From positions 930,001 to 994,000 of the forward strand of contig NZ_FPAP01000001.1 in assembly GCF_900116415.1 (NCBI RefSeq): a DNA stretch of 64,000 bases, given 5' to 3'. The first letter of the stretch is position 1, and every line of letters starts with the position of its first letter. The notes below the pieces were generated by a model. That model had not been told where the DNA came from. It ran no database searches and saw only the letters and a program-made list of their open reading frames with translations. The position numbers and the translations under genes were made by a program. Shown one piece after another: positions 1 through 64,000 of this stretch. This stretch comes from Chryseobacterium formosense (lineage in GTDB: Bacteria; Bacteroidota; Bacteroidia; Flavobacteriales; Weeksellaceae).

Positions 1-33
1 GTAAGAATGGTAATGGTAGATTTCATATAATTT

Positions 34-540
34 CTAATGATTATTTAATACTAAAACTTTATTGATTTCACTTTTAAAGCATCCCAGAATAAATTCCGTA
101 TAATATTCCTGAGCTCCTAAAGCCTGAGTTTTAGGATGAAGCTCGAGTTTTTTAGACAAAATAATTTCGCCTTTGTAAGCAAAAGAATAATAGGAAAATA
201 TTCTATAGGTTGAATTTCTGATGGGATTTGCGTAGCCTGTAACGGCAATAGACCAGTCGGTTTCAAACAATTTGGCAACATTTAATGCCATTGTTTCGGC
301 AATTTTTTCTGAAACACAGTCGCAAAGACTTGCTTCATCATAATCTACGTTCAAAAGTTTTACTTTCTGAGCAATATTGTAGGCAGTGATACCACCTTTA
401 TAGAACATTCCTGCATTAGGCATTTGAGAAAATGAAAGCTGAAATAATCCTGAAGTCACACTTTCAGCGATAGAAATGGTTTCGTTGGTCGTAATCAATG
501 CTTCGCTGATATAATTGAGTAAATTTTGCTGAAATTCCAT
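34..540 (-). CDS. CinA-family (PncC-like) nicotinamide-nucleotide amidase domain protein
   Basis: This 168-residue protein has the length of a stand-alone CinA C-terminal domain, the family that deamidates nicotinamide mononucleotide in pyridine nucleotide salvage. Recognisable family blocks are SIAESVTSG (about residues 23-31), a GGITAYN block near residue 49, VSEKIAETMA, and AVTGYANP, which corresponds to the usual aitGxaGP block. The N-terminal molybdopterin-binding domain of full-length CinA is absent. The sequence is divergent (ESVTSG instead of ESCTGG), so amidase activity is inferred and not certain. It lies 11 bases downstream of a small unknown gene on the same strand and is probably cotranscribed with it. 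Confidence 0.72.
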   Translation of the reverse strand: MEFQQNLLNYISEALITTNETISIAESVTSGLFQLSFSQMPNAGMFYKGGITAYNIAQKVKLLNVDYDEASLCDCVSEKIAETMALNVAKLFETDWSIAVTGYANPIRNSTYRIFSYYSFAYKGEIILSKKLELHPKTQALGAQEYYTEFILGCFKSEINKVLVLNNH

Positions 541-551
541 AAGTTTTGTTT

Positions 552-857
552 TTAATGAAGTTGTGTGATGTTCATGTATTTTTCGAAATAATGAAGATCT
601 TCTGATTTTTGAAGGGTCAGGTAAAACATCAGTTGGCTGGGTTCTTTTAGACTGATGCTTTCAATACAGTCGAATTTTGCGATCATTGCACGAACGGAGT
701 CTTTTTGAGGATCTTTATTTACTACAAAAAGCAGAAAAATATTGTCTCTGATCTCTTTCGCAAAAATTACAGACTGAGATTCTATCCAATTTCCGTGATT
801 GGGTATTTCTGCGAAATCATCATCTTTGATGATTTGTAAAATTTTATATGAATTCAT
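552..857 (-). CDS. Conserved hypothetical small protein (101 aa)
   Basis: I do not recognise this 101-residue protein. It has no signal peptide or membrane segment and is moderately acidic, with alternating hydrophobic strands such as IFLLFVVNK and LMFYLTL, so it looks like a small alpha/beta cytoplasmic protein. It precedes the CinA-family gene by 11 bases on the same strand, which suggests a two-gene transcript. Codon use matches its neighbours. No function is assigned. Confidence 0.6.
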   Translation of the reverse strand: MNSYKILQIIKDDDFAEIPNHGNWIESQSVIFAKEIRDNIFLLFVVNKDPQKDSVRAMIAKFDCIESISLKEPSQLMFYLTLQKSEDLHYFEKYMNITQLH

Positions 858-1175
858 ATTAATTTGGTGTTGGTGATGACAAGTTGATCTCGGTAAAAAA
901 ACCGACTATAAAAAGACTACCTCTTCTCCAAAAAGAGGTAATCCGGAAAAGTAAAAATTATGAATAAAGTTTGAGGGTGTATTTCATAGTGGGAAATCCA
1001 CTTATACACAGCGCTTCCACTGTGTAAACTTTTTGTTTTAATCCGGTTATCATATTTTATATTTTGAGTGATTTAGTAGCTTCTTATTTCACATATTGAA
1101 GAGTGAATTAATAATAAAAAGTCTACTCAAATGTATAACCTAAAACTTCTACAAATTTATGATCTGAGTCATACT
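858..1175. other. Intergenic region with three hairpins
   Basis: This 318-base stretch holds no convincing gene. It carries three inverted repeats: an 8-bp perfect stem at 918-925/933-940 (TACCTCTT/AAGAGGTA, 7-base loop), a 5-bp stem at 988-992/998-1002 (AGTGG/CCACT), and a 7-bp stem at 1005-1011/1020-1026 (TACACAG/CTGTGTA). One of them may end the leftward crp-type transcript, whose stop codon is at 1176. None is followed by a strong T-run, so their role is open. Confidence 0.5.
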
Positions 1176-1790
1176 TTAATAATAGATCTTTCTGTCTTCA
1201 ATTTTCACAAGTTTGTCCTGCTCCATTTTCTTTAAAGTACGGATAATTGTTTCAACACGAAGGCCGGTAAGATCGGCTATTTGCTGACGGGTAAGTTTTA
1301 CATTGAAACCGTGAGCGTCTTCACAGTCTGTATAGCTTTTAAGATAATCGAAAAGACCGGTAATTCTTAAAGCCGGTTGTTGTGAAGCCATATTCTGTAC
1401 CATAATCATATTATAATACAGACGGTGAGAAAGACATGCATTCATTTCCATTGAAACATGAGGATGTTCCTTAATTAAATTAATGAAATTCTTTCTGGGT
1501 AAGCGAATAATAGTGCTTGGCTTTAGTGTATAAGCATTCACGGGATATTTTTTATCGATAAAAAGAAGAGGATCGCCGAAGCTTTGTCCTTTACCGAGAA
1601 TGTTGTGAATGAATTCTTTTCCTTCTTCGTTATAATTATTCACTTTTACATTCCCCTCGATAATTTGAAAAAAATAAGCAGGTGCATCACCCTCAAGAAA
1701 AATTGCTTCTTTCTCATTATACGTTCTGATCTCTGCGCTGTAAGATAATAACAGCTGCTCATCGATCTTCATACAACTTACTGTTTTCAT
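1176..1790 (-). CDS. Crp/Fnr-family transcriptional regulator
   Basis: This is a 204-residue cytoplasmic DNA-binding regulator. Residues about 15-115 form the cyclic-nucleotide-binding-like sensor fold (IFLEGDAPAYFFQIIEGNVKV, then GKGQSFGDPLLF). The C-terminal 55 residues form the Crp-type winged helix, with LTRQQIADLTGLRVETIIRTL as its recognition region. No cysteine cluster of the classical Fnr type is evident at the N-terminus (a single Cys at residue 6), so the ligand is unknown. Initiation at Met7 is also possible. Immediately upstream on the same strand lies a decayed copy of the same gene (1814-2202), so this is the surviving member of a tandem pair. Its promoter probably lies within or beyond that relic. 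Confidence 0.9.
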   Translation of the reverse strand: MKTVSCMKIDEQLLLSYSAEIRTYNEKEAIFLEGDAPAYFFQIIEGNVKVNNYNEEGKEFIHNILGKGQSFGDPLLFIDKKYPVNAYTLKPSTIIRLPRKNFINLIKEHPHVSMEMNACLSHRLYYNMIMVQNMASQQPALRITGLFDYLKSYTDCEDAHGFNVKLTRQQIADLTGLRVETIIRTLKKMEQDKLVKIEDRKIYY

Positions 1791-1813
1791 AATATCATCA
1801 TTTTTATAAATTA

Positions 1814-2202
1814 CTATAATATTTTACCGGTTTCAATCAGCATCTGCCTTTTTTTCATTTTTTTGAATGTTCGGATCACAGTTTTATACAAATTCCTGTA
1901 AGGCTTGCCATTTGCTGCTTGGTTAATAGAATTTGAAATCTAAACTTTTTGTCTTCCGATTCCTGACTCTTCAGATAGTTCATCGAAGTTTTAAGCTTTC
2001 ATACTGAATTTTGAGAAGACATATTTTGTGCCATAATTTGTTTAAAATAAAGATTTTCTGATAACCTTTTATTCATATCAAAACATAGCTTGAGATTTTC
2101 AACTAATGAAAGAAATTTTTCTTTTTTTAGGGTTAAAACTTCACAAAGATTTAAGGTAATCGCATTTACAGGATATTTTCTATCCGTAAAAAGTAGTGAT
2201 TC
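1814..2202 (-). pseudogene. Degenerate Crp/Fnr regulator paralogue (truncated, stop plus frameshift)
   Basis: Reading leftward from about 2202, the sequence translates to blocks that align with the intact neighbour at 1176-1790. LLFTDRKYPVNAITL matches LLFIDKKYPVNAYTL, MAQNMSSQ matches MVQNMASQQ, and the relic's LTKQQMASLTGI matches LTRQQIADLTGL. The copy lacks the N-terminal 80 or so residues, which are replaced by the end of the lipoprotein gene. It has an in-frame TGA after MSSQNSV and a frameshift inside the recognition helix. After the shift the frame continues TVIRTFKKMKK, matching TIIRTLKKME, and ends at a TAG at 1814-1816. No single open frame spans it, so it was not called as a gene. 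It is almost certainly non-functional. Confidence 0.85.
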
Positions 2203-2212
2203 TCAGTGATGA

Positions 2213-2431
2213 TTATCTTGTGTTGGTTGCAGAATTAGCAGGAATGGTTGTTATGGTACTGTCTGCATGAGTTGCAGGAACAATCATAGTATCTGGCTGA
2301 ACAGGTACAGTTTCAGAAGTGATTGTGTCGGCTGATAAACTATCTGTAGTATCAGTTGGTGTTGTAGTATCTTTTTTCGAACAACTCAGAACCAGAAATC
2401 CCACTGCGAAGATGAATACTGTTTTTTTCAT
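2213..2431 (-). CDS. Small Thr/Ser/Asp-rich lipoprotein
   Basis: This is a 72-residue predicted lipoprotein. The signal peptide MKKTVFIFAVGFLVLSC ends in a lipobox (VLSC) with Cys17 as the lipidated residue. The mature part is a low-complexity tail rich in Thr, Asp, Pro and Ser, probably disordered on the cell surface or in the periplasm. An in-frame start lies farther upstream at 2578, but it precedes the promoter box at 2486-2493, so the Met at 2429-2431 is chosen. An FNR-like palindrome overlaps the promoter. The gene directly abuts the crp pseudogene. No biochemical function can be assigned. Confidence 0.75.
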   Translation of the reverse strand: MKKTVFIFAVGFLVLSCSKKDTTTPTDTTDSLSADTITSETVPVQPDTMIVPATHADSTITTIPANSATNTR

Positions 2432-2485
2432 AATATTTTTTTGATTGGTTGTATTGAGTTTAAATATTGCATAAAAACTTGAATA

Positions 2486-2493
2486 CAAATATA
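2486..2493 (-). promoter_or_regulatory. Bacteroidota -7 box for the small lipoprotein gene
   Basis: TATATTTG on the minus strand matches the Bacteroidota consensus TAnnTTTG. It lies 55 bases upstream of the lipoprotein ATG and puts the transcript start near 2480. No clear -33 TTG is present; the position is occupied by a palindrome, which suggests activator dependence. Confidence 0.6.
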
Positions 2494-2511
2494 CTATATA
2501 ATGATTTGTGG

Positions 2512-2533
2512 TATTATGATTGCGATCATAATA
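2512..2533. promoter_or_regulatory. FNR/CRP-like palindromic operator
   Basis: This is a perfect inverted repeat with 9-bp arms TATTATGAT and ATCATAATA separated by TGCG. Its core TGAT-N4-ATCA is that of the classical FNR box TTGAT-N4-ATCAA. Its centre is about 42 bases upstream of the transcript start predicted from the box at 2486-2493, the spacing typical of class II activation. A Crp/Fnr gene and a relic of another lie next door. Confidence 0.5.
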
Positions 2534-2623
2534 TTTAGTTAATGCAATAACATTCTTTGTAGTAAATGTTAAATTCATTATTTTTAATAGTAATATAATA
2601 TTTTTTTTACCAAATTTACATTT

Positions 2624-2639
2624 TGGTTAGGTTTTTGAA
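2624..2639 (+). promoter_or_regulatory. Sigma-54-like -24/-12 element upstream of the stress-protein gene
   Basis: TGGTTA-N5-TTGAA has the same spacing as the elements upstream of the two beta-barrel genes (TGGCAA-N5-TTGA) and as the sigma-54 consensus TGGCAC-N5-TTGCW. It sits 66 bases upstream of the ATG at 2705. The C of the -24 GGC and the C of the -12 GC are not conserved, so this is a weaker match. Confidence 0.4.
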
Positions 2640-2654
2640 GCGACCAAAATAGCT

Positions 2655-2672
2655 AGGAACAATATTGTTCCT
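2655..2672. promoter_or_regulatory. 18-bp perfect palindrome, candidate operator
   Basis: AGGAACAATATTGTTCCT is a perfect 18-bp palindrome located 33 bases upstream of the stress-protein ATG. It lies at or just after the transcript start expected from the element at 2624-2639. The position suits a repressor operator. The cognate regulator is unknown. Confidence 0.45.
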
Positions 2673-2704
2673 CCAAAACACCACAATTACAAAAATATAT
2701 TATT

Positions 2705-3211
2705 ATGTCAACAGAAAACCTAATTCACTCAGAAGCGGTAAAAAAAATCAAAGAGCTTTCAGAAAAAGCAAAATTCTGTATGTTCTGCACCAATCTCGAA
2801 AGTCTCCCAATCAATACGCGACCAATGGGTCTTCAGGAAACGGACGATAACGGAAATCTTTGGTTTATAAGCAGCGATACAAGCAACAAAAATTTTGAGA
2901 TAAAAGATGACAAAAGAGTTCAGCTTTTATTTATGAACAATTCAGATTCAGAATATCTGTCCATATTCGGTGAGGCAACAATTTATAAAGATCGCTCTAC
3001 GATTGAAGAAAAATGGTCTGCAATGGCAAATGCATGGTTTGATGGTAAAGATGATCCTACCGTGAGCATCATTCGTGTAGAACCAAAATACACTTATTAT
3101 TGGGATACAAAAGCAGGGAAATTGGTTAGTTTAATAACATTTGTTACTGCAGCTGTTACCGGTAATAAAACCGATAATTCCGACGGGGTTGAAGGTAAAG
3201 CCAGCGTTTAG
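2705..3211 (+). CDS. General stress protein 26-like flavin-binding (pyridoxamine 5'-phosphate oxidase-fold) protein
   Basis: This 168-residue cytoplasmic protein has the split-barrel flavin-binding fold of general stress proteins. Recognisable blocks are AKFCMFCTNLESLPINTRPMG (residues about 22-42), GNLWFISSDTSNKNFEI, and VQLLFMNNSDSEYLSIFGEATI, followed by the C-terminal EPKYTYYWDTKAGKLV. Members bind FMN or FAD and are induced by stress, but their reaction is not established. The next gene follows after 44 bases on the same strand and is likely cotranscribed. A palindrome and a sigma-54-like element lie just upstream. Confidence 0.85.
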   Translation: MSTENLIHSEAVKKIKELSEKAKFCMFCTNLESLPINTRPMGLQETDDNGNLWFISSDTSNKNFEIKDDKRVQLLFMNNSDSEYLSIFGEATIYKDRSTIEEKWSAMANAWFDGKDDPTVSIIRVEPKYTYYWDTKAGKLVSLITFVTAAVTGNKTDNSDGVEGKASV

Positions 3212-3255
3212 ATAAAATTATTCTCTAAAAAGTTTAACCCTTAAAACTAAAAATC

Positions 3256-3606
3256 ATGATTTTCGAAGATGATCCGCACGCTGTTGTTCATGAAACGAAT
3301 AATAAGCAGATAAGCAATTTTGCAATGATTACACAGGTGATTAATTTCAGTGGAGACAAGTCTTTTATACTCAATTCTCTGCAGAAAATTAAAAACAGTA
3401 CGCTGTGTGAAATTAAAAGGAAGGTAATTGAAAAGTTCATCCATGAATATACCCAGAATTTTGGCGGATATGTCGAAAACGACAGTTATCAGCTTCAATC
3501 AGACGGTTACCAGTTATCGCCTTCTTATGCGAAACAATCTTACGAAAAAGTATTAAGGGAACAGGAATATCTCAATAGAATAATCACCACACTGAACAAC
3601 GATTAG
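3256..3606 (+). CDS. Conserved hypothetical protein (116 aa)
   Basis: I do not recognise a named family here. The 116 residues are soluble and mostly helical (LNSLQKIKNSTLCEIKRKVIEKFIHEY), with a Gly/Tyr/Gln-rich segment GGYVENDSYQLQSDGYQLSP and a C-terminal helix. The overlapping opposite-strand frame was rejected because this frame has the codon pattern of its neighbours. It follows the stress-protein gene by 44 bases and probably shares its transcript. The last codons form the left arm of a terminator hairpin. Confidence 0.6.
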   Translation: MIFEDDPHAVVHETNNKQISNFAMITQVINFSGDKSFILNSLQKIKNSTLCEIKRKVIEKFIHEYTQNFGGYVENDSYQLQSDGYQLSPSYAKQSYEKVLREQEYLNRIITTLNND

Positions 3607-3624
3607 TTGTTTGGCGTGGTGATT
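3582..3624. terminator. Bidirectional terminator overlapping a CDS end
   Basis: AATCACCAC (3582-3590) pairs with GTGGTGATT (3616-3624), and an inner AACAAC/GTTGTT stem is nested inside. A T-rich run follows on the + strand. The left arm lies within the last codons of the 3256-3606 gene. Convergent genes flank it, so it may serve both. Confidence 0.65.
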
Positions 3625-3646
3625 TTATTATTTAAAAAAAATAAAA

Positions 3647-4240
3647 TTACTTGTCAGTAACGAAATTCTTTTTTGCCAGTTCTTTTCTTACACGGCTTAA
3701 GCTTTCAGGAGTAATCCCAAGATACGAAGCGATCATCCACTGTGGAACTCTCAGCAAAAGATCCGGGTACATTTTGATGAATTTCAGATAACGCTCTTCC
3801 GCAGTTTCTCCCAATAAAGAATTGATTCTGTCCTGCAAACTCTTCACATGCTTCTGAATGATAAGGTCATTTCTCTCTATACTGTTCGGAAATTCTTCCA
3901 AAAGCTTGTTGAAAAAATCAGGCTGCAGAAACAAAACTTCAGAATCTTCTACCGCCTCAATAAAATAGTTTGATTTTTCATTGAAATATAGACTGCTTCG
4001 GTCACCGATCAGCCAATTTTCCGGGGCAAACTGTATGATGTGTTCTTTACCGTTTTTGTCGATCGAGTACATTCTCAGAAGTCCTTTTTCTACAAAAAAA
4101 GTGTTTCGGCAAACTTCTCCGTGTTGCAAAAGAAATTCGTGCTTTGCAATTTTTTTAGATTCGTACTGCAAAGTACACATGTTCAGCTTATCGGCAGGAA
4201 CTTCAAAAACTTTGGCTAAATAATTCTGAATATTTGTCAT
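3647..4240 (-). CDS. Crp/Fnr-family transcriptional regulator, bacillithiol-cluster neighbour
   Basis: This 197-residue regulator has an N-terminal cyclic-nucleotide-binding fold (HEFLLQHGEVCRNTFFVEKGLLRMY, then IQFAPENWLIGD). Its C-terminal helix-turn-helix reads VPQWMIASYLGITPESLSRVRKEL. It is not closely similar to the regulator at 1176-1790. The start codon overlaps the stop of the ytxJ gene by 4 bases, so the two are translationally coupled. This ties it to the thiol-transferase cluster. It may respond to redox or thiol stress, but no ligand-binding residues can be assigned from the sequence. Confidence 0.88.
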   Translation of the reverse strand: MTNIQNYLAKVFEVPADKLNMCTLQYESKKIAKHEFLLQHGEVCRNTFFVEKGLLRMYSIDKNGKEHIIQFAPENWLIGDRSSLYFNEKSNYFIEAVEDSEVLFLQPDFFNKLLEEFPNSIERNDLIIQKHVKSLQDRINSLLGETAEERYLKFIKMYPDLLLRVPQWMIASYLGITPESLSRVRKELAKKNFVTDK

Positions 4241-4620
4241 ACGGTAATTTGGCTTAAAGATATATCCTGATGTGATGCGTTATTGATAGCTTTTCCGTTT
4301 TCAATAACAATAAGTTGCGGACTTTCGTGACGAATCCCGAAATCTTCAGCAATTTTATTCGAAATCGGTCTGAAAGCCAACAGATCCAAAAAGTAAAAGC
4401 TGCTTTTAAGATCTTCTGAGTTTTCTATCTCTTTCTCAAAATTTTTCAAAACTGTTTTACTGATGAAACAACTTGTAGAATGCTTGAAAATAGCAACCTT
4501 GGTTTCATACGATTCTTTGATTGCTTTTTCTAAATCTTCTTCAGATTTTATCGTTTTCCAGAAAGATTTTGTATCTCCCTGTTCCTGTTTTCCACCAAAT
4601 ATTTTATCTAAAAAACTCAT
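4237..4620 (-). CDS. ytxJ: Bacillithiol-system redox-active protein YtxJ
   Basis: This 127-residue protein belongs to the YtxJ (DUF2847) family, a thioredoxin-fold monothiol bacilliredoxin thought to remove bacillithiol from mixed disulfides on proteins. The signature KHSTSCFISKTVL spans about residues 47-59, with Cys51 as the likely active thiol and Ser at the resolving position. The rest follows the family pattern (FYFLDLLAFRPISNKIAEDFGIRHESPQLIVIENGKAI). It sits in a row of genes with 4-base overlaps between a DUF1569 gene and a Crp/Fnr gene, downstream of a YfiT-type transferase. This supports a thiol-metabolism role. Confidence 0.9.
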   Translation of the reverse strand: MSFLDKIFGGKQEQGDTKSFWKTIKSEEDLEKAIKESYETKVAIFKHSTSCFISKTVLKNFEKEIENSEDLKSSFYFLDLLAFRPISNKIAEDFGIRHESPQLIVIENGKAINNASHQDISLSQITV

Positions 4621-5072
4621 GCATTAAATTGTTTTAAATGATGATCAAGATGTTTATACTCCAAAAATCCCCAATCTTTTTCTTCCATTTTCCCGAAAAG
4701 CACATGTCTGTCCGGAAATTGCTTCTTTCTGAATGCTTCCTGATAATCATCAAGAGTTTTTAGAAGTTTAAATTTTTCCTGTTCGAAATCACATTCAAAA
4801 TTAACGATTACTTTCCGAAAACCTGGCATGTTGTGCGGAATTCCGTTATTGAAAATCTGCATTTCTTTTTTTGTGCATATTCCGATGGCTCTTAAGATAA
4901 AATTAATCTCGGGTAACTCGATCTTTTTCAAAGGAATCTGAAGAATAAGGTTACAATGATGGAGCATTTGTGCCGCATTCATCCTCCCCCATTTCCGCTC
5001 GGAATTTTCGGAAAGACTGGCAATTCTTTTTTTTATTTCGTTAAAATCATTTTCGTTATGAAGACTTTTCAC
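4617..5072 (-). CDS. DUF1569 (DinB-like four-helix bundle) protein
   Basis: This 151-residue protein matches the DUF1569 family of DinB/YfiT-like four-helix bundles. The conserved block WGRMNAAQMLHHCNLI (residues about 28-43) carries a histidine pair, and the C-terminal EYKHLDHHLKQF supplies further histidines, which suggests a metal site. Enzymes of this superfamily include thiol transferases that use bacillithiol or mycothiol. Its ends overlap both neighbours by 4 bases, placing it in the same operon as yfiT-like and ytxJ. The substrate is unknown. Confidence 0.82.
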   Translation of the reverse strand: MKSLHNENDFNEIKKRIASLSENSERKWGRMNAAQMLHHCNLILQIPLKKIELPEINFILRAIGICTKKEMQIFNNGIPHNMPGFRKVIVNFECDFEQEKFKLLKTLDDYQEAFRKKQFPDRHVLFGKMEEKDWGFLEYKHLDHHLKQFNA

Positions 5073-5608
5073 GGCCAGTTTTTTTCAGTCTTTAGATTTT
5101 CAATATGTGCAAAGTGATGATTGCAGTGCCAAACATAATGGGCAAGATAGGTTCTCAGATCGTAGTTTTTATTTTGCTCAGGATGATGAAAAGTTCTTTC
5201 AAACTGTTTGTTGGTCATCGATTTTAACAAATGAGCCCACCTTTGATGAGTTCCTTTAATCATTCTCATCGCCGGTTTTATCGGCATATTTACGCTGTCC
5301 TGAAGTTCAGCCCATTTTGCTTCATCATAAGGTTTTATAGAAGGGTTTTCTTCAGTAAGGGCCAATTTTAAACGCATCAGACTGTTAATATGACTATCTG
5401 CAATGTGATTAATCAGCTGTCTCACCGTCCAACCGCCTTCTCGGTATTGAGTATCTAATTGTTCGTCATTAAAATTTTCAATTAAATTTTTTAGTTTATC
5501 CGGAAAATTTTTGATGACTTTTATATATTCATTCAGTTTGATGTCACAGATATCTTCAGGAACTTCAAACCGGCCGATCGGATACTTCTTTTGCTCTAAG
5601 TTGTTCAT
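5069..5608 (-). CDS. YfiT-family bacillithiol transferase (putative metal-dependent hydrolase)
   Basis: This 179-residue protein matches the YfiT/BstA family, which joins bacillithiol to electrophiles using a divalent metal. The N-terminal KYPIGRFEVPEDI and the block EGGWTVRQLINHIADSH are typical. Likely metal ligands are His68, His161 and His164 or His165 (HYVWHCNHHFAHI), matching the His-His-His arrangement of B. subtilis YfiT. The start used gives the normal family N-terminus but overlaps the preceding gene by 44 bases. That overlap is unusual and implies translational coupling. Confidence 0.88.
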   Translation of the reverse strand: MNNLEQKKYPIGRFEVPEDICDIKLNEYIKVIKNFPDKLKNLIENFNDEQLDTQYREGGWTVRQLINHIADSHINSLMRLKLALTEENPSIKPYDEAKWAELQDSVNMPIKPAMRMIKGTHQRWAHLLKSMTNKQFERTFHHPEQNKNYDLRTYLAHYVWHCNHHFAHIENLKTEKNWP

Positions 5609-6188
5609 TTTTAATTATGCAGTTTAATATTTCATTTAGAATTACAGCGTCTTTATCTTTTAAATAATTCATCATTTTATTAGTGTATTGATCTTTTGTT
5701 GAACAGAGAACCAAATAATGATGATAATTTTTTACAGCTAAATCAGAATACAATATTTCCTTCTTATCAAATTGTATGCAATTGTTTTTGAAAAGAATTC
5801 CGGCAAGTGAAAAATTTTGATTGTTGTTAAATTGGTCTATATAAATGTTAAGAATATCATTAAAATAATATGCCCACAAAGCATCAACAATATCACAGAA
5901 CAACTGATGCTTTTCTTCTAATTTCCTTTTGTAGAATAACTTGAAAAATATTTTAAGCTCTTTTCCTGCTTTTGTTCGGATAAAAATTTGATATTCTCTG
6001 CCAATATAAAATTCTAAACCTTTGATGAAGTGAACTCCATAACGTATTCCTGCAATTTCTTCTTTAGGAATAACGGTAAAAAGATCTTGGTTATGATCTT
6101 TATTTTCAAATTTTAGAAAGTTTTCATCAATGATTAACTGACGTTTTCTGGTATCAAAAAGACCTCTTATAATGGTAAATTCTTTCAT
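5565..6188 (-). CDS. Hypothetical protein (207 aa) leading the thiol cluster
   Basis: I do not recognise this 207-residue protein. It has no signal peptide. The first half is beta-rich (FTIIRGLFDTRKRQLIIDENFLKF, then YQIFIRTKAGKELKIFFKLFY) and resembles a PH-like or YdbT-like fold. The second half is helical and rich in Asn, Lys and Ile. Its last 44 bases overlap the start of the YfiT-like gene in another frame. It lies at the head of the leftward cluster and is probably the first gene of that transcript. Its AT content is slightly higher than that of its neighbours. Confidence 0.6.
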   Translation of the reverse strand: MKEFTIIRGLFDTRKRQLIIDENFLKFENKDHNQDLFTVIPKEEIAGIRYGVHFIKGLEFYIGREYQIFIRTKAGKELKIFFKLFYKRKLEEKHQLFCDIVDALWAYYFNDILNIYIDQFNNNQNFSLAGILFKNNCIQFDKKEILYSDLAVKNYHHYLVLCSTKDQYTNKMMNYLKDKDAVILNEILNCIIKNEQLRAKEVSDRPV

Positions 6189-6288
6189 AAGTTAGATCAG
6201 CCTGAAAGTTTTATCTGAATTTTTAATTATTAGTTTAAATAAATATTTAAAAAAAATCTGTAAAATCTGCTCAATCAGCGAGAAAAAA

Positions 6289-7431
6289 TTAATAACCATG
6301 CAAATTAATATCCTCCGTTCTCTGTAAAGTTACTTTTTTTCCCATTTTCTTTTGAATCACTCTGAAATGCTGCAATTCTTCATCGGTAAGAATAGAAATC
6401 GCCGTTCCTGTTTCTCCTGCACGACCCGTTCTACCGATACGGTGAACATAATCCAAAGGTGAGCGTGGCAATTCGTAATTGATGACACATGGTAAGGATT
6501 CGATGTGAATTCCGCGACCAATCAAATCAGTTGCTACTAAAATCTGAGCGCCATTAACTTTAAATTCTTCCAAATTATTTCTGCGTGCACCCTGAGATTT
6601 CTGACTGTGAATCGCAACTGCCTTTATTTTATTTTTCTTTAATTTTTCAACTAAATTATCCGCAGATCTCGTAGAAGAAACAAAAATCAAAGCTTTTTCA
6701 ACTTTCTTTTCTTTAATTAAATATCTTAAAAACGGACCTTTATTTTCGGGAGCAACATGATATGCCAATTGTTCGATATGATCAATTTCAACTTCCTCTT
6801 TTTTGATTTCAATGATAACCGGGTCGATTGATAACCGTTCTTTTATCTCAGAAACTTTATCATTCAAAGTAGCAGAAAATAGAGTAACTTGTTTTGCAAC
6901 AGGCATCATTGCGAAAAGTTTGTTCATCTCCTCACCGAATCCAAGCTGAAACATTTTATCTGCTTCATCAATAACCAGATGCTGAATGGTAGAAATGCTT
7001 ACGGCATTGTGATCAATCAGATCCAGCAATCTTCCCGGCGTTGCGATCAATACTTCTACACCAAACATCCCTTTCATCTGCGGGTTTATTGAAACACCTC
7101 CATAAACAGCCATTGTACGGATTTCACGGTTCAGATTATCGGTAAAAGCTTTAAAAACTTCATCAATCTGAATGGCAAGCTCTCGTGTAGGAACCAATAT
7201 TAAAACCTGAACTTTCCGATCTTTTTTAACCTCGGTTTTTTGTAATTTGTCTAAAATAGGCATTACGAAACAAGCCGTTTTTCCTGAGCCGGTCTGTGCA
7301 ATTCCCATCAGGTTTTTACCGTGTAAAATAACCGGAACAGCCTGCTCCTGAATCGGAAAAGGCTTTAAATAACCCAATTTTTTGACAGAACGAATAATAT
7401 TGCTTGATAATCCTAATGATTCAAATGACAT
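6289..7431 (-). CDS. DEAD-box ATP-dependent RNA helicase (RhlE-like)
   Basis: This 380-residue helicase has all the core DEAD-box motifs in order: the Q motif around PFPIQ, motif I AQTGSGKT (45-52), PTRELA (81-86), TPGR (131-134), DEAD (155-158), SAT (186-188), the VATDLIGRGIHI block, and HRIGRTGR (330-337). The protein ends soon after the second RecA-like domain, with no long basic tail, so it is a short RhlE-type helicase. It unwinds RNA duplexes in ribosome assembly or mRNA decay; the specific RNA is not evident. It appears to be a single-gene unit with its own -7 box at 7449-7456. Confidence 0.93.
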   Translation of the reverse strand: MSFESLGLSSNIIRSVKKLGYLKPFPIQEQAVPVILHGKNLMGIAQTGSGKTACFVMPILDKLQKTEVKKDRKVQVLILVPTRELAIQIDEVFKAFTDNLNREIRTMAVYGGVSINPQMKGMFGVEVLIATPGRLLDLIDHNAVSISTIQHLVIDEADKMFQLGFGEEMNKLFAMMPVAKQVTLFSATLNDKVSEIKERLSIDPVIIEIKKEEVEIDHIEQLAYHVAPENKGPFLRYLIKEKKVEKALIFVSSTRSADNLVEKLKKNKIKAVAIHSQKSQGARRNNLEEFKVNGAQILVATDLIGRGIHIESLPCVINYELPRSPLDYVHRIGRTGRAGETGTAISILTDEELQHFRVIQKKMGKKVTLQRTEDINLHGY

Positions 7432-7448
7432 ATGAAATTTATTTATTA

Positions 7449-7456
7449 CAAAGATA
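7449..7456 (-). promoter_or_regulatory. -7 box for the DEAD-box helicase
   Basis: TATCTTTG on the minus strand matches TAnnTTTG and lies 18 bases upstream of the helicase ATG, predicting a short leader. Confidence 0.6.
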
Positions 7457-7603
7457 AACTATTGAAGAACTGCTTTTGCAGATTTAAGTACTTTTCACAA
7501 CACAATTTATTTTTAAAATGCCGTTTTGTCCGATAATTCTGTTTTGGATAAATTTTTGAGTAATAATTTTTATAAATTTATCAAAAATTCGATCATCTTA
7601 GAT

Positions 7604-8209
7604 ATGAAAAAAGCATTAATAATAGTCGATGTACAGAATGATTTCTGTGAAGGCGGAGCGCTTGCCGTTCCCGGAGCGAATGAAATTATTCCTTATATCA
7701 ACCTTCTGATGGAAGAGAATGATTACGAGCAGATTGTTCTTACACAGGATTGGCATCCGGCAAATCATAAAAGTTTCGCAAGCAATAACGGTAGAAAAGT
7801 TGGGGAAAGTATTATTTTAAATGGTGTTCCGCAGTTTATGTGGCCCGATCACTGTATTGAAGGAACTTTCGGTGCAGAATTTCATAAAGATCTGAATCGT
7901 GATAAAGTAACACATATTGTCCAAAAAGGAAAAAATACGGAGATTGATGCATACAGCGGTTTTCAGGATAATAATCATTTTATGAAAACCGGATTGGATG
8001 ATTTTCTGAAATATCACGAAATTCAATTGGTTGAAATTGTCGGTTTAGCTTTAGATTACTGTGTAAAATTCACTTGTCTTGATGCGGTTGCCAATGGCTT
8101 TATTACGTGTCTGCATTTCAACGGAACACGTGCTGTGAACGTAAAACCTGATAATGGTAAAGATGCTATTTTTGAAATGTTACAGAAAGGAGTAACGGTT
8201 TTGGGGTAA
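7604..8209 (+). CDS. pncA: Nicotinamidase PncA
   Basis: This 201-residue enzyme hydrolyses nicotinamide to nicotinate for NAD salvage. The catalytic triad is visible as Asp9 (ALIIVDVQNDF), Lys108 (IVQKGKN) and Cys153 (GLALDYCVKFT). The metal ligands are Asp49 and His51 (TQDWHPANH) and His83 (MWPDHCIEGT). The frame extends 78 bases farther upstream, but that extension has no family similarity and MKKALIIVDVQNDF is the normal family start. It is transcribed divergently from the helicase and appears to be a single gene. Confidence 0.95.
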   Translation: MKKALIIVDVQNDFCEGGALAVPGANEIIPYINLLMEENDYEQIVLTQDWHPANHKSFASNNGRKVGESIILNGVPQFMWPDHCIEGTFGAEFHKDLNRDKVTHIVQKGKNTEIDAYSGFQDNNHFMKTGLDDFLKYHEIQLVEIVGLALDYCVKFTCLDAVANGFITCLHFNGTRAVNVKPDNGKDAIFEMLQKGVTVLG

Positions 8210-8271
8210 AAATTAAAACACGAATTTTTTCACAAATTACATAAATTTCAATCTTGTAATTAACATTCGTC

Positions 8272-8350
8272 TGTCATTCTGAATGGAACGAACTGAAATG
8301 AAGAATCTCTCTAACAATAAATATAGATTCTTCCTTCGTCCAGAATGACA
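8272..8350. repeat. Palindromic intergenic element (REP/MITE-like)
   Basis: The ends TGTCATTCTG (8272-8281) and CAGAATGACA (8341-8350) are perfect inverted repeats. Inside them AAGAATCT (8301-8308) pairs with AGATTCTT (8325-8332). Elements of this style, with TGTCATTCTG ends, are common between genes of Flavobacteriia. It sits between convergent genes, just before a terminator. Its copy number in this genome cannot be judged from one window. Confidence 0.6.
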
Positions 8351-8365
8351 AACTTTCAAAATAAA

Positions 8366-8392
8366 AAAGACGTTGATTTTTTCAACGTCTTT
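8366..8392. terminator. Bidirectional terminator between pncA and the pseudouridine synthase gene
   Basis: An 11-bp perfect stem AAAGACGTTGA/TCAACGTCTTT with a 5-base T loop and A/T tracts on both sides lies between two converging genes. Confidence 0.85.
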
Positions 8393-8430
8393 GTATTTTA
8401 TTTATCGAAATCCGAAATCTCGTATTCCGA

Positions 8431-9573
8431 TTAAAGCATTTTAAGATTGTTCACCTCCTGCTCCGATAAGATTCTCCAGTGACCTCTTTTGATGTTTTTC
8501 TTCGTTAATCCTGCAAACATTACTCTGTCAAGCGCTTCAACTTCATATCCTAATCTCTGGAAAATTCTTCTGATCACACGATTCCAGCCGATGTGAATCT
8601 CAATTCCCACTTCATTTCTAGGTTTTCCTTCGATGAAAGAAATCTGATCTACAACGGCAACACCTTCATCCAGACGAATTCCTTCAGCAATAAGCTTCAT
8701 GTCTTCATTGGTTAGTTTTTTATCTAACGTTACATGATAAATTTTCTTTGCATCAAAAGAAGGATGCGTTAATTTCTTTGTCATGTGACCGTCATTTGTT
8801 AATAAAATAACTCCGGTTGTAGAACGATCAAGTCTTCCTACAGGAAAAACTCTATACGGTGAAGCATTAGCAACCAAATCCATTACGGTTTTTCTTGCTT
8901 TGTCGTCTTTTGTAGTAGAAATATATCCTTTTGGTTTATTTAAAAGAACATATACTGGTTTTTCCGGAGTGATGTTCTGTCCGTCAAAAACCACTTTATC
9001 GGTTTTCTGAACCTGATAACCCATTTCAGTTACCACTTTTCCGTTTACTTCTACCAAGCCTTGAGTAATCAGTTCATCAGCTTCTCTTCTGCTGCAAATT
9101 CCTGAGTTGGCGATGTATTTATTTAGACGGATGGTGTCTTTATGAATATCTTTATCAATTTTGTTCAGTCTTCTTTTCTGAACAAACGATTTATTTTTAT
9201 CTTCTCTGTTGTCAGTTCCCGGTCTTTTACCGTATTTTAAGCTACCTCTTTCGTATTTATCTCTGGTATCAAAACTACCGGGTCTGCTGCTGCCCCTTTT
9301 TGGTGCTGATTTACTGAAAGCCTTTCTCTCTTCACCCGAAGTGGTGATAAAAGGTTCTTGTTCAGTTTTCCCAAATTTTTTATCCATTCGGTCCTGGTAA
9401 CTCGTGCCATTACTTCTTTTGGAATCAGAATTTCTTTCTCCTGCTTTAGGAAAAGATTTTTTGAAAGGTTTTGACCCGGAATTTCCGGATCTTGAAGCGC
9501 GAGAATCATCAGAATTATTTCTTGTTGAACTTCTTGGTTTCTTTGGTCTTCCTGAATTATTGTCTCTGCTCAT
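8431..9573 (-). CDS. rRNA pseudouridine synthase (RluB/RsuA family) with basic N-terminal extension
   Basis: This 380-residue protein converts uridine to pseudouridine in rRNA. An S4 RNA-binding domain spans about residues 148-195 (IRLNKYIANSGICSRREADELI). The RsuA-type catalytic domain follows, with the signature GRLDRSTTGVILLTNDG and nucleophile Asp249. The first 140 or so residues are a low-complexity tail rich in Ser, Arg, Lys, Asn and Gly, probably a disordered RNA-binding extension seen in flavobacterial members. The Met at 9573 is used because the promoter box at 9588-9595 would exclude the upstream start at 9600. The exact modified uridine cannot be deduced. Confidence 0.92.
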   Translation of the reverse strand: MSRDNNSGRPKKPRSSTRNNSDDSRASRSGNSGSKPFKKSFPKAGERNSDSKRSNGTSYQDRMDKKFGKTEQEPFITTSGEERKAFSKSAPKRGSSRPGSFDTRDKYERGSLKYGKRPGTDNREDKNKSFVQKRRLNKIDKDIHKDTIRLNKYIANSGICSRREADELITQGLVEVNGKVVTEMGYQVQKTDKVVFDGQNITPEKPVYVLLNKPKGYISTTKDDKARKTVMDLVANASPYRVFPVGRLDRSTTGVILLTNDGHMTKKLTHPSFDAKKIYHVTLDKKLTNEDMKLIAEGIRLDEGVAVVDQISFIEGKPRNEVGIEIHIGWNRVIRRIFQRLGYEVEALDRVMFAGLTKKNIKRGHWRILSEQEVNNLKML

Positions 9574-9587
9574 GCTAAATATTTGTG

Positions 9588-9595
9588 CAAAGATA
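9588..9595 (-). promoter_or_regulatory. -7 box for the pseudouridine synthase gene
   Basis: TATCTTTG on the minus strand matches TAnnTTTG and ends 15 bases before the ATG at 9573. It fixes the start codon choice. Confidence 0.62.
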
Positions 9596-9629
9596 GTCAA
9601 TTTAGTAACGAGTTAAAAATTAAGAATCA

Positions 9630-9637
9630 TAACTTTG
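9630..9637 (+). promoter_or_regulatory. -7 box for aroB
   Basis: TAACTTTG matches TAnnTTTG and lies 38 bases upstream of the aroB ATG. Confidence 0.58.
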
Positions 9638-9675
9638 TAGCATAGTATATCTTTAATTAATAAAAAAATCATACG

Positions 9676-10722
9676 ATGATTACCATATTAGACGAAAATT
9701 TTTCGCAGCTTAATCAATTCATGACCGGAAAATCATTCAGCAAAGTTTTTATTTTGGTGGATGAAAATACGCATGAATATTGCCTTCCCACACTTCTTGG
9801 AAATTTAGAGACTGACATCGCTTTTGAAATTCTTGAAATTGAAGCTGGTGAAGAGATGAAAAATATTCAGACTGCCAATCAGCTTTGGGAAATTCTTACA
9901 GAAATGCAGGCAGACCGAAAAGCTTTGATCATCAATCTTGGAGGTGGTGTCATTACAGATATGGGAGGGTTCGTTGCTTCTACTTATAAAAGAGGAATTC
10001 AGTTTATCAATATTCCTACAACTTTGCTTTCGATGTGTGACGCGTCAATCGGTGGGAAAACGGGAATTGATCTAATGCATTATAAAAATATGGTGGGAAC
10101 TTTTTCTTTTCCCGAACAAATCTTTGTGCATACAGGATTTTTAAACACACTTCCTGGCAAAGAATTAAAAAGCGGTTTTGCTGAAATGCTGAAGCATGGT
10201 TTGATTGCCGATAAAAAACATTGGGAAGATTTAATTCATTTGCAGCATTTAGATCCGGTCGGAATTGAACCTTTCATTCCGCAATCAATGGAAATAAAGC
10301 AGGAAATTGTAAATGCAGATTTCCATGAGAAGGATGTAAGAAAAACACTGAATTTCGGGCATACCATTGGTCATGCGATTGAAAGCTTATGTCTTCAAAG
10401 CGAAAATCTTATTCTGCATGGAGAAGCAGTTGCTTTGGGAATGATTTGCGAAGCTCACCTTTCTTATCTTGAGGGTTTAATATGTAAAGAAGATTCTGAA
10501 ATGATTACAGAAAATATAGCGAGATATTTTTGTTATATTGATATTACAGGTTTTGCTGAAGACAAGATTTTTGATCTATTATTAAACGATAAGAAAAATA
10601 CAGATGCAAAAATCAATTTTTCGTTGCTTTCCGGAATCGGTTCTTGTGTCTTTGATCATCAGTGTTCTACAGAAAATATTCAAAAATCAATTGATTTCTA
10701 TAAAAAAATTAGCGGATTTTAG
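9676..10722 (+). CDS. aroB: 3-dehydroquinate synthase
   Basis: This 348-residue NAD- and metal-dependent enzyme cyclises DAHP to 3-dehydroquinate, the second step of the shikimate pathway. The nucleotide-binding block GGGVITDMGGFVASTYKRG spans residues 89-107, followed by IPTTLLSMCDASIGGKTGID. Metal-site residues are Glu170 (FAEMLKHG), the histidines of NFGHTIGHAIE (229-233), and His248 in LHGEAVALGM. Its length is normal for the family. No other shikimate gene is adjacent, so it appears to be monocistronic. Confidence 0.96.
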   Translation: MITILDENFSQLNQFMTGKSFSKVFILVDENTHEYCLPTLLGNLETDIAFEILEIEAGEEMKNIQTANQLWEILTEMQADRKALIINLGGGVITDMGGFVASTYKRGIQFINIPTTLLSMCDASIGGKTGIDLMHYKNMVGTFSFPEQIFVHTGFLNTLPGKELKSGFAEMLKHGLIADKKHWEDLIHLQHLDPVGIEPFIPQSMEIKQEIVNADFHEKDVRKTLNFGHTIGHAIESLCLQSENLILHGEAVALGMICEAHLSYLEGLICKEDSEMITENIARYFCYIDITGFAEDKIFDLLLNDKKNTDAKINFSLLSGIGSCVFDHQCSTENIQKSIDFYKKISGF

Positions 10723-10879
10723 ATTTTCAACTAAATTTTTAAACCGGTTTTTAATAAATATTATATTCATAACATAATATTAGAATTCTGTTTAATTGTT
10801 TGATTTTTAAAATATTACAAAATGTTCTTCATCCACAGAAGGGCATTTTTTATTTGTGTGAAATAGATAAAAATAGTTT

Positions 10880-10895
10880 TGGCAAGCAATTTGAA
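10880..10895 (+). promoter_or_regulatory. Sigma-54-like -24/-12 element upstream of the first beta-barrel gene
   Basis: TGGCAA-N5-TTGAA, with the same spacing as the element of the paralogous gene at 11714-11729, resembles the sigma-54 consensus TGGCAC-N5-TTGCW. The expected transcript start would leave a leader of about 75 bases. A TAnnTTTG match (TAGTTTTG, 10874-10881) overlaps it, so a housekeeping promoter is also possible. Confidence 0.45.
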
Positions 10896-10982
10896 AGATT
10901 CGATTCGTCAAACTCAAAAAAGTTTGGTAGTAAAATTTAAAATTAGAAAAATTAGAATTAGTAAATATTAAAAATTTAAGTT

Positions 10983-11624
10983 ATGAAAAAGTTAATTTTA
11001 GGAATAGCAGTATTGTCAACTTCATTGGCATTTGCGCAGACTACACAACCTACTCCATCGTCAACATCACCAGTAAGATTTGGGATTAAGGCAGGGATGA
11101 ACGTTTCTTCATTGTCAGATGATGAAACTTTAGAAGATCAGGGCTCTAAAATCGGTTTTAACGCAGGTGTATTTGCAAATATTCCTGTTGCAGAATCTTT
11201 CAGCATTCAGCCGGAGGTTTTATATTCTCAGTACGGAGACAAGTATGACTATGTAGTAGCAGGTAACAGATATTCTTACGCAAACCATTTAGACTATATC
11301 ACAGTTCCGGTAATGTTCCAATATAACTTTATTCCAAATTTATATGTTGAGGCAGGTCCTGAGTTTGGGTTTATGGTAAGCGCAAAAAACAAAGCTAAGA
11401 ATGAAACCAATAACGATGTATTGGCAGAATCTGGAAATTATAAAGATAATTTCAACACATTTAATGTTGGTATCGGTTTAGGGGCAGGTTATTATTTCAC
11501 AGATAACATCGGTTTAACAGCAAGATATGTAGCAGGTGTTACAGATATTGCGAAAGATAGACCTAATGGGTCTGATGCTATCAGAAATAATACTTTCCAA
11601 GTTGGTTTAGCATTTAAGTTCTAA
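10983..11624 (+). CDS. Outer-membrane beta-barrel (porin-family) protein, paralogue 1
   Basis: This 213-residue secreted protein has a signal peptide MKKLILGIAVLSTSLAFAQ and then a beta-barrel of the OMP_b-brl_2 type. Typical blocks are RFGIKAGMNVSSL near the start, GVFANIPVAESFSIQPEVLYSQYG, YITVPVMFQYNFIPNLYVEAGPEFGFM, and the C-terminal NNTFQVGLAFKF ending in an aromatic residue, as outer-membrane barrels do. It is clearly a duplicate of the next gene (about half the residues agree over the barrel). The cargo or pore function is unknown. Both copies have sigma-54-like upstream elements. Confidence 0.88.
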   Translation: MKKLILGIAVLSTSLAFAQTTQPTPSSTSPVRFGIKAGMNVSSLSDDETLEDQGSKIGFNAGVFANIPVAESFSIQPEVLYSQYGDKYDYVVAGNRYSYANHLDYITVPVMFQYNFIPNLYVEAGPEFGFMVSAKNKAKNETNNDVLAESGNYKDNFNTFNVGIGLGAGYYFTDNIGLTARYVAGVTDIAKDRPNGSDAIRNNTFQVGLAFKF

Positions 11625-11650
11625 GAAAACAATCTTAATTTCAAATAAAA

Positions 11651-11682
11651 AAATGTCAGATTCATTACAGAATCTGGCATTT
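11651..11682 (+). terminator. Terminator after the first beta-barrel gene
   Basis: AAATGTCAGATTC (11651-11663) pairs with GAATCTGGCATTT (11670-11682) through one G-U wobble, followed by a T-rich stretch. It separates the two paralogues into independent transcripts. Confidence 0.8.
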
Positions 11683-11713
11683 TTATTTAATTACCATTAA
11701 AATTAATATAAAT

Positions 11714-11729
11714 TGGCAAGGTTTTTGAT
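11714..11729 (+). promoter_or_regulatory. Sigma-54-like -24/-12 element upstream of the second beta-barrel gene
   Basis: TGGCAA-N5-TTGAT lies 49 bases upstream of the ATG at 11778. It repeats the arrangement seen at 10880-10895, and nothing else in the two upstream regions is as well conserved. Confidence 0.5.
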
Positions 11730-11777
11730 TTGAATTGCGGTAGTTTTTCAATAATAAACAAATTAAAAACAAAAGCT

Positions 11778-12356
11778 ATGAAAAAACTATTTTTAGGACT
11801 TGCTATCGCTGCAAGTTCATTATCATTTGCTCAAGAAAAAGCTAAAGAATCTTCTTCAGCGGTAACTTTCGGAATAAAAGCCGGATTAAATGTAGCTTCA
11901 ATTAATGATGATGCATTCAAAGCAAAAGCTGGAATTTACGGTGGTGTTTTTGCAAACATTCCTGTTGCAAGCTCATTCAGTGTTCAGCCTGAACTTTTGT
12001 ATAATGGGATGGGTGCTAAATTTGAGGGATTGTCTGATGTAAGATTAAATCTAGACTATATTTCTGTACCTGTAATGCTTCAGTATAACCTTTTACCTGA
12101 GTTGTACGTAGAAGCTGGTCCACAGTTCAGTTTTGCAATCAACAAAAAAGTTAAAGGTGATGCAGGTTCTGCAGATGTAGATGATCTTTTTAAAGGTTTT
12201 GACTTAGGAATAGGTCTTGGTGCAGGTTATTACTTTGATCAGAAATTTGGTCTTACGGCTAGATTTGTTGCCGGAGTTACCGATATTGCTGAAAATAATC
12301 CTGGTGACGCAATCAGAAATAATCTTTTCCAGGTTGGTGTTGCTTATAAATTCTAA
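11778..12356 (+). CDS. Outer-membrane beta-barrel (porin-family) protein, paralogue 2
   Basis: This 192-residue protein has the signal peptide MKKLFLGLAIAASSLSFAQ and the same barrel blocks as its upstream paralogue: FGIKAGLNVASI, GVFANIPVASSFSVQPELLYN, YISVPVMLQYNLLPELYVEAGPQFSF and NNLFQVGVAYKF. The upstream in-frame start at 11730 is rejected because it lies at the sigma-54-like element and would bury the signal peptide. The loop between strands 5 and 6 is shorter than in paralogue 1. Function beyond an outer-membrane location is unknown. Confidence 0.88.
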   Translation: MKKLFLGLAIAASSLSFAQEKAKESSSAVTFGIKAGLNVASINDDAFKAKAGIYGGVFANIPVASSFSVQPELLYNGMGAKFEGLSDVRLNLDYISVPVMLQYNLLPELYVEAGPQFSFAINKKVKGDAGSADVDDLFKGFDLGIGLGAGYYFDQKFGLTARFVAGVTDIAENNPGDAIRNNLFQVGVAYKF

Positions 12357-12374
12357 GATAATTTAAAACTAAAA

Positions 12375-12410
12375 AAAAAGGTCAGATTTCATTTGAAATC
12401 TGACCTTTTT
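12375..12410. terminator. Strong bidirectional terminator
   Basis: The 16-bp arms AAAAAGGTCAGATTTC and GAAATCTGACCTTTTT surround a 4-base loop between the convergent beta-barrel and purF genes. Confidence 0.9.
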
Positions 12411-12428
12411 CATTTTATAATTAAAATT

Positions 12429-13928
12429 TTAATTAAATAATTCCACTTCCTCTCCTTTTCCTACAGGATATTCTTCTGTAAAGCATCCGAAGCAGTGGTT
12501 GGATGAACCTAAAATTACTTTTAAGTTTTCTGTGCTTAAAAATTCTAAAGAATCAACTCCTAAATAGTCTCTAAGCTCTTCTGTCGTCATATTTGCAGAA
12601 ATCAAATCATCTTTTGAAGGGGTGTCAATTCCTAAATAACAAGGCGCGATAATTGGCGGAGAAACACTTCTGAAGTGAATTTCCTTAACTCCTGCATCTT
12701 TCAGGATTTTAACCAACCTTTTCGAAGTTGTTCCACGAACGATAGAATCGTCGATGATTACTACTCTTTTGTCTTTAATTTCGGAAATAATCGGATTCAG
12801 TTTTAAGTTCACTACTCTTTCTCTCATTTCCTGAGTCGGGACGATGAAACTTCTTCCGATGTATCTGTTTTTAATCAAAACCGGACGGAAAGGTATTCCC
12901 GAAGCTTTGGAAAAACCAATTGCAGCAGGAACTCCGGAATCCGGAACTCCAATTACCACATCAGCTTCCACAGGAGCCTGTTCCCAGATTTTTTCTCCCG
13001 ATTTTTCTCTGATTTCGTAAACGTTGATATTTTCTAATGTAGAGTCGGGTCTTGCAAAATAAATGTATTCAAAAGAACAGATTCTCTGCTTTCCTTTTTC
13101 TTCATTTACCATGTATGAGTTTAATTTTCCAGGTTCGTTTTCATTGGTATAAATGATTTCTCCCGGTAAAATATCACGAACATATTGAGCTCCAACAGCG
13201 TCTAAAGCTACAGATTCTGAAGCTACAACGTAAGAATTTTCGTTGATTGCTCCCAAAACCAAAGGTCTGATCCCGTTGAAATCTCTGAATGCGAAGAATT
13301 TATTTCTTGTCATCCCTACAACAGAATAGGCTCCTTCAATTTTCTCCATTGTTGCTTTGATAGCGCCACGAAGTCCCAAATCAAGATTTTTCTGGATTAA
13401 TCTCAAAATAACCTCAGAATCGGAAGTCGCTCTGAAAACTACACCTTCAGCTTCCAGTTCGTGTTTCAATTCTTTTGCATTGGTAAGGTTACCGTTATGC
13501 GCAATAGAAAGGATAATCTGGTCATATTCGTTTTTTGCGAAAAATGGCTGAAAATTATATTTCTTTTTGTCTCCTGCAGTCGTATAACGAGTGTGTCCGA
13601 TTGCAGAATTTCCCATAAAAGTTTCAGGATCCTGGATCTCTTTATAAACATCCAAAACCAACCCTTCATCTTTCATATTGGTAATTTTTCCGTCCTTTAA
13701 AACAGAAATACCACAAGCTTCCTGACCTCTGTGCTGAAGTGCAAAAAGCCCGAACTGTGAAAGAGAAAACGTATCAAGATCGTTGTCAGAATACATTCCG
13801 AAGATTCCGCACTCCTCGTTCGGAGCATCCAGTCTTTCTTCTTCCTGCGTTCTGAAAAGATTTCTTCCGTAGGTTTGAGTTTCAAACTGTTTTAAATATT
13901 CACTTTTATGAATGTCTAAACTTTTCAT
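12429..13928 (-). CDS. purF: Amidophosphoribosyltransferase PurF
   Basis: This 499-residue enzyme makes 5-phosphoribosylamine from PRPP and glutamine, the first committed step of purine synthesis. The N-terminal Ntn glutaminase nucleophile is Cys40 in NEECGIFGMYS, so a 39-residue leader must be removed to mature the enzyme; this is longer than the short leader of B. subtilis PurF. The PRPP-binding motif VVIIDDSIVRGTT spans 389-401. Cys284, Cys430, Cys479 and Cys482 (CFGC) correspond to the 4Fe-4S ligands of the B. subtilis type. The purC gene lies 107 bases upstream on the same strand. Confidence 0.96.
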   Translation of the reverse strand: MKSLDIHKSEYLKQFETQTYGRNLFRTQEEERLDAPNEECGIFGMYSDNDLDTFSLSQFGLFALQHRGQEACGISVLKDGKITNMKDEGLVLDVYKEIQDPETFMGNSAIGHTRYTTAGDKKKYNFQPFFAKNEYDQIILSIAHNGNLTNAKELKHELEAEGVVFRATSDSEVILRLIQKNLDLGLRGAIKATMEKIEGAYSVVGMTRNKFFAFRDFNGIRPLVLGAINENSYVVASESVALDAVGAQYVRDILPGEIIYTNENEPGKLNSYMVNEEKGKQRICSFEYIYFARPDSTLENINVYEIREKSGEKIWEQAPVEADVVIGVPDSGVPAAIGFSKASGIPFRPVLIKNRYIGRSFIVPTQEMRERVVNLKLNPIISEIKDKRVVIIDDSIVRGTTSKRLVKILKDAGVKEIHFRSVSPPIIAPCYLGIDTPSKDDLISANMTTEELRDYLGVDSLEFLSTENLKVILGSSNHCFGCFTEEYPVGKGEEVELFN

Positions 13929-14035
13929 TTCTATTTTTTCTAATCTAGATTTTATTTTGATAGATTTATAAATTAGATGAAAAATTAAATATTATGTTAA
14001 ATAAGAAAACTTAACATCTAATTTTATCTAAAATC

Positions 14036-14758
14036 TTATTTGCCTAAAGCTACTTTCAACCTATTGTAGATCTCAACATATGCTTCAGTTACTTCTCCTA
14101 AGTCTCTTCTGAATCTGTCTTTATCTAGCTTCTTCATGGTATCTTTATCCCAAAGTCTGCAAGTATCTGGAGAAATTTCGTCTGCCAAGATGATCTCACC
14201 GTCAGCAGTTTTTCCCAATTCGATTTTGAAATCAACCAGGATGATGTTCATTTTGTCGAAAAGATCAATAAGGATTTCGTTGATGTCTGAAGTTAATTCA
14301 TACATTTCGTCAAGCTCTTCATACGTTGCAGCTCCTAAGAAAACAGCGTGGTGATCGTTGATAAGCGGATCTCCCAACTCGTCTTTTTTGTAGCAGATAT
14401 CGAAGATGGTAACAGGAGATTTAATTCCTTCCTCAACTCCTAATCTCTGAGCCATGCTTCCTGCAGAATAGTTTCTCACGACCATTTCCAAAGGAATAAT
14501 TGATACTTTCTTTACCAATTGCTCTCTTTCGTCTAATTGTTTGATGAAATGAGTTTTAATCCCTTTTTCATTTAAATATTCGAAGATTAAAGTAGTGATG
14601 GCATTATTCATCTCTCCTTTCAAATCTACAGAACCTCTTTTCTGAGCATTAAATGCTGTAGCATCGTCTTTAAAACGTACTACTACTTCATTAGGATTTT
14701 CGGTAGCAAATACTTGTTTTGCTTTACCTTCGTACAACATTTCTAGCTTTTGACTCAT
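14036..14758 (-). CDS. purC: SAICAR synthetase PurC
   Basis: This 240-residue enzyme joins CAIR and aspartate, using ATP, to form SAICAR in purine synthesis. It starts with the normal family N-terminus [16 protein letters not shown]. It also has the ATP-site block [15 protein letters not shown] and the signatures [13 protein letters not shown] (residues about 91-103) and [14 protein letters not shown]. It is followed after 107 bases by purF on the same strand. No other purine genes lie in this window. Confidence 0.97.
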
Positions 14759-14826
14759 AATTTTTACTTTTTACTTTAGAAAACCTCGAAATTCAAAGTT
14801 TTCGGTTATAGTTAGATTTATTACTT

Positions 14827-15522
14827 TTATTTAATTAAAATTCCTGTTAAAACAGCGATTCCGAAACTTAATAATGTCCCGATTAATACATATTCCGTCA
14901 GTTTTCTCTGTTTTGCCTGTGCTAAATCGCTGAATCTGAAAACGGATTTTGCTGCTACCATAAAACCTACACCTTCCCAATGATCGACCACAATAAAAGT
15001 GAAGACCAATAATCGTTCTAAAATTCCGATATATTTTCCTGCGCTCGATAGAGATTCGGTTTGTACACTGCCCTCTTCTTCTGCTACCGGAGTCCATGAT
15101 GATAATAATATTTTGATGAAAATTGAAGCCGGTGTCGTTAAAAACAAAGTTCCCATTATAATTTTCAAAAACTCCTGATTTTTTAAAAATTCAAAATCAA
15201 ATTCATTAAAGCAAAGGGAGACTATACCAATAACTGTCACATGAAGTGCCTGATCAATGAAAAACCATCTTTTTTTAGTAAGATTATTTTGAAAACTCAA
15301 TTTACATACATCAATTATAAAATGAGAAACCCCGACCAAAATAGCAACCCACCAAAGTTTTATATCCCAAAGAAAAATGAAGCTTAAGGCTGTATGAATC
15401 AGAACGTGATAATACAAATAAGGACTTTTCAGTTTATGATTTTCCTTATCTGCAACCCAAGAATTTGGCTGAAGAATAAAATCTCCGAGTAGATGTGCCA
15501 ATATGAGTTGAATAAAAATCAT
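14827..15522 (-). CDS. DUF3307 integral membrane protein
   Basis: This 231-residue polytopic membrane protein matches the DUF3307 family. The N-terminus LILAHLLGDFILQPNSWVADKENHK is the family hallmark. Five or six hydrophobic spans follow, among them YLYYHVLIHTALSFIFL, WVAILVGVSHFIIDVCKL and the C-terminal LSFGIAVLTGILI. It is separated by a single base from the stop codon of the SatD-family gene upstream, so the two form an operon. This pairing is recurrent in Bacteroidota and Firmicutes, but the function is unknown. Confidence 0.85.
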   Translation of the reverse strand: MIFIQLILAHLLGDFILQPNSWVADKENHKLKSPYLYYHVLIHTALSFIFLWDIKLWWVAILVGVSHFIIDVCKLSFQNNLTKKRWFFIDQALHVTVIGIVSLCFNEFDFEFLKNQEFLKIIMGTLFLTTPASIFIKILLSSWTPVAEEEGSVQTESLSSAGKYIGILERLLVFTFIVVDHWEGVGFMVAAKSVFRFSDLAQAKQRKLTEYVLIGTLLSFGIAVLTGILIK

Positions 15523-15523
15523 C

Positions 15524-16129
15524 CTACAATTCTGAAATTTTCTTTCTAAAATATTGATTGGTTTCTACGATAAGCTCGTAGTTTGCACGTTTCAGTCTCT
15601 GGCTGATTGAGGACTGTGAAATAGCGAATTTCTTTGCGAGATCTTCCTGTGTAATATCTTGATTCATAATCATTTCGTGAATTATTTCGGAAGTTGCCAT
15701 TGTCCAGTTATCAAAATCTTTTGAAGCCCATTTTAATAGCATATTTAAATCTCTGTCAACAGAATCGTTGGATGTCTTAATAGATACAGTGTGTCCGTCG
15801 CTTTTCAGATCATTCAACAATCTTCCTGAATTGACATAAGCTGAACCGTTGGATTCTGTGATTTTTTCAGAAGAAAAATTTTCCTCACCAATACCGATTG
15901 CAATTCTTACATCTAAATTTTCCTGACTTTTTATAAGAGATTTTATGGCTAAGAAATGCCAGAAAACATCGTCAATACTGCATTTTAGCTGAAACTCGTC
16001 TCCTCTGTAGATTTCCCATATTTGAGGAGCGCTTCCCCATTTTTCGAGAAGATTTTTAAGTTTGTTGATCCAAACTTCTGTTTCCGCATGCTGTGAATTT
16101 ATAATATCACCGGTAATGACCGCTATCAT
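15524..16129 (-). CDS. SatD-family protein with C-terminal helix-turn-helix
   Basis: This 201-residue protein matches the SatD family. The N-terminus MIAVITGDIINSQ is typical, and RGDEFQLKC, with DVRIAIGIGEENF farther on, resembles a nucleotide-cyclase-like ferredoxin fold. The C-terminus carries a clear helix-turn-helix (TQEDLAKKFAISQSSISQRLKRA). The Met at 16129 is preferred to 16162 because it gives the family N-terminus. It is coupled to the DUF3307 membrane gene. SatD was first described in a streptococcal stress locus; its biochemistry is unknown. Confidence 0.82.
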   Translation of the reverse strand: MIAVITGDIINSQHAETEVWINKLKNLLEKWGSAPQIWEIYRGDEFQLKCSIDDVFWHFLAIKSLIKSQENLDVRIAIGIGEENFSSEKITESNGSAYVNSGRLLNDLKSDGHTVSIKTSNDSVDRDLNMLLKWASKDFDNWTMATSEIIHEMIMNQDITQEDLAKKFAISQSSISQRLKRANYELIVETNQYFRKKISEL

Positions 16130-16235
16130 TTTGCAAATATAATGATAATTACTTATAAACAAAAAATATAAGTAAAATTGATTATAACTATTAAATATTA
16201 GCTTTTGGGCTTATAAATTTTAGATTATTACATAA

Positions 16236-16263
16236 AAAACTCCGCTCATTTGAACGAAGTTTT
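16236..16263 (-). terminator. Terminator after the nuclease gene
   Basis: On the minus strand AAAACTTCGTTCA pairs with TGAGCGGAGTTTT through two G-U wobbles, followed by T residues, 22 bases past the nuclease stop codon. Confidence 0.75.
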
Positions 16264-16284
16264 AGTTGTATTATTTTACTATTC

Positions 16285-18150
16285 TTATTTTTTAATAAAC
16301 GGATAAACTTTTTCATCAAGCTTTAATAAATAAGAACCTGTTTTTAAATTTTGAACAGAAATATCTTTCTTATTCTTAAACGGAACTTTTTCTGTATAAA
16401 TCAATTGTCCTGAGAAATCTAAAATCTGAGCAGTCTGAATATTTTCAGTTTTTCCGCTTACAAAAATGTTTTCGTTAACAGGGTTCGGATAAATTTTAAA
16501 TTGTTTTTCTGCCAATAATTCAATATCTGAGGTTGATAGTGTTCCTAAATTCTGGCAATAATTGCTTGCATAAGAATCCCATTCATTGATGTCGAAAGTT
16601 GTTGCAGGTTGATTAATTGTTGCTTTTCTATATAAAGACACATTTCCTAAAACAGAAGAGTTATTTTGAGATGTAGCTCCAATGGCATCAACTGTTGTCG
16701 ATTTGTATCTCAATTCCAGATATTGACTTCCTGAAAAAGTCATTTGCGGAGCTGCAGTAACAAATTTTGCCTGATTAATGGTGAAACAAGAAAAATTGGC
16801 GTCAGGATTTAAAATCACAAAAGTTTCATTGTTCTGAACAATTCCTTCCAACTCAAAAGGTGCAGGGAAATAATAATTTGTTCCGCTCGGAAACTGAATT
16901 GATAGTCTGTAATCATTTAAATTAACAGCATGACCTGTTTTATTGGTAATTTCTATGGCTTTATTATTTGCTGTGCCTTCAAGATATTTTGTAACCATTA
17001 TGTCTTTAGCATAAATATCTGTTGCTAAAGTTGTTGATGATATTGTATTGCTGTCTCCCGAAAGTAAATATCCGTTATCATAAGCTTTTACAGTGTAAGT
17101 GTAAGAGGTAGAAGGCGTTAAATGATCTGTACTGAAGGAATTGCCTTTTGATGTACCAATTAAAGTTCCGTTTTGATAGATTTTATATCCGATTACGTCT
17201 GTGCTTGTGCTTGGTGTCCAGCTTAAAGTAGTGAAGTAAGCACTGTTTTGAGTGACCGATAAGTTGCTTGGATTTGAAGGAACTGTAGTATCCGGCGTTT
17301 GCCCCCAAATTGCATTTACCCAGGTTGGATTATCAATAAACGGATTTCTGTTTTTCTGTAAGTTGTAAACTGCATTGTTCCTGTCGATTTCTTTTTGAGA
17401 AACAGGGTCCTGATTATGCCATTGAACAAGCATCGCAATATAATTCGGATCATAAGCTCTCTCCTCTGTTCCGTCTAAAGGATTGGTGTCGGAAGCAGGA
17501 TTTGCATTGTTGTTATAATTAAAAGTCCCCAACTTTCCTTCATATCTTACGGCGAAATACAATAAACTTCTCGCTACATCACCTTTGAATTCATTGATTG
17601 GTTCATACACACGACCCGTGTAAACGTAGTTAGGAATCGCACTATTTGATATTTTAGAAGAGTTTGTGAAAGTGTAATAATTTGTTGTACCTGCAATTCC
17701 GTACGGATAATTACTTCTCAGCTGATTGATTCTTGCATCGGTTGGAACTACATAAAACAAATCAGAATACATCGGATAATTGCTGTAAAATGTACTTTGA
17801 GGCATCATATGCTCTCTGTTCCATCCTAAACCTTCAGCGTTTGCAGAGCCGATAATATCAGCCGTGGTATATTCGTACGCATCAGGGCCGTTCGGAATTT
17901 CAGAATAGATATCTAATAAAACAGTAGTGTTGCTTGATCCGTAATCATAATATTTATCCAGATCGGTCTGATTATAGTAATTGGTAAGATCACCGTAATG
18001 CCAGTTGATGTTCTTTGTAGAAATAATATCGTGAAGCTTTGTTTTTAACGCATATCCTGTCAATCCCGATGTTCCGTCATAATATCCGGCAGGAACTTGT
18101 GCAGACATAAATGTTGCTAAAAAAAGTACAGGAAGTAAAAGTTTTTTCAT
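16285..18150 (-). CDS. Secreted endonuclease I-family nuclease with FN3, lamin-tail and T9SS sorting domains
   Basis: This 621-residue exported nuclease has a signal peptide (1-17, ending SAQ). The EndA/NucM-type domain spans about residues 20-280, with the active-site block WNREHMMPQS (His114) and DLFYVVPTDARINQLRSNYPYG. An FN3 domain follows at about 290-375 (PSNLSVTQNSAYFTTLSWTP), then a lamin-tail-like domain at about 380-500 (IEITNKTGHAVNLNDYRLSI). A C-terminal T9SS type A sorting domain begins at IYPNPVNENIFVSG and ends LLKLDEKVYPFIKK. It should degrade extracellular DNA or RNA for nutrition or biofilm remodelling. Confidence 0.93.
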   Translation of the reverse strand: MKKLLLPVLFLATFMSAQVPAGYYDGTSGLTGYALKTKLHDIISTKNINWHYGDLTNYYNQTDLDKYYDYGSSNTTVLLDIYSEIPNGPDAYEYTTADIIGSANAEGLGWNREHMMPQSTFYSNYPMYSDLFYVVPTDARINQLRSNYPYGIAGTTNYYTFTNSSKISNSAIPNYVYTGRVYEPINEFKGDVARSLLYFAVRYEGKLGTFNYNNNANPASDTNPLDGTEERAYDPNYIAMLVQWHNQDPVSQKEIDRNNAVYNLQKNRNPFIDNPTWVNAIWGQTPDTTVPSNPSNLSVTQNSAYFTTLSWTPSTSTDVIGYKIYQNGTLIGTSKGNSFSTDHLTPSTSYTYTVKAYDNGYLLSGDSNTISSTTLATDIYAKDIMVTKYLEGTANNKAIEITNKTGHAVNLNDYRLSIQFPSGTNYYFPAPFELEGIVQNNETFVILNPDANFSCFTINQAKFVTAAPQMTFSGSQYLELRYKSTTVDAIGATSQNNSSVLGNVSLYRKATINQPATTFDINEWDSYASNYCQNLGTLSTSDIELLAEKQFKIYPNPVNENIFVSGKTENIQTAQILDFSGQLIYTEKVPFKNKKDISVQNLKTGSYLLKLDEKVYPFIKK

Positions 18151-18314
18151 TCAGCTAAAAATTGGGGGACTAAATTAGTAAATAAATATTCCTAAAACGA
18201 ATGATTGTTATTAATGTTATGTTAATTCGTAAAATGTAATTTATTGAAAATTAAATGATTAATCTTGAAATTTAATCTTGTTTATAAATTATTTTTGTAT
18301 TTCCGCAATTTAAG

Positions 18315-18322
18315 TATCTTTG
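18315..18322 (+). promoter_or_regulatory. -7 box for the acyl-CoA dehydrogenase gene
   Basis: TATCTTTG matches TAnnTTTG, with a TTTG 17 bases upstream as a possible -33 element. Its position excludes the upstream start at 18320 and supports the ATG at 18341. Confidence 0.62.
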
Positions 18323-18340
18323 GGAAATAACGATTATAAT

Positions 18341-19480
18341 ATGAATACAGAAACGATGAACAACATTAAAATGATAGCGGAAACAGCAAAAGAATTTGCT
18401 GAGAAGAATATCAGACCTAATATTATGGAGTGGGACGAAAGTCAGACTTTTCCTAAAGAACTTTTTCACCAATTGGGGGATATGGGTTTCATGGGAATTG
18501 TAATTCCTGAAGAGTATGGAGGTTCTGGTCTTGGTTATCACGAATATGTTGCTATTCTGGATGAAATTTCTCAGGTTGACCCATCGATTGGTCTTTCGGT
18601 TGCAGCACACAATTCACTTTGCACCAACCATATTTACGAATTCGGAAACGAAGAACAAAGAAACAAATGGCTTCCTCAACTGGCTACTGGAAAAGTAATC
18701 GGAGCTTGGGGATTAACAGAACATAATACAGGTTCGGATTCCGGAGGGATGTCTACAACTGCGGTGAAAGATGGTGACGAGTGGATTATCAACGGAGCTA
18801 AAAACTTTATCACTCACGCAATTTCAGGTGATATTGCGGTTGTAATGACAAGAACAGGTGAAATAGGAGCAAAAAATAATTCAACGGCATTCGTTTTAGA
18901 AAAAGGAATGGCTGGTTTTACTTCCGGAAAAAAAGAAAATAAGCTTGGCATGAGAGCTTCAGAAACTGCTGAACTTATTTTTGATAATGTTCGTGTACCC
19001 GATTCTCACAGATTAGGTGAAGTAGGTGAAGGTTTCAAACAGGCGATGAAAATTCTTGACGGTGGTAGAATTTCTATTGCTGCTTTAAGCTTAGGTACGG
19101 CAAGAGGAGCTTACAAAGCTGCTTTAAAATATGCTAAAGAAAGAAAACAGTTCGGAAAATCGATCTCTGATTTTCAGGCAATCAATTTTATGTTAGCAGA
19201 TATGGCAACTGAAATTGATGCTGCAGAATTATTGATCCAAAGAGCTTCTACTTTGAAGAATGCAAAGCAGAAAATGACAAGAGAAGGTGCGATGGCAAAA
19301 CTGTATGCATCTGAAGCTTGTGTAAGAATTTCTAACAACGCGGTTCAGATTTTTGGAGGTTATGGTTATACAAAAGATTTCCCTGCTGAAAAATATTACA
19401 GAGATTCTAAGCTTTGTACCATCGGAGAAGGAACTTCAGAGATCCAGAGACTGGTTATCGGTAGAGATATTACGAAATAA
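18341..19480 (+). CDS. Acyl-CoA dehydrogenase
   Basis: This 379-residue FAD enzyme oxidises acyl-CoA to enoyl-CoA, passing electrons to electron-transfer flavoprotein. The family blocks are present: GAWGLTEHNTGSDSGGM for the FAD and substrate site, KLGMRASETAELIFDNVRVP, RISIAALSLGTARGAYKAAL, RKQFGKSISDFQAINFMLADMA and the C-terminal QIFGGYGYTKDFPAEKYYRDSKL followed by GEGTSEIQRLVIGR. The Glu in the C-terminal YTKDFPAEKYYRD/IGEGTSE region is the likely base, as in short-chain and branched-chain enzymes. Chain-length preference cannot be read from the sequence. It stands alone, followed by a DinB gene 26 bases later. Confidence 0.95.
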   Translation: MNTETMNNIKMIAETAKEFAEKNIRPNIMEWDESQTFPKELFHQLGDMGFMGIVIPEEYGGSGLGYHEYVAILDEISQVDPSIGLSVAAHNSLCTNHIYEFGNEEQRNKWLPQLATGKVIGAWGLTEHNTGSDSGGMSTTAVKDGDEWIINGAKNFITHAISGDIAVVMTRTGEIGAKNNSTAFVLEKGMAGFTSGKKENKLGMRASETAELIFDNVRVPDSHRLGEVGEGFKQAMKILDGGRISIAALSLGTARGAYKAALKYAKERKQFGKSISDFQAINFMLADMATEIDAAELLIQRASTLKNAKQKMTREGAMAKLYASEACVRISNNAVQIFGGYGYTKDFPAEKYYRDSKLCTIGEGTSEIQRLVIGRDITK

Positions 19481-19506
19481 TTTTTTTAATTTTTAAATTT
19501 ACACAA

Positions 19507-20004
19507 ATGATTAAACAAGCGTTATTAGGCGAGTTTCTGCATGAAGCAGAAAGCACAAGAAAACTTTTAAAAGCAATTCCGGACAGTGCTTTAGACTGGA
19601 AACCTTCTGATATTAACTGGACGACAGCTCAGCTGGCTTCTCATATTTCGGAAGTTTATAATTGGTTTGAAGGAACTTTTAATCAGGATGTTTTCGATAT
19701 GGGAACATATACTTATGATAAAGGAGATGTTTCTAAGGCTGAAAATATTGTTGCCAAGTTTGAAGAAAATGTTGCTAAAGCTCAAAAAGTAATAGAAAAT
19801 TCAGACGAAAGCACTTATTTTAATGAATGGAAAATGGAGATGAACGGAAATTCACTCTTTCCTCCTATGCCGAAAGTTCAGGTGATTCGCTCGTTTTTGT
19901 ACAATCATTTGTATCACCACAGAGGTGAATTGGTGGTTTATTTAAGATCCACGGGAAATAAAGTTCCGGGATTATACGGACCTACTGCCGATGATAAATT
20001 TTAA
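19507..20004 (+). CDS. DinB-family protein
   Basis: This 165-residue four-helix-bundle protein has the DinB arrangement of three histidines: His46 (AQLASHISEV) and the pair in the C-terminal block YNHLYHHRGELVVYLRSTG. Such proteins bind a divalent metal and include thiol-dependent transferases. It ends in the typical PGLYGPTADD. It lies 26 bases after the acyl-CoA dehydrogenase gene and may be cotranscribed. The substrate is unknown. Confidence 0.85.
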   Translation: MIKQALLGEFLHEAESTRKLLKAIPDSALDWKPSDINWTTAQLASHISEVYNWFEGTFNQDVFDMGTYTYDKGDVSKAENIVAKFEENVAKAQKVIENSDESTYFNEWKMEMNGNSLFPPMPKVQVIRSFLYNHLYHHRGELVVYLRSTGNKVPGLYGPTADDKF

Positions 20005-20029
20005 AAAATTTTAAATATATCACAAACTG

Positions 20030-20058
20030 AATAGCACACGTATTTTGCGTGTGCTATT
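20030..20058 (+). terminator. Terminator after the DinB gene
   Basis: An 11-bp perfect stem AATAGCACACG/CGTGTGCTATT with a 7-base loop is followed by TTTT. Confidence 0.85.
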
Positions 20059-20170
20059 TTCATTTTAGAGTGAAATATGATTATTGTGTATTTAATGCAT
20101 TGCATATTGATTTGTGTTGAAACTCTAAAATATTCTTAAATAATTTTGTTTTTCGTAAATATTTTTTCTT

Positions 20171-20178
20171 TAGCTTTG
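20171..20178 (+). promoter_or_regulatory. -7 box for the metalloprotease gene
   Basis: TAGCTTTG matches TAnnTTTG and lies 27 bases upstream of the ATG. Confidence 0.58.
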
Positions 20179-20205
20179 ATATTCCATAATCAAAAATAGA
20201 TTTAT

Positions 20206-23136
20206 ATGAAAAAACAACTATTGGTGATTGGAATGCTTGTTTCGGGCATTTCATTCGCACAGACCGATCGTCTTTGGTCTGAAACATTCACAAAAGCAAA
20301 TTCAGAAATTTTCGAAAACAAATCAGCGATTAGCAATCCGAGAATCTACAGTTTAGATATCAACGGACTGAAAAACGCTTTGGCAAAAGCTCCTAAAAGA
20401 TTAGCGGTTGGCGAAAAGTCCGAAATCATTATTTCTTTCCCAAATTCAGAAGGTAAAATGGAAAGCTTCAAGGTAAGAGAGAATTCAAATTTTGACCCTC
20501 AACTTGCCGCAAAATATCCTGATATCAAATCATATGTCGGAGAAGGTCTTGAAGATCCGAATTCTACTGTTTACTTCAGTATTTCACCGCTTGGTTTATC
20601 ATCCATGGAAATTTATGGTGACAAGTCTGCCGTTTTTATTGAACCCTTTACGAAAGATCTTTCAACCTATGTTGTTTACAGAAAATCCGACAAAAAAGAT
20701 AACTTAAACAAATTTGAATGTACGGTGATTGATGTTGCACAAAAAGGCATTTCAGGTACAGATAATCTTGCAGCAAGACCAAATGCGGATGATGCTAAAT
20801 TAAGAACATTCAGGCTGGCTTTGTCCTGTACGGGAGAATATACGGCTTACTTTGGAGGTACAAAAGCAAACGCTTTAGCTGCAATGAACAATACAATGAC
20901 TCGTGTAAACGGGGTTTTTGAAAAAGATTTTTCGGCAAGAATGGTTCTTATTGCCAATAATGATGCGGTAATTTATACAAGCGCTTCGTCAGATCCTTAT
21001 TCGGCGGCTTCAGGAATGAGTAACTGGAATTCACAATTGCAATCTACTTTAACTTCAGTTATAGGTGAAGCAAATTATGATGTCGGACATTTATTCGGAG
21101 CTTCGGGAGGTGGAGGAAATGCAGGTTGTATCGGTTGTGTTTGTGTGAATGGTTCAAAAGGCAGCGGTTATACTTCTCCGGCAGATGCGATTCCTTCTGG
21201 AGATAATTTTGATATTGATTATGTCGCCCATGAATTAGGACATCAGTTCGGAGGAAATCATACTTTCTCAATGAGTAATGAAGGAACAGGCGTAAATATG
21301 GAACCTGGTTCAGGATCAACAATTATGGGATATGCCGGAATTACAAGTCAGGATATTCAGGCGCATTCGGATTCCTTCTTTCATGCCATCAGTATTCAGC
21401 AAATTACGGATAACATTAAAGCTAAAACCTGCCCAACAAGTACAAGTACAGGGAATTCGATTCCTACAGCAAATGCCGGTTCAGATTATACAATTCCGAA
21501 AGGAACACCTTTTATGCTGACAGGCTCCGGAACAGATGCAAACGGAGATTCTTTAGCGTATATCTGGGAACAGATGAACAATGCTTCTTCTTCACAAACG
21601 GGAGCGAGTTCGGCAGCAAGTGCTACAAAAGCATCCGGTCCTACTTTCAGATCTTGGACTCCTACAGTTTCACCTACAAGATATTTCCCGAGAATGGCTT
21701 CAGTTTTAACGGGAGCAACCACAACGGCAGGTTCGGAAATTACGGTTGAAGCTTTATCAAATGTTGCAAGATCTTATAACTTCAGATTTACCGTTCGTGA
21801 TAACCGAGCCGGAGGTTCAGGAAATAATTCTGATGATGCAGTAATTACGGTAAACGGAACAGCGGGACCATTCAGTGTAAGTTCTCAAAATACAGCAACG
21901 ACTTATACGGGAGGAACTTCTCAAACCATAACATGGAATGTTGCAGGAACTACAGCAAATGGTGTAAATACAGCCAATGTAGATATTCTTTGGTCTACAG
22001 ACGGCGGAAATACATGGACTACCCTACTTTCCGGAACTCCGAATGATGGTTCACAAGCGGTAACAATTCCAAATGCTTCTACTACAACAGGAAGAATTAT
22101 GGTAAAAGGTTCGAATCACATTTTCTTTGATGTAAATAATGCCAATATTACTGTAAATGCAGGTTCGGGAACTACGGATACTACTCCACCGACTGCTCCG
22201 ACTTTAGCAGCTTCAGGAACAACTTCCACCACCACGAACCTTTCTTGGTCAGGTGCAACAGATAATGTAGCTGTGACTGGTTATGATGTTTATCAAGGTT
22301 CATCTTTGATTGGATCTACGGCTTCAACTTCTTACACGGTAACGAGTTTAACGCCTTCAACAACGTATAGTTTCACTGTTAAAGCTAAAGATGCGGCAGG
22401 AAACAATTCCGTTTCAAGCAATACGGTTTCTGTTGCAACACTTGCAGGAAGCACGGTTACTTATTGTTCGGCAACAGCAACCAACACTTCGGATGAAAGA
22501 ATCGGAAATGTAAAATTCGGAACAATTAACAATACTTCAACTGGAACTGCTGGTTATGAAAACTTTACTTCAGTTTCAACTAACGTTACAAGAGGTTCGG
22601 CTTATACAGTTTCTGTAACTCCGGTTTGGACTTCAACTAAATACAACGAAGCTTATGCTGTTTATATTGATTATAACGGAGATGGCGATTTTACAGACAG
22701 CGGAGAGTTAGCCTGGACAAAAACAGGTTCACAGACAAATCCGGTAACAGGAACAATTACCATTCCTTCGACAGCAACCGTTGGAACAACAAGAATGAGA
22801 GTAATGATGCAGTACAATTCAGTTCCTTCATCTTCTTGCGGTTCTTATACGTACGGACAGGTTGAAGATTATACCTTAAATATTGTTTCATCAGGAAGAG
22901 GTGATGATTTTGTAACTAAAGATCTGATTACTGATCTTAAATTATATCCTAATCCTGCAAAAGATGTTTTAAATGTTTCAAATACGGCAAGTGAAGATTA
23001 CAAAATCTTCGATATGGGTGGAAAACTAATCAATTCAGGAAAACTTCAGAGAGGATCTGTGAATGTAAGTGGTCTTGTGAAAGGTGCTTATATGATTCAG
23101 GTGGGAGAAATCACCAAAAGATTTATTAAAAACTAA
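20206..23136 (+). CDS. Secreted reprolysin-like (M12B-type) zinc metalloprotease with T9SS sorting domain
   Basis: This 976-residue exported protease has a signal peptide (1-19). A pro-region follows, then the catalytic domain with HELGHQFGGNH at residues 342-352, a perfect HExxHxxGxxH metzincin zinc site, and the Met-turn region STIMGYAGI. Downstream are a reprolysin-family Ig-like region, an FN3 domain at about 660-750 (APTLAASGTTSTTTNLSWSG), and a GEVED-type domain around 830-905 (AYAVYIDYNGDGDFTDSGE). A T9SS type A sorting domain starts at LYPNPAKDVLNVS. It likely degrades extracellular protein. The middle of the protein is rich in Thr, Ser and Gly. Confidence 0.94.
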   Translation: MKKQLLVIGMLVSGISFAQTDRLWSETFTKANSEIFENKSAISNPRIYSLDINGLKNALAKAPKRLAVGEKSEIIISFPNSEGKMESFKVRENSNFDPQLAAKYPDIKSYVGEGLEDPNSTVYFSISPLGLSSMEIYGDKSAVFIEPFTKDLSTYVVYRKSDKKDNLNKFECTVIDVAQKGISGTDNLAARPNADDAKLRTFRLALSCTGEYTAYFGGTKANALAAMNNTMTRVNGVFEKDFSARMVLIANNDAVIYTSASSDPYSAASGMSNWNSQLQSTLTSVIGEANYDVGHLFGASGGGGNAGCIGCVCVNGSKGSGYTSPADAIPSGDNFDIDYVAHELGHQFGGNHTFSMSNEGTGVNMEPGSGSTIMGYAGITSQDIQAHSDSFFHAISIQQITDNIKAKTCPTSTSTGNSIPTANAGSDYTIPKGTPFMLTGSGTDANGDSLAYIWEQMNNASSSQTGASSAASATKASGPTFRSWTPTVSPTRYFPRMASVLTGATTTAGSEITVEALSNVARSYNFRFTVRDNRAGGSGNNSDDAVITVNGTAGPFSVSSQNTATTYTGGTSQTITWNVAGTTANGVNTANVDILWSTDGGNTWTTLLSGTPNDGSQAVTIPNASTTTGRIMVKGSNHIFFDVNNANITVNAGSGTTDTTPPTAPTLAASGTTSTTTNLSWSGATDNVAVTGYDVYQGSSLIGSTASTSYTVTSLTPSTTYSFTVKAKDAAGNNSVSSNTVSVATLAGSTVTYCSATATNTSDERIGNVKFGTINNTSTGTAGYENFTSVSTNVTRGSAYTVSVTPVWTSTKYNEAYAVYIDYNGDGDFTDSGELAWTKTGSQTNPVTGTITIPSTATVGTTRMRVMMQYNSVPSSSCGSYTYGQVEDYTLNIVSSGRGDDFVTKDLITDLKLYPNPAKDVLNVSNTASEDYKIFDMGGKLINSGKLQRGSVNVSGLVKGAYMIQVGEITKRFIKN

Positions 23137-23166
23137 TTATCTTCTTAATTAACCTTGAGAAAGAAG

Positions 23167-23186
23167 GCTGTCTGGAAACGGACAGC
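23167..23186 (+). terminator. Terminator after the metalloprotease gene
   Basis: GCTGTCTG and CGGACAGC form an 8-bp stem (one U-G wobble) around a GAAA tetraloop, followed by five T residues. Confidence 0.82.
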
Positions 23187-23316
23187 TTTTTGTTTTGAGG
23201 TTCGGGTTTCAAGTTCCGAGCTATACAGTCTGTGTTAATTCGAATCTCAAATCTTGTAACTTTTTTAAGTAATTTAATTAAACAATAATCAGACATATTT
23301 TCTCATTTCTAATTTT

Positions 23317-23324
23317 TATATTTG
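23317..23324 (+). promoter_or_regulatory. -7 box for the pyrophosphohydrolase gene
   Basis: TATATTTG matches TAnnTTTG and lies 20 bases upstream of the ATG at 23345. Confidence 0.58.
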
Positions 23325-23344
23325 CCTTAAATTAAAAAAAATTC

Positions 23345-23812
23345 ATGGATAAAATTGACAGCCTGAACCAAGTAGCAGAATTCCACACAACCTTTAAAGC
23401 TCCTATTTTAGATACTCCGCAAATTCCTTCACCGGAAAGATGTAATCTTAGAGTTGAACTTTTGCAGGAAGAATTAAACGAATTAAAACAAGCCATTGCA
23501 GATAATAATATCATAGAAATTGCAGATGCGTTGTGTGATTTGCAGTACGTTTTGAGTGGTGCGGTTTTAGAATTCGGATTAGGCAATAAATTTGTAGAGT
23601 TATTTGATGAGGTTCAGCGCTCGAACATGTCTAAAGCTTGTGATAATGAAGAGCAGGCTCAGGAAACTGTTGAGTTTTATGCAGCGAAAGAAGTAGAATC
23701 TTTCTATGAAAAATCAGGAGAAAAATTTAATGTTTACAGAAAAGCAGATCATAAAGTTTTGAAAAACAAATACTACTCTCCTGCAGATTTAAAAACAATA
23801 ATTGAAAAATAG
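23345..23812 (+). CDS. MazG-like nucleoside triphosphate pyrophosphohydrolase
   Basis: This 155-residue protein belongs to the all-alpha NTP pyrophosphatase superfamily, which cleaves NTPs to NMP and pyrophosphate in nucleotide-pool sanitation. The metal-binding pattern is visible as EELNEL (Glu42, Glu43, Glu46) followed by EIADALCDL (Glu58, Asp61, Asp65). The C-terminal third (KEVESFYEKSGEKFNVYRKADHKVL) is typical of the flavobacterial branch. It starts a run of rightward genes. The preferred nucleotide is unknown. Confidence 0.88.
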   Translation: MDKIDSLNQVAEFHTTFKAPILDTPQIPSPERCNLRVELLQEELNELKQAIADNNIIEIADALCDLQYVLSGAVLEFGLGNKFVELFDEVQRSNMSKACDNEEQAQETVEFYAAKEVESFYEKSGEKFNVYRKADHKVLKNKYYSPADLKTIIEK

Positions 23813-23837
23813 ATGAAATCAAAGATTCACAAATACA

Positions 23838-24431
23838 ATGAAAAATACTAGAAATATGATTTGTAAAAAAATTATTACGAATATTTTTACCGTTACGGTT
23901 TTAGCGTTGACCACACAGCAGTTTTCAGCCCAGAAAGCTGTGGTAAACCGTGAAGTAGAAACCAACGACGGCAAAATGCTTTTGGGAGCACAGTTGAAAG
24001 ACCAGTTCGTTAAAGAGCCCTATTCACAATGGTATACAAAAGAATTTAACGAGTACCAAATGGACGAAAAAGCGGTAAGTGAGCTGAAAAAAAACAAAAT
24101 TACAGCTTATGATCTTGTGGTTTTCATGGGAACGTGGTGCGAAGACAGTCATCGTGATTTCCCCAGATTGATGAAGATTTTAGAAGAAGTAAAATATCCG
24201 GATTCAAGATTGACGATTATTGCGGTGAACCGTAAGAAAGAATCTCCAAACGGCGAAGAATCTAAATATAATATTTCTAAAGTTCCTACGATCATTGTTC
24301 AAAAATATGGCAAGGAAATTGGAAGAATTATCGAGATGCCGACAACAGGCTACATCGAAAGGGATCTTGTTGAGATTCTGAAAAAAGATGATTCATCGGT
24401 CATCAAGGAAATATTTAAAAAAGAAAATTGA
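23838..24431 (+). CDS. Exported thioredoxin-fold protein with a CxxS motif
   Basis: This protein of up to 197 residues has an N-terminal signal sequence (MICKKIITNIFTVTVLALTTQQFSAQ, beginning at Met7 of the longest frame). The thioredoxin fold is centred on VVFMGTWCEDSHRDFPRLMKIL. Only one cysteine of the usual CxxC pair is present (Cys101, with Ser104), so it cannot act as a classical dithiol oxidoreductase. The VPTIIVQKYGKEIGRI segment supplies the cis-Pro element. It probably works in the periplasm. Its stop codon overlaps the start of the DUF4230 gene. Confidence 0.82.
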   Translation: MKNTRNMICKKIITNIFTVTVLALTTQQFSAQKAVVNREVETNDGKMLLGAQLKDQFVKEPYSQWYTKEFNEYQMDEKAVSELKKNKITAYDLVVFMGTWCEDSHRDFPRLMKILEEVKYPDSRLTIIAVNRKKESPNGEESKYNISKVPTIIVQKYGKEIGRIIEMPTTGYIERDLVEILKKDDSSVIKEIFKKEN

Positions 24432-25033
24432 AAAATTTAAGATTACTTATTCCATTTATTGCGGGAGTTTTGCTGATGCTGATTCTGTTCTTCAGTTTCA
24501 GATCTTGTTTTAAGCCAACCGAAAAAACTGAGAAGTCAGATTATTATATTCTGACCAATCAGATTTCTAAAATGAATAAAATGGTTGTTCTGGAACAGGA
24601 TTTTTCCGCCATGCAGAAAACAAAATTCGGCTATGAATTCTTAGGAAAAGAAATGACAAGCAACAGTATTATTACATATACTAAAACCAATGCTCAGGTT
24701 TCCTATGATTTAAACAAGATGAAAATGGAAGTTGATTCGATCAACAAAAAACTGATTATCAGAGAGCTACCCAATGCAGATATCAGAATTACGCCAAGTG
24801 TGGAAATTCAGTCTGTCGATGATTCTTTCATCAACAGAATTTCTGAGAAGGATATTAAAAATGTTCAGAATAAGGCTAAACAAACAGCCATTAAATCGGT
24901 GGATCAGAATAAGCTGAGAAGTGAAGGCCACCAACAATTGATGGAAAATCTTAACAATATTTTCGTTTTGGCAAAGGCTTTGAATTATAAAATCGAAGAT
25001 CAGACCGGGAAACTCGGCGTTCTTGGACTTTAA
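24428..25033 (+). CDS. DUF4230 membrane-anchored protein with a TTG start
   Basis: This 201-residue protein matches DUF4230. It has one N-terminal membrane anchor (LLIPFIAGVLLMLILFFSF) and an exported domain with the family blocks YYILTNQISKMNKMVVLEQDFSAMQ, KLIIRELPNADIRITPSVEIQSVDDSF and KAKQTAIKSVDQNKLRSEG. The only start giving the complete anchor is TTG at 24428, which overlaps the preceding stop codon (TTGA), so translation is probably coupled. The function is unknown. Confidence 0.82.
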   Translation: MKNLRLLIPFIAGVLLMLILFFSFRSCFKPTEKTEKSDYYILTNQISKMNKMVVLEQDFSAMQKTKFGYEFLGKEMTSNSIITYTKTNAQVSYDLNKMKMEVDSINKKLIIRELPNADIRITPSVEIQSVDDSFINRISEKDIKNVQNKAKQTAIKSVDQNKLRSEGHQQLMENLNNIFVLAKALNYKIEDQTGKLGVLGL

Positions 25034-25045
25034 AAATTCAAAATT

Positions 25046-25228
25046 ATGGATTCAAAAGACGATAACAAAAAGAAAGAATCTGCCAATTCAGCAGAAACAA
25101 AAAAGCAAAATGAAGATTTTCGGGATATTCCGGCGTCTTCAGAAAAACAAAACCCTTCTGATGTAGATAAAGAAGATGTTCAGAAATCTTCGAAAAACAA
25201 ATCAGGAAAAACAGATAATACTAAGTGA
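25046..25228 (+). CDS. Small hydrophilic, charge-rich protein
   Basis: This 60-residue protein consists almost entirely of Lys, Asp, Glu, Ser, Asn and Gln with no hydrophobic core, and is predicted to be disordered. It follows the DUF4230 gene by 12 bases, and its stop codon forms part of the loop of the operon terminator. The reading frame is supported by position and codon use only. I recognise no family. Confidence 0.55.
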   Translation: MDSKDDNKKKESANSAETKKQNEDFRDIPASSEKQNPSDVDKEDVQKSSKNKSGKTDNTK

Positions 25229-25240
25229 GAGCTTAGTATT
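25217..25240 (+). terminator. Terminator overlapping the stop codon of the small protein
   Basis: AATACTAAG (25217-25225) pairs with CTTAGTATT (25232-25240) and is followed by seven T residues. The left arm is coding and the loop starts with the TGA stop. Confidence 0.85.
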
Positions 25241-25277
25241 TTTTTTGCAAAAAAATTGTAAATTTTTTTGCAAAATT

Positions 25278-25299
25278 AATTTTCACGAACGTGAAAATT
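25278..25299. promoter_or_regulatory. Perfect palindrome upstream of thrS
   Basis: The 10-bp arms AATTTTCACG and CGTGAAAATT flank a central AA. The site lies about 65-85 bases upstream of the thrS -7 box. It could bind an activator or form a hairpin. No T-box elements were seen in this spacer. Confidence 0.4.
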
Positions 25300-25362
25300 C
25301 AAAATAAATTGCATTTTTAATGAAATATAACGTCAGTATTTTTTAAAGATGTAAAAAATGCG

Positions 25363-25370
25363 TATTTTTG
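25363..25370 (+). promoter_or_regulatory. -7 box for thrS
   Basis: TATTTTTG matches TAnnTTTG and ends 24 bases before the ATG, giving a leader of about 18 bases, too short for a T-box riboswitch. Confidence 0.62.
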
Positions 25371-25394
25371 CAACTTAAAATTTCTTAGTAAACA

Positions 25395-27332
25395 ATGATA
25401 AAAATTACACTTCCAGACCAGAGCGTCCGAGAATTTGAAGGAGCAGTTACTCCATTAGATGTGGCAAAATCTATTAGTGAGGGATTGGCTAGAAACACCA
25501 TTTCCGCAGTTGTAAACGGTACACAAGTAGAAACGACCACACCTATAACCACAGATTCTACGTTGCAGCTTTTGACCTGGAATGATGATCTTGGAAAGAA
25601 AGCTTTCTGGCATTCTTCTGCCCATCTTTTGGCGCAGGCAATCCTTGAATTTTATCCAAATGCTAAGTTGACCATCGGTCCTGCAATTGAAAAAGGATTT
25701 TATTATGATATAGATTTCGGCGACGAAAGTTTATCTGAAAAAGATTTCGAAAAAATCGAAAAGAAAGTTTTAGAAAACGCTAAAAAAGGTTCTACCTTCT
25801 CATTATATCCGGTTTCAAAAGAAGAAGCTTTAAAAGTTTATGCTGATAATCCTTACAAAGTTGAGTTGATTTCAAATCTTAATGACGGAGAAATCACTTT
25901 TGTAACACACGATAATTTCACAGATCTTTGTCGTGGTGGTCACATTCCGAATACAGGAATTGTGAAGGCAATGAAGATTTTAAATGCTGCAGGAGCTTAC
26001 TGGAGAGGAAATGAGAATAATCCTCAGTTAACAAGAGTTTACGGTATTTCTTTCCCTAAACAGAAAGATTTGACAGAATATCTTGAGCTTTTAGAAGAAG
26101 CTAAAAAGAGAGATCACAGAAAATTAGGTAAAGAATTAGGAATTTTTGCTTTCTCCGAAAAAGTAGGTGCTGGTTTACCACTTTGGTTACCAAAAGGAAC
26201 TGCTTTGAGAAAGAAACTTGAGAATTTCCTTTCTGATGCTCAGAAAAAAGGTGGTTATGAATTTGTAATGTCTCCTCACATCGGAGCAAAACAGTTGTAT
26301 GTAACTTCCGGACATTGGGATAAATACGGGGCAGACAGCTTCCAGCCGATTAAAACTCCAAATGAAGGAGAAGAATTTATGCTGAAGCCGATGAACTGTC
26401 CGCATCACTGTGAGATTTATAAAACTTCACAATGGAGCTATAAAGATTTGCCTAAAAGATATGCAGAATTCGGTACTGTTTACCGATACGAGCAAAGTGG
26501 AGAACTTCACGGCTTGACAAGAGTTCGTGGATTTACTCAGGATGATGCGCATTTATTCTGTACTCCGGATCAGCTGATGGATGAATTTAAGAAAACCATT
26601 GACCTGGTTCTTTATGTTTTCGGTTCATTAGGTTTTGCTGATTTTACGGCTCAGATTTCATTAAGAGATCCTGAGAATAAAGAAAAGTATATCGGTTCAG
26701 ATGAAAACTGGGAAAAAGCAGAAACAGCGATTGTAACTGCGGCTACAGAGAAAGGTCTGAATACAGTAACTGAATATGGTGAAGCTGCATTCTACGGTCC
26801 GAAACTTGATTTCATGGTGAAAGATGCGTTGGGAAGAAAATGGCAGTTGGGAACCATTCAAGTGGATTACAATTTACCGGAAAGATTTGACCTTACTTAC
26901 ATCGGTAACGACAACGAAAAGCACAGACCTGTAATGATTCACAGAGCACCATTTGGTTCTATGGAACGTTTCATTGCAATCTTACTGGAAAATACTGCAG
27001 GAGATTTCCCATTGTGGCTGGCTCCGGATCAGTTTATCATCTTGCCAATCAGTGAAAAATATGTAGATTATTCTAAAAAAGTTTCACAACTTTTAGAAAA
27101 TCACGATATTAGCGGTCTGATTGACGACAGAAATGAAAAAACGGGTAAAAAGATCCGTGATGCCGAATTGAAGAAGATTCCGTTTATGTTGGTGGTAGGT
27201 GAAAATGAGGAGAAAGATGGCACAATTTCTGTAAGAAGACGTGGCGAAGGTGATTTGGGAGTGATGAATCTGGAAGATTTTGTAGCTTATTTTAAAGAAG
27301 CTTCAAAAACCGGATTTGAATATCAGGCTTAA
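25395..27332 (+). CDS. thrS: Threonyl-tRNA synthetase
   Basis: This 645-residue class II synthetase charges tRNA-Thr. The N-terminal TGS domain ([23 protein letters not shown]) is followed by the editing domain, with the [16 protein letters not shown] metal-site block. The catalytic core follows, with zinc ligands in [23 protein letters not shown] and [13 protein letters not shown], and then the anticodon-binding domain ending with [12 protein letters not shown]. Its length is typical. It heads the conserved thrS-infC-rpmI-rplT neighbourhood. Confidence 0.98.
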
Positions 27333-27414
27333 ATCAAAAAAATATTCTGAGTAGATTAAATTTTGCTCCGAATAATGATAAAAAATAGAAAGTTAACCAA
27401 TAAAATTTAATACA

Positions 27415-27975
27415 ATAGCACAACGATTTAACAACAGAGGCCCACAAAGACGTCCTGTACAAGAGGATGCACACATGATTAACGATAAGATTCGCGTAAG
27501 AGAACTTCGTTTGGTGGGCGATAACGTAGAGCCGGGAATTTTCCCTATCGATAAAGCAAGACAGATTGCTAAAGAACAGGAACTTGACTTGGTGGTCATT
27601 TCAGATAAAGCTGAACCATTTATTGCAAGAATATTAGACTATAAAAAGTTTTTATACGAGCAAAAGAAAAAGCAGAAAGAGCTTAAAGCAAAACAAATCA
27701 AAGTGGTTGTAAAGGAGATCCGTTTCGGACCTCAAACTGACGAGCACGATTATGATTTTAAAAAGAAACATGCTGAAAAGTTTTTGGAAGAAGGTTCTAA
27801 ACTGAAAACATACGTTTTTTTCAAAGGCCGTTCTATTATCTTTAAAGATCAGGGTGAGATTTTACTTTTGAAACTTGCTCAGGAATTGGAGCACGTAGGT
27901 AAAGTAGACCAATTGCCTAAACTTGAAGGTAAGAGAATGATTATGATGATGAGTCCTAAAAAACCGGCTAAATAA
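27415..27975 (+). CDS. infC: Translation initiation factor IF-3, AUA start codon
   Basis: This 186-residue factor prevents premature 50S joining and proofreads start codons. The first ATG in the frame (27475, [15 protein letters not shown]) would delete the conserved N-terminal extension. In-frame codons upstream encode [19 protein letters not shown], the usual flavobacterial IF-3 N-terminus, and they are preceded by ATA at 27415-27417. The start is therefore best read as AUA, a non-canonical codon of the kind (AUU in E. coli) that lets IF-3 repress its own translation. The C-terminal domain block [18 protein letters not shown] is intact. It lies 82 bases after thrS. Confidence 0.92.
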
Positions 27976-28084
27976 TCTATATTTACAGTCATTGATTCTA
28001 AAGTTCAGGCTTTAATTTCTGATGATTTACGATAAACAAAAAGAGATTTTCTGAGAAAGTCTCTTTTCGTATTATTATTTTTCG

Positions 28085-28092
28085 TAATTTTG
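28085..28092 (+). promoter_or_regulatory. -7 box upstream of rpmI-rplT
   Basis: TAATTTTG matches TAnnTTTG and lies between infC and the repeat-like element. If used, the rpmI transcript would carry a leader of about 205 bases containing the whole element. Confidence 0.45.
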
Positions 28093-28105
28093 CACACCGA
28101 TTATC

Positions 28106-28235
28106 TGCGTGAGGGATAGCAATGAAAAGCCCACAGCAAGCGATGGAAATGTTGCTGAGCGAGGACTTGCAATGAATAGCCCGACCCGAATGAGTGAATG
28201 GAGCGAAGCGGAATGAACGAGTGAGGGACACGCCC
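28106..28235. repeat. Structured repeat-like element in the infC-rpmI spacer
   Basis: This element of about 130 bases is richer in GC than its surroundings. It begins TGCGTGAGGGATAGC and ends GTGAGGGACACGCCC, so GCGTG and CACGC can close it while TGAGGGA is repeated directly at both ends. It contains internal self-complementary parts around TGGAGCGAAGCGGAATG. Elements with a GAGGGATAGC start and GGGACACGCCC end recur in flavobacterial genomes, from memory. It does not code for protein in any convincing frame. The spacer 27976-28305 otherwise holds only AT-rich DNA and a short AAAAGCT/AGCTTTT inverted repeat (28238-28260). Confidence 0.6.
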
Positions 28236-28305
28236 AAAAAGCTAATAGCCATAAGCTTTTAGCAAATAGCCAAGTATTGATAACAAAAACATAAAAAAGC
28301 AAACA

Positions 28306-28503
28306 ATGCCAAAATTAAAAACGAAATCAGGTGCTAAGAAACGTTTTGCTCTTACCGGAACTGGTAAAATCAAAAGAAAAAACGCTTACAAAAGCCACAT
28401 CTTAACTAAAAAAGAAACGAAGCAGAAGAGAAATCTTACTACTACTTCTTATGTAGCTAAAGTGGATGAGAAAAGCGTTCAACGTCAATTAGCAATTAAG
28501 TAG
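28306..28503 (+). CDS. rpmI: Ribosomal protein bL35
   Basis: This 65-residue basic protein of the large subunit starts with the typical [20 protein letters not shown] and continues [16 protein letters not shown]. Its length is normal. It lies between infC and rplT as in most bacteria, but with an unusually long 330-base spacer upstream. Confidence 0.97.
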
Positions 28504-28619
28504 TTTTTATAAATCCTTTATTCGGTTTATAAGAATAACAATTCAAAATTTTAACCCTGAAACGGTGCACCAAAGAGCAACAAATTTTGCCGCCCTTTTC
28601 AAAAAAAACAATTTAAATT

Positions 28620-28964
28620 ATGCCAAGATCAGTAAATGCCGTAGCTTCTAGAGCTCGCAGAAAAAAAATCATGAAACAAGCTAAAGGTTTTTTCGGTAGA
28701 AGAAAGAACGTTTGGACTGTTGCTAAAAACGCGGTACAAAAAGCAATGCAATATGCTTACCGTGGTAGAAAAGAGAAAAAGAGAAACTTCAGATCACTTT
28801 GGATCATGCGTATCAACGCTGGTGCAAGAGAGCACGGAATGTCTTACTCTCAGTTTATGGGGGCTCTTAAAAAGAACAACATTGAGCTTAACAGAAAAGT
28901 TTTAGCTGATTTAGCAATGAATCACCCTGAAGCTTTCAAAGCAGTTGTAGATCAAGTAAAATAA
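28620..28964 (+). CDS. rplT: Ribosomal protein bL20
   Basis: This 114-residue large-subunit protein is needed early in 50S assembly. The sequence has the family start [30 protein letters not shown] and the C-terminal globular part [20 protein letters not shown]. It follows rpmI after a 116-base spacer that contains a GGTGCACC palindrome. L20 often autoregulates through leader RNA, but no known leader motif is recognisable here. Confidence 0.97.
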
Positions 28965-28989
28965 TGTAAAATATTTTGTTATCAATATA

Positions 28990-29014
28990 AATCCTGAGTT
29001 TTTTGCTCGGGATT
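28990..29014 (+). terminator. Terminator after rplT
   Basis: AATCCTGAG pairs with CTCGGGATT through one U-G wobble and is followed by T residues. It ends the translation cluster. Confidence 0.85.
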
Positions 29015-29059
29015 TTTTTATTATCTACATTTGCTTAATATTAAAGTATCTTATTTAAA

Positions 29060-30235
29060 GTGAAAAAATTAAAAGGTCTTCTGCTCCTATCCTTAGCATC
29101 ATACAGTTTACAGGCACAAAGTTTTATTCCGGCTTATCAGACGAGAGCCAATCAGGTTACCCAAACCAATATTACCAACCTTTTGCAGGATTTTGCGAAT
29201 CTCGGTGTAAAAACGACAGGCTCAACAGCAAATACCAACACACTGAATTGGCTTAAAGCTAAATATCAGACTTTCGGTTATGATGCAAGCCAGATTTCAG
29301 AGGATATTTTCACTTACGGAAGTACGACTTCAAAAAATTTAGTGATTACTAAAACAGGAACTGTTTATCCTAATATTTATGTTATTATCTGTGGACATTA
29401 TGATACGATTACAGGTCCCGGAGTAAGTGATAACGGAAGCGGAACCTCTATACTTCTGGAAGCCGCAAGAATTTTAAAAGATGTTCCGACTGAATACTCT
29501 GTGAAATTTATTCATTTTTCAGGTGAAGAGCAAGGCTTGGTGGGAAGCACACATTATGTAAACAATGTTGTTTTTTCTAATAATGTTCGTCAACTCAATT
29601 TAAAGGTTGTCTTCAATATCGACCAGGTTGGTGGAAAAATTACAAATCCGAGCAATACGATTGTTTGTGAAAGCGATCAAAGTTCAGCGGGAGGAACGGC
29701 GAATAATGCGCCATCGTTAGCAATGACTCAGCAATTAGCAAATTGCACGACTCTCTACTCTCCTCTTCAGACTACAATGTCAAATGCTTATGCATCAGAT
29801 TATGTACCTTTTGAAGCGAAAGGAGATATTATTACAGGATTTTACGAAACTCCCGTTAGTGGAAACCAACATACAGCAAATGATACTTTTGCCAATATTG
29901 ATCCAACCTATGTTTTCAATGTCGGAAAAGCCGCAGTTGGAGCTTTGCAGCATTTTGCGGTGGCAAGCTCTGTTTTAGGAACGAAAGAAAGTGATTCAAA
30001 TAAGTTAGAATCAATAAAAATCTATCCTAATCCAGCCAAAGATGTTCTGAATGTTGAGATTCCTTCTAATATCAGAAATTTCAGTGTAGAGATTAATGAT
30101 ATGAGTGGAAAATTAATTTCAGCATTTGAAAATGAAAGAAAAATTAATGTTTCTAAGTTGTCAAAGGGAGTTTATATGTGTACTGTAAAATCTGATGGAG
30201 AAGCGATTACGAAGAAAGTAATTATCGATAAATAA
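29060..30235 (+). CDS. Secreted M28-family aminopeptidase with T9SS sorting domain, GTG start
   Basis: This 391-residue exported peptidase has a signal peptide (1-20, ending LQAQ). The M28 catalytic domain has zinc and catalytic residues His113 and Asp115 (CGHYDTI), Asp124 (GVSDNGSGTS) and Glu156-Glu157 (FSGEEQGLVGS). A later Asp (NIDQVGG) and His (SGNQHTANDTF) complete the site. A T9SS type A sorting domain begins at IYPNPAKDVLNVEI and ends ITKKVIIDK. The start is GTG; no ATG gives the full signal peptide. It probably releases amino acids from peptides outside the cell, complementing the reprolysin-like protease. Confidence 0.92.
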   Translation: MKKLKGLLLLSLASYSLQAQSFIPAYQTRANQVTQTNITNLLQDFANLGVKTTGSTANTNTLNWLKAKYQTFGYDASQISEDIFTYGSTTSKNLVITKTGTVYPNIYVIICGHYDTITGPGVSDNGSGTSILLEAARILKDVPTEYSVKFIHFSGEEQGLVGSTHYVNNVVFSNNVRQLNLKVVFNIDQVGGKITNPSNTIVCESDQSSAGGTANNAPSLAMTQQLANCTTLYSPLQTTMSNAYASDYVPFEAKGDIITGFYETPVSGNQHTANDTFANIDPTYVFNVGKAAVGALQHFAVASSVLGTKESDSNKLESIKIYPNPAKDVLNVEIPSNIRNFSVEINDMSGKLISAFENERKINVSKLSKGVYMCTVKSDGEAITKKVIIDK

Positions 30236-30237
30236 CA

Positions 30238-30257
30238 AAACCTGCGAAAGCAGGTTT
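30238..30257. terminator. Bidirectional terminator between the M28 peptidase gene and hisIE
   Basis: AAACCTGC and GCAGGTTT form a perfect 8-bp stem with a GAAA tetraloop between converging genes. The right end touches the hisIE stop codon. Confidence 0.8.
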
Positions 30258-30846
30258 ATTTGTTTCTTTCCAAAAGGATTTTTTCAATATCTTCCAATGA
30301 AAAATTCTTAACTTTTAGTAAAATTAAATAATGATAAAGCAGATCTGCAGCTTCGTTTTTGAACAGGGTGTCGTTATGATCTTTAGCTTCAATTACCAAT
30401 TCTACAGCCTCTTCTCCTACTTTTTGAGCTACTTTATTGATCCCTTTTTGAAATAAAGAATAGGTATAAGAGTCTTCAATTTTTTCATCAATTCTCTGGC
30501 TGATCTTCGCTTCCAATTCATAAAGAAAACCTTTAGAATTTTTGTTTCCGAAGCAGCTGAAACTTCCGGTGTGACAAACTACATTTTCAGGAATGGCTTT
30601 GATTAAAATGGTATCCTGGTCACAATCTATATCAATGCTTTTTACCATTAAAAAGTTTCCTGATTCTTCTCCTTTTGTCCAAAGTCTGTTCTTTGAACGA
30701 CTGAAAAAGGTGACAATTCCTTCATTTTTTGTTTTTTCAAAGGCTTCCTCATTCATATACCCCAACATAAGAACTTGCAACGTTCTGTTATCTTGAATAA
30801 TTACAGGAACTAAACCGTCATTATTTTTATTAAAATTAATTTTCAT
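30256..30846 (-). CDS. hisIE: Bifunctional phosphoribosyl-AMP cyclohydrolase / phosphoribosyl-ATP pyrophosphatase
   Basis: This 196-residue fusion catalyses the second and third steps of histidine synthesis. The HisI half (1-105) has [16 protein letters not shown], the metal site DIDCDQD and the [10 protein letters not shown] block. The HisE half has the helical [34 protein letters not shown]. It is the last gene of the leftward his operon, and its start codon overlaps the hisF stop by 4 bases. Confidence 0.97.
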
Positions 30847-31595
30847 CGTATGACTATTTTTTTAGATTTTAATTCATTTTTTAAATCATGAATTTTAACT
30901 TCTTGAAAATGAAAAACACTTGCTGCTAAAGCTCCTGTTGCTTTTGTCTGATTAAAAACTTCTTCAAAATCTTCAATATTTCCGGCTCCACCAGAAGCAA
31001 TTACAGGAATATTTATGTTTTCAGAAATTAATTTGGTTATTCTCAGATCAAAACCATTTTTTGTTCCGTCTCCGTCCATTGAAGTCAGGAGAATTTCTCC
31101 GGCTCCCAATTCTTCTGCTTTTTTTGCCCAATCTAAAGTTTTTAAGTGGGTAATTTCTCTTCCTCCTTTTATATGAACCCAATCAGATTCATTTACAAAT
31201 CTTGTATCAATGGCAACAACAATACATTGGCTTCCAAATTCTTTAGCTAAATCAGAAATCAACTGAGGATTTTTAACCGCAGACGAATTAATACTGATTT
31301 TATCCGCTCCGGCTTCCAACAATTTTCTCACATCTTCAATCGTTGAAATTCCGCCACCTACAGTGAAAGGAATGCTGATTTCATTTGCAATTTCTTTCAC
31401 TAATTCAACAAATGTTTTTCGTTCTTCAATCGTGGCGGTAATGTCAAGAAAAACCAATTCATCAGCACCTTCTTCTTCATATCTTTTTGCCAGTTCTATT
31501 GGATTGCCTGCATTTCGAAGCCCTTCAAAATTGATTCCTTTTACTGTTGTTCCATTTTTTATATCCAGACAAGGGATGATTCTTTTTTTTAACAT
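30843..31595 (-). CDS. hisF: Imidazole glycerol phosphate synthase, cyclase subunit
   Basis: This (beta/alpha)8 barrel of about 250 residues closes the imidazole ring with ammonia supplied by His[24 protein letters not shown] is the family start, with the catalytic Asp in [13 protein letters not shown] carries the second catalytic Asp, and [28 protein letters not shown] and VIASGGAGN form the phosphate sites. A start two codons upstream (31601) is equally possible. A structured 148-base spacer separates it from hisA upstream. Confidence 0.96.
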
Positions 31596-31601
31596 GCTCA
31601 T

Positions 31602-31749
31602 TAAATTTTTTGATAGGATTTTATCCTATCCTTTAGAAAATCGTCCCTTCGGGACTCACAGAAAATTTTTGATTTTCTAAACTTATGTGCTCTTTTATAA
31701 AGAGAATTATTAAAACTCTTCTGTGACTTATGTGTTAAAACTTTTGTGG
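31602..31749. other. Hairpin-rich spacer between hisA and hisF
   Basis: The spacer interrupts an otherwise tightly packed operon. It contains GATAGGAT-TTT-ATCCTATC and a GTCCC-TTCG-GGAC hairpin with a UUCG-type loop. AGAAAATC and GATTTTCT also appear as complementary segments. It may be a processing site or an inserted repeat. Confidence 0.5.
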
Positions 31750-32463
31750 TTAAACAAAATTCCGTAATTCTTTCAATTCAATTTTCCCCTCATAGATAGC
31801 TTTTCCGATAATCGTTCCCGAGCAACCAATCTCTTTCATCTTGCATATATCTTCCATGCATGAAATTCCGCCACTTGCAACGAGTTGAATGGAGGTTTGG
31901 CTTAAGATATCTTTATATAAATCGGTTGAAGGTCCTTCCAGCATTCCGTCTTTTGAAATATCGGTGCAGATTACATTTTTAATTCCTTTTTCCTGATATT
32001 GAATAATAAAATCAATGACATCCTGATTACTTTCTTCCAACCAACCTGAAGTTTTTATTTTTCTATTATCACAGTCAGCTCCTAGAATAATTTTTTCTGA
32101 GCCATATTTTTCAATGAGATCAAAACAAAACTCAGGATTTTGAACAGCAATACTTCCAATTGTAATTTGTTTCGCTCCGGAATTAAAAGCAATTTCAATA
32201 TCCTGTAATGTTTTTAATCCGCCTCCGAAATCAATTTGTAAAGAGGTTTCTTTTGCAATATTTTCCAACACTTTTTGATTGACAATATGCTTGGATTTCG
32301 CACCATCTAAATCAACTAAATGCAGAAATCGGATTCCAAAACTCTCAAACTCTTTGGCAACTTCAACAGGATTTTCGTTGTAAATTTTCTTCGTTCCATA
32401 ATCACCTTTAGACAGACGAACACATTTTCCATCAATAATATCAATCGCAGGGATAATTTTCAT
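31750..32463 (-). CDS. hisA: ProFAR isomerase
   Basis: This 237-residue (beta/alpha)8 barrel isomerises ProFAR to PRFAR in histidine synthesis. It begins [22 protein letters not shown], with catalytic Asp8, and has [32 protein letters not shown] and the second catalytic Asp in [16 protein letters not shown]. The phosphate-binding [13 protein letters not shown] follows. It starts 2 bases after the hisH stop codon. Confidence 0.97.
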
Positions 32464-32465
32464 GC

Positions 32466-33044
32466 TTACAATTTTAAAAAGTTATTTAATAATTGACTTC
32501 CGATTTTTCCTGATTTTTCTGGGTGAAACTGCATCGCATAAAAATTGTCTTTTTTCAAGGATGCACTGAAAGGTAAAATATAATCACAAACAGAAGTTGT
32601 ACTCTCGGATAATTCGCAATAATAGCTATGAACAAAGTATAGGTCGCTCTCTTCTTCAATTTCTGAAAACAGATAAGATTTAAAATCTGAAATCGTATTC
32701 CAACCCATATGCGGAACAATATCTTTTGCTGGAAATCTCTTGACATTAATATCGAAAATTCCCATTCCGACTGTATTTCCTTCTTCGTTGTTTTTACACA
32801 TCAATTGCATTCCCAGACAAATTCCCAAAACAGGCTGTTTTAAAGTTGGAATTAATCGATCCAAGCCTTTTTCTTTTAAGTTTTTCATGGTAGAAGACGC
32901 TTCTCCAACTCCCGGAAAAATAACTTTATCTGCCTTTTGAATGATTTCAAAATCATCAGTAATTATTGAGTTTACATTCAATCTCTTCAATGCATTTTGG
33001 ACGGAATTGACGTTTCCCCCGTTGTATTTTATAATGGCAATCAT
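32466..33044 (-). CDS. hisH: Imidazole glycerol phosphate synthase, glutaminase subunit
   Basis: This 192-residue class I glutamine amidotransferase supplies ammonia to HisF. The catalytic triad is visible: the Cys in [11 protein letters not shown], and His and Glu in [12 protein letters not shown]. The oxyanion-strand sequence FPGVGEAS is present near residue 45. It lies 1 base from hisB and 2 bases from hisA. Confidence 0.97.
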
Positions 33045-33045
33045 T

Positions 33046-34140
33046 TTACAAGCTTCCTTTGGTTGACGGTAAATTAAAATTCTGATCTGATTGGTTAACT
33101 GCCATTTTTATAGCTTTTGCAAAAGCTTTAAAAATAGATTCAATCTTGTGATGTTCATTTTCTCCTTCTGCTTTAATATTGACATTACATTTAGCTGAAT
33201 CTGTGAACGACTTAAAGAAATGTTCAAACATTTCGGTAGGAACATCACCAACTTTTTCACGTTTTAAATTTGCATCCCAAACCAACCAAGCACGTCCTCC
33301 AAAATCGATGGCAACCTGTGCCAAGCAATCGTCCATCGGAAGCAGAAAACCATATCTTTCAATTCCTTTTTTCTTTCCTAAAGCTTTCGAAATAGCTTCT
33401 CCTAAGACAATTCCTGTGTCTTCAATCGTGTGGTGCTCATCAACATGCAGATCTCCATTTGCTTTGATTTTTAAATCTAAATTCCCGTGTTTGGAAATCT
33501 GTTCAAGCATATGATCAAAAAAATGTAATCCGGTTGAAATATCAGAATTTCCGCTTCCGTCAAGATTGACTTCAATTTCGATGTCCGTTTCATTTGTTTT
33601 TCTTGAAACCTTAGCTTTTCGTGGAATATCCTTTAAATATTGATAGATTTCATTCCAATTTTCTGTTGTCAGCTCTGCATCATCATTCTGAATTGGATTA
33701 ATGAAAATCGCTTTTGACTTTAAATTTTTTGCGAGTTGAATATCAGTCAGTCGATCTCCGATGACGAAAGAATTTTCAAGATCATAATCTCCGTAAATAT
33801 ATTTTCCCAACATTCCGATTTCTGGCTTTCTTGTCGGTAAATTCTCATATTCAAAACTTTTATCAATCAAAATATCATTGAAAACAATACCTTCATTTTT
33901 AAATGCATGCAACATCTTTTCATGAGGCTTTATAAAATTTTCATAAGGAAAGTTTTCAGTTCCCAAACCATCCTGATTGGTGACCATGACCAGTTTAAAA
34001 TCTAGTTCTTTAGCAATTTTCGAGAGGTTTTGAAAGACTCCGGGATAGAATTCAAGTTTTTCCAAAGAGTCCACCTGAAAATCCGTTGGTGGTTCTGTAA
34101 TTAAAGTTCCGTCGCGGTCTATAAACAATACTTTTTTCAT
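33046..34140 (-). CDS. hisB: Bifunctional histidinol-phosphatase / imidazoleglycerol-phosphate dehydratase
   Basis: This 364-residue fusion carries out two steps of histidine synthesis. The N-terminal HAD phosphatase has the DxD motif [13 protein letters not shown] (Asp8, Asp10), [10 protein letters not shown] and [15 protein letters not shown]. The C-terminal dehydratase (from about residue 170) has the metal sites [34 protein letters not shown] and [18 protein letters not shown]. The fusion is the gamma-proteobacterial/Bacteroidota form and is not an assembly error. Confidence 0.97.
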
Positions 34141-34183
34141 TTCTAAACAATTGTTAATCTGTTATTTTTCTGCTTGCTCAAAC

Positions 34184-35218
34184 CTATATGGTTTTGCATT
34201 GTTTTAAAACTTTGATTAATTGGGTATTTTCTTCTCTATTTCCTACATTAATTCTGATACAGTTTGGAATTTGTGGACTTCTTTTGCTGGTCAGAATTTC
34301 GTTTTCCAATAACTTTTTATATACTTTTTCCACATTTTCAAATTCGATCAGAAAGAAATTAGCATGAGTTGAATATACTTTCTGAACACAATTTATCGCT
34401 TCAAATTCATTTTTGAGCCAGGAAATTTCAATTAAAGTATTTTCTATATTGTTTTTTGTAACTTCTTGTTTTGTAATTGTTTCAATTATTTTATTTAAAC
34501 TTAAAGCATTAACATTGTAAGGTGATTTCACTGTATTTATCAGCTTAATGATTTCCTTAGAGGAATACGCAATACCTACTCTCGCTCCTGCCATTCCCCA
34601 AGCTTTTGAAAATGTTTGAAGAACAATCAGGTTGGGATATTTCTCCAATAATTCAGTACAGGATTTTTTTCCTGAGAATTCTATGTACGCTTCATCAACA
34701 ACAACAATTCCATTAAAATTTTTAATATAAAATTCAACGTCTTCTATAACGTTTCCGGTTGGATTATTGGGTGAGCATAAGAAAAAAACTTTAGGCTTAA
34801 ATCCTGCTGAAATTTTAAGAAAATCATTTTTTACAATCTCGAAGTTTTCGTTTAAATCAAGTTTTATCACCTTATTTTCATTGATAGAAGCATAAAAACC
34901 ATACATTGCAAATGAAGGGTTCATTATTAAAATGGAGTCTTTTTTAGGCTCACAAAAAATCTTTACAATCAAATCAATCAATTCGTCACTGCCATTTCCG
35001 ACTGCAATCTGATCTGTTGAGATATTCTTTATTTCAGAAAGCTTTTGCTTTAATTCTTTCTGCGTAGAATCAGGATAACGGTTCAGTTCTCCAAACGGAC
35101 TTTCATTGGCATCCAGCAAAACAGGATTTTTAAATTCATTATGATCTCTAAAACTGATGTAAGGCTGCAGTTCTAAGATATTTTTTCTTACTAAACTATT
35201 GATATTAAATTCTTTCAT
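34184..35218 (-). CDS. hisC: Histidinol-phosphate aminotransferase
   Basis: This 344-residue PLP enzyme of fold type I converts imidazole-acetol phosphate to histidinol phosphate. DANESPFGELNRYPD is the family N-terminal block. CSPNNPTGN, VVDEAYIEFSG and LQTFSKAWGMAGARVG carry the PLP-binding Asn and Asp and the Schiff-base Lys. Its first 14 bases overlap the end of hisD, so translation is coupled. Confidence 0.96.
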   Translation of the reverse strand: MKEFNINSLVRKNILELQPYISFRDHNEFKNPVLLDANESPFGELNRYPDSTQKELKQKLSEIKNISTDQIAVGNGSDELIDLIVKIFCEPKKDSILIMNPSFAMYGFYASINENKVIKLDLNENFEIVKNDFLKISAGFKPKVFFLCSPNNPTGNVIEDVEFYIKNFNGIVVVDEAYIEFSGKKSCTELLEKYPNLIVLQTFSKAWGMAGARVGIAYSSKEIIKLINTVKSPYNVNALSLNKIIETITKQEVTKNNIENTLIEISWLKNEFEAINCVQKVYSTHANFFLIEFENVEKVYKKLLENEILTSKRSPQIPNCIRINVGNREENTQLIKVLKQCKTI

Positions 35219-36497
35219 TTTCTTGTTTTAATCTGACACTTACGGCATTTTTGTGTGCAAATAATCCTTCTGCTTCTGCCATGATTTCTATTGTTTTTCC
35301 TAAATTTTGAAGTCCTTTTTGGGATAGATTCTGAAATGTGATTTTCTTCACAAAGCTATCTAAGGAAACTCCACTATAATTTTTTGCAAAACCGTTTGTC
35401 GGAAGGGTGTGATTGGTTCCGCTTGCGTAATCTCCCGCACTTTCACAAGAGTAATTTCCAAGGAAAACCGAGCCTGCATTTCGAATTTTTGGAATGTAAT
35501 TTTCAAAGTCTTCCATAGCTAAAATCAAATGTTCGGGAGCGTATAAATTGCTGAATTCTAAAGCTTCATCGATCGTATTTAGCAAAATAAAATGGCTGTT
35601 TTCTAAAGCTTCTTTTGCCAATTCATTTCTGGGAAGTACTTTAAGCTGTTTTTCCGTTTCTTCAATGGTTTTATTAAAAATTGTTTCATCTGTTGACAGG
35701 AAAATAACCTGACTGTCACTTCCGTGCTCTGCCTGAGAAAGCAGATCTGCCGCACAGAACTCAGGAATGGCTTTTTCATCTGCAATGATTAGTACTTCAC
35801 TTGGTCCGGCCGGCATATCAATGGCAACGTTATAATTTTGAGCAAATTCTTTTGCTGCGACAACATACTGATTTCCTGGTCCAAAAATTTTATAGACATT
35901 GGGAATACTTTCCGTTCCTAAAGTCATTGCTGCAACCGCTTGTGCTCCACCTGTTTTAAATATTTCAGTGATTTCACAAAGTTTTGCAGTATACAGAATG
36001 GCTGGATTGATATTTCCATTTTTATCAGGTGGTGTACACAATATAATTTCTTTACAACCAACTAATTGAGCAGGAATGGCAAGCATTAAAACCGTTGAAA
36101 ATAAAGGCGCAGTTCCTCCCGGAATATAAATTCCTACTTTTTCGATTGCTCGATTTTCTCTCCAACAGACAACTCCTTTTGTAGTTTCAATTTTTTCTGT
36201 TTCAGTAATTTGTGAAGCATGAAATTTTGTAATATTATTTTTTGCCTGTTGAATAGCGTCTTTTAATTCATTACTGATTAAGCTTTCTACATTTTCTATT
36301 TCTTTTTCGGAAACTTTAATACTTTTAATTTCAACTCCATCGAACTTTTTATTTAAGTCTAATAAAGCCTGATTGCCATTTCTTTCAACTTCTTTAAAAA
36401 TATCAGCAATCAATTCTGTCAATTTTTCTCTTTGTAAAACAGGTCTTTTCACTAATTCCGGCCAAGCTTCTCTTTGAGGATATTTATTAATTTTCAT
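35205..36497 (-). CDS. hisD: Histidinol dehydrogenase
   Basis: This 430-residue NAD- and zinc-dependent enzyme performs the last two oxidations to histidine. The family signature is intact (GTESIPNVYKIFGPGNQYVVAAK, then IDMPAGPSEVLIIADE and DLLSQAEHGSDSQVIFLS with the zinc-site Gln and His). The C-terminal YAPEHLILAMEDFE and NHTLPTNGFAKNYSGVS blocks are also present. It begins 1 base from hisG. Confidence 0.97.
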   Translation of the reverse strand: MKINKYPQREAWPELVKRPVLQREKLTELIADIFKEVERNGNQALLDLNKKFDGVEIKSIKVSEKEIENVESLISNELKDAIQQAKNNITKFHASQITETEKIETTKGVVCWRENRAIEKVGIYIPGGTAPLFSTVLMLAIPAQLVGCKEIILCTPPDKNGNINPAILYTAKLCEITEIFKTGGAQAVAAMTLGTESIPNVYKIFGPGNQYVVAAKEFAQNYNVAIDMPAGPSEVLIIADEKAIPEFCAADLLSQAEHGSDSQVIFLSTDETIFNKTIEETEKQLKVLPRNELAKEALENSHFILLNTIDEALEFSNLYAPEHLILAMEDFENYIPKIRNAGSVFLGNYSCESAGDYASGTNHTLPTNGFAKNYSGVSLDSFVKKITFQNLSQKGLQNLGKTIEIMAEAEGLFAHKNAVSVRLKQENERI

Positions 36498-36498
36498 A

Positions 36499-37356
36499 CT
36501 AAATCACCATTTTATCGATTGGAATTATCAAAATATCTTGTGCTCCTTTGTCTTTTAGCTCATCGATCACTTCCCAAAACCGTTCTTCATCAATCACAGA
36601 ATGAATACTGCTCCAGCCTTTTTCAGCTAAAGGAATTACAGTAGGACTTTTAAGAACGGGAAGGGTTTTTGAAATGAGATCAATTTTCTCATTCGGAACA
36701 TTCATCAGGATATATTTTGAATTTTTTGCTTTTAAAACCGCTTTAATTCTGAAAAGAAATTTTTCTAAAATGGATACTTTTTCCGCACTTAATTGTGATG
36801 TTTTTGCCAGTACAGCTTCCGATTTTAAAAGCGTTACTGTTTCTCGCAATCCGTTTTTAAATAAAGTGCTTCCTGAGCTTACAATATCACAGATTCCATC
36901 GGCTAGACCAATATTGGGAGCTATTTCAACCGAACCTGAAATCACGTGAATATCAGCCGAAATATTATTTTTCTCAAGAAAATTTTTAAGGGTATTTGGA
37001 TAAGATGTAGCAATCTTTTTTCCTCGAAAATACTTGATATCATCCGTTTCAATTTCTTTCGGAATGGCTAAGGAAACCCTGCATTTTGAGAAACCTAAAG
37101 GTTGGATAATTTCAATATTTTTTTGTTTTTCGACTAAAAGATTTTCGCCGACAATGGCAATATCCACCACTCCGTCTTCCAGATATTGAGGAATATCTGA
37201 ATTCCGTAAATACATGATTTCCATGGGGAAATTGTCTACAGAAACTTTAAGCTGATCTTTTCCGTTGTTGATGAAGATTCCGCAGTCTTTAAGGAGCTGA
37301 AGAGATTCTTCGTAAAGCCGTCCGCTTTTTTGTATCGCTATTTTTAATGTACTCAT
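36499..37356 (-). CDS. hisG: ATP phosphoribosyltransferase (long form)
   Basis: This 285-residue protein catalyses the first, committed step of histidine synthesis. The start MSTLKIAIQKSGRLYEESLQLL is the family N-terminus; the upstream Met at 37380 adds eight unmatched residues. DIAIVGENLL and ATSYPNTLKNFLEKN lie in the catalytic domains, and GICDIVSSGSTLFKNGL gives the PRPP-binding loop. The C-terminal 75 or so residues form the regulatory domain of the hexameric long form, so feedback inhibition by histidine is expected. It is the first structural gene after the attenuator at 37430-37553. Confidence 0.96.
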   Translation of the reverse strand: MSTLKIAIQKSGRLYEESLQLLKDCGIFINNGKDQLKVSVDNFPMEIMYLRNSDIPQYLEDGVVDIAIVGENLLVEKQKNIEIIQPLGFSKCRVSLAIPKEIETDDIKYFRGKKIATSYPNTLKNFLEKNNISADIHVISGSVEIAPNIGLADGICDIVSSGSTLFKNGLRETVTLLKSEAVLAKTSQLSAEKVSILEKFLFRIKAVLKAKNSKYILMNVPNEKIDLISKTLPVLKSPTVIPLAEKGWSSIHSVIDEERFWEVIDELKDKGAQDILIIPIDKMVI

Positions 37357-37429
37357 TTCACTTTTGTTGTGTCTGAGCAAATAAAAACGGTTGAATTGAA
37401 AAAATTTCCCGGGATAAATTTAGAAACAA

Positions 37430-37459
37430 AAAAACCGTCTATTTACTCAGACGGTTTTT
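37430..37459 (-). terminator. his operon attenuator terminator (segments 3 and 4)
   Basis: On the minus strand AAAAACCGTCT pairs with AGACGGTTTTT over 11 bp around an 8-base loop, followed by more T residues. It lies 74 bases upstream of hisG, inside the leader and not after a gene. Segment 3 (CCGTCT, 37435-37440) can instead pair with AGACGG at 37499-37504. Confidence 0.88.
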
Positions 37460-37489
37460 AATTATTTTGATTTTTAACATAGTCATATA

Positions 37490-37504
37490 TCAACAATTCC
37501 GTCT
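37490..37504 (-). promoter_or_regulatory. Antiterminator segment (segment 2) of the his leader
   Basis: On the minus strand AGACGG (37499-37504) overlaps the leader peptide stop codon and is complementary to CCGTCT in the terminator. The adjoining ATTGTTGA (37490-37497) is complementary to TCAACAAT at the leader start (37552-37559). The same segment can therefore form two alternative helices. Confidence 0.78.
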
Positions 37505-37553
37505 AGCAGAGATGATGATAATAATGATGTACTGTTAAAAAATTCGGTTTCAT
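37503..37553 (-). CDS. Histidine-rich leader peptide of the his operon (hisL-like)
   Basis: This 16-codon frame reads MKPNFLTVHHYYHHLC and stops at TAG. Four of its codons are CAT for His, at positions 9, 10, 13 and 14. It starts about 20 bases after the promoter box and lies directly upstream of the hisGDCBHAFIE operon and its leader terminator. Its role is regulatory: ribosomes stalled at the His codons when charged tRNA-His is scarce should leave segment 2 free to block the terminator. The two adjacent Tyr codons are unusual for a his leader. It is too short for ordinary gene calling. No homology search was possible, so the call rests on position, codon content and RNA complementarity. Confidence 0.85.
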   Translation of the reverse strand: MKPNFLTVHHYYHHLC

Positions 37554-37571
37554 TGTTGAAATTTTGTGGTA

Positions 37572-37579
37572 CAAATGTA
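37572..37579 (-). promoter_or_regulatory. -7 box of the his operon promoter
   Basis: TACATTTG on the minus strand matches TAnnTTTG, with a TTG 19 bases upstream. It places the transcript start about ten bases before the leader peptide ATG, as expected for an attenuated operon. Confidence 0.68.
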
Positions 37580-37606
37580 GGATTTATTTTTAAACTGCCA
37601 AGGATT

Positions 37607-38707
37607 TTACGAAATAATTTTTTTGTAAAGGGTCATCAATTCGTTGGCAATTGGCTCGTCATTAAACTTCTGAACAAAGTCAAAGCCCTTATCAGCACGG
37701 CGTGTTCGTTCGGATTCATTATCCCATAAAAATTTTATTTTTGATTGAATATCTAAATAACTATTGGGATCAATGTAAACCGAATCGGGGCCACCTGCTT
37801 CGGGAAGACAGCTTGTGTTACTTGTAACAGTCACAGTTTTTGAGAAAAGTGCTTCTATTACTGGGATTCCGAAGCCTTCAAAAAAACTTGGATAGACAAA
37901 TATATCTGCTATTTTGTAAACAATAGCCAGCTCATCCATTAAAACTCCTTCCAGGAAATGAACCTGCTTTTCCATTTTATTTTTCTGAATAAAATTCGTT
38001 ATTTTCTGGAAATACTTTGTTTTTTTTCCAACAACAACTAAAGGAATTTCGGTGCCTTTTATAGCTTTAACAACGTTCAAAAGATTCTTACGATCTTCTA
38101 TTGTTCCAACGTTTAAAATAAACCTTTCCGGGAGATTGAATTTTGACCTTGTCTGTTGAATAAAATCATCAGATTGCTGTTCTTTAAAAGCTTTATGACA
38201 ACCTTGATAAATCACTTCAATTTTGCTTTCCGGAACTTTTAAAAACTGGATGATATCTCGTTTTGTCTGTTCTGAAATCGCAATTATTTTATCTGCGGAA
38301 TTTGCCGCTTTTTTAAATTTCCAAAGATGAATTTTACGGTCAAAGAAGGAATAATATTGAGGGTATCTTACAAAAATAAGATCATGAATCGTGACGATTT
38401 TTTTGATTGGTTTTTTGTCCCATCTTAATGGTAATTCACCCGATAATCCATGAAAAATATCCGCATTTTGTTTCTGCGCATCTTTACCCGTTTTGAATTG
38501 ACGGGCCATACTTCCTTTAGACGTTTCAACAAAGTGAACATTTGGATTTTCTAAAATATCAGCTCCTCTTTCTGACTTATTTTTATTTAACAGAATATAT
38601 TCGTTTTCAGGAAAATATTTTGATAAAATTCTTATCAAATCGCGGGAATAATTCCCTAAACCTGAGGTATTATGAAAAAATCTTTTGGCATCAAATGCTA
38701 TTTTCAT
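37607..38707 (-). CDS. GT4-family glycosyltransferase
   Basis: This 366-residue cytoplasmic glycosyltransferase has the GT-B fold. It starts MKIAFDAKRFFHNTSGLGNYSRDL with the glycine-rich acceptor loop. In the C-terminal domain, NVGTIEDRKNLLNVVKAIKG and the nucleotide-sugar motif PSFFEGFGIPVIEALFS (with the E-x7-E pair) are typical of GT4. The stop overlaps no other gene. Its start overlaps the end of the deacetylase gene by 4 bases, so the four-gene set is one operon. The donor and acceptor sugars are unknown. Confidence 0.93.
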   Translation of the reverse strand: MKIAFDAKRFFHNTSGLGNYSRDLIRILSKYFPENEYILLNKNKSERGADILENPNVHFVETSKGSMARQFKTGKDAQKQNADIFHGLSGELPLRWDKKPIKKIVTIHDLIFVRYPQYYSFFDRKIHLWKFKKAANSADKIIAISEQTKRDIIQFLKVPESKIEVIYQGCHKAFKEQQSDDFIQQTRSKFNLPERFILNVGTIEDRKNLLNVVKAIKGTEIPLVVVGKKTKYFQKITNFIQKNKMEKQVHFLEGVLMDELAIVYKIADIFVYPSFFEGFGIPVIEALFSKTVTVTSNTSCLPEAGGPDSVYIDPNSYLDIQSKIKFLWDNESERTRRADKGFDFVQKFNDEPIANELMTLYKKIIS

Positions 38708-39480
38708 GATTCAATTTGTTTTTGAAATTCCTGAAATGTTCCAAATGAATAATTTTTACTTTTCAGCCAAGAGATGAATTCATCAAAACGCTCCACCATA
38801 TCTTTTCCTGAATTTTTTACGGTAAAACCAGGTAATTTAAATGCTTCCTCTTTAATTTCTGCAAACTCCCACGGATGGAAATAAATATTCAGATAATTGT
38901 CTTTTTTTAAAGTATCTGAAGCCAGTTTTTTATAGAAAGATAAAGGGAAATTGTGAAAACTCAACCAAAACAACGGAATTCTGAAATTCGGAGAAACAGA
39001 AGCCGGAATTTGGGTTACTTTTCCTTCTTTAAAATACGTTCTGGAAACTTTCAAATTATTATATCTTCCAGGAAGAAAGGTCGGATTGATCGAGGAATTG
39101 TAAGAATATCCCGCATTTTCAACCGCATTTTTGCTTACAGGCATCATTCTCGGCATTCGTAATCCTGTCACTTTTGTAGAAAATAATTCTTCAAGCCTGT
39201 CTTTCGAGTCTTTTAAATGTTTTTCCTCAAAATCGGAATGAAACCAAGTGTGAGAAGCCAATTCATGGCCTTCATTCAGTAATCTTTCAATTAAATGCTT
39301 GCTGTTTTCTGCAAAAACTACCGTTGAAAAAAAAGTTGCTTTCGTACTATGCTTTTTAAGAATATCCAAAATTCTTTCGAGTCCGGTTTGTGAGATTGAG
39401 ATCTGCTTTTCAAAGGAAATTTCACCTTTGTATTCTAATGGCATATCAAATTCTTCGATGTCAAAACTTAATAAAACCAT
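38704..39480 (-). CDS. Polysaccharide deacetylase (NodB-like, CE4) family protein
   Basis: This 258-residue protein has the NodB fold: LLSFDIEEFDMP (catalytic and metal Asp region), then GHELASHTWFHSDF with the metal-binding His pair H-x3-H, and LNIYFHPWEF with the later conserved His. There is no signal peptide, so it may act on a lipid-linked glycan at the inner face of the membrane, unlike exported chitin or peptidoglycan deacetylases. It lies between two glycosyltransferase genes and is coupled to the GT4 gene. Confidence 0.88.
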   Translation of the reverse strand: MVLLSFDIEEFDMPLEYKGEISFEKQISISQTGLERILDILKKHSTKATFFSTVVFAENSKHLIERLLNEGHELASHTWFHSDFEEKHLKDSKDRLEELFSTKVTGLRMPRMMPVSKNAVENAGYSYNSSINPTFLPGRYNNLKVSRTYFKEGKVTQIPASVSPNFRIPLFWLSFHNFPLSFYKKLASDTLKKDNYLNIYFHPWEFAEIKEEAFKLPGFTVKNSGKDMVERFDEFISWLKSKNYSFGTFQEFQKQIES

Positions 39481-39483
39481 TGA

Positions 39484-40413
39484 TTAAAAATTTTTATTTT
39501 TTATAATATAATTAGGTCTTTCTTTTACCTGTTTAAAGATTTTGCCTAAATAAATTCCTATAATTCCTAAAATAATCAATTGTAAACCTCCAAAGAAAAC
39601 AATTGTCATGATTAATGATGCCCAACCTGAAATTTCTGTTTTTGCGATGAATGCATATAAAACATACAAACCATAACCTATGACTGAAATTCCCGAGAAT
39701 AAAAATCCTAAATAAGCTGCAATATAAAGCGGTTTTACACTGAATGCTGTGATTCCTGTAAAGGCAAAAGTGATCATTTTTTTCAGGTTATAACTGCTTT
39801 CTCCAGAAGACCTTTCGTTGGCTGTAAACTCAATTCCTATTTGTTTATAGCCCATCCAGCTTGTTAATCCTCGTAAGAACAAGTCGTCTTCATTGAAACT
39901 TCTTATGACTTCCACCGCATTAGCATCCATCAATCTGAAATCTGAACCACCGCCTTTCGTTAAATTGACATCCGATAAACTTGATAAAATTTTATAAAAA
40001 AAATCGGATGTTTTTCGTTTAAAATAAGATATCTGTTTAGGATATGTTCTTACCGTGAATACAATATCATAACCCTCTTCCCATTTTTTTATCATTTCAG
40101 GAATGAGTTCGGGAGGATGCTGAAGATCGCCATCCATTGAAATGACTGCATTTCCGTGAGCATTATCCATCCCGGCTTTTACGGCAGGTTGATGACCGAA
40201 ATTTCTTGAAAACTCAATGAATTTTACTTCGTCGTATTTTTTGGAAAGTTCTTCCAGCTTTTGCTGGGTTTTGTCACGGCTTCCATCATTCACAAAAATA
40301 ATTTCAAAACCATAATCGGGCATATCATCAAAAACTTCTTTAATTTTCTGATGAACTAAGGCTACGTTTCCTTCTTCGTTATGGGCAGGAATGACTATAG
40401 AAATTTTTTTCAT
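39484..40413 (-). CDS. GT2-family glycosyltransferase with two membrane spans (GtrB/DPM1-like)
   Basis: This 309-residue protein starts ISIVIPAHNEEGNVALVHQKI and has the GT-A nucleotide-binding DxD in VISMDGDLQHPPELI, followed by RSFNEDDLFLRGLTSWMGY. The C-terminal quarter holds two membrane spans (YIAAYLGFLFSGISVIGYGLYVLYA and IMTIVFFGGLQLIILGIIGIYLG) and ends with the typical KERPNYII. Members transfer sugars to polyprenyl phosphate. It fits a role in making a lipid-linked donor for the neighbouring GT87-like protein. Confidence 0.93.
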   Translation of the reverse strand: MKKISIVIPAHNEEGNVALVHQKIKEVFDDMPDYGFEIIFVNDGSRDKTQQKLEELSKKYDEVKFIEFSRNFGHQPAVKAGMDNAHGNAVISMDGDLQHPPELIPEMIKKWEEGYDIVFTVRTYPKQISYFKRKTSDFFYKILSSLSDVNLTKGGGSDFRLMDANAVEVIRSFNEDDLFLRGLTSWMGYKQIGIEFTANERSSGESSYNLKKMITFAFTGITAFSVKPLYIAAYLGFLFSGISVIGYGLYVLYAFIAKTEISGWASLIMTIVFFGGLQLIILGIIGIYLGKIFKQVKERPNYIIKNKNF

Positions 40414-40414
40414 T

Positions 40415-41587
40415 TTATGAATTCAGGCTATAATCTTTTTCGAAATTTTTTGTCAGAAGCTCATAGATTACTCTCAACCAAATGACGATGCAAGGTACAG
40501 CTTTTAAAGAATATTTTTTGATGTAATTTTCTTTTACAAATTTCGGAAACAAATCTGACGTTGAAAAACAGGTGAAAATTATCACAAAGATCAATAATCC
40601 AATAATAAAAGGAGATCTTTCTTTCTGAAGGAAAAACCAGATCATTACTCCAACAACTGCAATAATGTACGTTGGAGATTCTGAACTTGAGCTGAACAAC
40701 ACCAAAAACAGTAAAGTAGAAGCTAAAATCATCAACTGGAAAGCGTAATTTTTGTATTGCTTAATTCTAACATAAGGTATCGCAAAAAGAGGTAAACCAA
40801 ATGCCAGAAAAGCAAGATTTGAAATTGAAGGGTCACCTGCAATTCTTCTCACAACCCCCATTAAAGAAATATCCTGATACGATGTCAGTCCCTGATTCTG
40901 TCCGTTTTTTTCAGAGAGTGACTGATACCAGTCTGCGTAACTCTGCAATACAAATGAAGGACTCGAATACAGCATCGGAATTACAAAAAACAGCAGTGCA
41001 ATTACAATTCCTGAAAGAATATATCTCCCTTTATTTTTAATAAAGAAAAACTGGGAAAGCCCTAAAATACCATATATTTTTACAAAAAAACCAACTAACA
41101 TCGCTCCCACTGATTTTGCTTCTTTGTTTTCATAAATATAAATCGCAGCAAGCATCAGAAGAGCAACAAGCGCAATATTAAACTGAAAATAAAGTGATGA
41201 AGTAATGTACTCCTGCAAGCAGAATAAAGCAAATAAAGCTTTTTTCGGATCTGAAAAAGGCAACTTTTTAATCGCGTAAAGAAATATCAAAGTATTGGCA
41301 ACATTCCATAAACAAATTCCCAACCAATCCGGCATTAATGCAAAAGGAGCAATCAGAAGGCTGAAAAATATCCCATAATGATTAGAGTCCTGGAAAAGTT
41401 CAGGGTATTGCAGATAAAGATTTTTCTCATTAATTGTATTAAAAAATACATTTTTAAAAATCAGATAATTGTTGATTGCATGATCTCCTTTAGAAAACTT
41501 CGATAACGCCGTTACAACAGATATAATAAGATAAACCCCAAAAATATATTTGGGGTTTAAAAGTATTTTAAGAAATTTTTCTTTCAA
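40415..41587 (-). CDS. GT87/DUF2029-like polytopic membrane glycosyltransferase
   Basis: This 390-residue protein has about ten hydrophobic spans, for example YIFGVYLIISVVTALSKF, YGIFFSLLIAPFALMPDWLGICLWNV and SPTYIIAVVGVMIWFFL. It shows the GT87-type layout, with conserved polar residues in the first external loop (FNTINEKNLYLQYPELFQDSNHYG). Such enzymes move sugars from polyprenyl-phosphate donors at the outer face of the inner membrane. It lies 1 base from the GT2 gene, which could make its donor. The assignment is by overall pattern. Confidence 0.8.
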   Translation of the reverse strand: MKEKFLKILLNPKYIFGVYLIISVVTALSKFSKGDHAINNYLIFKNVFFNTINEKNLYLQYPELFQDSNHYGIFFSLLIAPFALMPDWLGICLWNVANTLIFLYAIKKLPFSDPKKALFALFCLQEYITSSLYFQFNIALVALLMLAAIYIYENKEAKSVGAMLVGFFVKIYGILGLSQFFFIKNKGRYILSGIVIALLFFVIPMLYSSPSFVLQSYADWYQSLSEKNGQNQGLTSYQDISLMGVVRRIAGDPSISNLAFLAFGLPLFAIPYVRIKQYKNYAFQLMILASTLLFLVLFSSSSESPTYIIAVVGVMIWFFLQKERSPFIIGLLIFVIIFTCFSTSDLFPKFVKENYIKKYSLKAVPCIVIWLRVIYELLTKNFEKDYSLNS

Positions 41588-41618
41588 GGTTGTGGTTATT
41601 AGTTAAATGAAAAAAAAA

Positions 41619-42431
41619 TTAAACAGCAACGTTATTTTCTCTTAAAGCATCATTAAGAGACGTTTTTTTATCTGTAGATTCTTTTCTCTGACCGATGATC
41701 AAAGCACAAGGAACCTGATATTCTCCCGCAGGATATTGTTTGGTATAACTTCCCGGAATTACCACTGAGCGAGCAGGAACTCTTCCTTTAATCTCGATCG
41801 GCGTTTCTCCTGTAACATCAATAATTTTTGTTGAAGCCGTCAAAACAACATTTGCTCCCAATACTGCTTCTTTTTCAACATGAACTCCTTCTACAACGAT
41901 ACATCTAGAACCGATAAAACAGTCATCTTCAATAATTACCGGTGCAGCCTGAAGCGGTTCTAAAACACCACCAATACCAACACCACCACTCAGGTGAACA
42001 TTTTTACCGATCTGTGCACAACTTCCAACTGTTGCCCAAGTATCAACCATTGTTCCGGAATCTACATAAGCACCGATATTTACATATGAAGGCATCATAA
42101 TTACACCAGGAGCAATATACGCTCCTTCTCTTGCAATTGCATGAGGAACAACTCTCACTCCTTTTTCAGCATAATTTCTCTTCAAAGGCATTTTATCATG
42201 AAATTCAAACGGACCTACTTCAATAGTTTCCATTTTCTGGATCGGGAAATACATTACGACCGCTTTTTTTACCCATTCATTCACCTGCCATCCGTTTTCT
42301 GTAGGTTCTGCTGTACGAAGTTCACCTTTATCAACCAAAGAAATAACCTCTCTGATCGCCTTTTGGCTATCTTCATTCTGCAATAATTCTCTGTTGTCCC
42401 AGATATTTTCAATAGTTTGTTGTAACGACAT
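41619..42431 (-). CDS. dapD: Tetrahydrodipicolinate N-succinyltransferase
   Basis: This 270-residue enzyme transfers a succinyl group to tetrahydrodipicolinate in the diaminopimelate/lysine pathway. The left-handed beta-helix of hexapeptide repeats is visible from about residue 95 (IAREGAYIAPGVIMMPSYVNIGAYVDSGTMVDTWATVGSCAQIGKNVHLSGGVGIGGVLEP in part). VIPGSYTKQYPAGEYQVPCALIIGQR forms the C-terminal part. The length is normal for DapD. It appears to be monocistronic. It shows that the cell makes its own diaminopimelate by the succinylase branch. Confidence 0.96.
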   Translation of the reverse strand: MSLQQTIENIWDNRELLQNEDSQKAIREVISLVDKGELRTAEPTENGWQVNEWVKKAVVMYFPIQKMETIEVGPFEFHDKMPLKRNYAEKGVRVVPHAIAREGAYIAPGVIMMPSYVNIGAYVDSGTMVDTWATVGSCAQIGKNVHLSGGVGIGGVLEPLQAAPVIIEDDCFIGSRCIVVEGVHVEKEAVLGANVVLTASTKIIDVTGETPIEIKGRVPARSVVIPGSYTKQYPAGEYQVPCALIIGQRKESTDKKTSLNDALRENNVAV

Positions 42432-42530
42432 AATTATGTTTAAAATTTGTTAAAAAATCGTTGCCAAATATACAAAAAAGTTAGACAAAATATTTTCGGT
42501 TTTTATCTGATAGAGCTAATTTTTTCTTCA

Positions 42531-43133
42531 TTAAATCAGTCTTCTCACCTTCTTTTTATACTCCGAATAATACGTTCCGTGTTGTTTTAAGAGAAATTCT
42601 TCTTCCAATCTGATCTGGATTTGAATTAAAATATTGGATATTATAAAAAAGCTTAATGAAATGAATGTGGGTAAAGTCATGAATAATCCGGTTAAACTCA
42701 TAAGCATGCCCAGAAAAATCGGGTTTCTGGAATATTTAAAAAGTCCTGTCGTGATTAATTCTGTTTTAAGTTCTTCATCAATACCTATCCGCCATGAATT
42801 TTCCATCTGAAACTGAGCAATAAGAACCCATATTAAACTTAAAATCATTAAAGACATTCCAAAATACTTGATTGTATTGTTCTCTAAAAAATTGATACTA
42901 CAATTTTGTAAAATAGAATAAGGAAAGAAGAAAAACACAACGGTGTAAATAAAAAGAAATAATAAGGTCAGCTTAAAATATCTCCCGATCAATCCGTATG
43001 CAGAATCATCTTCCGGAAGAACATTCGGATTTTTCCCGATCTTTTTTGAAACAATAAAACTTTTTCCGAAAAATGCTGTCAAGAAAAATAATATAAAAAA
43101 TAAAGGAATAAAAACGCTGATAAAATCTGTCAT
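42531..43133 (-). CDS. Isoprenylcysteine carboxyl methyltransferase-family membrane protein
   Basis: This 200-residue protein has four or five membrane spans and the C-terminal block of the ICMT/PEMT superfamily: GLFKYSRNPIFLGMLMSLTG followed by RLEEEFLLKQHGTYYSEYKKKVRRLI, with the SAM-binding RNP and EE residues. The start at 43133 is preferred because the extra 14 residues of the longer frame are polar and unmatched. Bacterial members methylate unknown small or lipid substrates. Its neighbours do not clarify its role. Confidence 0.87.
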   Translation of the reverse strand: MTDFISVFIPLFFILFFLTAFFGKSFIVSKKIGKNPNVLPEDDSAYGLIGRYFKLTLLFLFIYTVVFFFFPYSILQNCSINFLENNTIKYFGMSLMILSLIWVLIAQFQMENSWRIGIDEELKTELITTGLFKYSRNPIFLGMLMSLTGLFMTLPTFISLSFFIISNILIQIQIRLEEEFLLKQHGTYYSEYKKKVRRLI

Positions 43134-43190
43134 AAATAATAATTTCTGACAAATGTAAAGTTCATTTATATGCAACTCTATTGCAAAGTT

Positions 43191-43766
43191 TTATAAAACT
43201 CTCTGAGCGTGAAGATATGCTTTGTTCCAGTATTTTTCGTTTAAAGAAGAAATAATGACCCCTTTTGAAGTGGATGCATGAATAAATTTCACTTCGCCGT
43301 CATTTTCAATAGTGTGAACAATTCCAACGTGAGAAACACGACTTCCACCTGAGGTAGCAAAGAATAACAGATCACCTGGTTTTACGGTTTTAATATCAAT
43401 TGATTTTCCTGCATCTGCCTGATCAGATGATCTTCTTGGAAGGCTGAAATTGTTTTCCTGAAAAACTTTCACGGTAAACCCGGAACAATCGAAGCCTGAT
43501 GAAGAATTGCCTCCAAATTTATAAGGTGTTCCCAAATATCTTTCGGCATCCTTCAATAAACTTTTTACAGAACCAGTCACTTTGCCATCGAAATCAGAAT
43601 CGAGTCTTCTTAAATTATCAGATTTAACGACTGTTTTTGAAGGTCTTTTTTTCGAATCAGCTACACTTTTAGAGCTTCCGCAAGAGATGATTATTGCTGA
43701 ACTTAAAGCTAATACAGCAAGTTTTTTATATAATTTAATTTCCGAAAAGCATGTTCTCTTATTCAT
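43191..43766 (-). CDS. NlpC/P60 (C40) peptidase lipoprotein
   Basis: This 191-residue predicted lipoprotein has the lipobox IISC at Cys29. The NlpC/P60 domain cleaves peptidoglycan stem peptides. The catalytic triad is visible: Cys94 (SGFDCSGFTVKVF), His146 (SRVSHVGIVH) and His163 (KFIHASTSKGV). DAERYLGTPYKFGG is the standard N-terminal block. A -7 box lies at 43796-43803. It is probably a cell-wall remodelling hydrolase held in the periplasm. Confidence 0.94.
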   Translation of the reverse strand: MNKRTCFSEIKLYKKLAVLALSSAIIISCGSSKSVADSKKRPSKTVVKSDNLRRLDSDFDGKVTGSVKSLLKDAERYLGTPYKFGGNSSSGFDCSGFTVKVFQENNFSLPRRSSDQADAGKSIDIKTVKPGDLLFFATSGGSRVSHVGIVHTIENDGEVKFIHASTSKGVIISSLNEKYWNKAYLHAQRVL

Positions 43767-43795
43767 TTGAAAATCAATTAGATATTTATTCGATA

Positions 43796-43803
43796 CAAAT
43801 ATA
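43796..43803 (-). promoter_or_regulatory. -7 box for the C40 peptidase gene
   Basis: TATATTTG on the minus strand matches TAnnTTTG and lies 29 bases upstream of the ATG. Confidence 0.58.
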
Positions 43804-43889
43804 AATTAAATTTTTTAATTATACAATAACTATACTACAACTATACTTTAATTATATATAAAATAATGTTTAATCTCATTTTTTATTTC

Positions 43890-43897
43890 TATATTTG
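43890..43897 (+). promoter_or_regulatory. -7 box for the 216-residue unknown gene
   Basis: TATATTTG matches TAnnTTTG and lies 16 bases upstream of the ATG at 43914. Confidence 0.6.
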
Positions 43898-43913
43898 AAA
43901 TTCTTTTAGAAAA

Positions 43914-44564
43914 ATGGCAACTTACGAAAGCTTTATAAAGCTCAACGGAGCAATCGGTGATCTGGTTTTTTATAATCTGAACGGTAAAAACATTGTCCGG
44001 AAAAAAAGCGGGTTTAATAAAACAGCGTATAAGAAAAGTCCGACTTATGAAAAAGTCAGGCAAAACAGTTCGGAATTTGGGCATTGCTCAAAAGTGGGAA
44101 AATTAATCCGTTCATGCATATCGAAATATATTGAGCTGGCTGAAGATGCCCTACTCTATCAAAGATTTGCTAAAGTAATGACTGAAATCAAAGATTTAGA
44201 TTCGGAGCATGAAAAAGGTAAAAGAACGGTAAAATCAGGTTTAAAAACTTCAAATGGTAAAATCGTATTGCAAAATTTTCAGTTTGGAAACATTCCTTGT
44301 TTTCATCAGGAAGCTCAGGTTCTTTTAGGGTTATGGGATAAAAGTCTGCACTTAGACAAAAATACTATTGCTGATGAAATAATGATTGTGAGTATCAAAA
44401 TCGATTTTGAGAATTATCTTACCGAATTTTTTGAAGAAAAAATAAAACTGACAGAAAATCAGAGTGATGTCGTTTTTGAAAATCATTTTGGAGAAGAAAA
44501 TATGGTGATTCATTTTGTGGCCGCAAAGAAAAATTCACAGGTTATCAAAATGGGATTTGTTTAA
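43914..44564 (+). CDS. Protein of unknown function (216 aa) with a GDLVFYNLNGKNIVR motif
   Basis: I cannot name a family with certainty. The first 60 residues contain NGAIGDLVFYNLNGKNIVRKKSGFNKTAYKKSPTYEKVR in part, a G-x-VFY-x-NGK-x-VR pattern seen in DUF6266-like Bacteroidota proteins of phage or structural flavour. The remainder is mixed alpha/beta with no signal peptide or membrane span. It has its own promoter and a strong terminator, so it is a single-gene unit. AT content and codons match the surrounding core genes, so recent transfer is not evident. Confidence 0.65.
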   Translation: MATYESFIKLNGAIGDLVFYNLNGKNIVRKKSGFNKTAYKKSPTYEKVRQNSSEFGHCSKVGKLIRSCISKYIELAEDALLYQRFAKVMTEIKDLDSEHEKGKRTVKSGLKTSNGKIVLQNFQFGNIPCFHQEAQVLLGLWDKSLHLDKNTIADEIMIVSIKIDFENYLTEFFEEKIKLTENQSDVVFENHFGEENMVIHFVAAKKNSQVIKMGFV

Positions 44565-44570
44565 ATAAAA

Positions 44571-44601
44571 AATCGGCTGCAAACTTTGTTTGCAGCCGAT
44601 T
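44571..44601. terminator. Strong bidirectional terminator
   Basis: The 14-bp perfect arms AATCGGCTGCAAAC and GTTTGCAGCCGATT surround a TTT loop between convergent genes. Confidence 0.88.
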
Positions 44602-44621
44602 CTGATTTATAATAGTTGAAT

Positions 44622-44999
44622 CTATTTTGTTTTATTTATTTCCCCTTTCCAGGTTCCGCTTCTTACAGGGTTTGGAGATTCGTTCGTCCAGTTTCCGCTG
44701 CCTTTTCCTTCTACATCTAAAGTTCCTGTAAATTTACCATCTGCAGGTAAAACCAAGTCAGCCGTCAATTGGCCTGAACTGTTCAGGAAACCTGAAATAT
44801 TGTAATTTTCGTTATTGGTTTCAGAATGCATTGTTCCTGTTACTTTACCATCACTTGCCACTACGAAGTTCCAAACGCCTTTGTCGCTTCCTTCATAAGT
44901 TCCTGACCAGGTTCCGATATAATCGTAAAGCGTTTCATCGTTTGATGAGCATCCAATCAGTGAGAAAATAGTCAATAAAAGTAAAAAAAGTTTCTTCAT
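44622..44999 (-). CDS. Small beta-rich lipoprotein (125 aa)
   Basis: This is a predicted lipoprotein with signal peptide MKKLFLLLLTIFSLIGC and lipidated Cys17. The mature part alternates short Gly- and Thr-rich strands (GTWSGTYEGSDKGVWNF, SDGKVTGTMHSETNN, DGKFTGTLDVEGKGSGNW), suggesting a small beta-barrel of lipocalin-like or YceI-like style. I recognise no named family. A minus-strand box TATATTTG at 45115-45122 would give a leader of about 105 bases. Confidence 0.75.
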   Translation of the reverse strand: MKKLFLLLLTIFSLIGCSSNDETLYDYIGTWSGTYEGSDKGVWNFVVASDGKVTGTMHSETNNENYNISGFLNSSGQLTADLVLPADGKFTGTLDVEGKGSGNWTNESPNPVRSGTWKGEINKTK

Positions 45000-45420
45000 A
45001 GTTTACAATAGTTTATGAAATAAGTTGTTTTGTCGAATATATTCTTAAAAATAGTCCTAAAATTTTCAGGATAGTATTTCAAATTTCTTCTATCTCTGTA
45101 TTTTTAGAATTGGGCAAATATATCAATTTAATTTTATAGTTTAATCTTTTGCTGATGATATTTTAAGCAATTCAAAGCAAATTTATTTTCTGTATTTTTT
45201 TGAAAACGAAAAAAATCTTCATATCAGAAAATCATTTCAAAAGAAATTTGATAAATCGTTTCAAATATGACTGCAATCATAAACCAGTAATTAAGTTACA
45301 CTTAGATTTATCGAAACTAATAACCACAAAGATTTTAAATTGATTAAATCTAAAAACCTTCCATTTCTGAAGGTTTTTGTTATGAATTAAAATTTATTTA
45401 ATTTGTATATAAATATTAAT
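45000..45420. other. AT-rich intergenic region with an orphan terminator
   Basis: No convincing gene was found in this stretch. It contains the minus-strand box TATATTTG (45115-45122) for the lipoprotein gene and a terminator-like hairpin, AAAAACCTTC (45352-45361) with GAAGGTTTTT (45369-45378). No annotated transcript obviously ends there. Confidence 0.55.
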
Positions 45421-45428
45421 TACATTTG
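45421..45428 (+). promoter_or_regulatory. -7 box for tRNA-Ala
   Basis: TACATTTG matches TAnnTTTG and ends 14 bases before the mature tRNA 5' end, as expected for a directly promoted tRNA gene. Confidence 0.62.
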
Positions 45429-45442
45429 TGCAACTTAAAAAC

Positions 45443-45516
45443 GGGGAATTAGCTCATCTGGCTAGAGTGCGACACTGGCAGTGTCGAGGTGACGGGTTCG
45501 AGTCCCGTATTCTCCA
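45443..45516 (+). tRNA. tRNA-Ala (anticodon GGC)
   Basis: A 74-base cloverleaf folds fully. The acceptor arm is GGGGAAT/ATTCTCC, the D stem GCTC/GAGT, the anticodon stem CGACA/TGTCG with loop CTGGCAG (anticodon GGC at positions 34-36), and the T arm ACGGG-TTCGAGT-CCCGT. The G3-U70 wobble, the alanine identity element, is present. The discriminator is A73. The CCA end is not fully encoded (A is followed by CCT). A promoter box and a terminator flank it, so it is a single-gene unit. Confidence 0.96.
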
Positions 45517-45530
45517 CCTCTATTTTAATA

Positions 45531-45553
45531 AAACCTTCTAAATCAGAAGGTTT
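45531..45553 (+). terminator. Terminator after tRNA-Ala
   Basis: AAACCTTCT and AGAAGGTTT form a 9-bp stem with a 5-base loop, followed by more T residues. Confidence 0.85.
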
Positions 45554-45652
45554 TTTTGTGTTTAATACATTGTTGATACTTTATATAGTAAAAAACGTGC
45601 ACTGTTTCCAGCACACGTCTTAACAAGATTGAATATATATAACTAACTTTCG

Positions 45653-47065
45653 TTATTTCCATCCACCGCCTAAAGCCTGGTATAAATCTACGGCAGCTTT
45701 CATTTTGCTGTATTCTGCATTAGAAATATTAAGTTCGGCGTTTAATGAGTTTACACTTGCATTTAGAACTTCAAGGTAATTTGCCATACCGTAGTTCACC
45801 AATTCCTGAGAATAATCTACCGATTTTTTATAAGAATCCAGTTCTTTTCTTTTTAGATCAATAAAAGAATCCTGTACTGAAAATACTCGGATCGCATCAG
45901 AAACTTCTTTTCCCGCAGTCAAAATAGATTTTCTGAAATTCAGGTATGCTGTTTCTTTATTGGCTAAACTTACGTCATAATTGGTTCTGATCTGTCTTCT
46001 GTTTAAAATCGGTTGAGCCAAACCGGCAACAACATTGGCAAAAAGAGAGTTTACACTGAACAAATGGTCAATATCAACCGACTGTACCCCTCCGCTTCCT
46101 GTTAGTTTTAATGTGGGATAAAACTGAGCTTTGGCAACATTGGTCAATTCAAAAGCATTCATCAGATTGAACTCAGCCTGCATGACATCGGGACGGTTTG
46201 CCAGTAAGCTTGCAGGATAACCTGTCGCCAAACTGTTGGGTATTGTCTGTGAAGCTAAAGATGATCTTGCGATCGTTTGCGAAGGCTCACCCATCAAAAG
46301 ACTCATTGTATTCTCTAACAGCTGAATCTGGGTATCGATATCGATTAATAAAGATTTAGCATTATAAACCAAAGCTTCACTTTGCTGAACGGCAACTTCC
46401 GTTAAAGTTCCCGCTTCTTTTAAAGCTTTTGTTGTTTCTAAATTATTTTCTCTTACTTTAATCGTTTCCTGAATGATTCTCTTCTGGTCATCATACGTCA
46501 ACAACTGAAAGTATGCTGAAGCAATCGACGCAACCAAATCACTTTTTACGGCTTTATGAGCTGCAACCGTTCCAAGATAACTTGCCAATTGAGCTTTTTG
46601 CTGAGATTTCATTTTTCCCCATAAATCTGCTTCCCAACCGATGGTTGCCGTAATGTCAAACTGGTTTACATAACGTCTTTCCCCGATAATCTGACCAAAC
46701 TGGGTGTTGATCGATTGAGTTTGGAACGTATAATTGGGTCCGACTGATAAAGTAGGTTCGTATGCAGCTTTTGCCTGTTTTAAATAAGCTTCCGCCGAAA
46801 CGATATTCTGTACTGCAATTCTTACATCAAGATTATTATCAAGCGCTTTGGTAATGTGTCCCTGAAGAATAGGATCTGTGAAAATTTCTTTCCAGGAAAC
46901 ATTCGCAATACTTGTACTGTCCTGAGGCAGCATATCTGTACGGAACAGTTTTTCATCCACTGCAGCTGCAGGTCTTTCATACTCTTTTCTTACATGACAA
47001 GAAGTAATAACCAGAGCTGTGAGCACCGAAAAAGCAGTTCCTTTTATTATTGATAAATTTTTCAT
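45653..47065 (-). CDS. RND efflux outer-membrane factor (TolC/OprM/NodT family lipoprotein)
   Basis: This 470-residue outer-membrane channel has a lipobox LVITSC (lipidated Cys23) and two repeats of the OEP domain. Typical blocks are LDNNLDVRIAVQNIVSAEAYLKQAKAAYEPTLSVGP, GWEADLWGKMKSQQKAQLASYLG, GYPASLLANRPDVMQAEFNLMNA and YGMANYLEVLNASVNSLNAEL in part. It completes the tripartite pump encoded by the two genes upstream and is the last gene of that operon. The exported compounds cannot be told from the sequence. Confidence 0.95.
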   Translation of the reverse strand: MKNLSIIKGTAFSVLTALVITSCHVRKEYERPAAAVDEKLFRTDMLPQDSTSIANVSWKEIFTDPILQGHITKALDNNLDVRIAVQNIVSAEAYLKQAKAAYEPTLSVGPNYTFQTQSINTQFGQIIGERRYVNQFDITATIGWEADLWGKMKSQQKAQLASYLGTVAAHKAVKSDLVASIASAYFQLLTYDDQKRIIQETIKVRENNLETTKALKEAGTLTEVAVQQSEALVYNAKSLLIDIDTQIQLLENTMSLLMGEPSQTIARSSLASQTIPNSLATGYPASLLANRPDVMQAEFNLMNAFELTNVAKAQFYPTLKLTGSGGVQSVDIDHLFSVNSLFANVVAGLAQPILNRRQIRTNYDVSLANKETAYLNFRKSILTAGKEVSDAIRVFSVQDSFIDLKRKELDSYKKSVDYSQELVNYGMANYLEVLNASVNSLNAELNISNAEYSKMKAAVDLYQALGGGWK

Positions 47066-47085
47066 TATTTAAATCTAAAGATTTC

Positions 47086-50000
47086 TTATTCAGCTAAATT
47101 CACTTCTTCATGCTTGATCGGCTTGATTTTCTCCTGTAAAGTCTGGAAAATCACATATAAAACCGGAATCACAAACACTCCTAAAATAGTACCGATCAAC
47201 AACCCGATTGCTGCTCCCGTTGCAATAGAACGGTTACCAACTGCACCGATTCCGCTTGCCAAAACCAGAGGTAATAATCCGAAGATAAATGCCAATGATG
47301 TCATCAAAATAGGTCTTAGTCTGGCTTTAGCTGCATTGACCGCAGATTCTACAATCGTTTCGCCGTGATGTCTTCGCTGAACCGCAAATTCAATAATCAA
47401 AATCGCATTTTTTGCCAATAATCCGACCAACATAATCAATGCAATCTGGAAATAGATGTTGTTTTCAAGACCCATTATTTTCTGTCCGAAGTAAGCTCCC
47501 ATCACCCCTAAAGGAAGTGAAATTACCACTGCTAAAGGAAGAATATAACTTTCATATTGTGCAGCAAGAATAAAATACACAAATACTAAACTCAATGCAA
47601 AAATTAATAAGGTCTGAGAACCTGAAGCCAATTCTTCTCTCGAAAGCCCGGTAAACTCAACACCATAATTCTGATCTAAAGTTTCACTTGCAACCTGCTG
47701 TACGGCAGCAATAGCATCACCCGTACTGTAACCTCCAGAGTTGGCTCCGGTAATTTTAACCGAACTAAATAGGTTGTAACGTCCTACAGACTGAGGTCCG
47801 TACGTTTTATTCAATGTTACAAACTGTGAAATTGGTGCCATTTCTCCGCCGCCAGTTTTGATGTAAAGCTGATTAAGACTTTCTGCATTTACCCTATTTT
47901 CAGGTAAAGCCTGAACCATTACCCTGAACTGTTTTCCGTATTTTGTAAAGTCAGCACTGTAAATTCCACCGATATATCCCTGCATGGTTTCAAGAATCGT
48001 ATTCACAGAAACTCCTTTTTGCTTTGCTAAAGGAACGTTAATCTGCATTTCATACTGCGGATATTTGGTATTGAATGAAGTCTGAGCAAATTCAATTTCA
48101 GGACGCTTCATCAGATTTCCGATAAGCTCGTTGGTTTTTGCATCCAATTCTGCGAAATCCCCTCCTGCTTTATCTAAAAGTACCATCTCAAAACCTGCAC
48201 TGTTACCAAAACCAGGTACACTTGGCGGCTGGAAGAATACAACTTTTGCATCGGGAACTTTTCCTGACAAACCGAAAAGCTGTTTTGTAATGGCTTCAGA
48301 AGAAAGTCCGTCACCTTTTCTATCATCAAAAGGTTTAAGCTTGATGAAGGCAAGACCATTGTTACTACCATTTCCCGAAAGTAGACCTCTACCTGTAGAA
48401 ATAGTTACGTTTTGAATTCCAGGAATTTTTAAAGCATTTGCCTGTAATGTTTTCAAAACGTTATAGGTTCTTTCCATAGAAGCTCCCGGAGGCAATTGTA
48501 CATCAGTAAAGATGATTCCACGGTCTTCTGTCGGGACGAAACCTTTTTTCATTGTTGAACTCGCCCAATAGATAATTCCACCTGTGATTACAAAAATCAA
48601 TAGAGTTACCCATTTGTGTTTAATCAGGAATGTAAATCCTCTACCGTAACGATCTGTTGCTGTTTTAAAAGCAATATTAAATTTATAGAAGAACTTCTGA
48701 ATGAAGTTTTTGCTCTTGTAATCTTCGTGATGTTCATCATGCGGTTTTAAGAATAATGAACACAGCACCGGACTCAAAGTCAATGCATTAATCGCTGAAA
48801 TGATAATTGCAATAATCAAAGTAATACCAAACTGCTGATAAAATACCCCAGTCGGACCCGTGATAAAAGTTACCGGAATAAATACTGCAGCCATTACCAA
48901 AGTAATTGAAATAATTGCTCCTGTAATTTCGTCCATAGCTTCAACCGTTGCTTTTTTAGCATTTGAAATCCCATGTTCCATCTTGGCGTGAACGGCTTCC
49001 ACCACAACAATCGCATCATCCACCACAATACCAATTGCCAATACCAAAGCGAAAAGCGTCAGTAAGTTTAATGAATATCCAAATAAATTCAGGAAGAAAA
49101 ATGCTCCCACAATCGAAACCGGAACCGCAATTGCCGGAATTAAAGTTGATCTGAAATCCTGTAAGAAGATATAAACAACGATAAATACTAGGATAAACGC
49201 TTCAATTAAAGTATGAATTACTTTTTCAATCGATGCATCCAGGAATTCATTTGTATCAAAGTTGAAGGTATATTTTACGCCTTCAGGATAAGTGCTTTCG
49301 TTGGCTTTAAGCTGAGCTTTAATATTTTCGATAATCTCCTGCGCATTGGAACCCGGAGTCTGGAAGATCCCCATACTGATTGACGGGTTGTCTCCGTTTT
49401 CACCTACACCTGTGTAGGAAAGACCACCTAATTCTACTTTAGCAACGTCCTTCAACATTAGGTTTTGTCCGTCCGGTAAAGATTTAATGATGATATTGTC
49501 ATACTGTTCTTTATCGCTGAACTTCCCTACATATTTAATGATATATTCGAAAGAGCTTCCGCTGTTTTGTCCTAAAGAACCAGCCGCAGCTTCTCTACTC
49601 TGCTCATTGATCGCTGTTGTAACATCAGTTGGAGTAATTCCGTAAGCTGCTAATTTTGCAGGATCCAGCCAAACTCTCATTGAGTAATTTTTTCCACCGA
49701 AAACGTTGGCTTCCCCAACTCCATTAATTCTCTGAAGATTCGGGATAACGTTAATATTCAAAAAGTTCTGAAGATAAACATCGTCAATATTTTTGTTTTC
49801 AGAATAGAAAGATAAGTACATCAAGGCACTTGTCTGCTGCTTCTGGGTAACAACCCCTGAACGTGTAACTTCACTTGGAAGTAGCGGGCTTGCTCTCGAT
49901 ACACGGTTCTGAACGTTTACCGCTGCAATATCGGGATCAATTCCTTGCTTGAAGAATACCTGAATCTGCGCCGAACCGTCATTCCCTGCGGTTGATGTAA

Positions 50001-50232
50001 TATAATCCATCCCTTCCACACCATTAATCTGCTCCTCCAAAGGAACTACCACACTTTTCATTACCGTTTCAGCATTCGCTCCGGTATAATTTGCTCTCAC
50101 ACTTACCGTTGGTGGAGCAATATCCGGATATTGTGTAACAGGAAGCGCAGTAAGACCTAAGACCCCGAGAATTACAATAAGAATCGAGATTACAGTAGAT
50201 AAAACCGGTCTGTTAATAAAGTTTTTTATCAT
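47086..50232 (-). CDS. RND (HAE1/AcrB-type) multidrug efflux permease
   Basis: This 1048-residue inner-membrane transporter of 12 spans exports hydrophobic compounds using the proton gradient. It starts MIKNFINRPVLSTVISILIVILG. The TM4 proton-relay pair is in GIVVDDAIVVVEAVHAKMEHG. The large periplasmic loops include ALPVTQYPDIAPPTVSVRANYTGANAETV, and the late block GLLAKNAILIIEFAVQ supplies the TM10 Lys. Its length is normal. It lies 1 base from the adaptor gene and 20 bases from the channel gene. Confidence 0.97.
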   Translation of the reverse strand: MIKNFINRPVLSTVISILIVILGVLGLTALPVTQYPDIAPPTVSVRANYTGANAETVMKSVVVPLEEQINGVEGMDYITSTAGNDGSAQIQVFFKQGIDPDIAAVNVQNRVSRASPLLPSEVTRSGVVTQKQQTSALMYLSFYSENKNIDDVYLQNFLNINVIPNLQRINGVGEANVFGGKNYSMRVWLDPAKLAAYGITPTDVTTAINEQSREAAAGSLGQNSGSSFEYIIKYVGKFSDKEQYDNIIIKSLPDGQNLMLKDVAKVELGGLSYTGVGENGDNPSISMGIFQTPGSNAQEIIENIKAQLKANESTYPEGVKYTFNFDTNEFLDASIEKVIHTLIEAFILVFIVVYIFLQDFRSTLIPAIAVPVSIVGAFFFLNLFGYSLNLLTLFALVLAIGIVVDDAIVVVEAVHAKMEHGISNAKKATVEAMDEITGAIISITLVMAAVFIPVTFITGPTGVFYQQFGITLIIAIIISAINALTLSPVLCSLFLKPHDEHHEDYKSKNFIQKFFYKFNIAFKTATDRYGRGFTFLIKHKWVTLLIFVITGGIIYWASSTMKKGFVPTEDRGIIFTDVQLPPGASMERTYNVLKTLQANALKIPGIQNVTISTGRGLLSGNGSNNGLAFIKLKPFDDRKGDGLSSEAITKQLFGLSGKVPDAKVVFFQPPSVPGFGNSAGFEMVLLDKAGGDFAELDAKTNELIGNLMKRPEIEFAQTSFNTKYPQYEMQINVPLAKQKGVSVNTILETMQGYIGGIYSADFTKYGKQFRVMVQALPENRVNAESLNQLYIKTGGGEMAPISQFVTLNKTYGPQSVGRYNLFSSVKITGANSGGYSTGDAIAAVQQVASETLDQNYGVEFTGLSREELASGSQTLLIFALSLVFVYFILAAQYESYILPLAVVISLPLGVMGAYFGQKIMGLENNIYFQIALIMLVGLLAKNAILIIEFAVQRRHHGETIVESAVNAAKARLRPILMTSLAFIFGLLPLVLASGIGAVGNRSIATGAAIGLLIGTILGVFVIPVLYVIFQTLQEKIKPIKHEEVNLAE

Positions 50233-50233
50233 G

Positions 50234-51418
50234 TTAGAATTTCGGTTTTACAGATTGAACTAAACTATCCATTTTTACTTTTTTAGGTTGTACGGCAGTT
50301 CCTGGTTTTATACTTCCAGTTCCTGCAGCAATTACAGTTTCTCCGGTTTTTAACCCCGATTTAATCAAAGCATAATTGTCGATACGGTCGATCACATCAA
50401 CCACAACATTTCTTGCGGTATCTTTATCAACTTTATAAACATAAACAATACCTTGCTGCTCGTACGTTGCACTTTCCGGAACTACCAATACATTATCAAA
50501 ATGTTTAGGGAATCTGATGGTTCCACTGTTTCCATTGCTTAATAATTTCTGAGCATTTGTAAAAACAACTCTGAACTGAATCGTTCCTGTTGTAGGATCT
50601 AAAGAACCTGTAATCGCCTCAATTCTACCCTTTTCAGGATAAATACTTCCATTCGCCAACTGAAGTTCAACCATCGGAAGATTTTTGATTTTTTCAGGTA
50701 CACTTGCTCCGACTGATTTTTCAAGGAAATCAAAATATGCTTTTTCATTCATTGAGAAATAAGCGAAGATTTCTGAAGTATCTGAAATGGTTGTTAAAGC
50801 AGTCTGGTCAGTTGGCCCAACCAAACTTCCTACTTTCAATGGCAATTTTCCGATTACTCCGGAAATCGGAGCACGGATTACCGAATAATCGATATTGGCT
50901 TCAACTCCTTTGTAATTGGCAACAGCCTGACTTTTTGCAGCTCTTGCCTGTTGTAATCCTGCCTGAGCCTGAGCTAAATTTGCCTGAGCCGTTTGAAGCT
51001 GTACATTGCTGATAATGTTTTTCTGAACCAGTGGTTTTAATTTATTGACTTCCACATTAGCCGCATTTACAGCAGCTTGAGCAGCAGCAATATTTGATTC
51101 TGCAGCAGTGATTCCGGCTTTGGAAGCAGCGGCATTTTCAGTGAGAATATTGGTTTCAAGACGAAATAAAGGCTGCCCTTTCGTAACGTACTGCCCTTCA
51201 TCTACCAAAACCTGAGTGATGTACCCCTGAATTTTTGCTCTCACATCATTATTCACTCTACCTTCAATCGTTGCGGGAAACGTATCGTACCCTACAATAT
51301 TTTTATTCTCTACCGAAACTACAGGGAAAGGCTTTGGCCCGTCCTGCTTCGGAGCTTCTTTTTTGCAAGCAGTTAAAGAGAAAGCTGCTACAGAAAATAG
51401 TATAAGCTTGTTTGTCAT
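50234..51418 (-). CDS. RND efflux periplasmic adaptor subunit (AcrA family lipoprotein)
   Basis: This 394-residue membrane-fusion protein has a lipobox ending at Cys18 (FSLTACKKEAP). The biotinyl-lipoyl domain halves flank an alpha-hairpin rich in Ala and Gln (AAQAAVNAANVEVNKLKPLVQKN, AQANLAQAQAGLQQARAAK). YSVIRAPISGVIGKLPLKVGSLVG is the second lipoyl half. It links the permease to the outer-membrane channel. It is the second gene of the operon, 1 base after the regulator gene. Confidence 0.96.
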   Translation of the reverse strand: MTNKLILFSVAAFSLTACKKEAPKQDGPKPFPVVSVENKNIVGYDTFPATIEGRVNNDVRAKIQGYITQVLVDEGQYVTKGQPLFRLETNILTENAAASKAGITAAESNIAAAQAAVNAANVEVNKLKPLVQKNIISNVQLQTAQANLAQAQAGLQQARAAKSQAVANYKGVEANIDYSVIRAPISGVIGKLPLKVGSLVGPTDQTALTTISDTSEIFAYFSMNEKAYFDFLEKSVGASVPEKIKNLPMVELQLANGSIYPEKGRIEAITGSLDPTTGTIQFRVVFTNAQKLLSNGNSGTIRFPKHFDNVLVVPESATYEQQGIVYVYKVDKDTARNVVVDVIDRIDNYALIKSGLKTGETVIAAGTGSIKPGTAVQPKKVKMDSLVQSVKPKF

Positions 51419-51419
51419 T

Positions 51420-51875
51420 TTATAGTTTATTAAGAGATTCCTGAATATTTTTTATGTTTTTATTTAAAAGTGCTTTGTACACCTCAAATCTTTCATCGGC
51501 TTCTTTATGCTCTGTTTTTCTGAAGTTTTTGAGATCATCCAGAAGTTTCAGTTCGTCCTGCATTTTTTGCACAATTTTTTCAAACCTTATTTTTTTATAA
51601 TCATCGTTGGCGAAAAAATAACGTTTTCTTTCATCCATCTTGTTGACATCGACAATTAATTCAGCATTAAGAAGTAAATTAATACTCGTGGAAACCGAGC
51701 TTTTGCTAGCCGAAAAAACTTCGACAAATTCATCAAAAGTAATTCCCACCTTATCAAAATCGAAAATCAGGTAGGAATATATTTTTGAAGCCAGTGGTGG
51801 AAGATTGAGAACAGTACCGTAAAATTTTACAGCATCCTGAAAGATTTTCTCATCTATTTCCAGACTTTTTTTCAT
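51420..51875 (-). CDS. GbsR/MarR-type transcriptional regulator of the efflux operon
   Basis: This 151-residue winged-helix protein matches the GbsR branch of the MarR superfamily. The recognition region is TFDEFVEVFSASKSSVSTSINLLLNAELI and the wing is VNKMDERKRYFFANDDYKKI. A long C-terminal helix serves as a dimer arm. The Met at 51875 gives MKKSLEID and is preferred to the one seven codons upstream. It is the first gene of the RND operon and probably represses it through the palindrome at 51906-51920. Confidence 0.88.
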   Translation of the reverse strand: MKKSLEIDEKIFQDAVKFYGTVLNLPPLASKIYSYLIFDFDKVGITFDEFVEVFSASKSSVSTSINLLLNAELIVDVNKMDERKRYFFANDDYKKIRFEKIVQKMQDELKLLDDLKNFRKTEHKEADERFEVYKALLNKNIKNIQESLNKL

Positions 51876-51893
51876 TATAGAAAAATTTTTGAA

Positions 51894-51901
51894 CAAATTT
51901 A
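51894..51901 (-). promoter_or_regulatory. -7 box of the RND efflux operon
   Basis: TAAATTTG on the minus strand matches TAnnTTTG and lies 18 bases upstream of the regulator ATG. Confidence 0.62.
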
Positions 51902-51905
51902 GAAA

Positions 51906-51920
51906 TTAGTTCGGAACTAA
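51906..51920. promoter_or_regulatory. Palindromic operator in the efflux promoter spacer
   Basis: TTAGTTC-G-GAACTAA is a perfect 15-bp palindrome lying just upstream of the -7 box, between the two promoter elements. Bound repressor would block RNA polymerase directly, which suits autoregulation by the adjacent GbsR/MarR-type protein. On the minus strand a GTTCG half-site is repeated next to it. Confidence 0.55.
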
Positions 51921-51999
51921 ACGAACAAACCCAATAGAGTTTATGAATAAATAGTTTCTTAAAGAATCAATGAAATTTGATTTAACCTTTTGCTTTTTT

Positions 52000-52518
52000 C
52001 TACATCAACACTTTTTCAAATGCTTTTCTTATGCCTCCCGCAAGATAAACTTCACCACAATAGGTGTAACCTTTAGATTCCAAAATTTTCAACATCGCAA
52101 GATTGTCATAGTTGGTATCAACTTTTATGCTTAAAACATTCTGTGACTTTGTAAAATCTTCAATATAATCGAAGAGTTTTTTTGCAAGTCCTTGTCCTGC
52201 AAATTTTTCAGAAACTGCTACTCTATGTACAACCACAAATTCTCCTGTGGTAAGCCATGCCCCTTCAATAGAGCTATAGGCTGGTTCATCATTAAAAATA
52301 AGTGCTACAAAAACAGCTACTTCCCCATCAACTGTAAGAACATGACCAAATCCTTTTTCCACGTCACTTTCAACAGTTTGCAGATTAGGATATCCGTTTT
52401 GCCATTGTTGGCTGCCGTCTTTTCTTCTCCTTTCAATAGATTGCTGTATGATTTCCCAGATGGGATTGATGTCTGAGGTTTCCGCTTTCCTGAAATGGAT
52501 TTCGTTTTTTTGAGTCAT
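52000..52518 (-). CDS. GNAT-family N-acetyltransferase
   Basis: This 172-residue protein has the GNAT fold. The N-terminal strand is IHFRKAETSDINPIWEIIQQSI. The acetyl-CoA-binding motif A is visible as VVHRVAVSEKFAGQGLAKKLFDYIE (the R/Q-x-x-G-x-G/A block), followed by SIKVDTNYDNLAMLKILESKGYTYCGEVYL. The substrate is unknown. It is transcribed alone; the DUF2007 gene upstream is separated from it by a terminator. Confidence 0.9.
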   Translation of the reverse strand: MTQKNEIHFRKAETSDINPIWEIIQQSIERRRKDGSQQWQNGYPNLQTVESDVEKGFGHVLTVDGEVAVFVALIFNDEPAYSSIEGAWLTTGEFVVVHRVAVSEKFAGQGLAKKLFDYIEDFTKSQNVLSIKVDTNYDNLAMLKILESKGYTYCGEVYLAGGIRKAFEKVLM

Positions 52519-52630
52519 AAGAGCTTTGTATTACAAACTTGAAAATTGGGAAATTGCACAATCAGTGCCAAAAAATACCCATTAAAATTTTATTAATAAT
52601 TGATGCTTTAAGATTATTAAACACCAAAAA

Positions 52631-52660
52631 ACCGAAAATTAACTCTCATTAATTTTCGGT
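52631..52660 (-). terminator. Terminator after the DUF2007 gene
   Basis: ACCGAAAATTAA and TTAATTTTCGGT form a 12-bp perfect stem with a 6-base loop; on the minus strand it is followed by TTTTT. Confidence 0.85.
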
Positions 52661-52695
52661 CCGAAGTAGTAAAATTTAAAATTATGAAATTGTTT

Positions 52696-52926
52696 TTATT
52701 GATTTAAATTTTGTTGAAGATAAGCATCTATTACATCAAATGCTTTCTTCTCGTCATGTAAATCTACCATTACTTTCAAAGACGTTGCCGTCGGTGTTGT
52801 TGTAAAAGTAAGATAATTATTTTCTACCGCATTAGTGATCTGTGCATCGTCTAACTTTGATTTGATCAACTGTATTTCTGCAGGTTTATCACTTTCAAAA
52901 ACTGATACTCTCGTGTTTCTTTCCAT
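52696..52926 (-). CDS. DUF2007 putative signal-transducing protein
   Basis: This 76-residue cytoplasmic protein matches the small DUF2007 family. It shows the pattern TRVSVFESDKPAEIQLIKSKLDDAQITNAVENN followed by a beta-strand hairpin and LHDEKKAFDVIDAYLQ. Members resemble small ACT- or PII-like folds and are linked by annotation to signalling, but no activity is known. It is a single-gene unit with its own terminator. Confidence 0.82.
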   Translation of the reverse strand: MERNTRVSVFESDKPAEIQLIKSKLDDAQITNAVENNYLTFTTTPTATSLKVMVDLHDEKKAFDVIDAYLQQNLNQ

Positions 52927-52989
52927 ATAAAATCCATTTTGAGTATCTAAATATAGAAATTTTTTTTCAGAATTCCAAATCCTGATGTT

Positions 52990-54315
52990 TTAAATTTTAT
53001 TAATGTTATTTTCAATTTTATCTAAAGCGATCTGAATTTCTTCTTTTGTAACATTCAAATGTGGTCTGAATCTGATTGACTGATCGCCGCATGCAAGAAT
53101 GATTAAGTTATCGTTGTAAAGCTCACTTCTTAGTTGGTCTCTTTGTTCTCCTGACGGAAGATCTATTGCGCACATCAAACCTTTTCCTCTTGCGTTGGAT
53201 AATTTTTCAGGATATTTCTGAGCTAAATTTTGCAAGCCTTCCAATAGATATTCTCCCACAATATTGGCATTTTCTAGAAGATTTTCTTTTTCGATCACTT
53301 CCATCACCAATTGGAAACGAAGCATATCAATAAAGTTACCGCCAAAAGTAGAATTGATTCTTGAGCTTTCTCTGAAAACATTATTCGGAATCTCATCAAA
53401 CTTTTCTTTATTGGCTAAAACTCCGCAAACCTGAGTTTTTTTACCAAAAGAAATAATATCCGGTACAACACTTAAATGTTCAAAAGCCCACATTTTACCG
53501 GTAATTCCGATTCCTGTCTGTACTTCATCAAAAATTAAAAGAACTTCATGCTCGTCGCAGATATTTCTTAAACCAACAAAAAATTCGTCTCTGAAATGAT
53601 TATCACCACCTTCAGCCTGAATTGGCTCTATGATGATGCAAGCTACCTTATCTGGATTTGAAAGAATAGCTTCTGTAATCTGAAGCAATGCTAAATTTTC
53701 GTTCTTGATTGTTTCTTCTAAATTTTCTTCAGTAATGGGAAAATGTAATTTAGGATTCAAAATTCTAGGCCATTCAAACATCGGGAAATACTGATATTTT
53801 CTTGGATCAGAAGTATTGGTTAAGCTTAAAGTATAACCGCTTCTTCCGTGAAATGCCTGTCTGAAATGGATACAGATTCCGGCTTCTACATCAAGACCTT
53901 TTTCGAAATTTTTTCTTGTTTTCCAGTCAAAACAAGCTTTCATTGCATTTTCAACACCTAAAGAACCGCCTTCAATAAAAAATGCATATTGTAATTCTTT
54001 TGGTAAAACTACCCTTTCAAAAACTTCAAGAAAATGAGCATACTCTTTAGAATAAACATCGGCCAAAGTAGGTTTGTTCACGGCCATTTTACCCAACCAT
54101 TCAGATTTTTCAACCAGATAAGGGTGGTTGTAACCGATGGATGCTGAACCGAACATTGAAAACATATCAAGGAAATTTTTCCCTGAAACGGAATCATGAA
54201 TCCAGGATCCGTGTGAGTTTTCGATATCCATTACAAAATCAAAACCGTCTGCCAGAACATGTTTTCCTACGGTCTCTTTAACTTTGTTTGACTGAATTTC
54301 TAATATATTGCCCAT
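52990..54315 (-). CDS. lat: L-lysine 6-transaminase (lysine epsilon-aminotransferase)
   Basis: This 441-residue class III PLP aminotransferase moves the epsilon-amino group of lysine to 2-oxoglutarate, giving aminoadipate semialdehyde. FIEGGSLGVENAMKACFDWK binds the cofactor phosphate. LIFDEVQTGIGITGKMWAFEH holds Asp263 and Glu264, and SFGKKTQVCG has the Schiff-base Lys (292 or 293). HFRQAFHGRSGYTLSLTNT and INSTFGGNF are typical of Lat. The longer frame from 54402 is rejected because it runs through a 12-bp inverted repeat. The aldehyde dehydrogenase gene directly upstream catalyses the next step. Confidence 0.93.
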   Translation of the reverse strand: MGNILEIQSNKVKETVGKHVLADGFDFVMDIENSHGSWIHDSVSGKNFLDMFSMFGSASIGYNHPYLVEKSEWLGKMAVNKPTLADVYSKEYAHFLEVFERVVLPKELQYAFFIEGGSLGVENAMKACFDWKTRKNFEKGLDVEAGICIHFRQAFHGRSGYTLSLTNTSDPRKYQYFPMFEWPRILNPKLHFPITEENLEETIKNENLALLQITEAILSNPDKVACIIIEPIQAEGGDNHFRDEFFVGLRNICDEHEVLLIFDEVQTGIGITGKMWAFEHLSVVPDIISFGKKTQVCGVLANKEKFDEIPNNVFRESSRINSTFGGNFIDMLRFQLVMEVIEKENLLENANIVGEYLLEGLQNLAQKYPEKLSNARGKGLMCAIDLPSGEQRDQLRSELYNDNLIILACGDQSIRFRPHLNVTKEEIQIALDKIENNINKI

Positions 54316-54374
54316 ATTAATTTTAGAATTTTTAGTTTGTGTTGAGTTATTTTTGATGCGGAATTTTTCATAAA

Positions 54375-54405
54375 ACTTTGTCAAAGATTTAAACTTTGAC
54401 AAAGT
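54375..54405. repeat. 12-bp inverted repeat between the dehydrogenase and lat genes
   Basis: ACTTTGTCAAAG (54375-54386) and CTTTGACAAAGT (54394-54405) are perfect complements separated by 7 bases. The repeat lies just after the dehydrogenase stop codon and before lat. It may be an interspersed palindrome or an intra-operon hairpin that tunes lat expression. There is no long T-run on the minus strand, so it is a weak terminator candidate. Confidence 0.65.
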
Positions 54406-54413
54406 GCGATGAT

Positions 54414-55964
54414 TTATAAATCAAATTTAATTCCCTGAGCCAATGGAAGACTCGCCGTGTAATTGATGGTATTGGTTTGTCTTCTCATGTAGTATTTCCA
54501 GACATCAGAACCGGATTCTCTACCGCCTCCCGTTTCTTTTTCACCACCAAAAGCACCACCAATTTCAGCACCTGAAGTTCCGATATTAACGTTTGCAATA
54601 CCGCAATCTGAACCTGCATGAGAAAGGAATAATTCTGCTTCTCTCAGATTCTGAGTCATAATTGCTGAAGATAAACCTTGCGGAACATCATTCTGAATTG
54701 CAATGGCTTCTTCTAAAGTTTTGTATTTAATTAAATATAAAATAGGTGCAAAAGTTTCGTGCTGTACGATTTCGTAAGAGTTTTCAACTTCAGCGATACA
54801 TGGTTTTACGTAGCAACCGGATTCGTAATCTTTCCCTTCTAAAACGCCGCCTTCAACGATAAATTTACCACCTTCTTTTTTACATTTTTCAATCGCCAGT
54901 TCGTATTGATTTACAGCATCAACATCGATAAGCGGTCCAACATGCATATTTTCATCTAACGGATTTCCGATTTTTAATTGTCCGTAGGCTTTTGCCAAAC
55001 GGTTTTTGACTTCATCATAAACAGATTCATGAATAATCAGTCTTCTTGTGGAAGTACATCTTTGCCCTGCAGTTCCTACAGCTCCGAAAACAGCTCCGAT
55101 AATAGACATATCCAGATCTGCATCTTTGGAAATGATGATGGCATTATTTCCACCCAATTCTAAGATTGATTTACCGAATCTTTCAGCCACTTTAGAAGAA
55201 ACCATTCTTCCTACTCTTGTAGAACCTGTGAATGAAACCAAGGAAATACGTTTGTCATCTACTAATTTTTGCCCAATCGTGTGATCTGCAACCATTACAC
55301 TTGAAATTCCTTCTGGAAGATTGTTTTCCTTTAAAACTTCATTCATAATATTTTGGCAGGCAATCGCGCAAAGTGGTGTTTTTTCAGACGGTTTCCAGAT
55401 CGTTACGTTTCCACAAATCCATGCTAAAGCGGTGTTCCAAGCCCAAACTGCTACCGGAAAGTTGAACGCGGTAATGATGCTCACAATTCCAAGCGGATGA
55501 TATTGCTCGTACATTCTGTGTCCCGGTCTTTCGGAATGCATGGTGTATCCGTGAAGCTGTCGTGATAAACCAACAGCAAAATCACAGATGTCGATCATTT
55601 CCTGAACTTCACCCAAACCTTCCTGTAAAGATTTACCCATTTCGTAAGAAACGAGTTTACCTAAGTCGTCTTTATATTCTCTTAATTTTTGTCCTAACTG
55701 ACGTACAATTTCACCTCTTTTTGGCGCAGGCATTGTTCTGAATTCTAAAAATGCCTGCTGAGCAGATTCTATTACTTTGTCGTAATCTTTCTCGTTTGAT
55801 AATTTTACTTTCCCTATTAATCTTCCGTCTGCCGGAGAATAGCTTTCTATAGATTTTCCTGATGCAAAAAATTTCCCTCCTGTAGAAGTTCCTTTATTTT
55901 CATCTTTGATTCCTAAATTTTTTAATGATTTTTCAATTCCGAAATCTTTGATTTTTTTTGACAT
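54414..55964 (-). CDS. Aldehyde dehydrogenase, ALDH7-like (L-aminoadipate-semialdehyde dehydrogenase)
   Basis: This 516-residue NAD(P)-dependent enzyme has the ALDH active site: Glu269 in LELGGNNAIII and Cys303 in GTAGQRCTSTRRLI. Asn168 lies in AFNFPVAVWAWN and the cofactor-binding Gly in FTGSTRVG. The NFPVAVWAWN and GQRCTSTRR variants are those of ALDH7/antiquitin, which oxidises aminoadipate semialdehyde to 2-aminoadipate. Its placement immediately upstream of lat strongly supports a lysine-degradation role. The pair resembles the lat-pcd arrangement known in flavobacteria. Confidence 0.92.
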   Translation of the reverse strand: MSKKIKDFGIEKSLKNLGIKDENKGTSTGGKFFASGKSIESYSPADGRLIGKVKLSNEKDYDKVIESAQQAFLEFRTMPAPKRGEIVRQLGQKLREYKDDLGKLVSYEMGKSLQEGLGEVQEMIDICDFAVGLSRQLHGYTMHSERPGHRMYEQYHPLGIVSIITAFNFPVAVWAWNTALAWICGNVTIWKPSEKTPLCAIACQNIMNEVLKENNLPEGISSVMVADHTIGQKLVDDKRISLVSFTGSTRVGRMVSSKVAERFGKSILELGGNNAIIISKDADLDMSIIGAVFGAVGTAGQRCTSTRRLIIHESVYDEVKNRLAKAYGQLKIGNPLDENMHVGPLIDVDAVNQYELAIEKCKKEGGKFIVEGGVLEGKDYESGCYVKPCIAEVENSYEIVQHETFAPILYLIKYKTLEEAIAIQNDVPQGLSSAIMTQNLREAELFLSHAGSDCGIANVNIGTSGAEIGGAFGGEKETGGGRESGSDVWKYYMRRQTNTINYTASLPLAQGIKFDL

Positions 55965-56068
55965 AAAAATGTAACTTTTCGTTTTGCCTAAGATAGAAAA
56001 TATTATGAAACTGGGAAATTTTAATTTTTTTTAACCTATTTATTATTTGGAATCATTATAAACATGCT

Positions 56069-56076
56069 TATCTTTG
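56069..56076 (+). promoter_or_regulatory. -7 box for the small membrane protein gene
   Basis: TATCTTTG matches TAnnTTTG and lies 25 bases upstream of the ATG at 56102. Confidence 0.6.
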
Positions 56077-56101
56077 TAGAGCAACATATATTAATTCGGA
56101 G

Positions 56102-56296
56102 ATGGAAAATAAGGAAGTTATCAACGATCAGAATACAGAAAAAAGCACAAGATGGAAAAAGATGCTGAAGAAATTCGGGATCTGGGGAATTGTGTTTTTT
56201 ACGGTAAAAGGTATCATTACTTCTACCCTAATTTATTTTTTAGGTAAAAATTTCTGGACTGTAATCAGCGGTTATTTTACAGGAGCTGCTGAATAA
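56102..56296 (+). CDS. Small single-span membrane protein (64 aa)
   Basis: This 64-residue protein has a charged N-terminus (MENKEVINDQNTEKSTRWKKMLKKF) and one hydrophobic helix (IWGIVFFTVKGIITSTLIYFLG), then a short amphipathic tail. It has a good promoter box and a terminator that begins at its stop codon, so it is expressed alone. It is widespread-looking but not a family I can name. Confidence 0.7.
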   Translation: MENKEVINDQNTEKSTRWKKMLKKFGIWGIVFFTVKGIITSTLIYFLGKNFWTVISGYFTGAAE

Positions 56297-56326
56297 AAAA
56301 AGCAAAGAAATTATTCTCTGCTTTTT
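56297..56326. terminator. Terminator between the small membrane protein and RHH genes
   Basis: AAAAAGCA and TGCTTTTT pair, with an inner AGA/TCT extension across a mismatch. A/T tracts on both sides allow use in both directions. Confidence 0.7.
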
Positions 56327-56346
56327 ATTTTTGTATAAACTAAATC

Positions 56347-56535
56347 TTATTCTTTTTTCTTTCTCCCCGAATTGATTAGGCTCTGATTAAGAAGATATTC
56401 TATCTGTCCGTTCACGCTTCTGAACTCATCATTTGCCCATTTTTCGAGAAGTTTATAGGTAGTCTCATCTATCCTTATCACGAAAGATTTTTTGCTTTTG
56501 TTTTCGGGAGAGTTCTGAGCTTTCTCTGATTTCAT
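56347..56535 (-). CDS. Ribbon-helix-helix (Arc-like) DNA-binding protein
   Basis: This 62-residue protein has an Arc/MetJ-type fold: KSFVIRIDETTYKLLEKWANDEFRSVNGQIEYLLNQSL. The beta-strand FVIRID contacts DNA and the two helices form the dimer. The N- and C-terminal ends are basic. It follows an SPFH-protein gene on the same strand, separated by a 188-base spacer. No partner toxin gene is seen, so a regulator role is more likely than an antitoxin role. Confidence 0.8.
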   Translation of the reverse strand: MKSEKAQNSPENKSKKSFVIRIDETTYKLLEKWANDEFRSVNGQIEYLLNQSLINSGRKKKE

Positions 56536-56723
56536 TTTCTTGTTTTTCTAATTGCTAGCTTTTTTGTTTTAACGCAAAGTACGCAAAGATTTTTTTATAA
56601 TCTGTCTGCTTTTTAAGTTCGCGAAGGCGTTTCACTCAGCAAAGAACGCTGTAATTTCAATAAAATTAATTTTTATAAATACAGTAAATTCTTTTTTTCT
56701 CAATCTTAGCCTTAATCTCAACC

Positions 56724-57602
56724 TTAATTATACAAAGTTCCTGCATTTAAAATAGGTTGTGCCGCTTTTTCACCGCAAAGAACAACCATTAAATTGCTTA
56801 CCATTGCTGCTTTTCTTTCGTCATCCAATTCAACAATATTTTCTTCTGAAAGTTTCTTTAAAGCTAAATCTACCATTCCCACTGCACCTTCCACGATTTT
56901 TGTTCTTGCCGCTACAATAGCTGTTGCCTGCTGTCTCTGAAGCATCGCTCCGGCAATTTCTGAAGCATAGGCTAAGTGCGAAATTCTCGCTTCCTGAATG
57001 ATAATTCCCGCTTTTGATAATCTGTCAGTTAATTCCTGTTCCAAAATAGAATTGATTTTATCACCGCCTTCTCTCAATGTAATCGGAGCATGGTCGTCTT
57101 CTAAATTATCGTAAGGAAAACTCATTGCCAAATGACGAACTGCCGCTTCACTTTGCATTTTTACAAAATCTGAATATCTTTCAACATCAAAAGCTGCTTT
57201 GTAAGTATCACCAACTTTCCAAACCATTACAACAGCAATTTCGATTGGATTACCCATTTTGTCATTCACTTTCAAAGTCTGTCCCTGCAAGTTTTCAGAA
57301 CGTAAAGACATTTTTTGAGATGAATAGAGAGGATTAATAAAAAACAGTCCGTTGTCTTTTACTGTTCCTACATATCTTCCGAAAAAGTTGAGTACTCTTG
57401 AATGGTTTGGCTGAATAATCATTAAACCTTTCAATAAAAAACACATTAGAAAGAATGCAACAATTGAGATGATAATATAAGTTACGTCAACATTTTCTCC
57501 ATCATTAATCCCTGTTACAAAAAGATACGCTGAAACTCCTAGTAAGATTAATGAGAGAATTAATGCCAAATAACCTGACATTGGTTTTAAAACTTTTTCC
57601 AT
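56724..57602 (-). CDS. SPFH/Band 7 domain membrane protein (stomatin-like)
   Basis: This 292-residue protein has two adjacent N-terminal hydrophobic spans (LALILSLILLGVSAYLFVTGI and YIIISIVAFFLMCFLLKG) followed by an SPFH domain. Blocks include IQPNHSRVLNFFGRYVGTVKDNGLFFINPLYSSQK in part, EIAVVMVWKVGDTYKAAFDVERYSDFVKMQSEAAVRHLA in part, and RLSKAGIIIQEARISHLAYASEIAGAMLQRQQA. Such proteins scaffold membrane microdomains and assist proteases. The downstream ribbon-helix-helix gene is a recurrent neighbour. Confidence 0.93.
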   Translation of the reverse strand: MEKVLKPMSGYLALILSLILLGVSAYLFVTGINDGENVDVTYIIISIVAFFLMCFLLKGLMIIQPNHSRVLNFFGRYVGTVKDNGLFFINPLYSSQKMSLRSENLQGQTLKVNDKMGNPIEIAVVMVWKVGDTYKAAFDVERYSDFVKMQSEAAVRHLAMSFPYDNLEDDHAPITLREGGDKINSILEQELTDRLSKAGIIIQEARISHLAYASEIAGAMLQRQQATAIVAARTKIVEGAVGMVDLALKKLSEENIVELDDERKAAMVSNLMVVLCGEKAAQPILNAGTLYN

Positions 57603-57710
57603 GATTGTAATTTTTAAAGTGATATTATTTTGATATCATAAAGATATAGATAAGTTTTGAATGATGAATGATTTTTTTTTAAAATTATTTAATATTCTTA
57701 AGCACAAAAA

Positions 57711-57735
57711 AATCCCGAAAATTACTTTCGGGATT
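57711..57735 (-). terminator. Terminator after the cytochrome c biogenesis gene
   Basis: AATCCCGAAA and TTTCGGGATT form a 10-bp stem with a 5-base loop; on the minus strand it is followed by TTTTT. Confidence 0.88.
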
Positions 57736-57759
57736 CTGTATTTATTTTCAGTTAAAAAT

Positions 57760-60700
57760 TTATTTCTTTTTTAAAGCAACAAATTTAAAGTAAGATATTA
57801 CTGATAAGGTAAACATGGTTGCGAGACCGATGTACACCCAAGCCGGAACCGGAACCGGATCTCCCGCTGCATAAGAGTGAAGTCCGCTCAGATAATAATT
57901 TACCCCAAAATAGGTCATTACCATTGAGCAGAAAGCAAACATTGTTGCTACGTGAAATGCCCATCTGCTTCTTAAGCCCGGAACTAATCTCATGTGTAAA
58001 ACAAATGCATAGACCATGATTGAGATAAATGCCCAGGTTTCTTTCGGATCCCAGCTCCAGTATCTTCCCCAAGATTCGTTTGCCCAGATTCCGCCTAAGA
58101 AATTCCCTACCGTTAAAGCAAAAAGTCCGATAGTTAAAGACATTTCAGATACAATTGCCAATTCTTTTAAGGTAGAATCGTTATGTAATTTGAATTTATT
58201 TTTATCCGTAATAATATAGAATACCAATGAAATCACTGCAATAATCATTGATAGTGCAAAGAAGCCGTAACTCGATACAATAATAGCAACGTGAACAATT
58301 AGCCAATACGATTTCAGAACAGGAACTAATGGCGTAATCTGTGGATCAAGCGCTGAACCTCCATGAGCAAACCCCATCATAATGACTGCAACCATAAATC
58401 CTGCAGCAGGAATTAATGCGTTTGAAGTGTTTCCTTTTTTGATAAGTTTTACTATAGAATCAGATGTTTTTTTGTTGAAATTTGGCTTTCCGAATCCGAA
58501 ATAGAACATTAAACCTGCCGAAATTCCGACCCATGAAATAAAGATAATAGCTTCATAACCATTACTCCAAGGAGCATGACCGGAAATGTACCATCTTGCA
58601 ATCAATCCTAAGAAATGGCAGATATAGCCAACAATTCCGATATAAATAATTGCTTTGATGATTTTATTAAGAGTTTTATTAGGTTTAAACAATTCCACAA
58701 AACCTAAAATCAATAACAATCCACCCACCAAAGTATAGAAAATCAATAATTTAAAATTGATATCTGCTTTATTCATGAATACTTCCAGATTAACTTTTGA
58801 TTCTGAAGGAACAACTGCTTTCCCCCATTTTTGTTGATAATCTGATAATTTTTTCAACTCAGCATCCGCTTTGCTCCAGTCTCCAGTTTTTTGTGCCTGA
58901 AGTGCTTCTGCGAAATAAGGTCCCATCACTTTCTGAGATTCCATATCGGGTTCCATTTTCTGGTCAAGCCAAGAATGCCAAGTATGATTCGGGTCATTTT
59001 TCACAGGAACAATTCTCATAAACTGTCCGCTGAAGAATTCGTTGAAGATCTGAACTCTTTCGTTTAGTTTAATAACTTGTTTGTCGTATTCAGATTGCTC
59101 TGCCGGTTTTTTACGGAATGCCGTATTGTATTCTGCATCTAAAATATAAGTAAGATTTCCGTTGGCATCAGAAGGGAAAAGATTCATTAAAGATGTGTAA
59201 CCGTCTTCATCAGCTTTTGTTATTCTCAAAAGTTCTTTTCCGCCTTTTGCATCAACTTTAATCAACGGAACCATTGTCCAGCTTGGCGTGTCTGTGTTAA
59301 TCGACAAAAACCATTGTTCAGCTGTTAAATATTTTCCGTCGGTTCCTTTAAATTTATCTTTTTTGTAAAGTTTTCTTAAAACATCTAAAGCCTGCGTGTT
59401 GATCGGAACGATTCTACCTTCATAATTCTGTACCAAAAGGTAGCCGAATTTATCTGCATGCTCTTTGGTGATCTTGTTTCTGGCAATAATTTCGTCAGGC
59501 GAAATCATTCTCATTTTTGAAAGCGGAGCTGCTAAAGAATTCTGTTGATTTCCTTGTGGCTGAACAGTTTGAGGAGCAGCTTCATGAGTATGACCATCTC
59601 CTTCTACATGTACATGTTCCCTGCTTCCGTCACTTGTTCCGTGCGTTTCAATTTTCTGAGCAGTTAATGTTAAACTTAAAAATAGTAAAACAACTGTTGC
59701 TGCTCTTTTCTGATTGATGTCTTTCAGCATTTTGTTAAGCTTCCAGAAGTGAGTTCCTTTCCAGAAAAATATTACAAACATCCCTCCAAATAAAAGTGCA
59801 TAACCGATATATGAAATCAAAGTTCCCCAAAAATCATGATTTACAGACAATAAAGTTCCCATTCTGTCTGGTGTATAACTTGCCTGGAAGAAGCGGTATC
59901 CTTTATAATTAAGAACATTGTTCATATAGATTTTATATGGAGTCTGTTTTCCTTCGTCAATAATTTTAATATGACTTTCATAAGCACTCGGAGATGAACT
60001 TCCCGGATATGTTTCCATCACGAAATCATCAAGTTTAATTGCGAAAGGCGTTGTGTAAATTTTAGGACCAAAACCTACCATAATATTTAAACCATCCATT
60101 GTTACTTGTTTGTAAGCATTAGGATTTCCTCTTTCTACAGAAAGTTCTACGATTTGCTTTGTTTTAGGACCTTCAATTTCGATCGTCATTGCATCGGGAA
60201 CATTCTGGTCTTTCTTTTTGTCTCCTTCGAAAGCCATTAATTTTCCTTTTCTCAGAGGTTCAGGAACAACCAATTTTAATTCATTAATGCTGTATAAACT
60301 TCTTAAAACCAAAGGTTGATATTGGTCTTTCGTCGTATTTCCTGTTGCCTGAGTGGCCATTGTCATGTAAGTTGCATCAACAGGAGTTTTAATGAACATT
60401 TGTCCGTTTTCTTTTTTGAATTCTACGGCTCCATCAATCGCTCTGTTGAAAGTTACCAAAGTTCCGTTGATCGATTTTGTTTCTCCGGATTTGATGTAAA
60501 TATTCTGTCTTCCCGTTTCCGCGGTTGATACCAAATGAAGATATTCTTGCCCATTTGCATCAGCAACCAGACTGTCTTTTTTTCTTTGAACATAATCCAT
60601 AGTTTTTACTTTGACAGGTTTTCCATGGAAATCGTAAGTCGCTTTGAAATCTTTGTGCAAAGGCGACATCAGATAAGGAACATCCTGATAATTTAAAACA

Positions 60701-61092
60701 TCTCCTTTGTCTTCAATCTGAATTTTAAAGAATTGCTTATCAGTTACAATTTCGTTTGAAGTTTCACCTTCTCGGATGCTCATTTGCCCTTCAAAGCTGA
60801 TGTATCTTGTAATTGCGCCCCCAATGAAAATAAAAACAAAGGCAAGGTGGAAAACCAAAACCGGCCATTTTTCTCTTTTCCAAAGACGGTATCTTCCGAT
60901 ATTTCCGATAAAGTTGATGATTAGGAGAAGCATAATGAGTTCAAACCATTTTGCTTCATAGATTAAGGCTTTTGCGGTCGGTGTTCCGTAATCGTTTTCA
61001 AGGAACGTCGCATAAGCCATGGAAAATGCGTAAACCAGCAATAGAACAGCCATTGTTCTGGTTGAAATAAGAATATCTTGGATCTTCTTCAT
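57760..61092 (-). CDS. ccsA: Fused ResB-CcsA cytochrome c biogenesis protein
   Basis: This protein of about 1110 residues fuses both parts of the system II cytochrome c synthase. The N-terminal part is ResB/CcsB-like, with spans such as MAVLLLVYAFSMAYATFL and a large periplasmic domain (FEGQMSIREGETSNEIVTDKQFFKIQ). The C-terminal part is CcsA-like, with the haem-handling WWD-type motif GRYWSWDPKETWAFI and conserved His residues in flanking spans. A His-rich stretch (HGTSDGSREHVHVEGDGHTHE) lies between them. The Met at 61092 is chosen because the promoter box at 61112-61119 leaves the upstream ATG at or before the transcript start. Such fusions are normal in Bacteroidota. Confidence 0.93.
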   Translation of the reverse strand: MKKIQDILISTRTMAVLLLVYAFSMAYATFLENDYGTPTAKALIYEAKWFELIMLLLIINFIGNIGRYRLWKREKWPVLVFHLAFVFIFIGGAITRYISFEGQMSIREGETSNEIVTDKQFFKIQIEDKGDVLNYQDVPYLMSPLHKDFKATYDFHGKPVKVKTMDYVQRKKDSLVADANGQEYLHLVSTAETGRQNIYIKSGETKSINGTLVTFNRAIDGAVEFKKENGQMFIKTPVDATYMTMATQATGNTTKDQYQPLVLRSLYSINELKLVVPEPLRKGKLMAFEGDKKKDQNVPDAMTIEIEGPKTKQIVELSVERGNPNAYKQVTMDGLNIMVGFGPKIYTTPFAIKLDDFVMETYPGSSSPSAYESHIKIIDEGKQTPYKIYMNNVLNYKGYRFFQASYTPDRMGTLLSVNHDFWGTLISYIGYALLFGGMFVIFFWKGTHFWKLNKMLKDINQKRAATVVLLFLSLTLTAQKIETHGTSDGSREHVHVEGDGHTHEAAPQTVQPQGNQQNSLAAPLSKMRMISPDEIIARNKITKEHADKFGYLLVQNYEGRIVPINTQALDVLRKLYKKDKFKGTDGKYLTAEQWFLSINTDTPSWTMVPLIKVDAKGGKELLRITKADEDGYTSLMNLFPSDANGNLTYILDAEYNTAFRKKPAEQSEYDKQVIKLNERVQIFNEFFSGQFMRIVPVKNDPNHTWHSWLDQKMEPDMESQKVMGPYFAEALQAQKTGDWSKADAELKKLSDYQQKWGKAVVPSESKVNLEVFMNKADINFKLLIFYTLVGGLLLILGFVELFKPNKTLNKIIKAIIYIGIVGYICHFLGLIARWYISGHAPWSNGYEAIIFISWVGISAGLMFYFGFGKPNFNKKTSDSIVKLIKKGNTSNALIPAAGFMVAVIMMGFAHGGSALDPQITPLVPVLKSYWLIVHVAIIVSSYGFFALSMIIAVISLVFYIITDKNKFKLHNDSTLKELAIVSEMSLTIGLFALTVGNFLGGIWANESWGRYWSWDPKETWAFISIMVYAFVLHMRLVPGLRSRWAFHVATMFAFCSMVMTYFGVNYYLSGLHSYAAGDPVPVPAWVYIGLATMFTLSVISYFKFVALKKK

Positions 61093-61111
61093 GATTTTTT
61101 TACTTGACATG

Positions 61112-61119
61112 CAAAAATA
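61112..61119 (-). promoter_or_regulatory. -7 box for the cytochrome c biogenesis gene
   Basis: TATTTTTG on the minus strand matches TAnnTTTG and lies 19 bases upstream of the chosen ATG. Confidence 0.58.
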
Positions 61120-61319
61120 AGGATGATAAACCGAAAGGAGGTTAAAAAAAGCTGTTTTTTGTCATTTAAAAAGGGATTTGGCTTATTTTGAAGCGTTCTT
61201 AATAAGCTTGTTTTTATTAAATAAAACATAAAATTTAAGCATAATTTCATTCATAAAATATCACATCAAAAAACAAACGTGTTTTCCTCTAAAAAATATT
61301 TAAAATCTAAAAAAAACAT

Positions 61320-61327
61320 TAAATTTG
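61320..61327 (+). promoter_or_regulatory. -7 box for ftsK
   Basis: TAAATTTG matches TAnnTTTG and ends 14 bases before the ATG at 61342, excluding the upstream in-frame start at 61279. Confidence 0.6.
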
Positions 61328-61341
61328 CGCAGACTGACATT

Positions 61342-63864
61342 ATGGAAAAGAAATCACAGAAAAATCAAACACAGACGCCTGAAATAGGCAAAATCTTATC
61401 AAAACCACGTATTTTTTTCGGATTGACATTCATTGTTTTTGCCGGAGTGCTTACGCTGTCTTTTATTTCTTATTTAATGAATTGGAAAGCAGATCAGAGC
61501 CAGGCCGGAACAATGCTTGATAAGACGATAAAATCATCCAACATCTTCGGAAAGCTTGGCGATTGGCTCGGAAATATTTTTATTTTCGAAAGCATTGGTG
61601 TCGCTTCTTTCATCATTGCTTTTCTTTTTGTGGTTTTCGGAACAATGATTTTAAAGAAAAAAATCTTTAAACCATGGATGACTTTCGGGCATTCTTTATT
61701 CTTTATCTGTTGGTTGCCGATTTTATTCGGAGCGATTACGAAAGGACAAGGTGTTTTAAGCGGAGTTTACGGTTACCAGATTATGGATTCTCTGGCTGCA
61801 ATTATTGGAAGTGTTGGTCTTTGGGTTGTTTTAATTGTGAGTATTGCGCTTTATTTTATTCTGGAATTTAATCTTCGCCCGAGTTCAATCAAAGCGAAGC
61901 TTGATACCATCAACGAAAATACGATCGGAAAAGTAAAATCGATGATGCCAAACTCTGAGCAGAATTTTGATGCAGACCAGGAATTGGAAGATGAGATCAA
62001 CGAAAATCCTTCTAATATTACAGTAACAGATTTATCTGAGACCGTGGAAATTCAAGCTCCAAAAAGAGAATCTCCGTTCAAGGAAACTAAAAAGGAAGCA
62101 GAAGTTGAAACCATCGTAACTCCGAATCAGACTTCTTTTGAAGACGAAAAAGTAGAAATTCCGCAAACAGTTAATTTAAATCTTGATACAAAACCAGTAA
62201 TTCCCGCTGTAAAACCGGAAGATGCTTTTGAAGTTCATTCTAATTTTTCTGCACCTGCAACTGAAGATATTAAATTTAAAGTAGAAGTTGCTCCCGTAAT
62301 TGATATTGTTGATGATTCAGAGAAACAATCTCAGGAATTGGTTGATAAGCATGGCTTGTATGACCATCGCTTAGATTTGGCAAAATTCCAAATGCCTACT
62401 TTGGATTTGCTGAAAGATTATGGAAATGAAGAAATTTCAATTAATAAAGAAGAATTAGAGGAAAATAAAAATAAAATTGTTGGTCTTTTAAAGAACTTCA
62501 ACGTTGGAATTGCTGAAATTAAGGCGACGATCGGACCAACAGTTACTTTGTACGAAATTGTTCCCGAAGCAGGAATCAGAGTAGCGTCCATTAAAAAATT
62601 ACAGGATGATATTGCGTTGAATCTTTCTGCTTTAGGAATCAGAATTATTGCACCAATGCCTGGAAAAGGAACAATTGGTATTGAAGTTCCGAGAAAAAAT
62701 CCTACGATGGTTTCTATGAGATCGGTTATTGCTTCTCAGAAATTCCAGAATACCGATATGGATTTGCCTGTGGTTTTCGGTAAAACAATTTCCAACGAAG
62801 TATTTATGGCAGATTTGTCTAAAATGCCTCACCTTTTGATGGCCGGAGCAACAGGACAGGGAAAATCTGTCGGAATTAATGCAATCCTTACTTCCCTGCT
62901 TTACAAAAAACATCCAAGCGAACTGAAATTCGTCATGGTGGATCCTAAAAAAGTGGAACTTTCATTGTATTCAAAAATTGAAAGACATTATTTAGCAAAA
63001 CTTCCGGATTCTGATGATGCCATTATTACGGATACCAATAAAGTAATCAACACCTTGAATTCTCTTTGCGTTGAAATGGATCAGCGTTATGATTTGCTTA
63101 AAAATGCGTTCTGTAAAAACCTTAAAGAATACAATAAAAAATTCGCAGAAAGAAAACTAAATCCTGAAAACGGACACCGTTACTTACCATACATCGTTTT
63201 GGTCGTTGACGAATTTGCAGATTTAATTATGACCGCAGGAAAAGAAGTTGAACTTCCGATTGCCAGATTGGCGCAGTTGGCAAGAGCAGTTGGAATTCAT
63301 TTAATTGTTGCCACACAAAGACCTTCCGTAAATGTAATTACCGGTATGATTAAAGCAAATTTCCCTGCAAGAGCTGCGTTCAGAGTGATTTCAAGTGTGG
63401 ATTCCAGAACGATTTTAGATTCTACGGGTGCAGATCAGTTGATTGGTAAAGGAGATATGCTTTACTTTAACGGAAATGAAATTTTAAGATTACAGTGTGC
63501 TTTTGTTGATACTCCCGAAGTTGAAAAGCTGGCTGAGTTTATCGGTGAACAAAAAGGGTATGCTTCTGCGTTCTTACTTCCTGAATTTGTTTCTGAAGAA
63601 GCTACAAGCACAGTCGGAGCGTTTGATCCCAATGAAAAAGATGCTTTGTTTGAAGAGGCAGCAAGAATTATTGTTTCAACACAACAAGGCTCTACTTCTA
63701 TGCTTCAGAGACAATTGAAATTGGGTTACAACAGAGCCGGAAGAATTATGGATCAGCTTGAAGCAAGCGGTATCGTTGGTGGATTTAATGGAGCCAAAGC
63801 AAGAGAAGTTCTTATCAGTGATCTGCATTCTTTGGAACAGTTTTTAGAAGATTTGAAAAATTAA
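61342..63864 (+). CDS. ftsK: DNA translocase FtsK
   Basis: This 840-residue cell-division ATPase pumps DNA at the septum to complete chromosome segregation. Four N-terminal membrane spans (for example IFFGLTFIVFAGVLTLSFISYLMN and IAFLFVVFGTMIL) are followed by an acidic linker of about 190 residues and the motor domain. Walker A is GATGQGKSVGIN (from Gly502) and Walker B is IVLVVDEFADLI (Asp623). The C-terminal gamma domain (KDALFEEAARIIVSTQQGSTSMLQRQLKLGYNRAGRIMDQLE in part) reads orienting sites on DNA. It is somewhat shorter than E. coli FtsK because the linker is short. Confidence 0.97.
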   Translation: MEKKSQKNQTQTPEIGKILSKPRIFFGLTFIVFAGVLTLSFISYLMNWKADQSQAGTMLDKTIKSSNIFGKLGDWLGNIFIFESIGVASFIIAFLFVVFGTMILKKKIFKPWMTFGHSLFFICWLPILFGAITKGQGVLSGVYGYQIMDSLAAIIGSVGLWVVLIVSIALYFILEFNLRPSSIKAKLDTINENTIGKVKSMMPNSEQNFDADQELEDEINENPSNITVTDLSETVEIQAPKRESPFKETKKEAEVETIVTPNQTSFEDEKVEIPQTVNLNLDTKPVIPAVKPEDAFEVHSNFSAPATEDIKFKVEVAPVIDIVDDSEKQSQELVDKHGLYDHRLDLAKFQMPTLDLLKDYGNEEISINKEELEENKNKIVGLLKNFNVGIAEIKATIGPTVTLYEIVPEAGIRVASIKKLQDDIALNLSALGIRIIAPMPGKGTIGIEVPRKNPTMVSMRSVIASQKFQNTDMDLPVVFGKTISNEVFMADLSKMPHLLMAGATGQGKSVGINAILTSLLYKKHPSELKFVMVDPKKVELSLYSKIERHYLAKLPDSDDAIITDTNKVINTLNSLCVEMDQRYDLLKNAFCKNLKEYNKKFAERKLNPENGHRYLPYIVLVVDEFADLIMTAGKEVELPIARLAQLARAVGIHLIVATQRPSVNVITGMIKANFPARAAFRVISSVDSRTILDSTGADQLIGKGDMLYFNGNEILRLQCAFVDTPEVEKLAEFIGEQKGYASAFLLPEFVSEEATSTVGAFDPNEKDALFEEAARIIVSTQQGSTSMLQRQLKLGYNRAGRIMDQLEASGIVGGFNGAKAREVLISDLHSLEQFLEDLKN

Positions 63865-63890
63865 TAACCAATTTAAAACAATAATAAAAG

Positions 63891-64000
63891 ATGAAAATTG
63901 TAAAATTTATCAAGGGATTTTTTTTAGGTTCTTTCGCTTTAATGATGTCATCTTGTGCTTTGAAGTCAATTCCAAGTGACTATAATACGGTGAAATTGGA
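63891..64000 (+). CDS. Lipoprotein gene cut by the window end (partial)
   Basis: The first 36 codons read MKIVKFIKGFFLGSFALMMSSC followed by ALKSIPSDYNTVKL. The signal peptide ends in a lipobox (MSSC), so the product is a lipoprotein. The gene lies 26 bases after ftsK on the same strand and is probably cotranscribed. In related genomes the gene after ftsK often encodes the lipoprotein carrier LolA, but this N-terminus carries a lipobox, which LolA lacks. The remainder is outside the window. Confidence 0.6.
   Translation, partial: MKIVKFIKGFFLGSFALMMSSCALKSIPSDYNTVKL

Follow-up and report, generated by a model that had tools for sequence, protein, structure and literature searches.

The window, by which we mean the whole 64,000-nucleotide stretch of DNA that was analysed, carries a his operon on its minus strand. 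The first gene of the operon, hisG (36499-37356, minus strand, ATG at 37356), was identified as an open reading frame and with the profile TIGR00070, and it is the sole operon gene that was tested by profile. The remaining open reading frames of the operon (30256-36497, minus strand) are presumably hisD, hisC, hisB, hisH, hisA, hisF and hisIE, names that we recognised from their translations. The closest named relatives belong to Chryseobacterium, in which 80 hisG loci are 83-96% identical. Upstream of hisG and on the same strand lie a -7 promoter box of the Bacteroidota type (TACATTTG, 37572-37579), a leader open reading frame of 16 codons followed by TAG (MKPNFLTVHHYYHHLC, 37503-37553), and an intrinsic terminator hairpin with the start of a T-run (37430-37459; stem AAAAACCGTCT/AGACGGTTTTT, segments 3 and 4), the end of which at 37430 is 74 nt from the hisG ATG. 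The original prediction, made from the letters of the window, had described a TAnnTTTG box, a leader with four His codons and an 11-bp terminator with a T-run 74 bases ahead of hisG, and direct reading located each of these. Across the order, 176 of 192 loci have a TAnnTTTG box no more than 70 nt from the ATG of the leader.

The leader stands out within the window. The window has 1095 ATG-initiated micro-ORFs of 5-40 codons, counting both strands, and no other contains four or more His codons within eight codons; in the leader these are codons 9 and 10 together with codons 13 and 14 (37512-37517, minus strand). Folding of the leader RNA, which the original prediction had suggested as a check, gave -30.8 kcal/mol for leader plus terminator (37430-37567) against -16.7 +/- 3.1 kcal/mol for shuffled sequences (z = -4.57), with 0 of 200 shuffles folding as well.

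Retention of the His codons in relatives, another check named at the outset, was also borne out. Of the named genus loci, the 79 whose contigs extend far enough upstream all have the leader (L067, whose contig begins 99 nt before hisG, is omitted from this count), and leader plus terminator occur in 94/94 genus loci, the window included, 86 of which are distinct. The His run opens with HHY in 93 of the 94. Leader and terminator are likewise found in 59 of 60 other loci of the family, a sample that covers 60 of the 62 non-genus genomes with hisG and leaves out two in which hisG is split, and in 42 of 61 other loci of the order, a sample formed by the 44 of 46 non-f15 genomes and 17 of 29 genomes of family f15 with a hisG match. 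Seventeen of the 19 misses are 0.6-Mb genomes of family f15 (L156-L161, L163, L164, L166, L168-L174 and L176), which are probably endosymbionts, judging from their size; they keep hisG with no His leader before it, as if His control had been lost. The other two misses, L238 and L241, may have a misassigned hisG start. Every leader-bearing locus of the order has a terminator (195/195), and the order contributes 185 distinct leader-terminator sequences. The sample from outside the order comprised 50 of 120 loci, of which 12 without a hisG start were left out; in the 38 that remain, a few of whose starts look misassigned, a His-rich leader was found in 28, compared to a shuffle mean of 1.2, and 20 have a terminator as well by the criteria used here. 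Given these 28 loci and the counts within the order, His leaders are common in Bacteroidota.

Several further traits of the leaders were noted along the way. Four genus loci (L017, L042, L043 and L072) have lost the usual stop codon of the leader, and their frame extends 4-6 codons over the adjoining RNA segment (segment 2), with the ends LCQDGTD, LCKDGID, LCQDGY and LCPDGIDW, respectively. Leader His codons are CAT rather than CAC in 847:53 cases (94%; 192 order loci, genomes not deduplicated), while the ratio is 41:16 (72%) in twelve open reading frames around the his operon of the window. A Tyr codon breaks the His run in 93/94 genus leaders. Queuosine-type tRNAs decode His as well as Tyr codons, and tRNA modification might also be sensed by a leader composed in this way.

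The antiterminator arm, segment 2, is AGACGG (37499-37504, minus strand) and overlaps the leader stop codon. As the original prediction had proposed, it is complementary to CCGTCT within the terminator (37449-37454, minus strand). In the 42 genus sequences aligned for row-based pairing and identity counts, the pairs between segment 2 and segment 3 are intact in 42/42 rows, and the only changes are from A-U to G-U. Counted from the first clustered His codon, segment 2 follows at a narrowly distributed distance, with a median of 23 nt (quartiles 21-25, range 16-47; 192 loci).

For the state before translation, a helix between TCAACAAT (37559-37552) and ATTGTTGA (37497-37490) had been proposed to sequester segment 2. 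Both arms are present, but their pairing is no better than in shuffles: with bulges disallowed, 84.5% of cells are paired over the 42 genus rows, with no two-sided change, and by eye some of the failing rows could re-pair with a bulge. The minimum-energy fold instead contains a hairpin in which codons 5-7 (segment 1, 37533-37541, minus strand) form the 5′ arm and TGTTAAAAA (37471-37479, minus strand) the 3′ arm, for which 91.2% of cells are paired over the same 42 rows. One pair of this helix changes from A-U to G-C in seven rows, exceeding all 500 shuffles; the seven rows are alike and perhaps stem from one event, so that the alignment would lend the helix modest support. The hairpin encloses the His codons and segment 2, the CGG of which is paired in the minimum-energy fold. 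As the TCAACAAT:ATTGTTGA helix was the weaker of the two in the pairing test, it was set aside, and codons 5-7 with 37471-37479 more likely form the pre-translation hairpin.

From this anatomy and its conservation, a sequence of ribosome-dependent steps can be proposed. When charged His-tRNA is short, a ribosome would stall at His codons 9 and 10 (37524-37529, minus strand) and leave segment 2 free, and free segment 2 would pair with segment 3 so that no terminator forms. A ribosome that reaches the stop codon would cover segment 2, and the terminator (segments 3 and 4) would form. Without translation, the hairpin of codons 5-7 with 37471-37479 would enclose segment 2. Footprint arithmetic agrees with this scheme, in that a ribosome at codon 9 or 10 should free segment 2, one at codon 14 should cover part of it and one at the stop codon should cover all of it. 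The locus combines a His-rich leader open reading frame, an intrinsic terminator between leader and hisG, and a mutually exclusive antiterminator that the stalled ribosome would presumably leave free. Because leader and terminator accompany all 94 genus hisG loci read and His-rich leaders precede hisG phylum-wide, it is very likely a ribosome-mediated transcription attenuator of the his operon. The pairing of segments 2 and 3, the narrow spacing between His codons and segment 2, and the Rfam His_leader model as the best sub-threshold match all support this reading, which was also that of the original prediction.

The elements listed in that prediction all lie where it placed them, but its anatomy was incomplete, as it missed a third sequence with which the terminator arm and loop can pair. 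Segment 3 and the loop together form a hub (CCGTCTGAGTAAA, 37442-37454, minus strand) with three alternative partners and a genus column identity of 0.99 (42 rows). Its portion GTCTGAGTAAA (37452-37442), which spans the upper terminator arm and the loop, is complementary to TTTGCTCAGAC (37381-37371, minus strand), a stretch that we call segment 5 and that ends 14 bases upstream of the hisG ATG. It was recognised through a helix search and covariation. For each locus, the best helix that the terminator arm and loop can form with the sequence between terminator and ATG was compared to 500 dinucleotide shuffles of that sequence. Among loci with leader and terminator, the helix of hub and segment 5 (hub:5) was found at p <= 0.05 in 94/94 genus loci, 51/59 other family loci and 28/42 other order loci, and in 0/20 loci outside the order. 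Counted by distinct sequences, the values are 86/86, 49/57, 28/42 and 0/20, or 163/185 within the order; 22 of the 101 other family and order loci are without a significant hub:5 helix.

Segment 5 lies 13-19 bases from the ATG in the genus and 14-34 in other order loci, and since this gap is at least 13 bases in all loci with hub:5, the helix touches only the edge of the initiation region. The distance from terminator to segment 5 averages 46 nt in the genus and 23 and 19 nt elsewhere. The standard deviations of the spacing to the ATG and to the terminator are 1.3 vs 1.9 in the genus, 3.3 vs 7.5 in the family and 6.2 vs 4.1 in other order loci. Within the 42 genus rows, segment 5 has an identity of 0.92, compared to about 0.70 on either flank. 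Segments 2 and 5 draw on shared hub bases, at least 3 nt of them in 171 of 173 loci, so the two pairings compete (three order loci without hub:5, L153, L154 and L155, are left out of, or have no effect on, the 192- and 173-locus sets). Many genus rows show by eye a CCCGGG- or CCTCAG-like patch in the interval that separates the terminator from segment 5 (37383-37430, minus strand), and this patch could form a small hairpin that brings segment 5 near the hub.

Across genera, the two arms of hub:5 change together. In L210 GTTTGAGTACA changes with TGTACTCAAAC, in L213 GTTTGAGCACA with TGTGCTCAAAC, in L237 GTCTGAATAAA with TTTATTCAGAC, in L242 GCCTGAGAAA with TTTCTCAGGC, in L123 GCCTTGAGTTTT with AAAACTCAAGGC, and in L240, of family f4, TGCCGAAGTGTTT with AAACACTTAGGCA. 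An anchored set was formed by dropping 21 of the 192 loci, 19 with p > 0.05 in addition to L102 and L240, which have no TGA anchor in the hub. In its 95 distinct sequences, 169 column pairs were ranked by corrected mutual information, and the first five are all true helix partners, with values of 0.372 to 0.168 compared to 0.147 for the best non-partner; as off-diagonal pairs share the same ancestry, they serve as a partial control for relatedness. In the genus alone, hub:5 is 99.3% paired, compared to 9-45% when the arms are slid, and all changes are one-sided, so the two-sided evidence comes from the comparison between genera.

The mismatches in the helix provide additional evidence. When G.U and A.C were penalised equally, unfiltered helices contained 93 G.U, 5 A.C and 22 other mismatches (184 distinct Flavobacteriales cases), or 32, 5 and 18, respectively, in 82 distinct helix strings. 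The anchored set has 68 G.U and 1 A.C, and a filtered set, with a score that favours G.U, has 90 G.U, 0 A.C and 12 other mismatches in 162 distinct helices. In the three bases flanking the filtered helices A.C prevails over G.U (99 vs 42), and outside the order, where a helix is not expected, equal-penalty helices show 1 G.U, 6 A.C and 4 other (19 cases). As G.U pairs exist only in RNA of the his strand, selection has acted on the his mRNA and not on DNA. Covariation and the G.U excess show hub:5 to be a helix formed in his mRNA.

Two accounts that would assign no RNA function to hub:5 can be weighed directly against these data. One is that a transcription factor binds the hub and segment 5 as an inverted repeat in the DNA: the window does have two complementary arms downstream of the promoter, separated by about 60 bp, and other phyla do have His repressors (HisR; PMC9413887). 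A DNA repeat would have no strand preference, though, and the strand asymmetry, seen in the unfiltered and the anchored sets and absent outside the order, led us to reject it; its arms would moreover have to tolerate the variable spacing described above, and we regard it as extremely unlikely. It could also be that segments 1 to 4 suffice and the complementarity of hub and segment 5 is accidental or a relic. The classical parts are indeed sufficient for attenuation, hub:5 is rare at equilibrium in folding, and about a fifth of the other family and order loci do without it, yet an accident or relic sits poorly with covariation on the helix diagonal, with G.U far above A.C and with conservation of segment 5 above its flanks, which makes this account very improbable. 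A his attenuator with hub:5 as a third partner in Flavobacteriales is, taken as a whole, the explanation in which we have high confidence.

What the helix does is a separate matter. Segment 5 is made only after the polymerase has passed the terminator, so it can have no effect on the termination of its own transcript, and any action of hub:5 has to follow the choice between termination and read-through. Where segment 2 does not occupy the hub of a read-through RNA, the hub would pair with segment 5 upstream of the start codon; under starvation, the helix of segments 2 and 3 would keep the hub apart from segment 5. The same hub may in this way tune the translation of hisG via segment 5, which we rank as the most likely use while holding it at somewhat less than even confidence. 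More tentative still is the full picture of a three-partner attenuator in a group without Shine-Dalgarno sequences, in which the hub would set termination through segments 2 or 4 and then hisG translation through segment 5, possibly acting in trans as well. Start regions in F. johnsoniae have little structure between -20 and +20, with bS1 at -12 to -15 (PMC6847099).

Equilibrium folding was applied to 102 distinct loci with the helix, the genus being thinned to every fourth locus. In pseudoknot-free folds of these read-through leaders, the terminator stem has a median of 0.94 and hub:5 exceeds 0.5 in 4%. The leader of the window itself is an exception, with hub:5 at 0.99 when the ribosome is at the stop codon and at 0.40 when it is stalled. 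Between the stalled state with segments 2 and 3 paired and a ribosome that has reached the stop codon, accessibility of the start region did not differ (higher in 46/102, p 0.65). Folding had been expected to show an opening of the start region in the stalled state and did not do so in these 102 loci, which speaks against a translational lock.

These folds bear on a further explanation, that hub:5 governs processing or stability of the read-through his mRNA, as it could by eliminating the terminator hairpin or creating a cleavage site. The unchanged modelled accessibility would suit such a role, as would a helix that can act only after read-through and that stays at least 13 bases from the ATG; the tighter spacing to the ATG than to the terminator points the other way in genus and family, and not in the other order loci. 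We consider processing unlikely, while giving it more weight than the remaining alternative, action in trans by the terminated leader RNA, with the hub of that RNA pairing with segment 5 of the his mRNA. The RNA of the Sinorhizobium trp attenuator is said to act in trans. The released leader contains the hub, and the Sinorhizobium trp leader peptide peTrpL has been reported as trans-acting (PMC7298713); against this, the cis copy is always nearer and the released RNA holds the hub inside the terminator stem, so action in trans seems quite doubtful. Tuning of hisG translation is the use of hub:5 that we favour over both.

The attenuator part of this locus, very likely real, is not new in kind, and the original prediction overstated its novelty in suggesting that his leaders are described mainly from gammaproteobacteria, as accounts from Flavobacteriaceae (PMC9723704) and Firmicutes (PMC9413887) exist. 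The hub:5 helix of the order appears to be a new feature, and no description of a third partner was found in the open-licence literature searched. The results place His leaders widely in Bacteroidota, a phylum with little-studied operon control, and the 185 distinct leader-terminator sequences of the order could be used for a covariance model, as the Rfam His_leader model misses those tested. Hub:5 provides a strong covariation signal with a putative translational role; should it control initiation, the position of a single ribosome on one leader would determine both transcription and translation.

Attenuators are reportedly among the predictions made for Bacteroidetes/Chlorobi by Vitreschak and colleagues (2004). 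One precedent is a 2021 report on Flavobacterium psychrophilum and its family (PMC9723704), which gives strong clues that amino acid operons are attenuated through leader peptides and describes a structured 5′ element ahead of hisG in F. psychrophilum and other Flavobacteriaceae. That element concerns the same gene in the same bacterial group, with attenuation proposed and no Rfam match; its description in the main text is without segments or a partner before hisG, and overlap with segment 5 is possible. The his genes of Bacteroidota are also treated in PMC8305728, in which the word "leader" is absent. His attenuators of Firmicutes have 3-5 His codons in a row with a terminator and an antiterminator, as here, but they belong to another phylum and the accessible text does not mention a third partner; some attenuators have, in place of the terminator, a structure closing a ribosome binding site (PMC9413887). 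The actinobacterial LEU element resembles the present locus in having a leader peptide and long-range pairing to the start region of leuA, and differs in that its run of Leu codons pairs with the Shine-Dalgarno box, no terminator is given in the accessible part of the paper, and its authors favour a regulatory protein (PMC1262725).

Within the genus, the trp operon offers a comparison. A WWW leader (e.g., MIISNNKNWWWLSNSSSGLKLLSCC) and a terminator precede trpE in all eight genus genomes searched (L274-L281), comparable to the Bacteroid-trp family (RF01692), and these attenuators differ in being without hub:5, a similar helix being found in 0/8 at p <= 0.05 (lowest p 0.09). Neither of two genus trp loci scanned had an Rfam match at gathering level, RF01692 included, and this family has no match in the window nor any among the 28 sub-threshold matches of the his leader. 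No attenuator was seen by eye in the upstream regions of genus ilvD and pheA; six of the eight genus genomes searched have an ilvD match, the genome of the window (G000) being one of those without.

Finally, we compared the locus to enterobacterial hisL (RF00514). At gathering level, Rfam matches in the window are limited to a tRNA, and RF00514 matches neither the window nor nine other his loci scanned. The His_leader model, a search suggested by the original prediction, is the best sub-threshold match, at 29.4 bits against a gathering threshold of 49 (E 0.0045 for 301 bases), which stops short of membership. The genus leaders differ from hisL in the Tyr that interrupts their His run, and the E. 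coli his locus is without the hub:5 helix (p 0.84). Common to both are a His-rich leader of 16 codons (MTRVQFKHHHHHHHPD in E. coli) and a terminator between leader and hisG. The E. coli his leader forms alternative helices, as proposed for this leader. With a score below the threshold of His_leader, the leader described here would work like hisL while standing outside the curated family.
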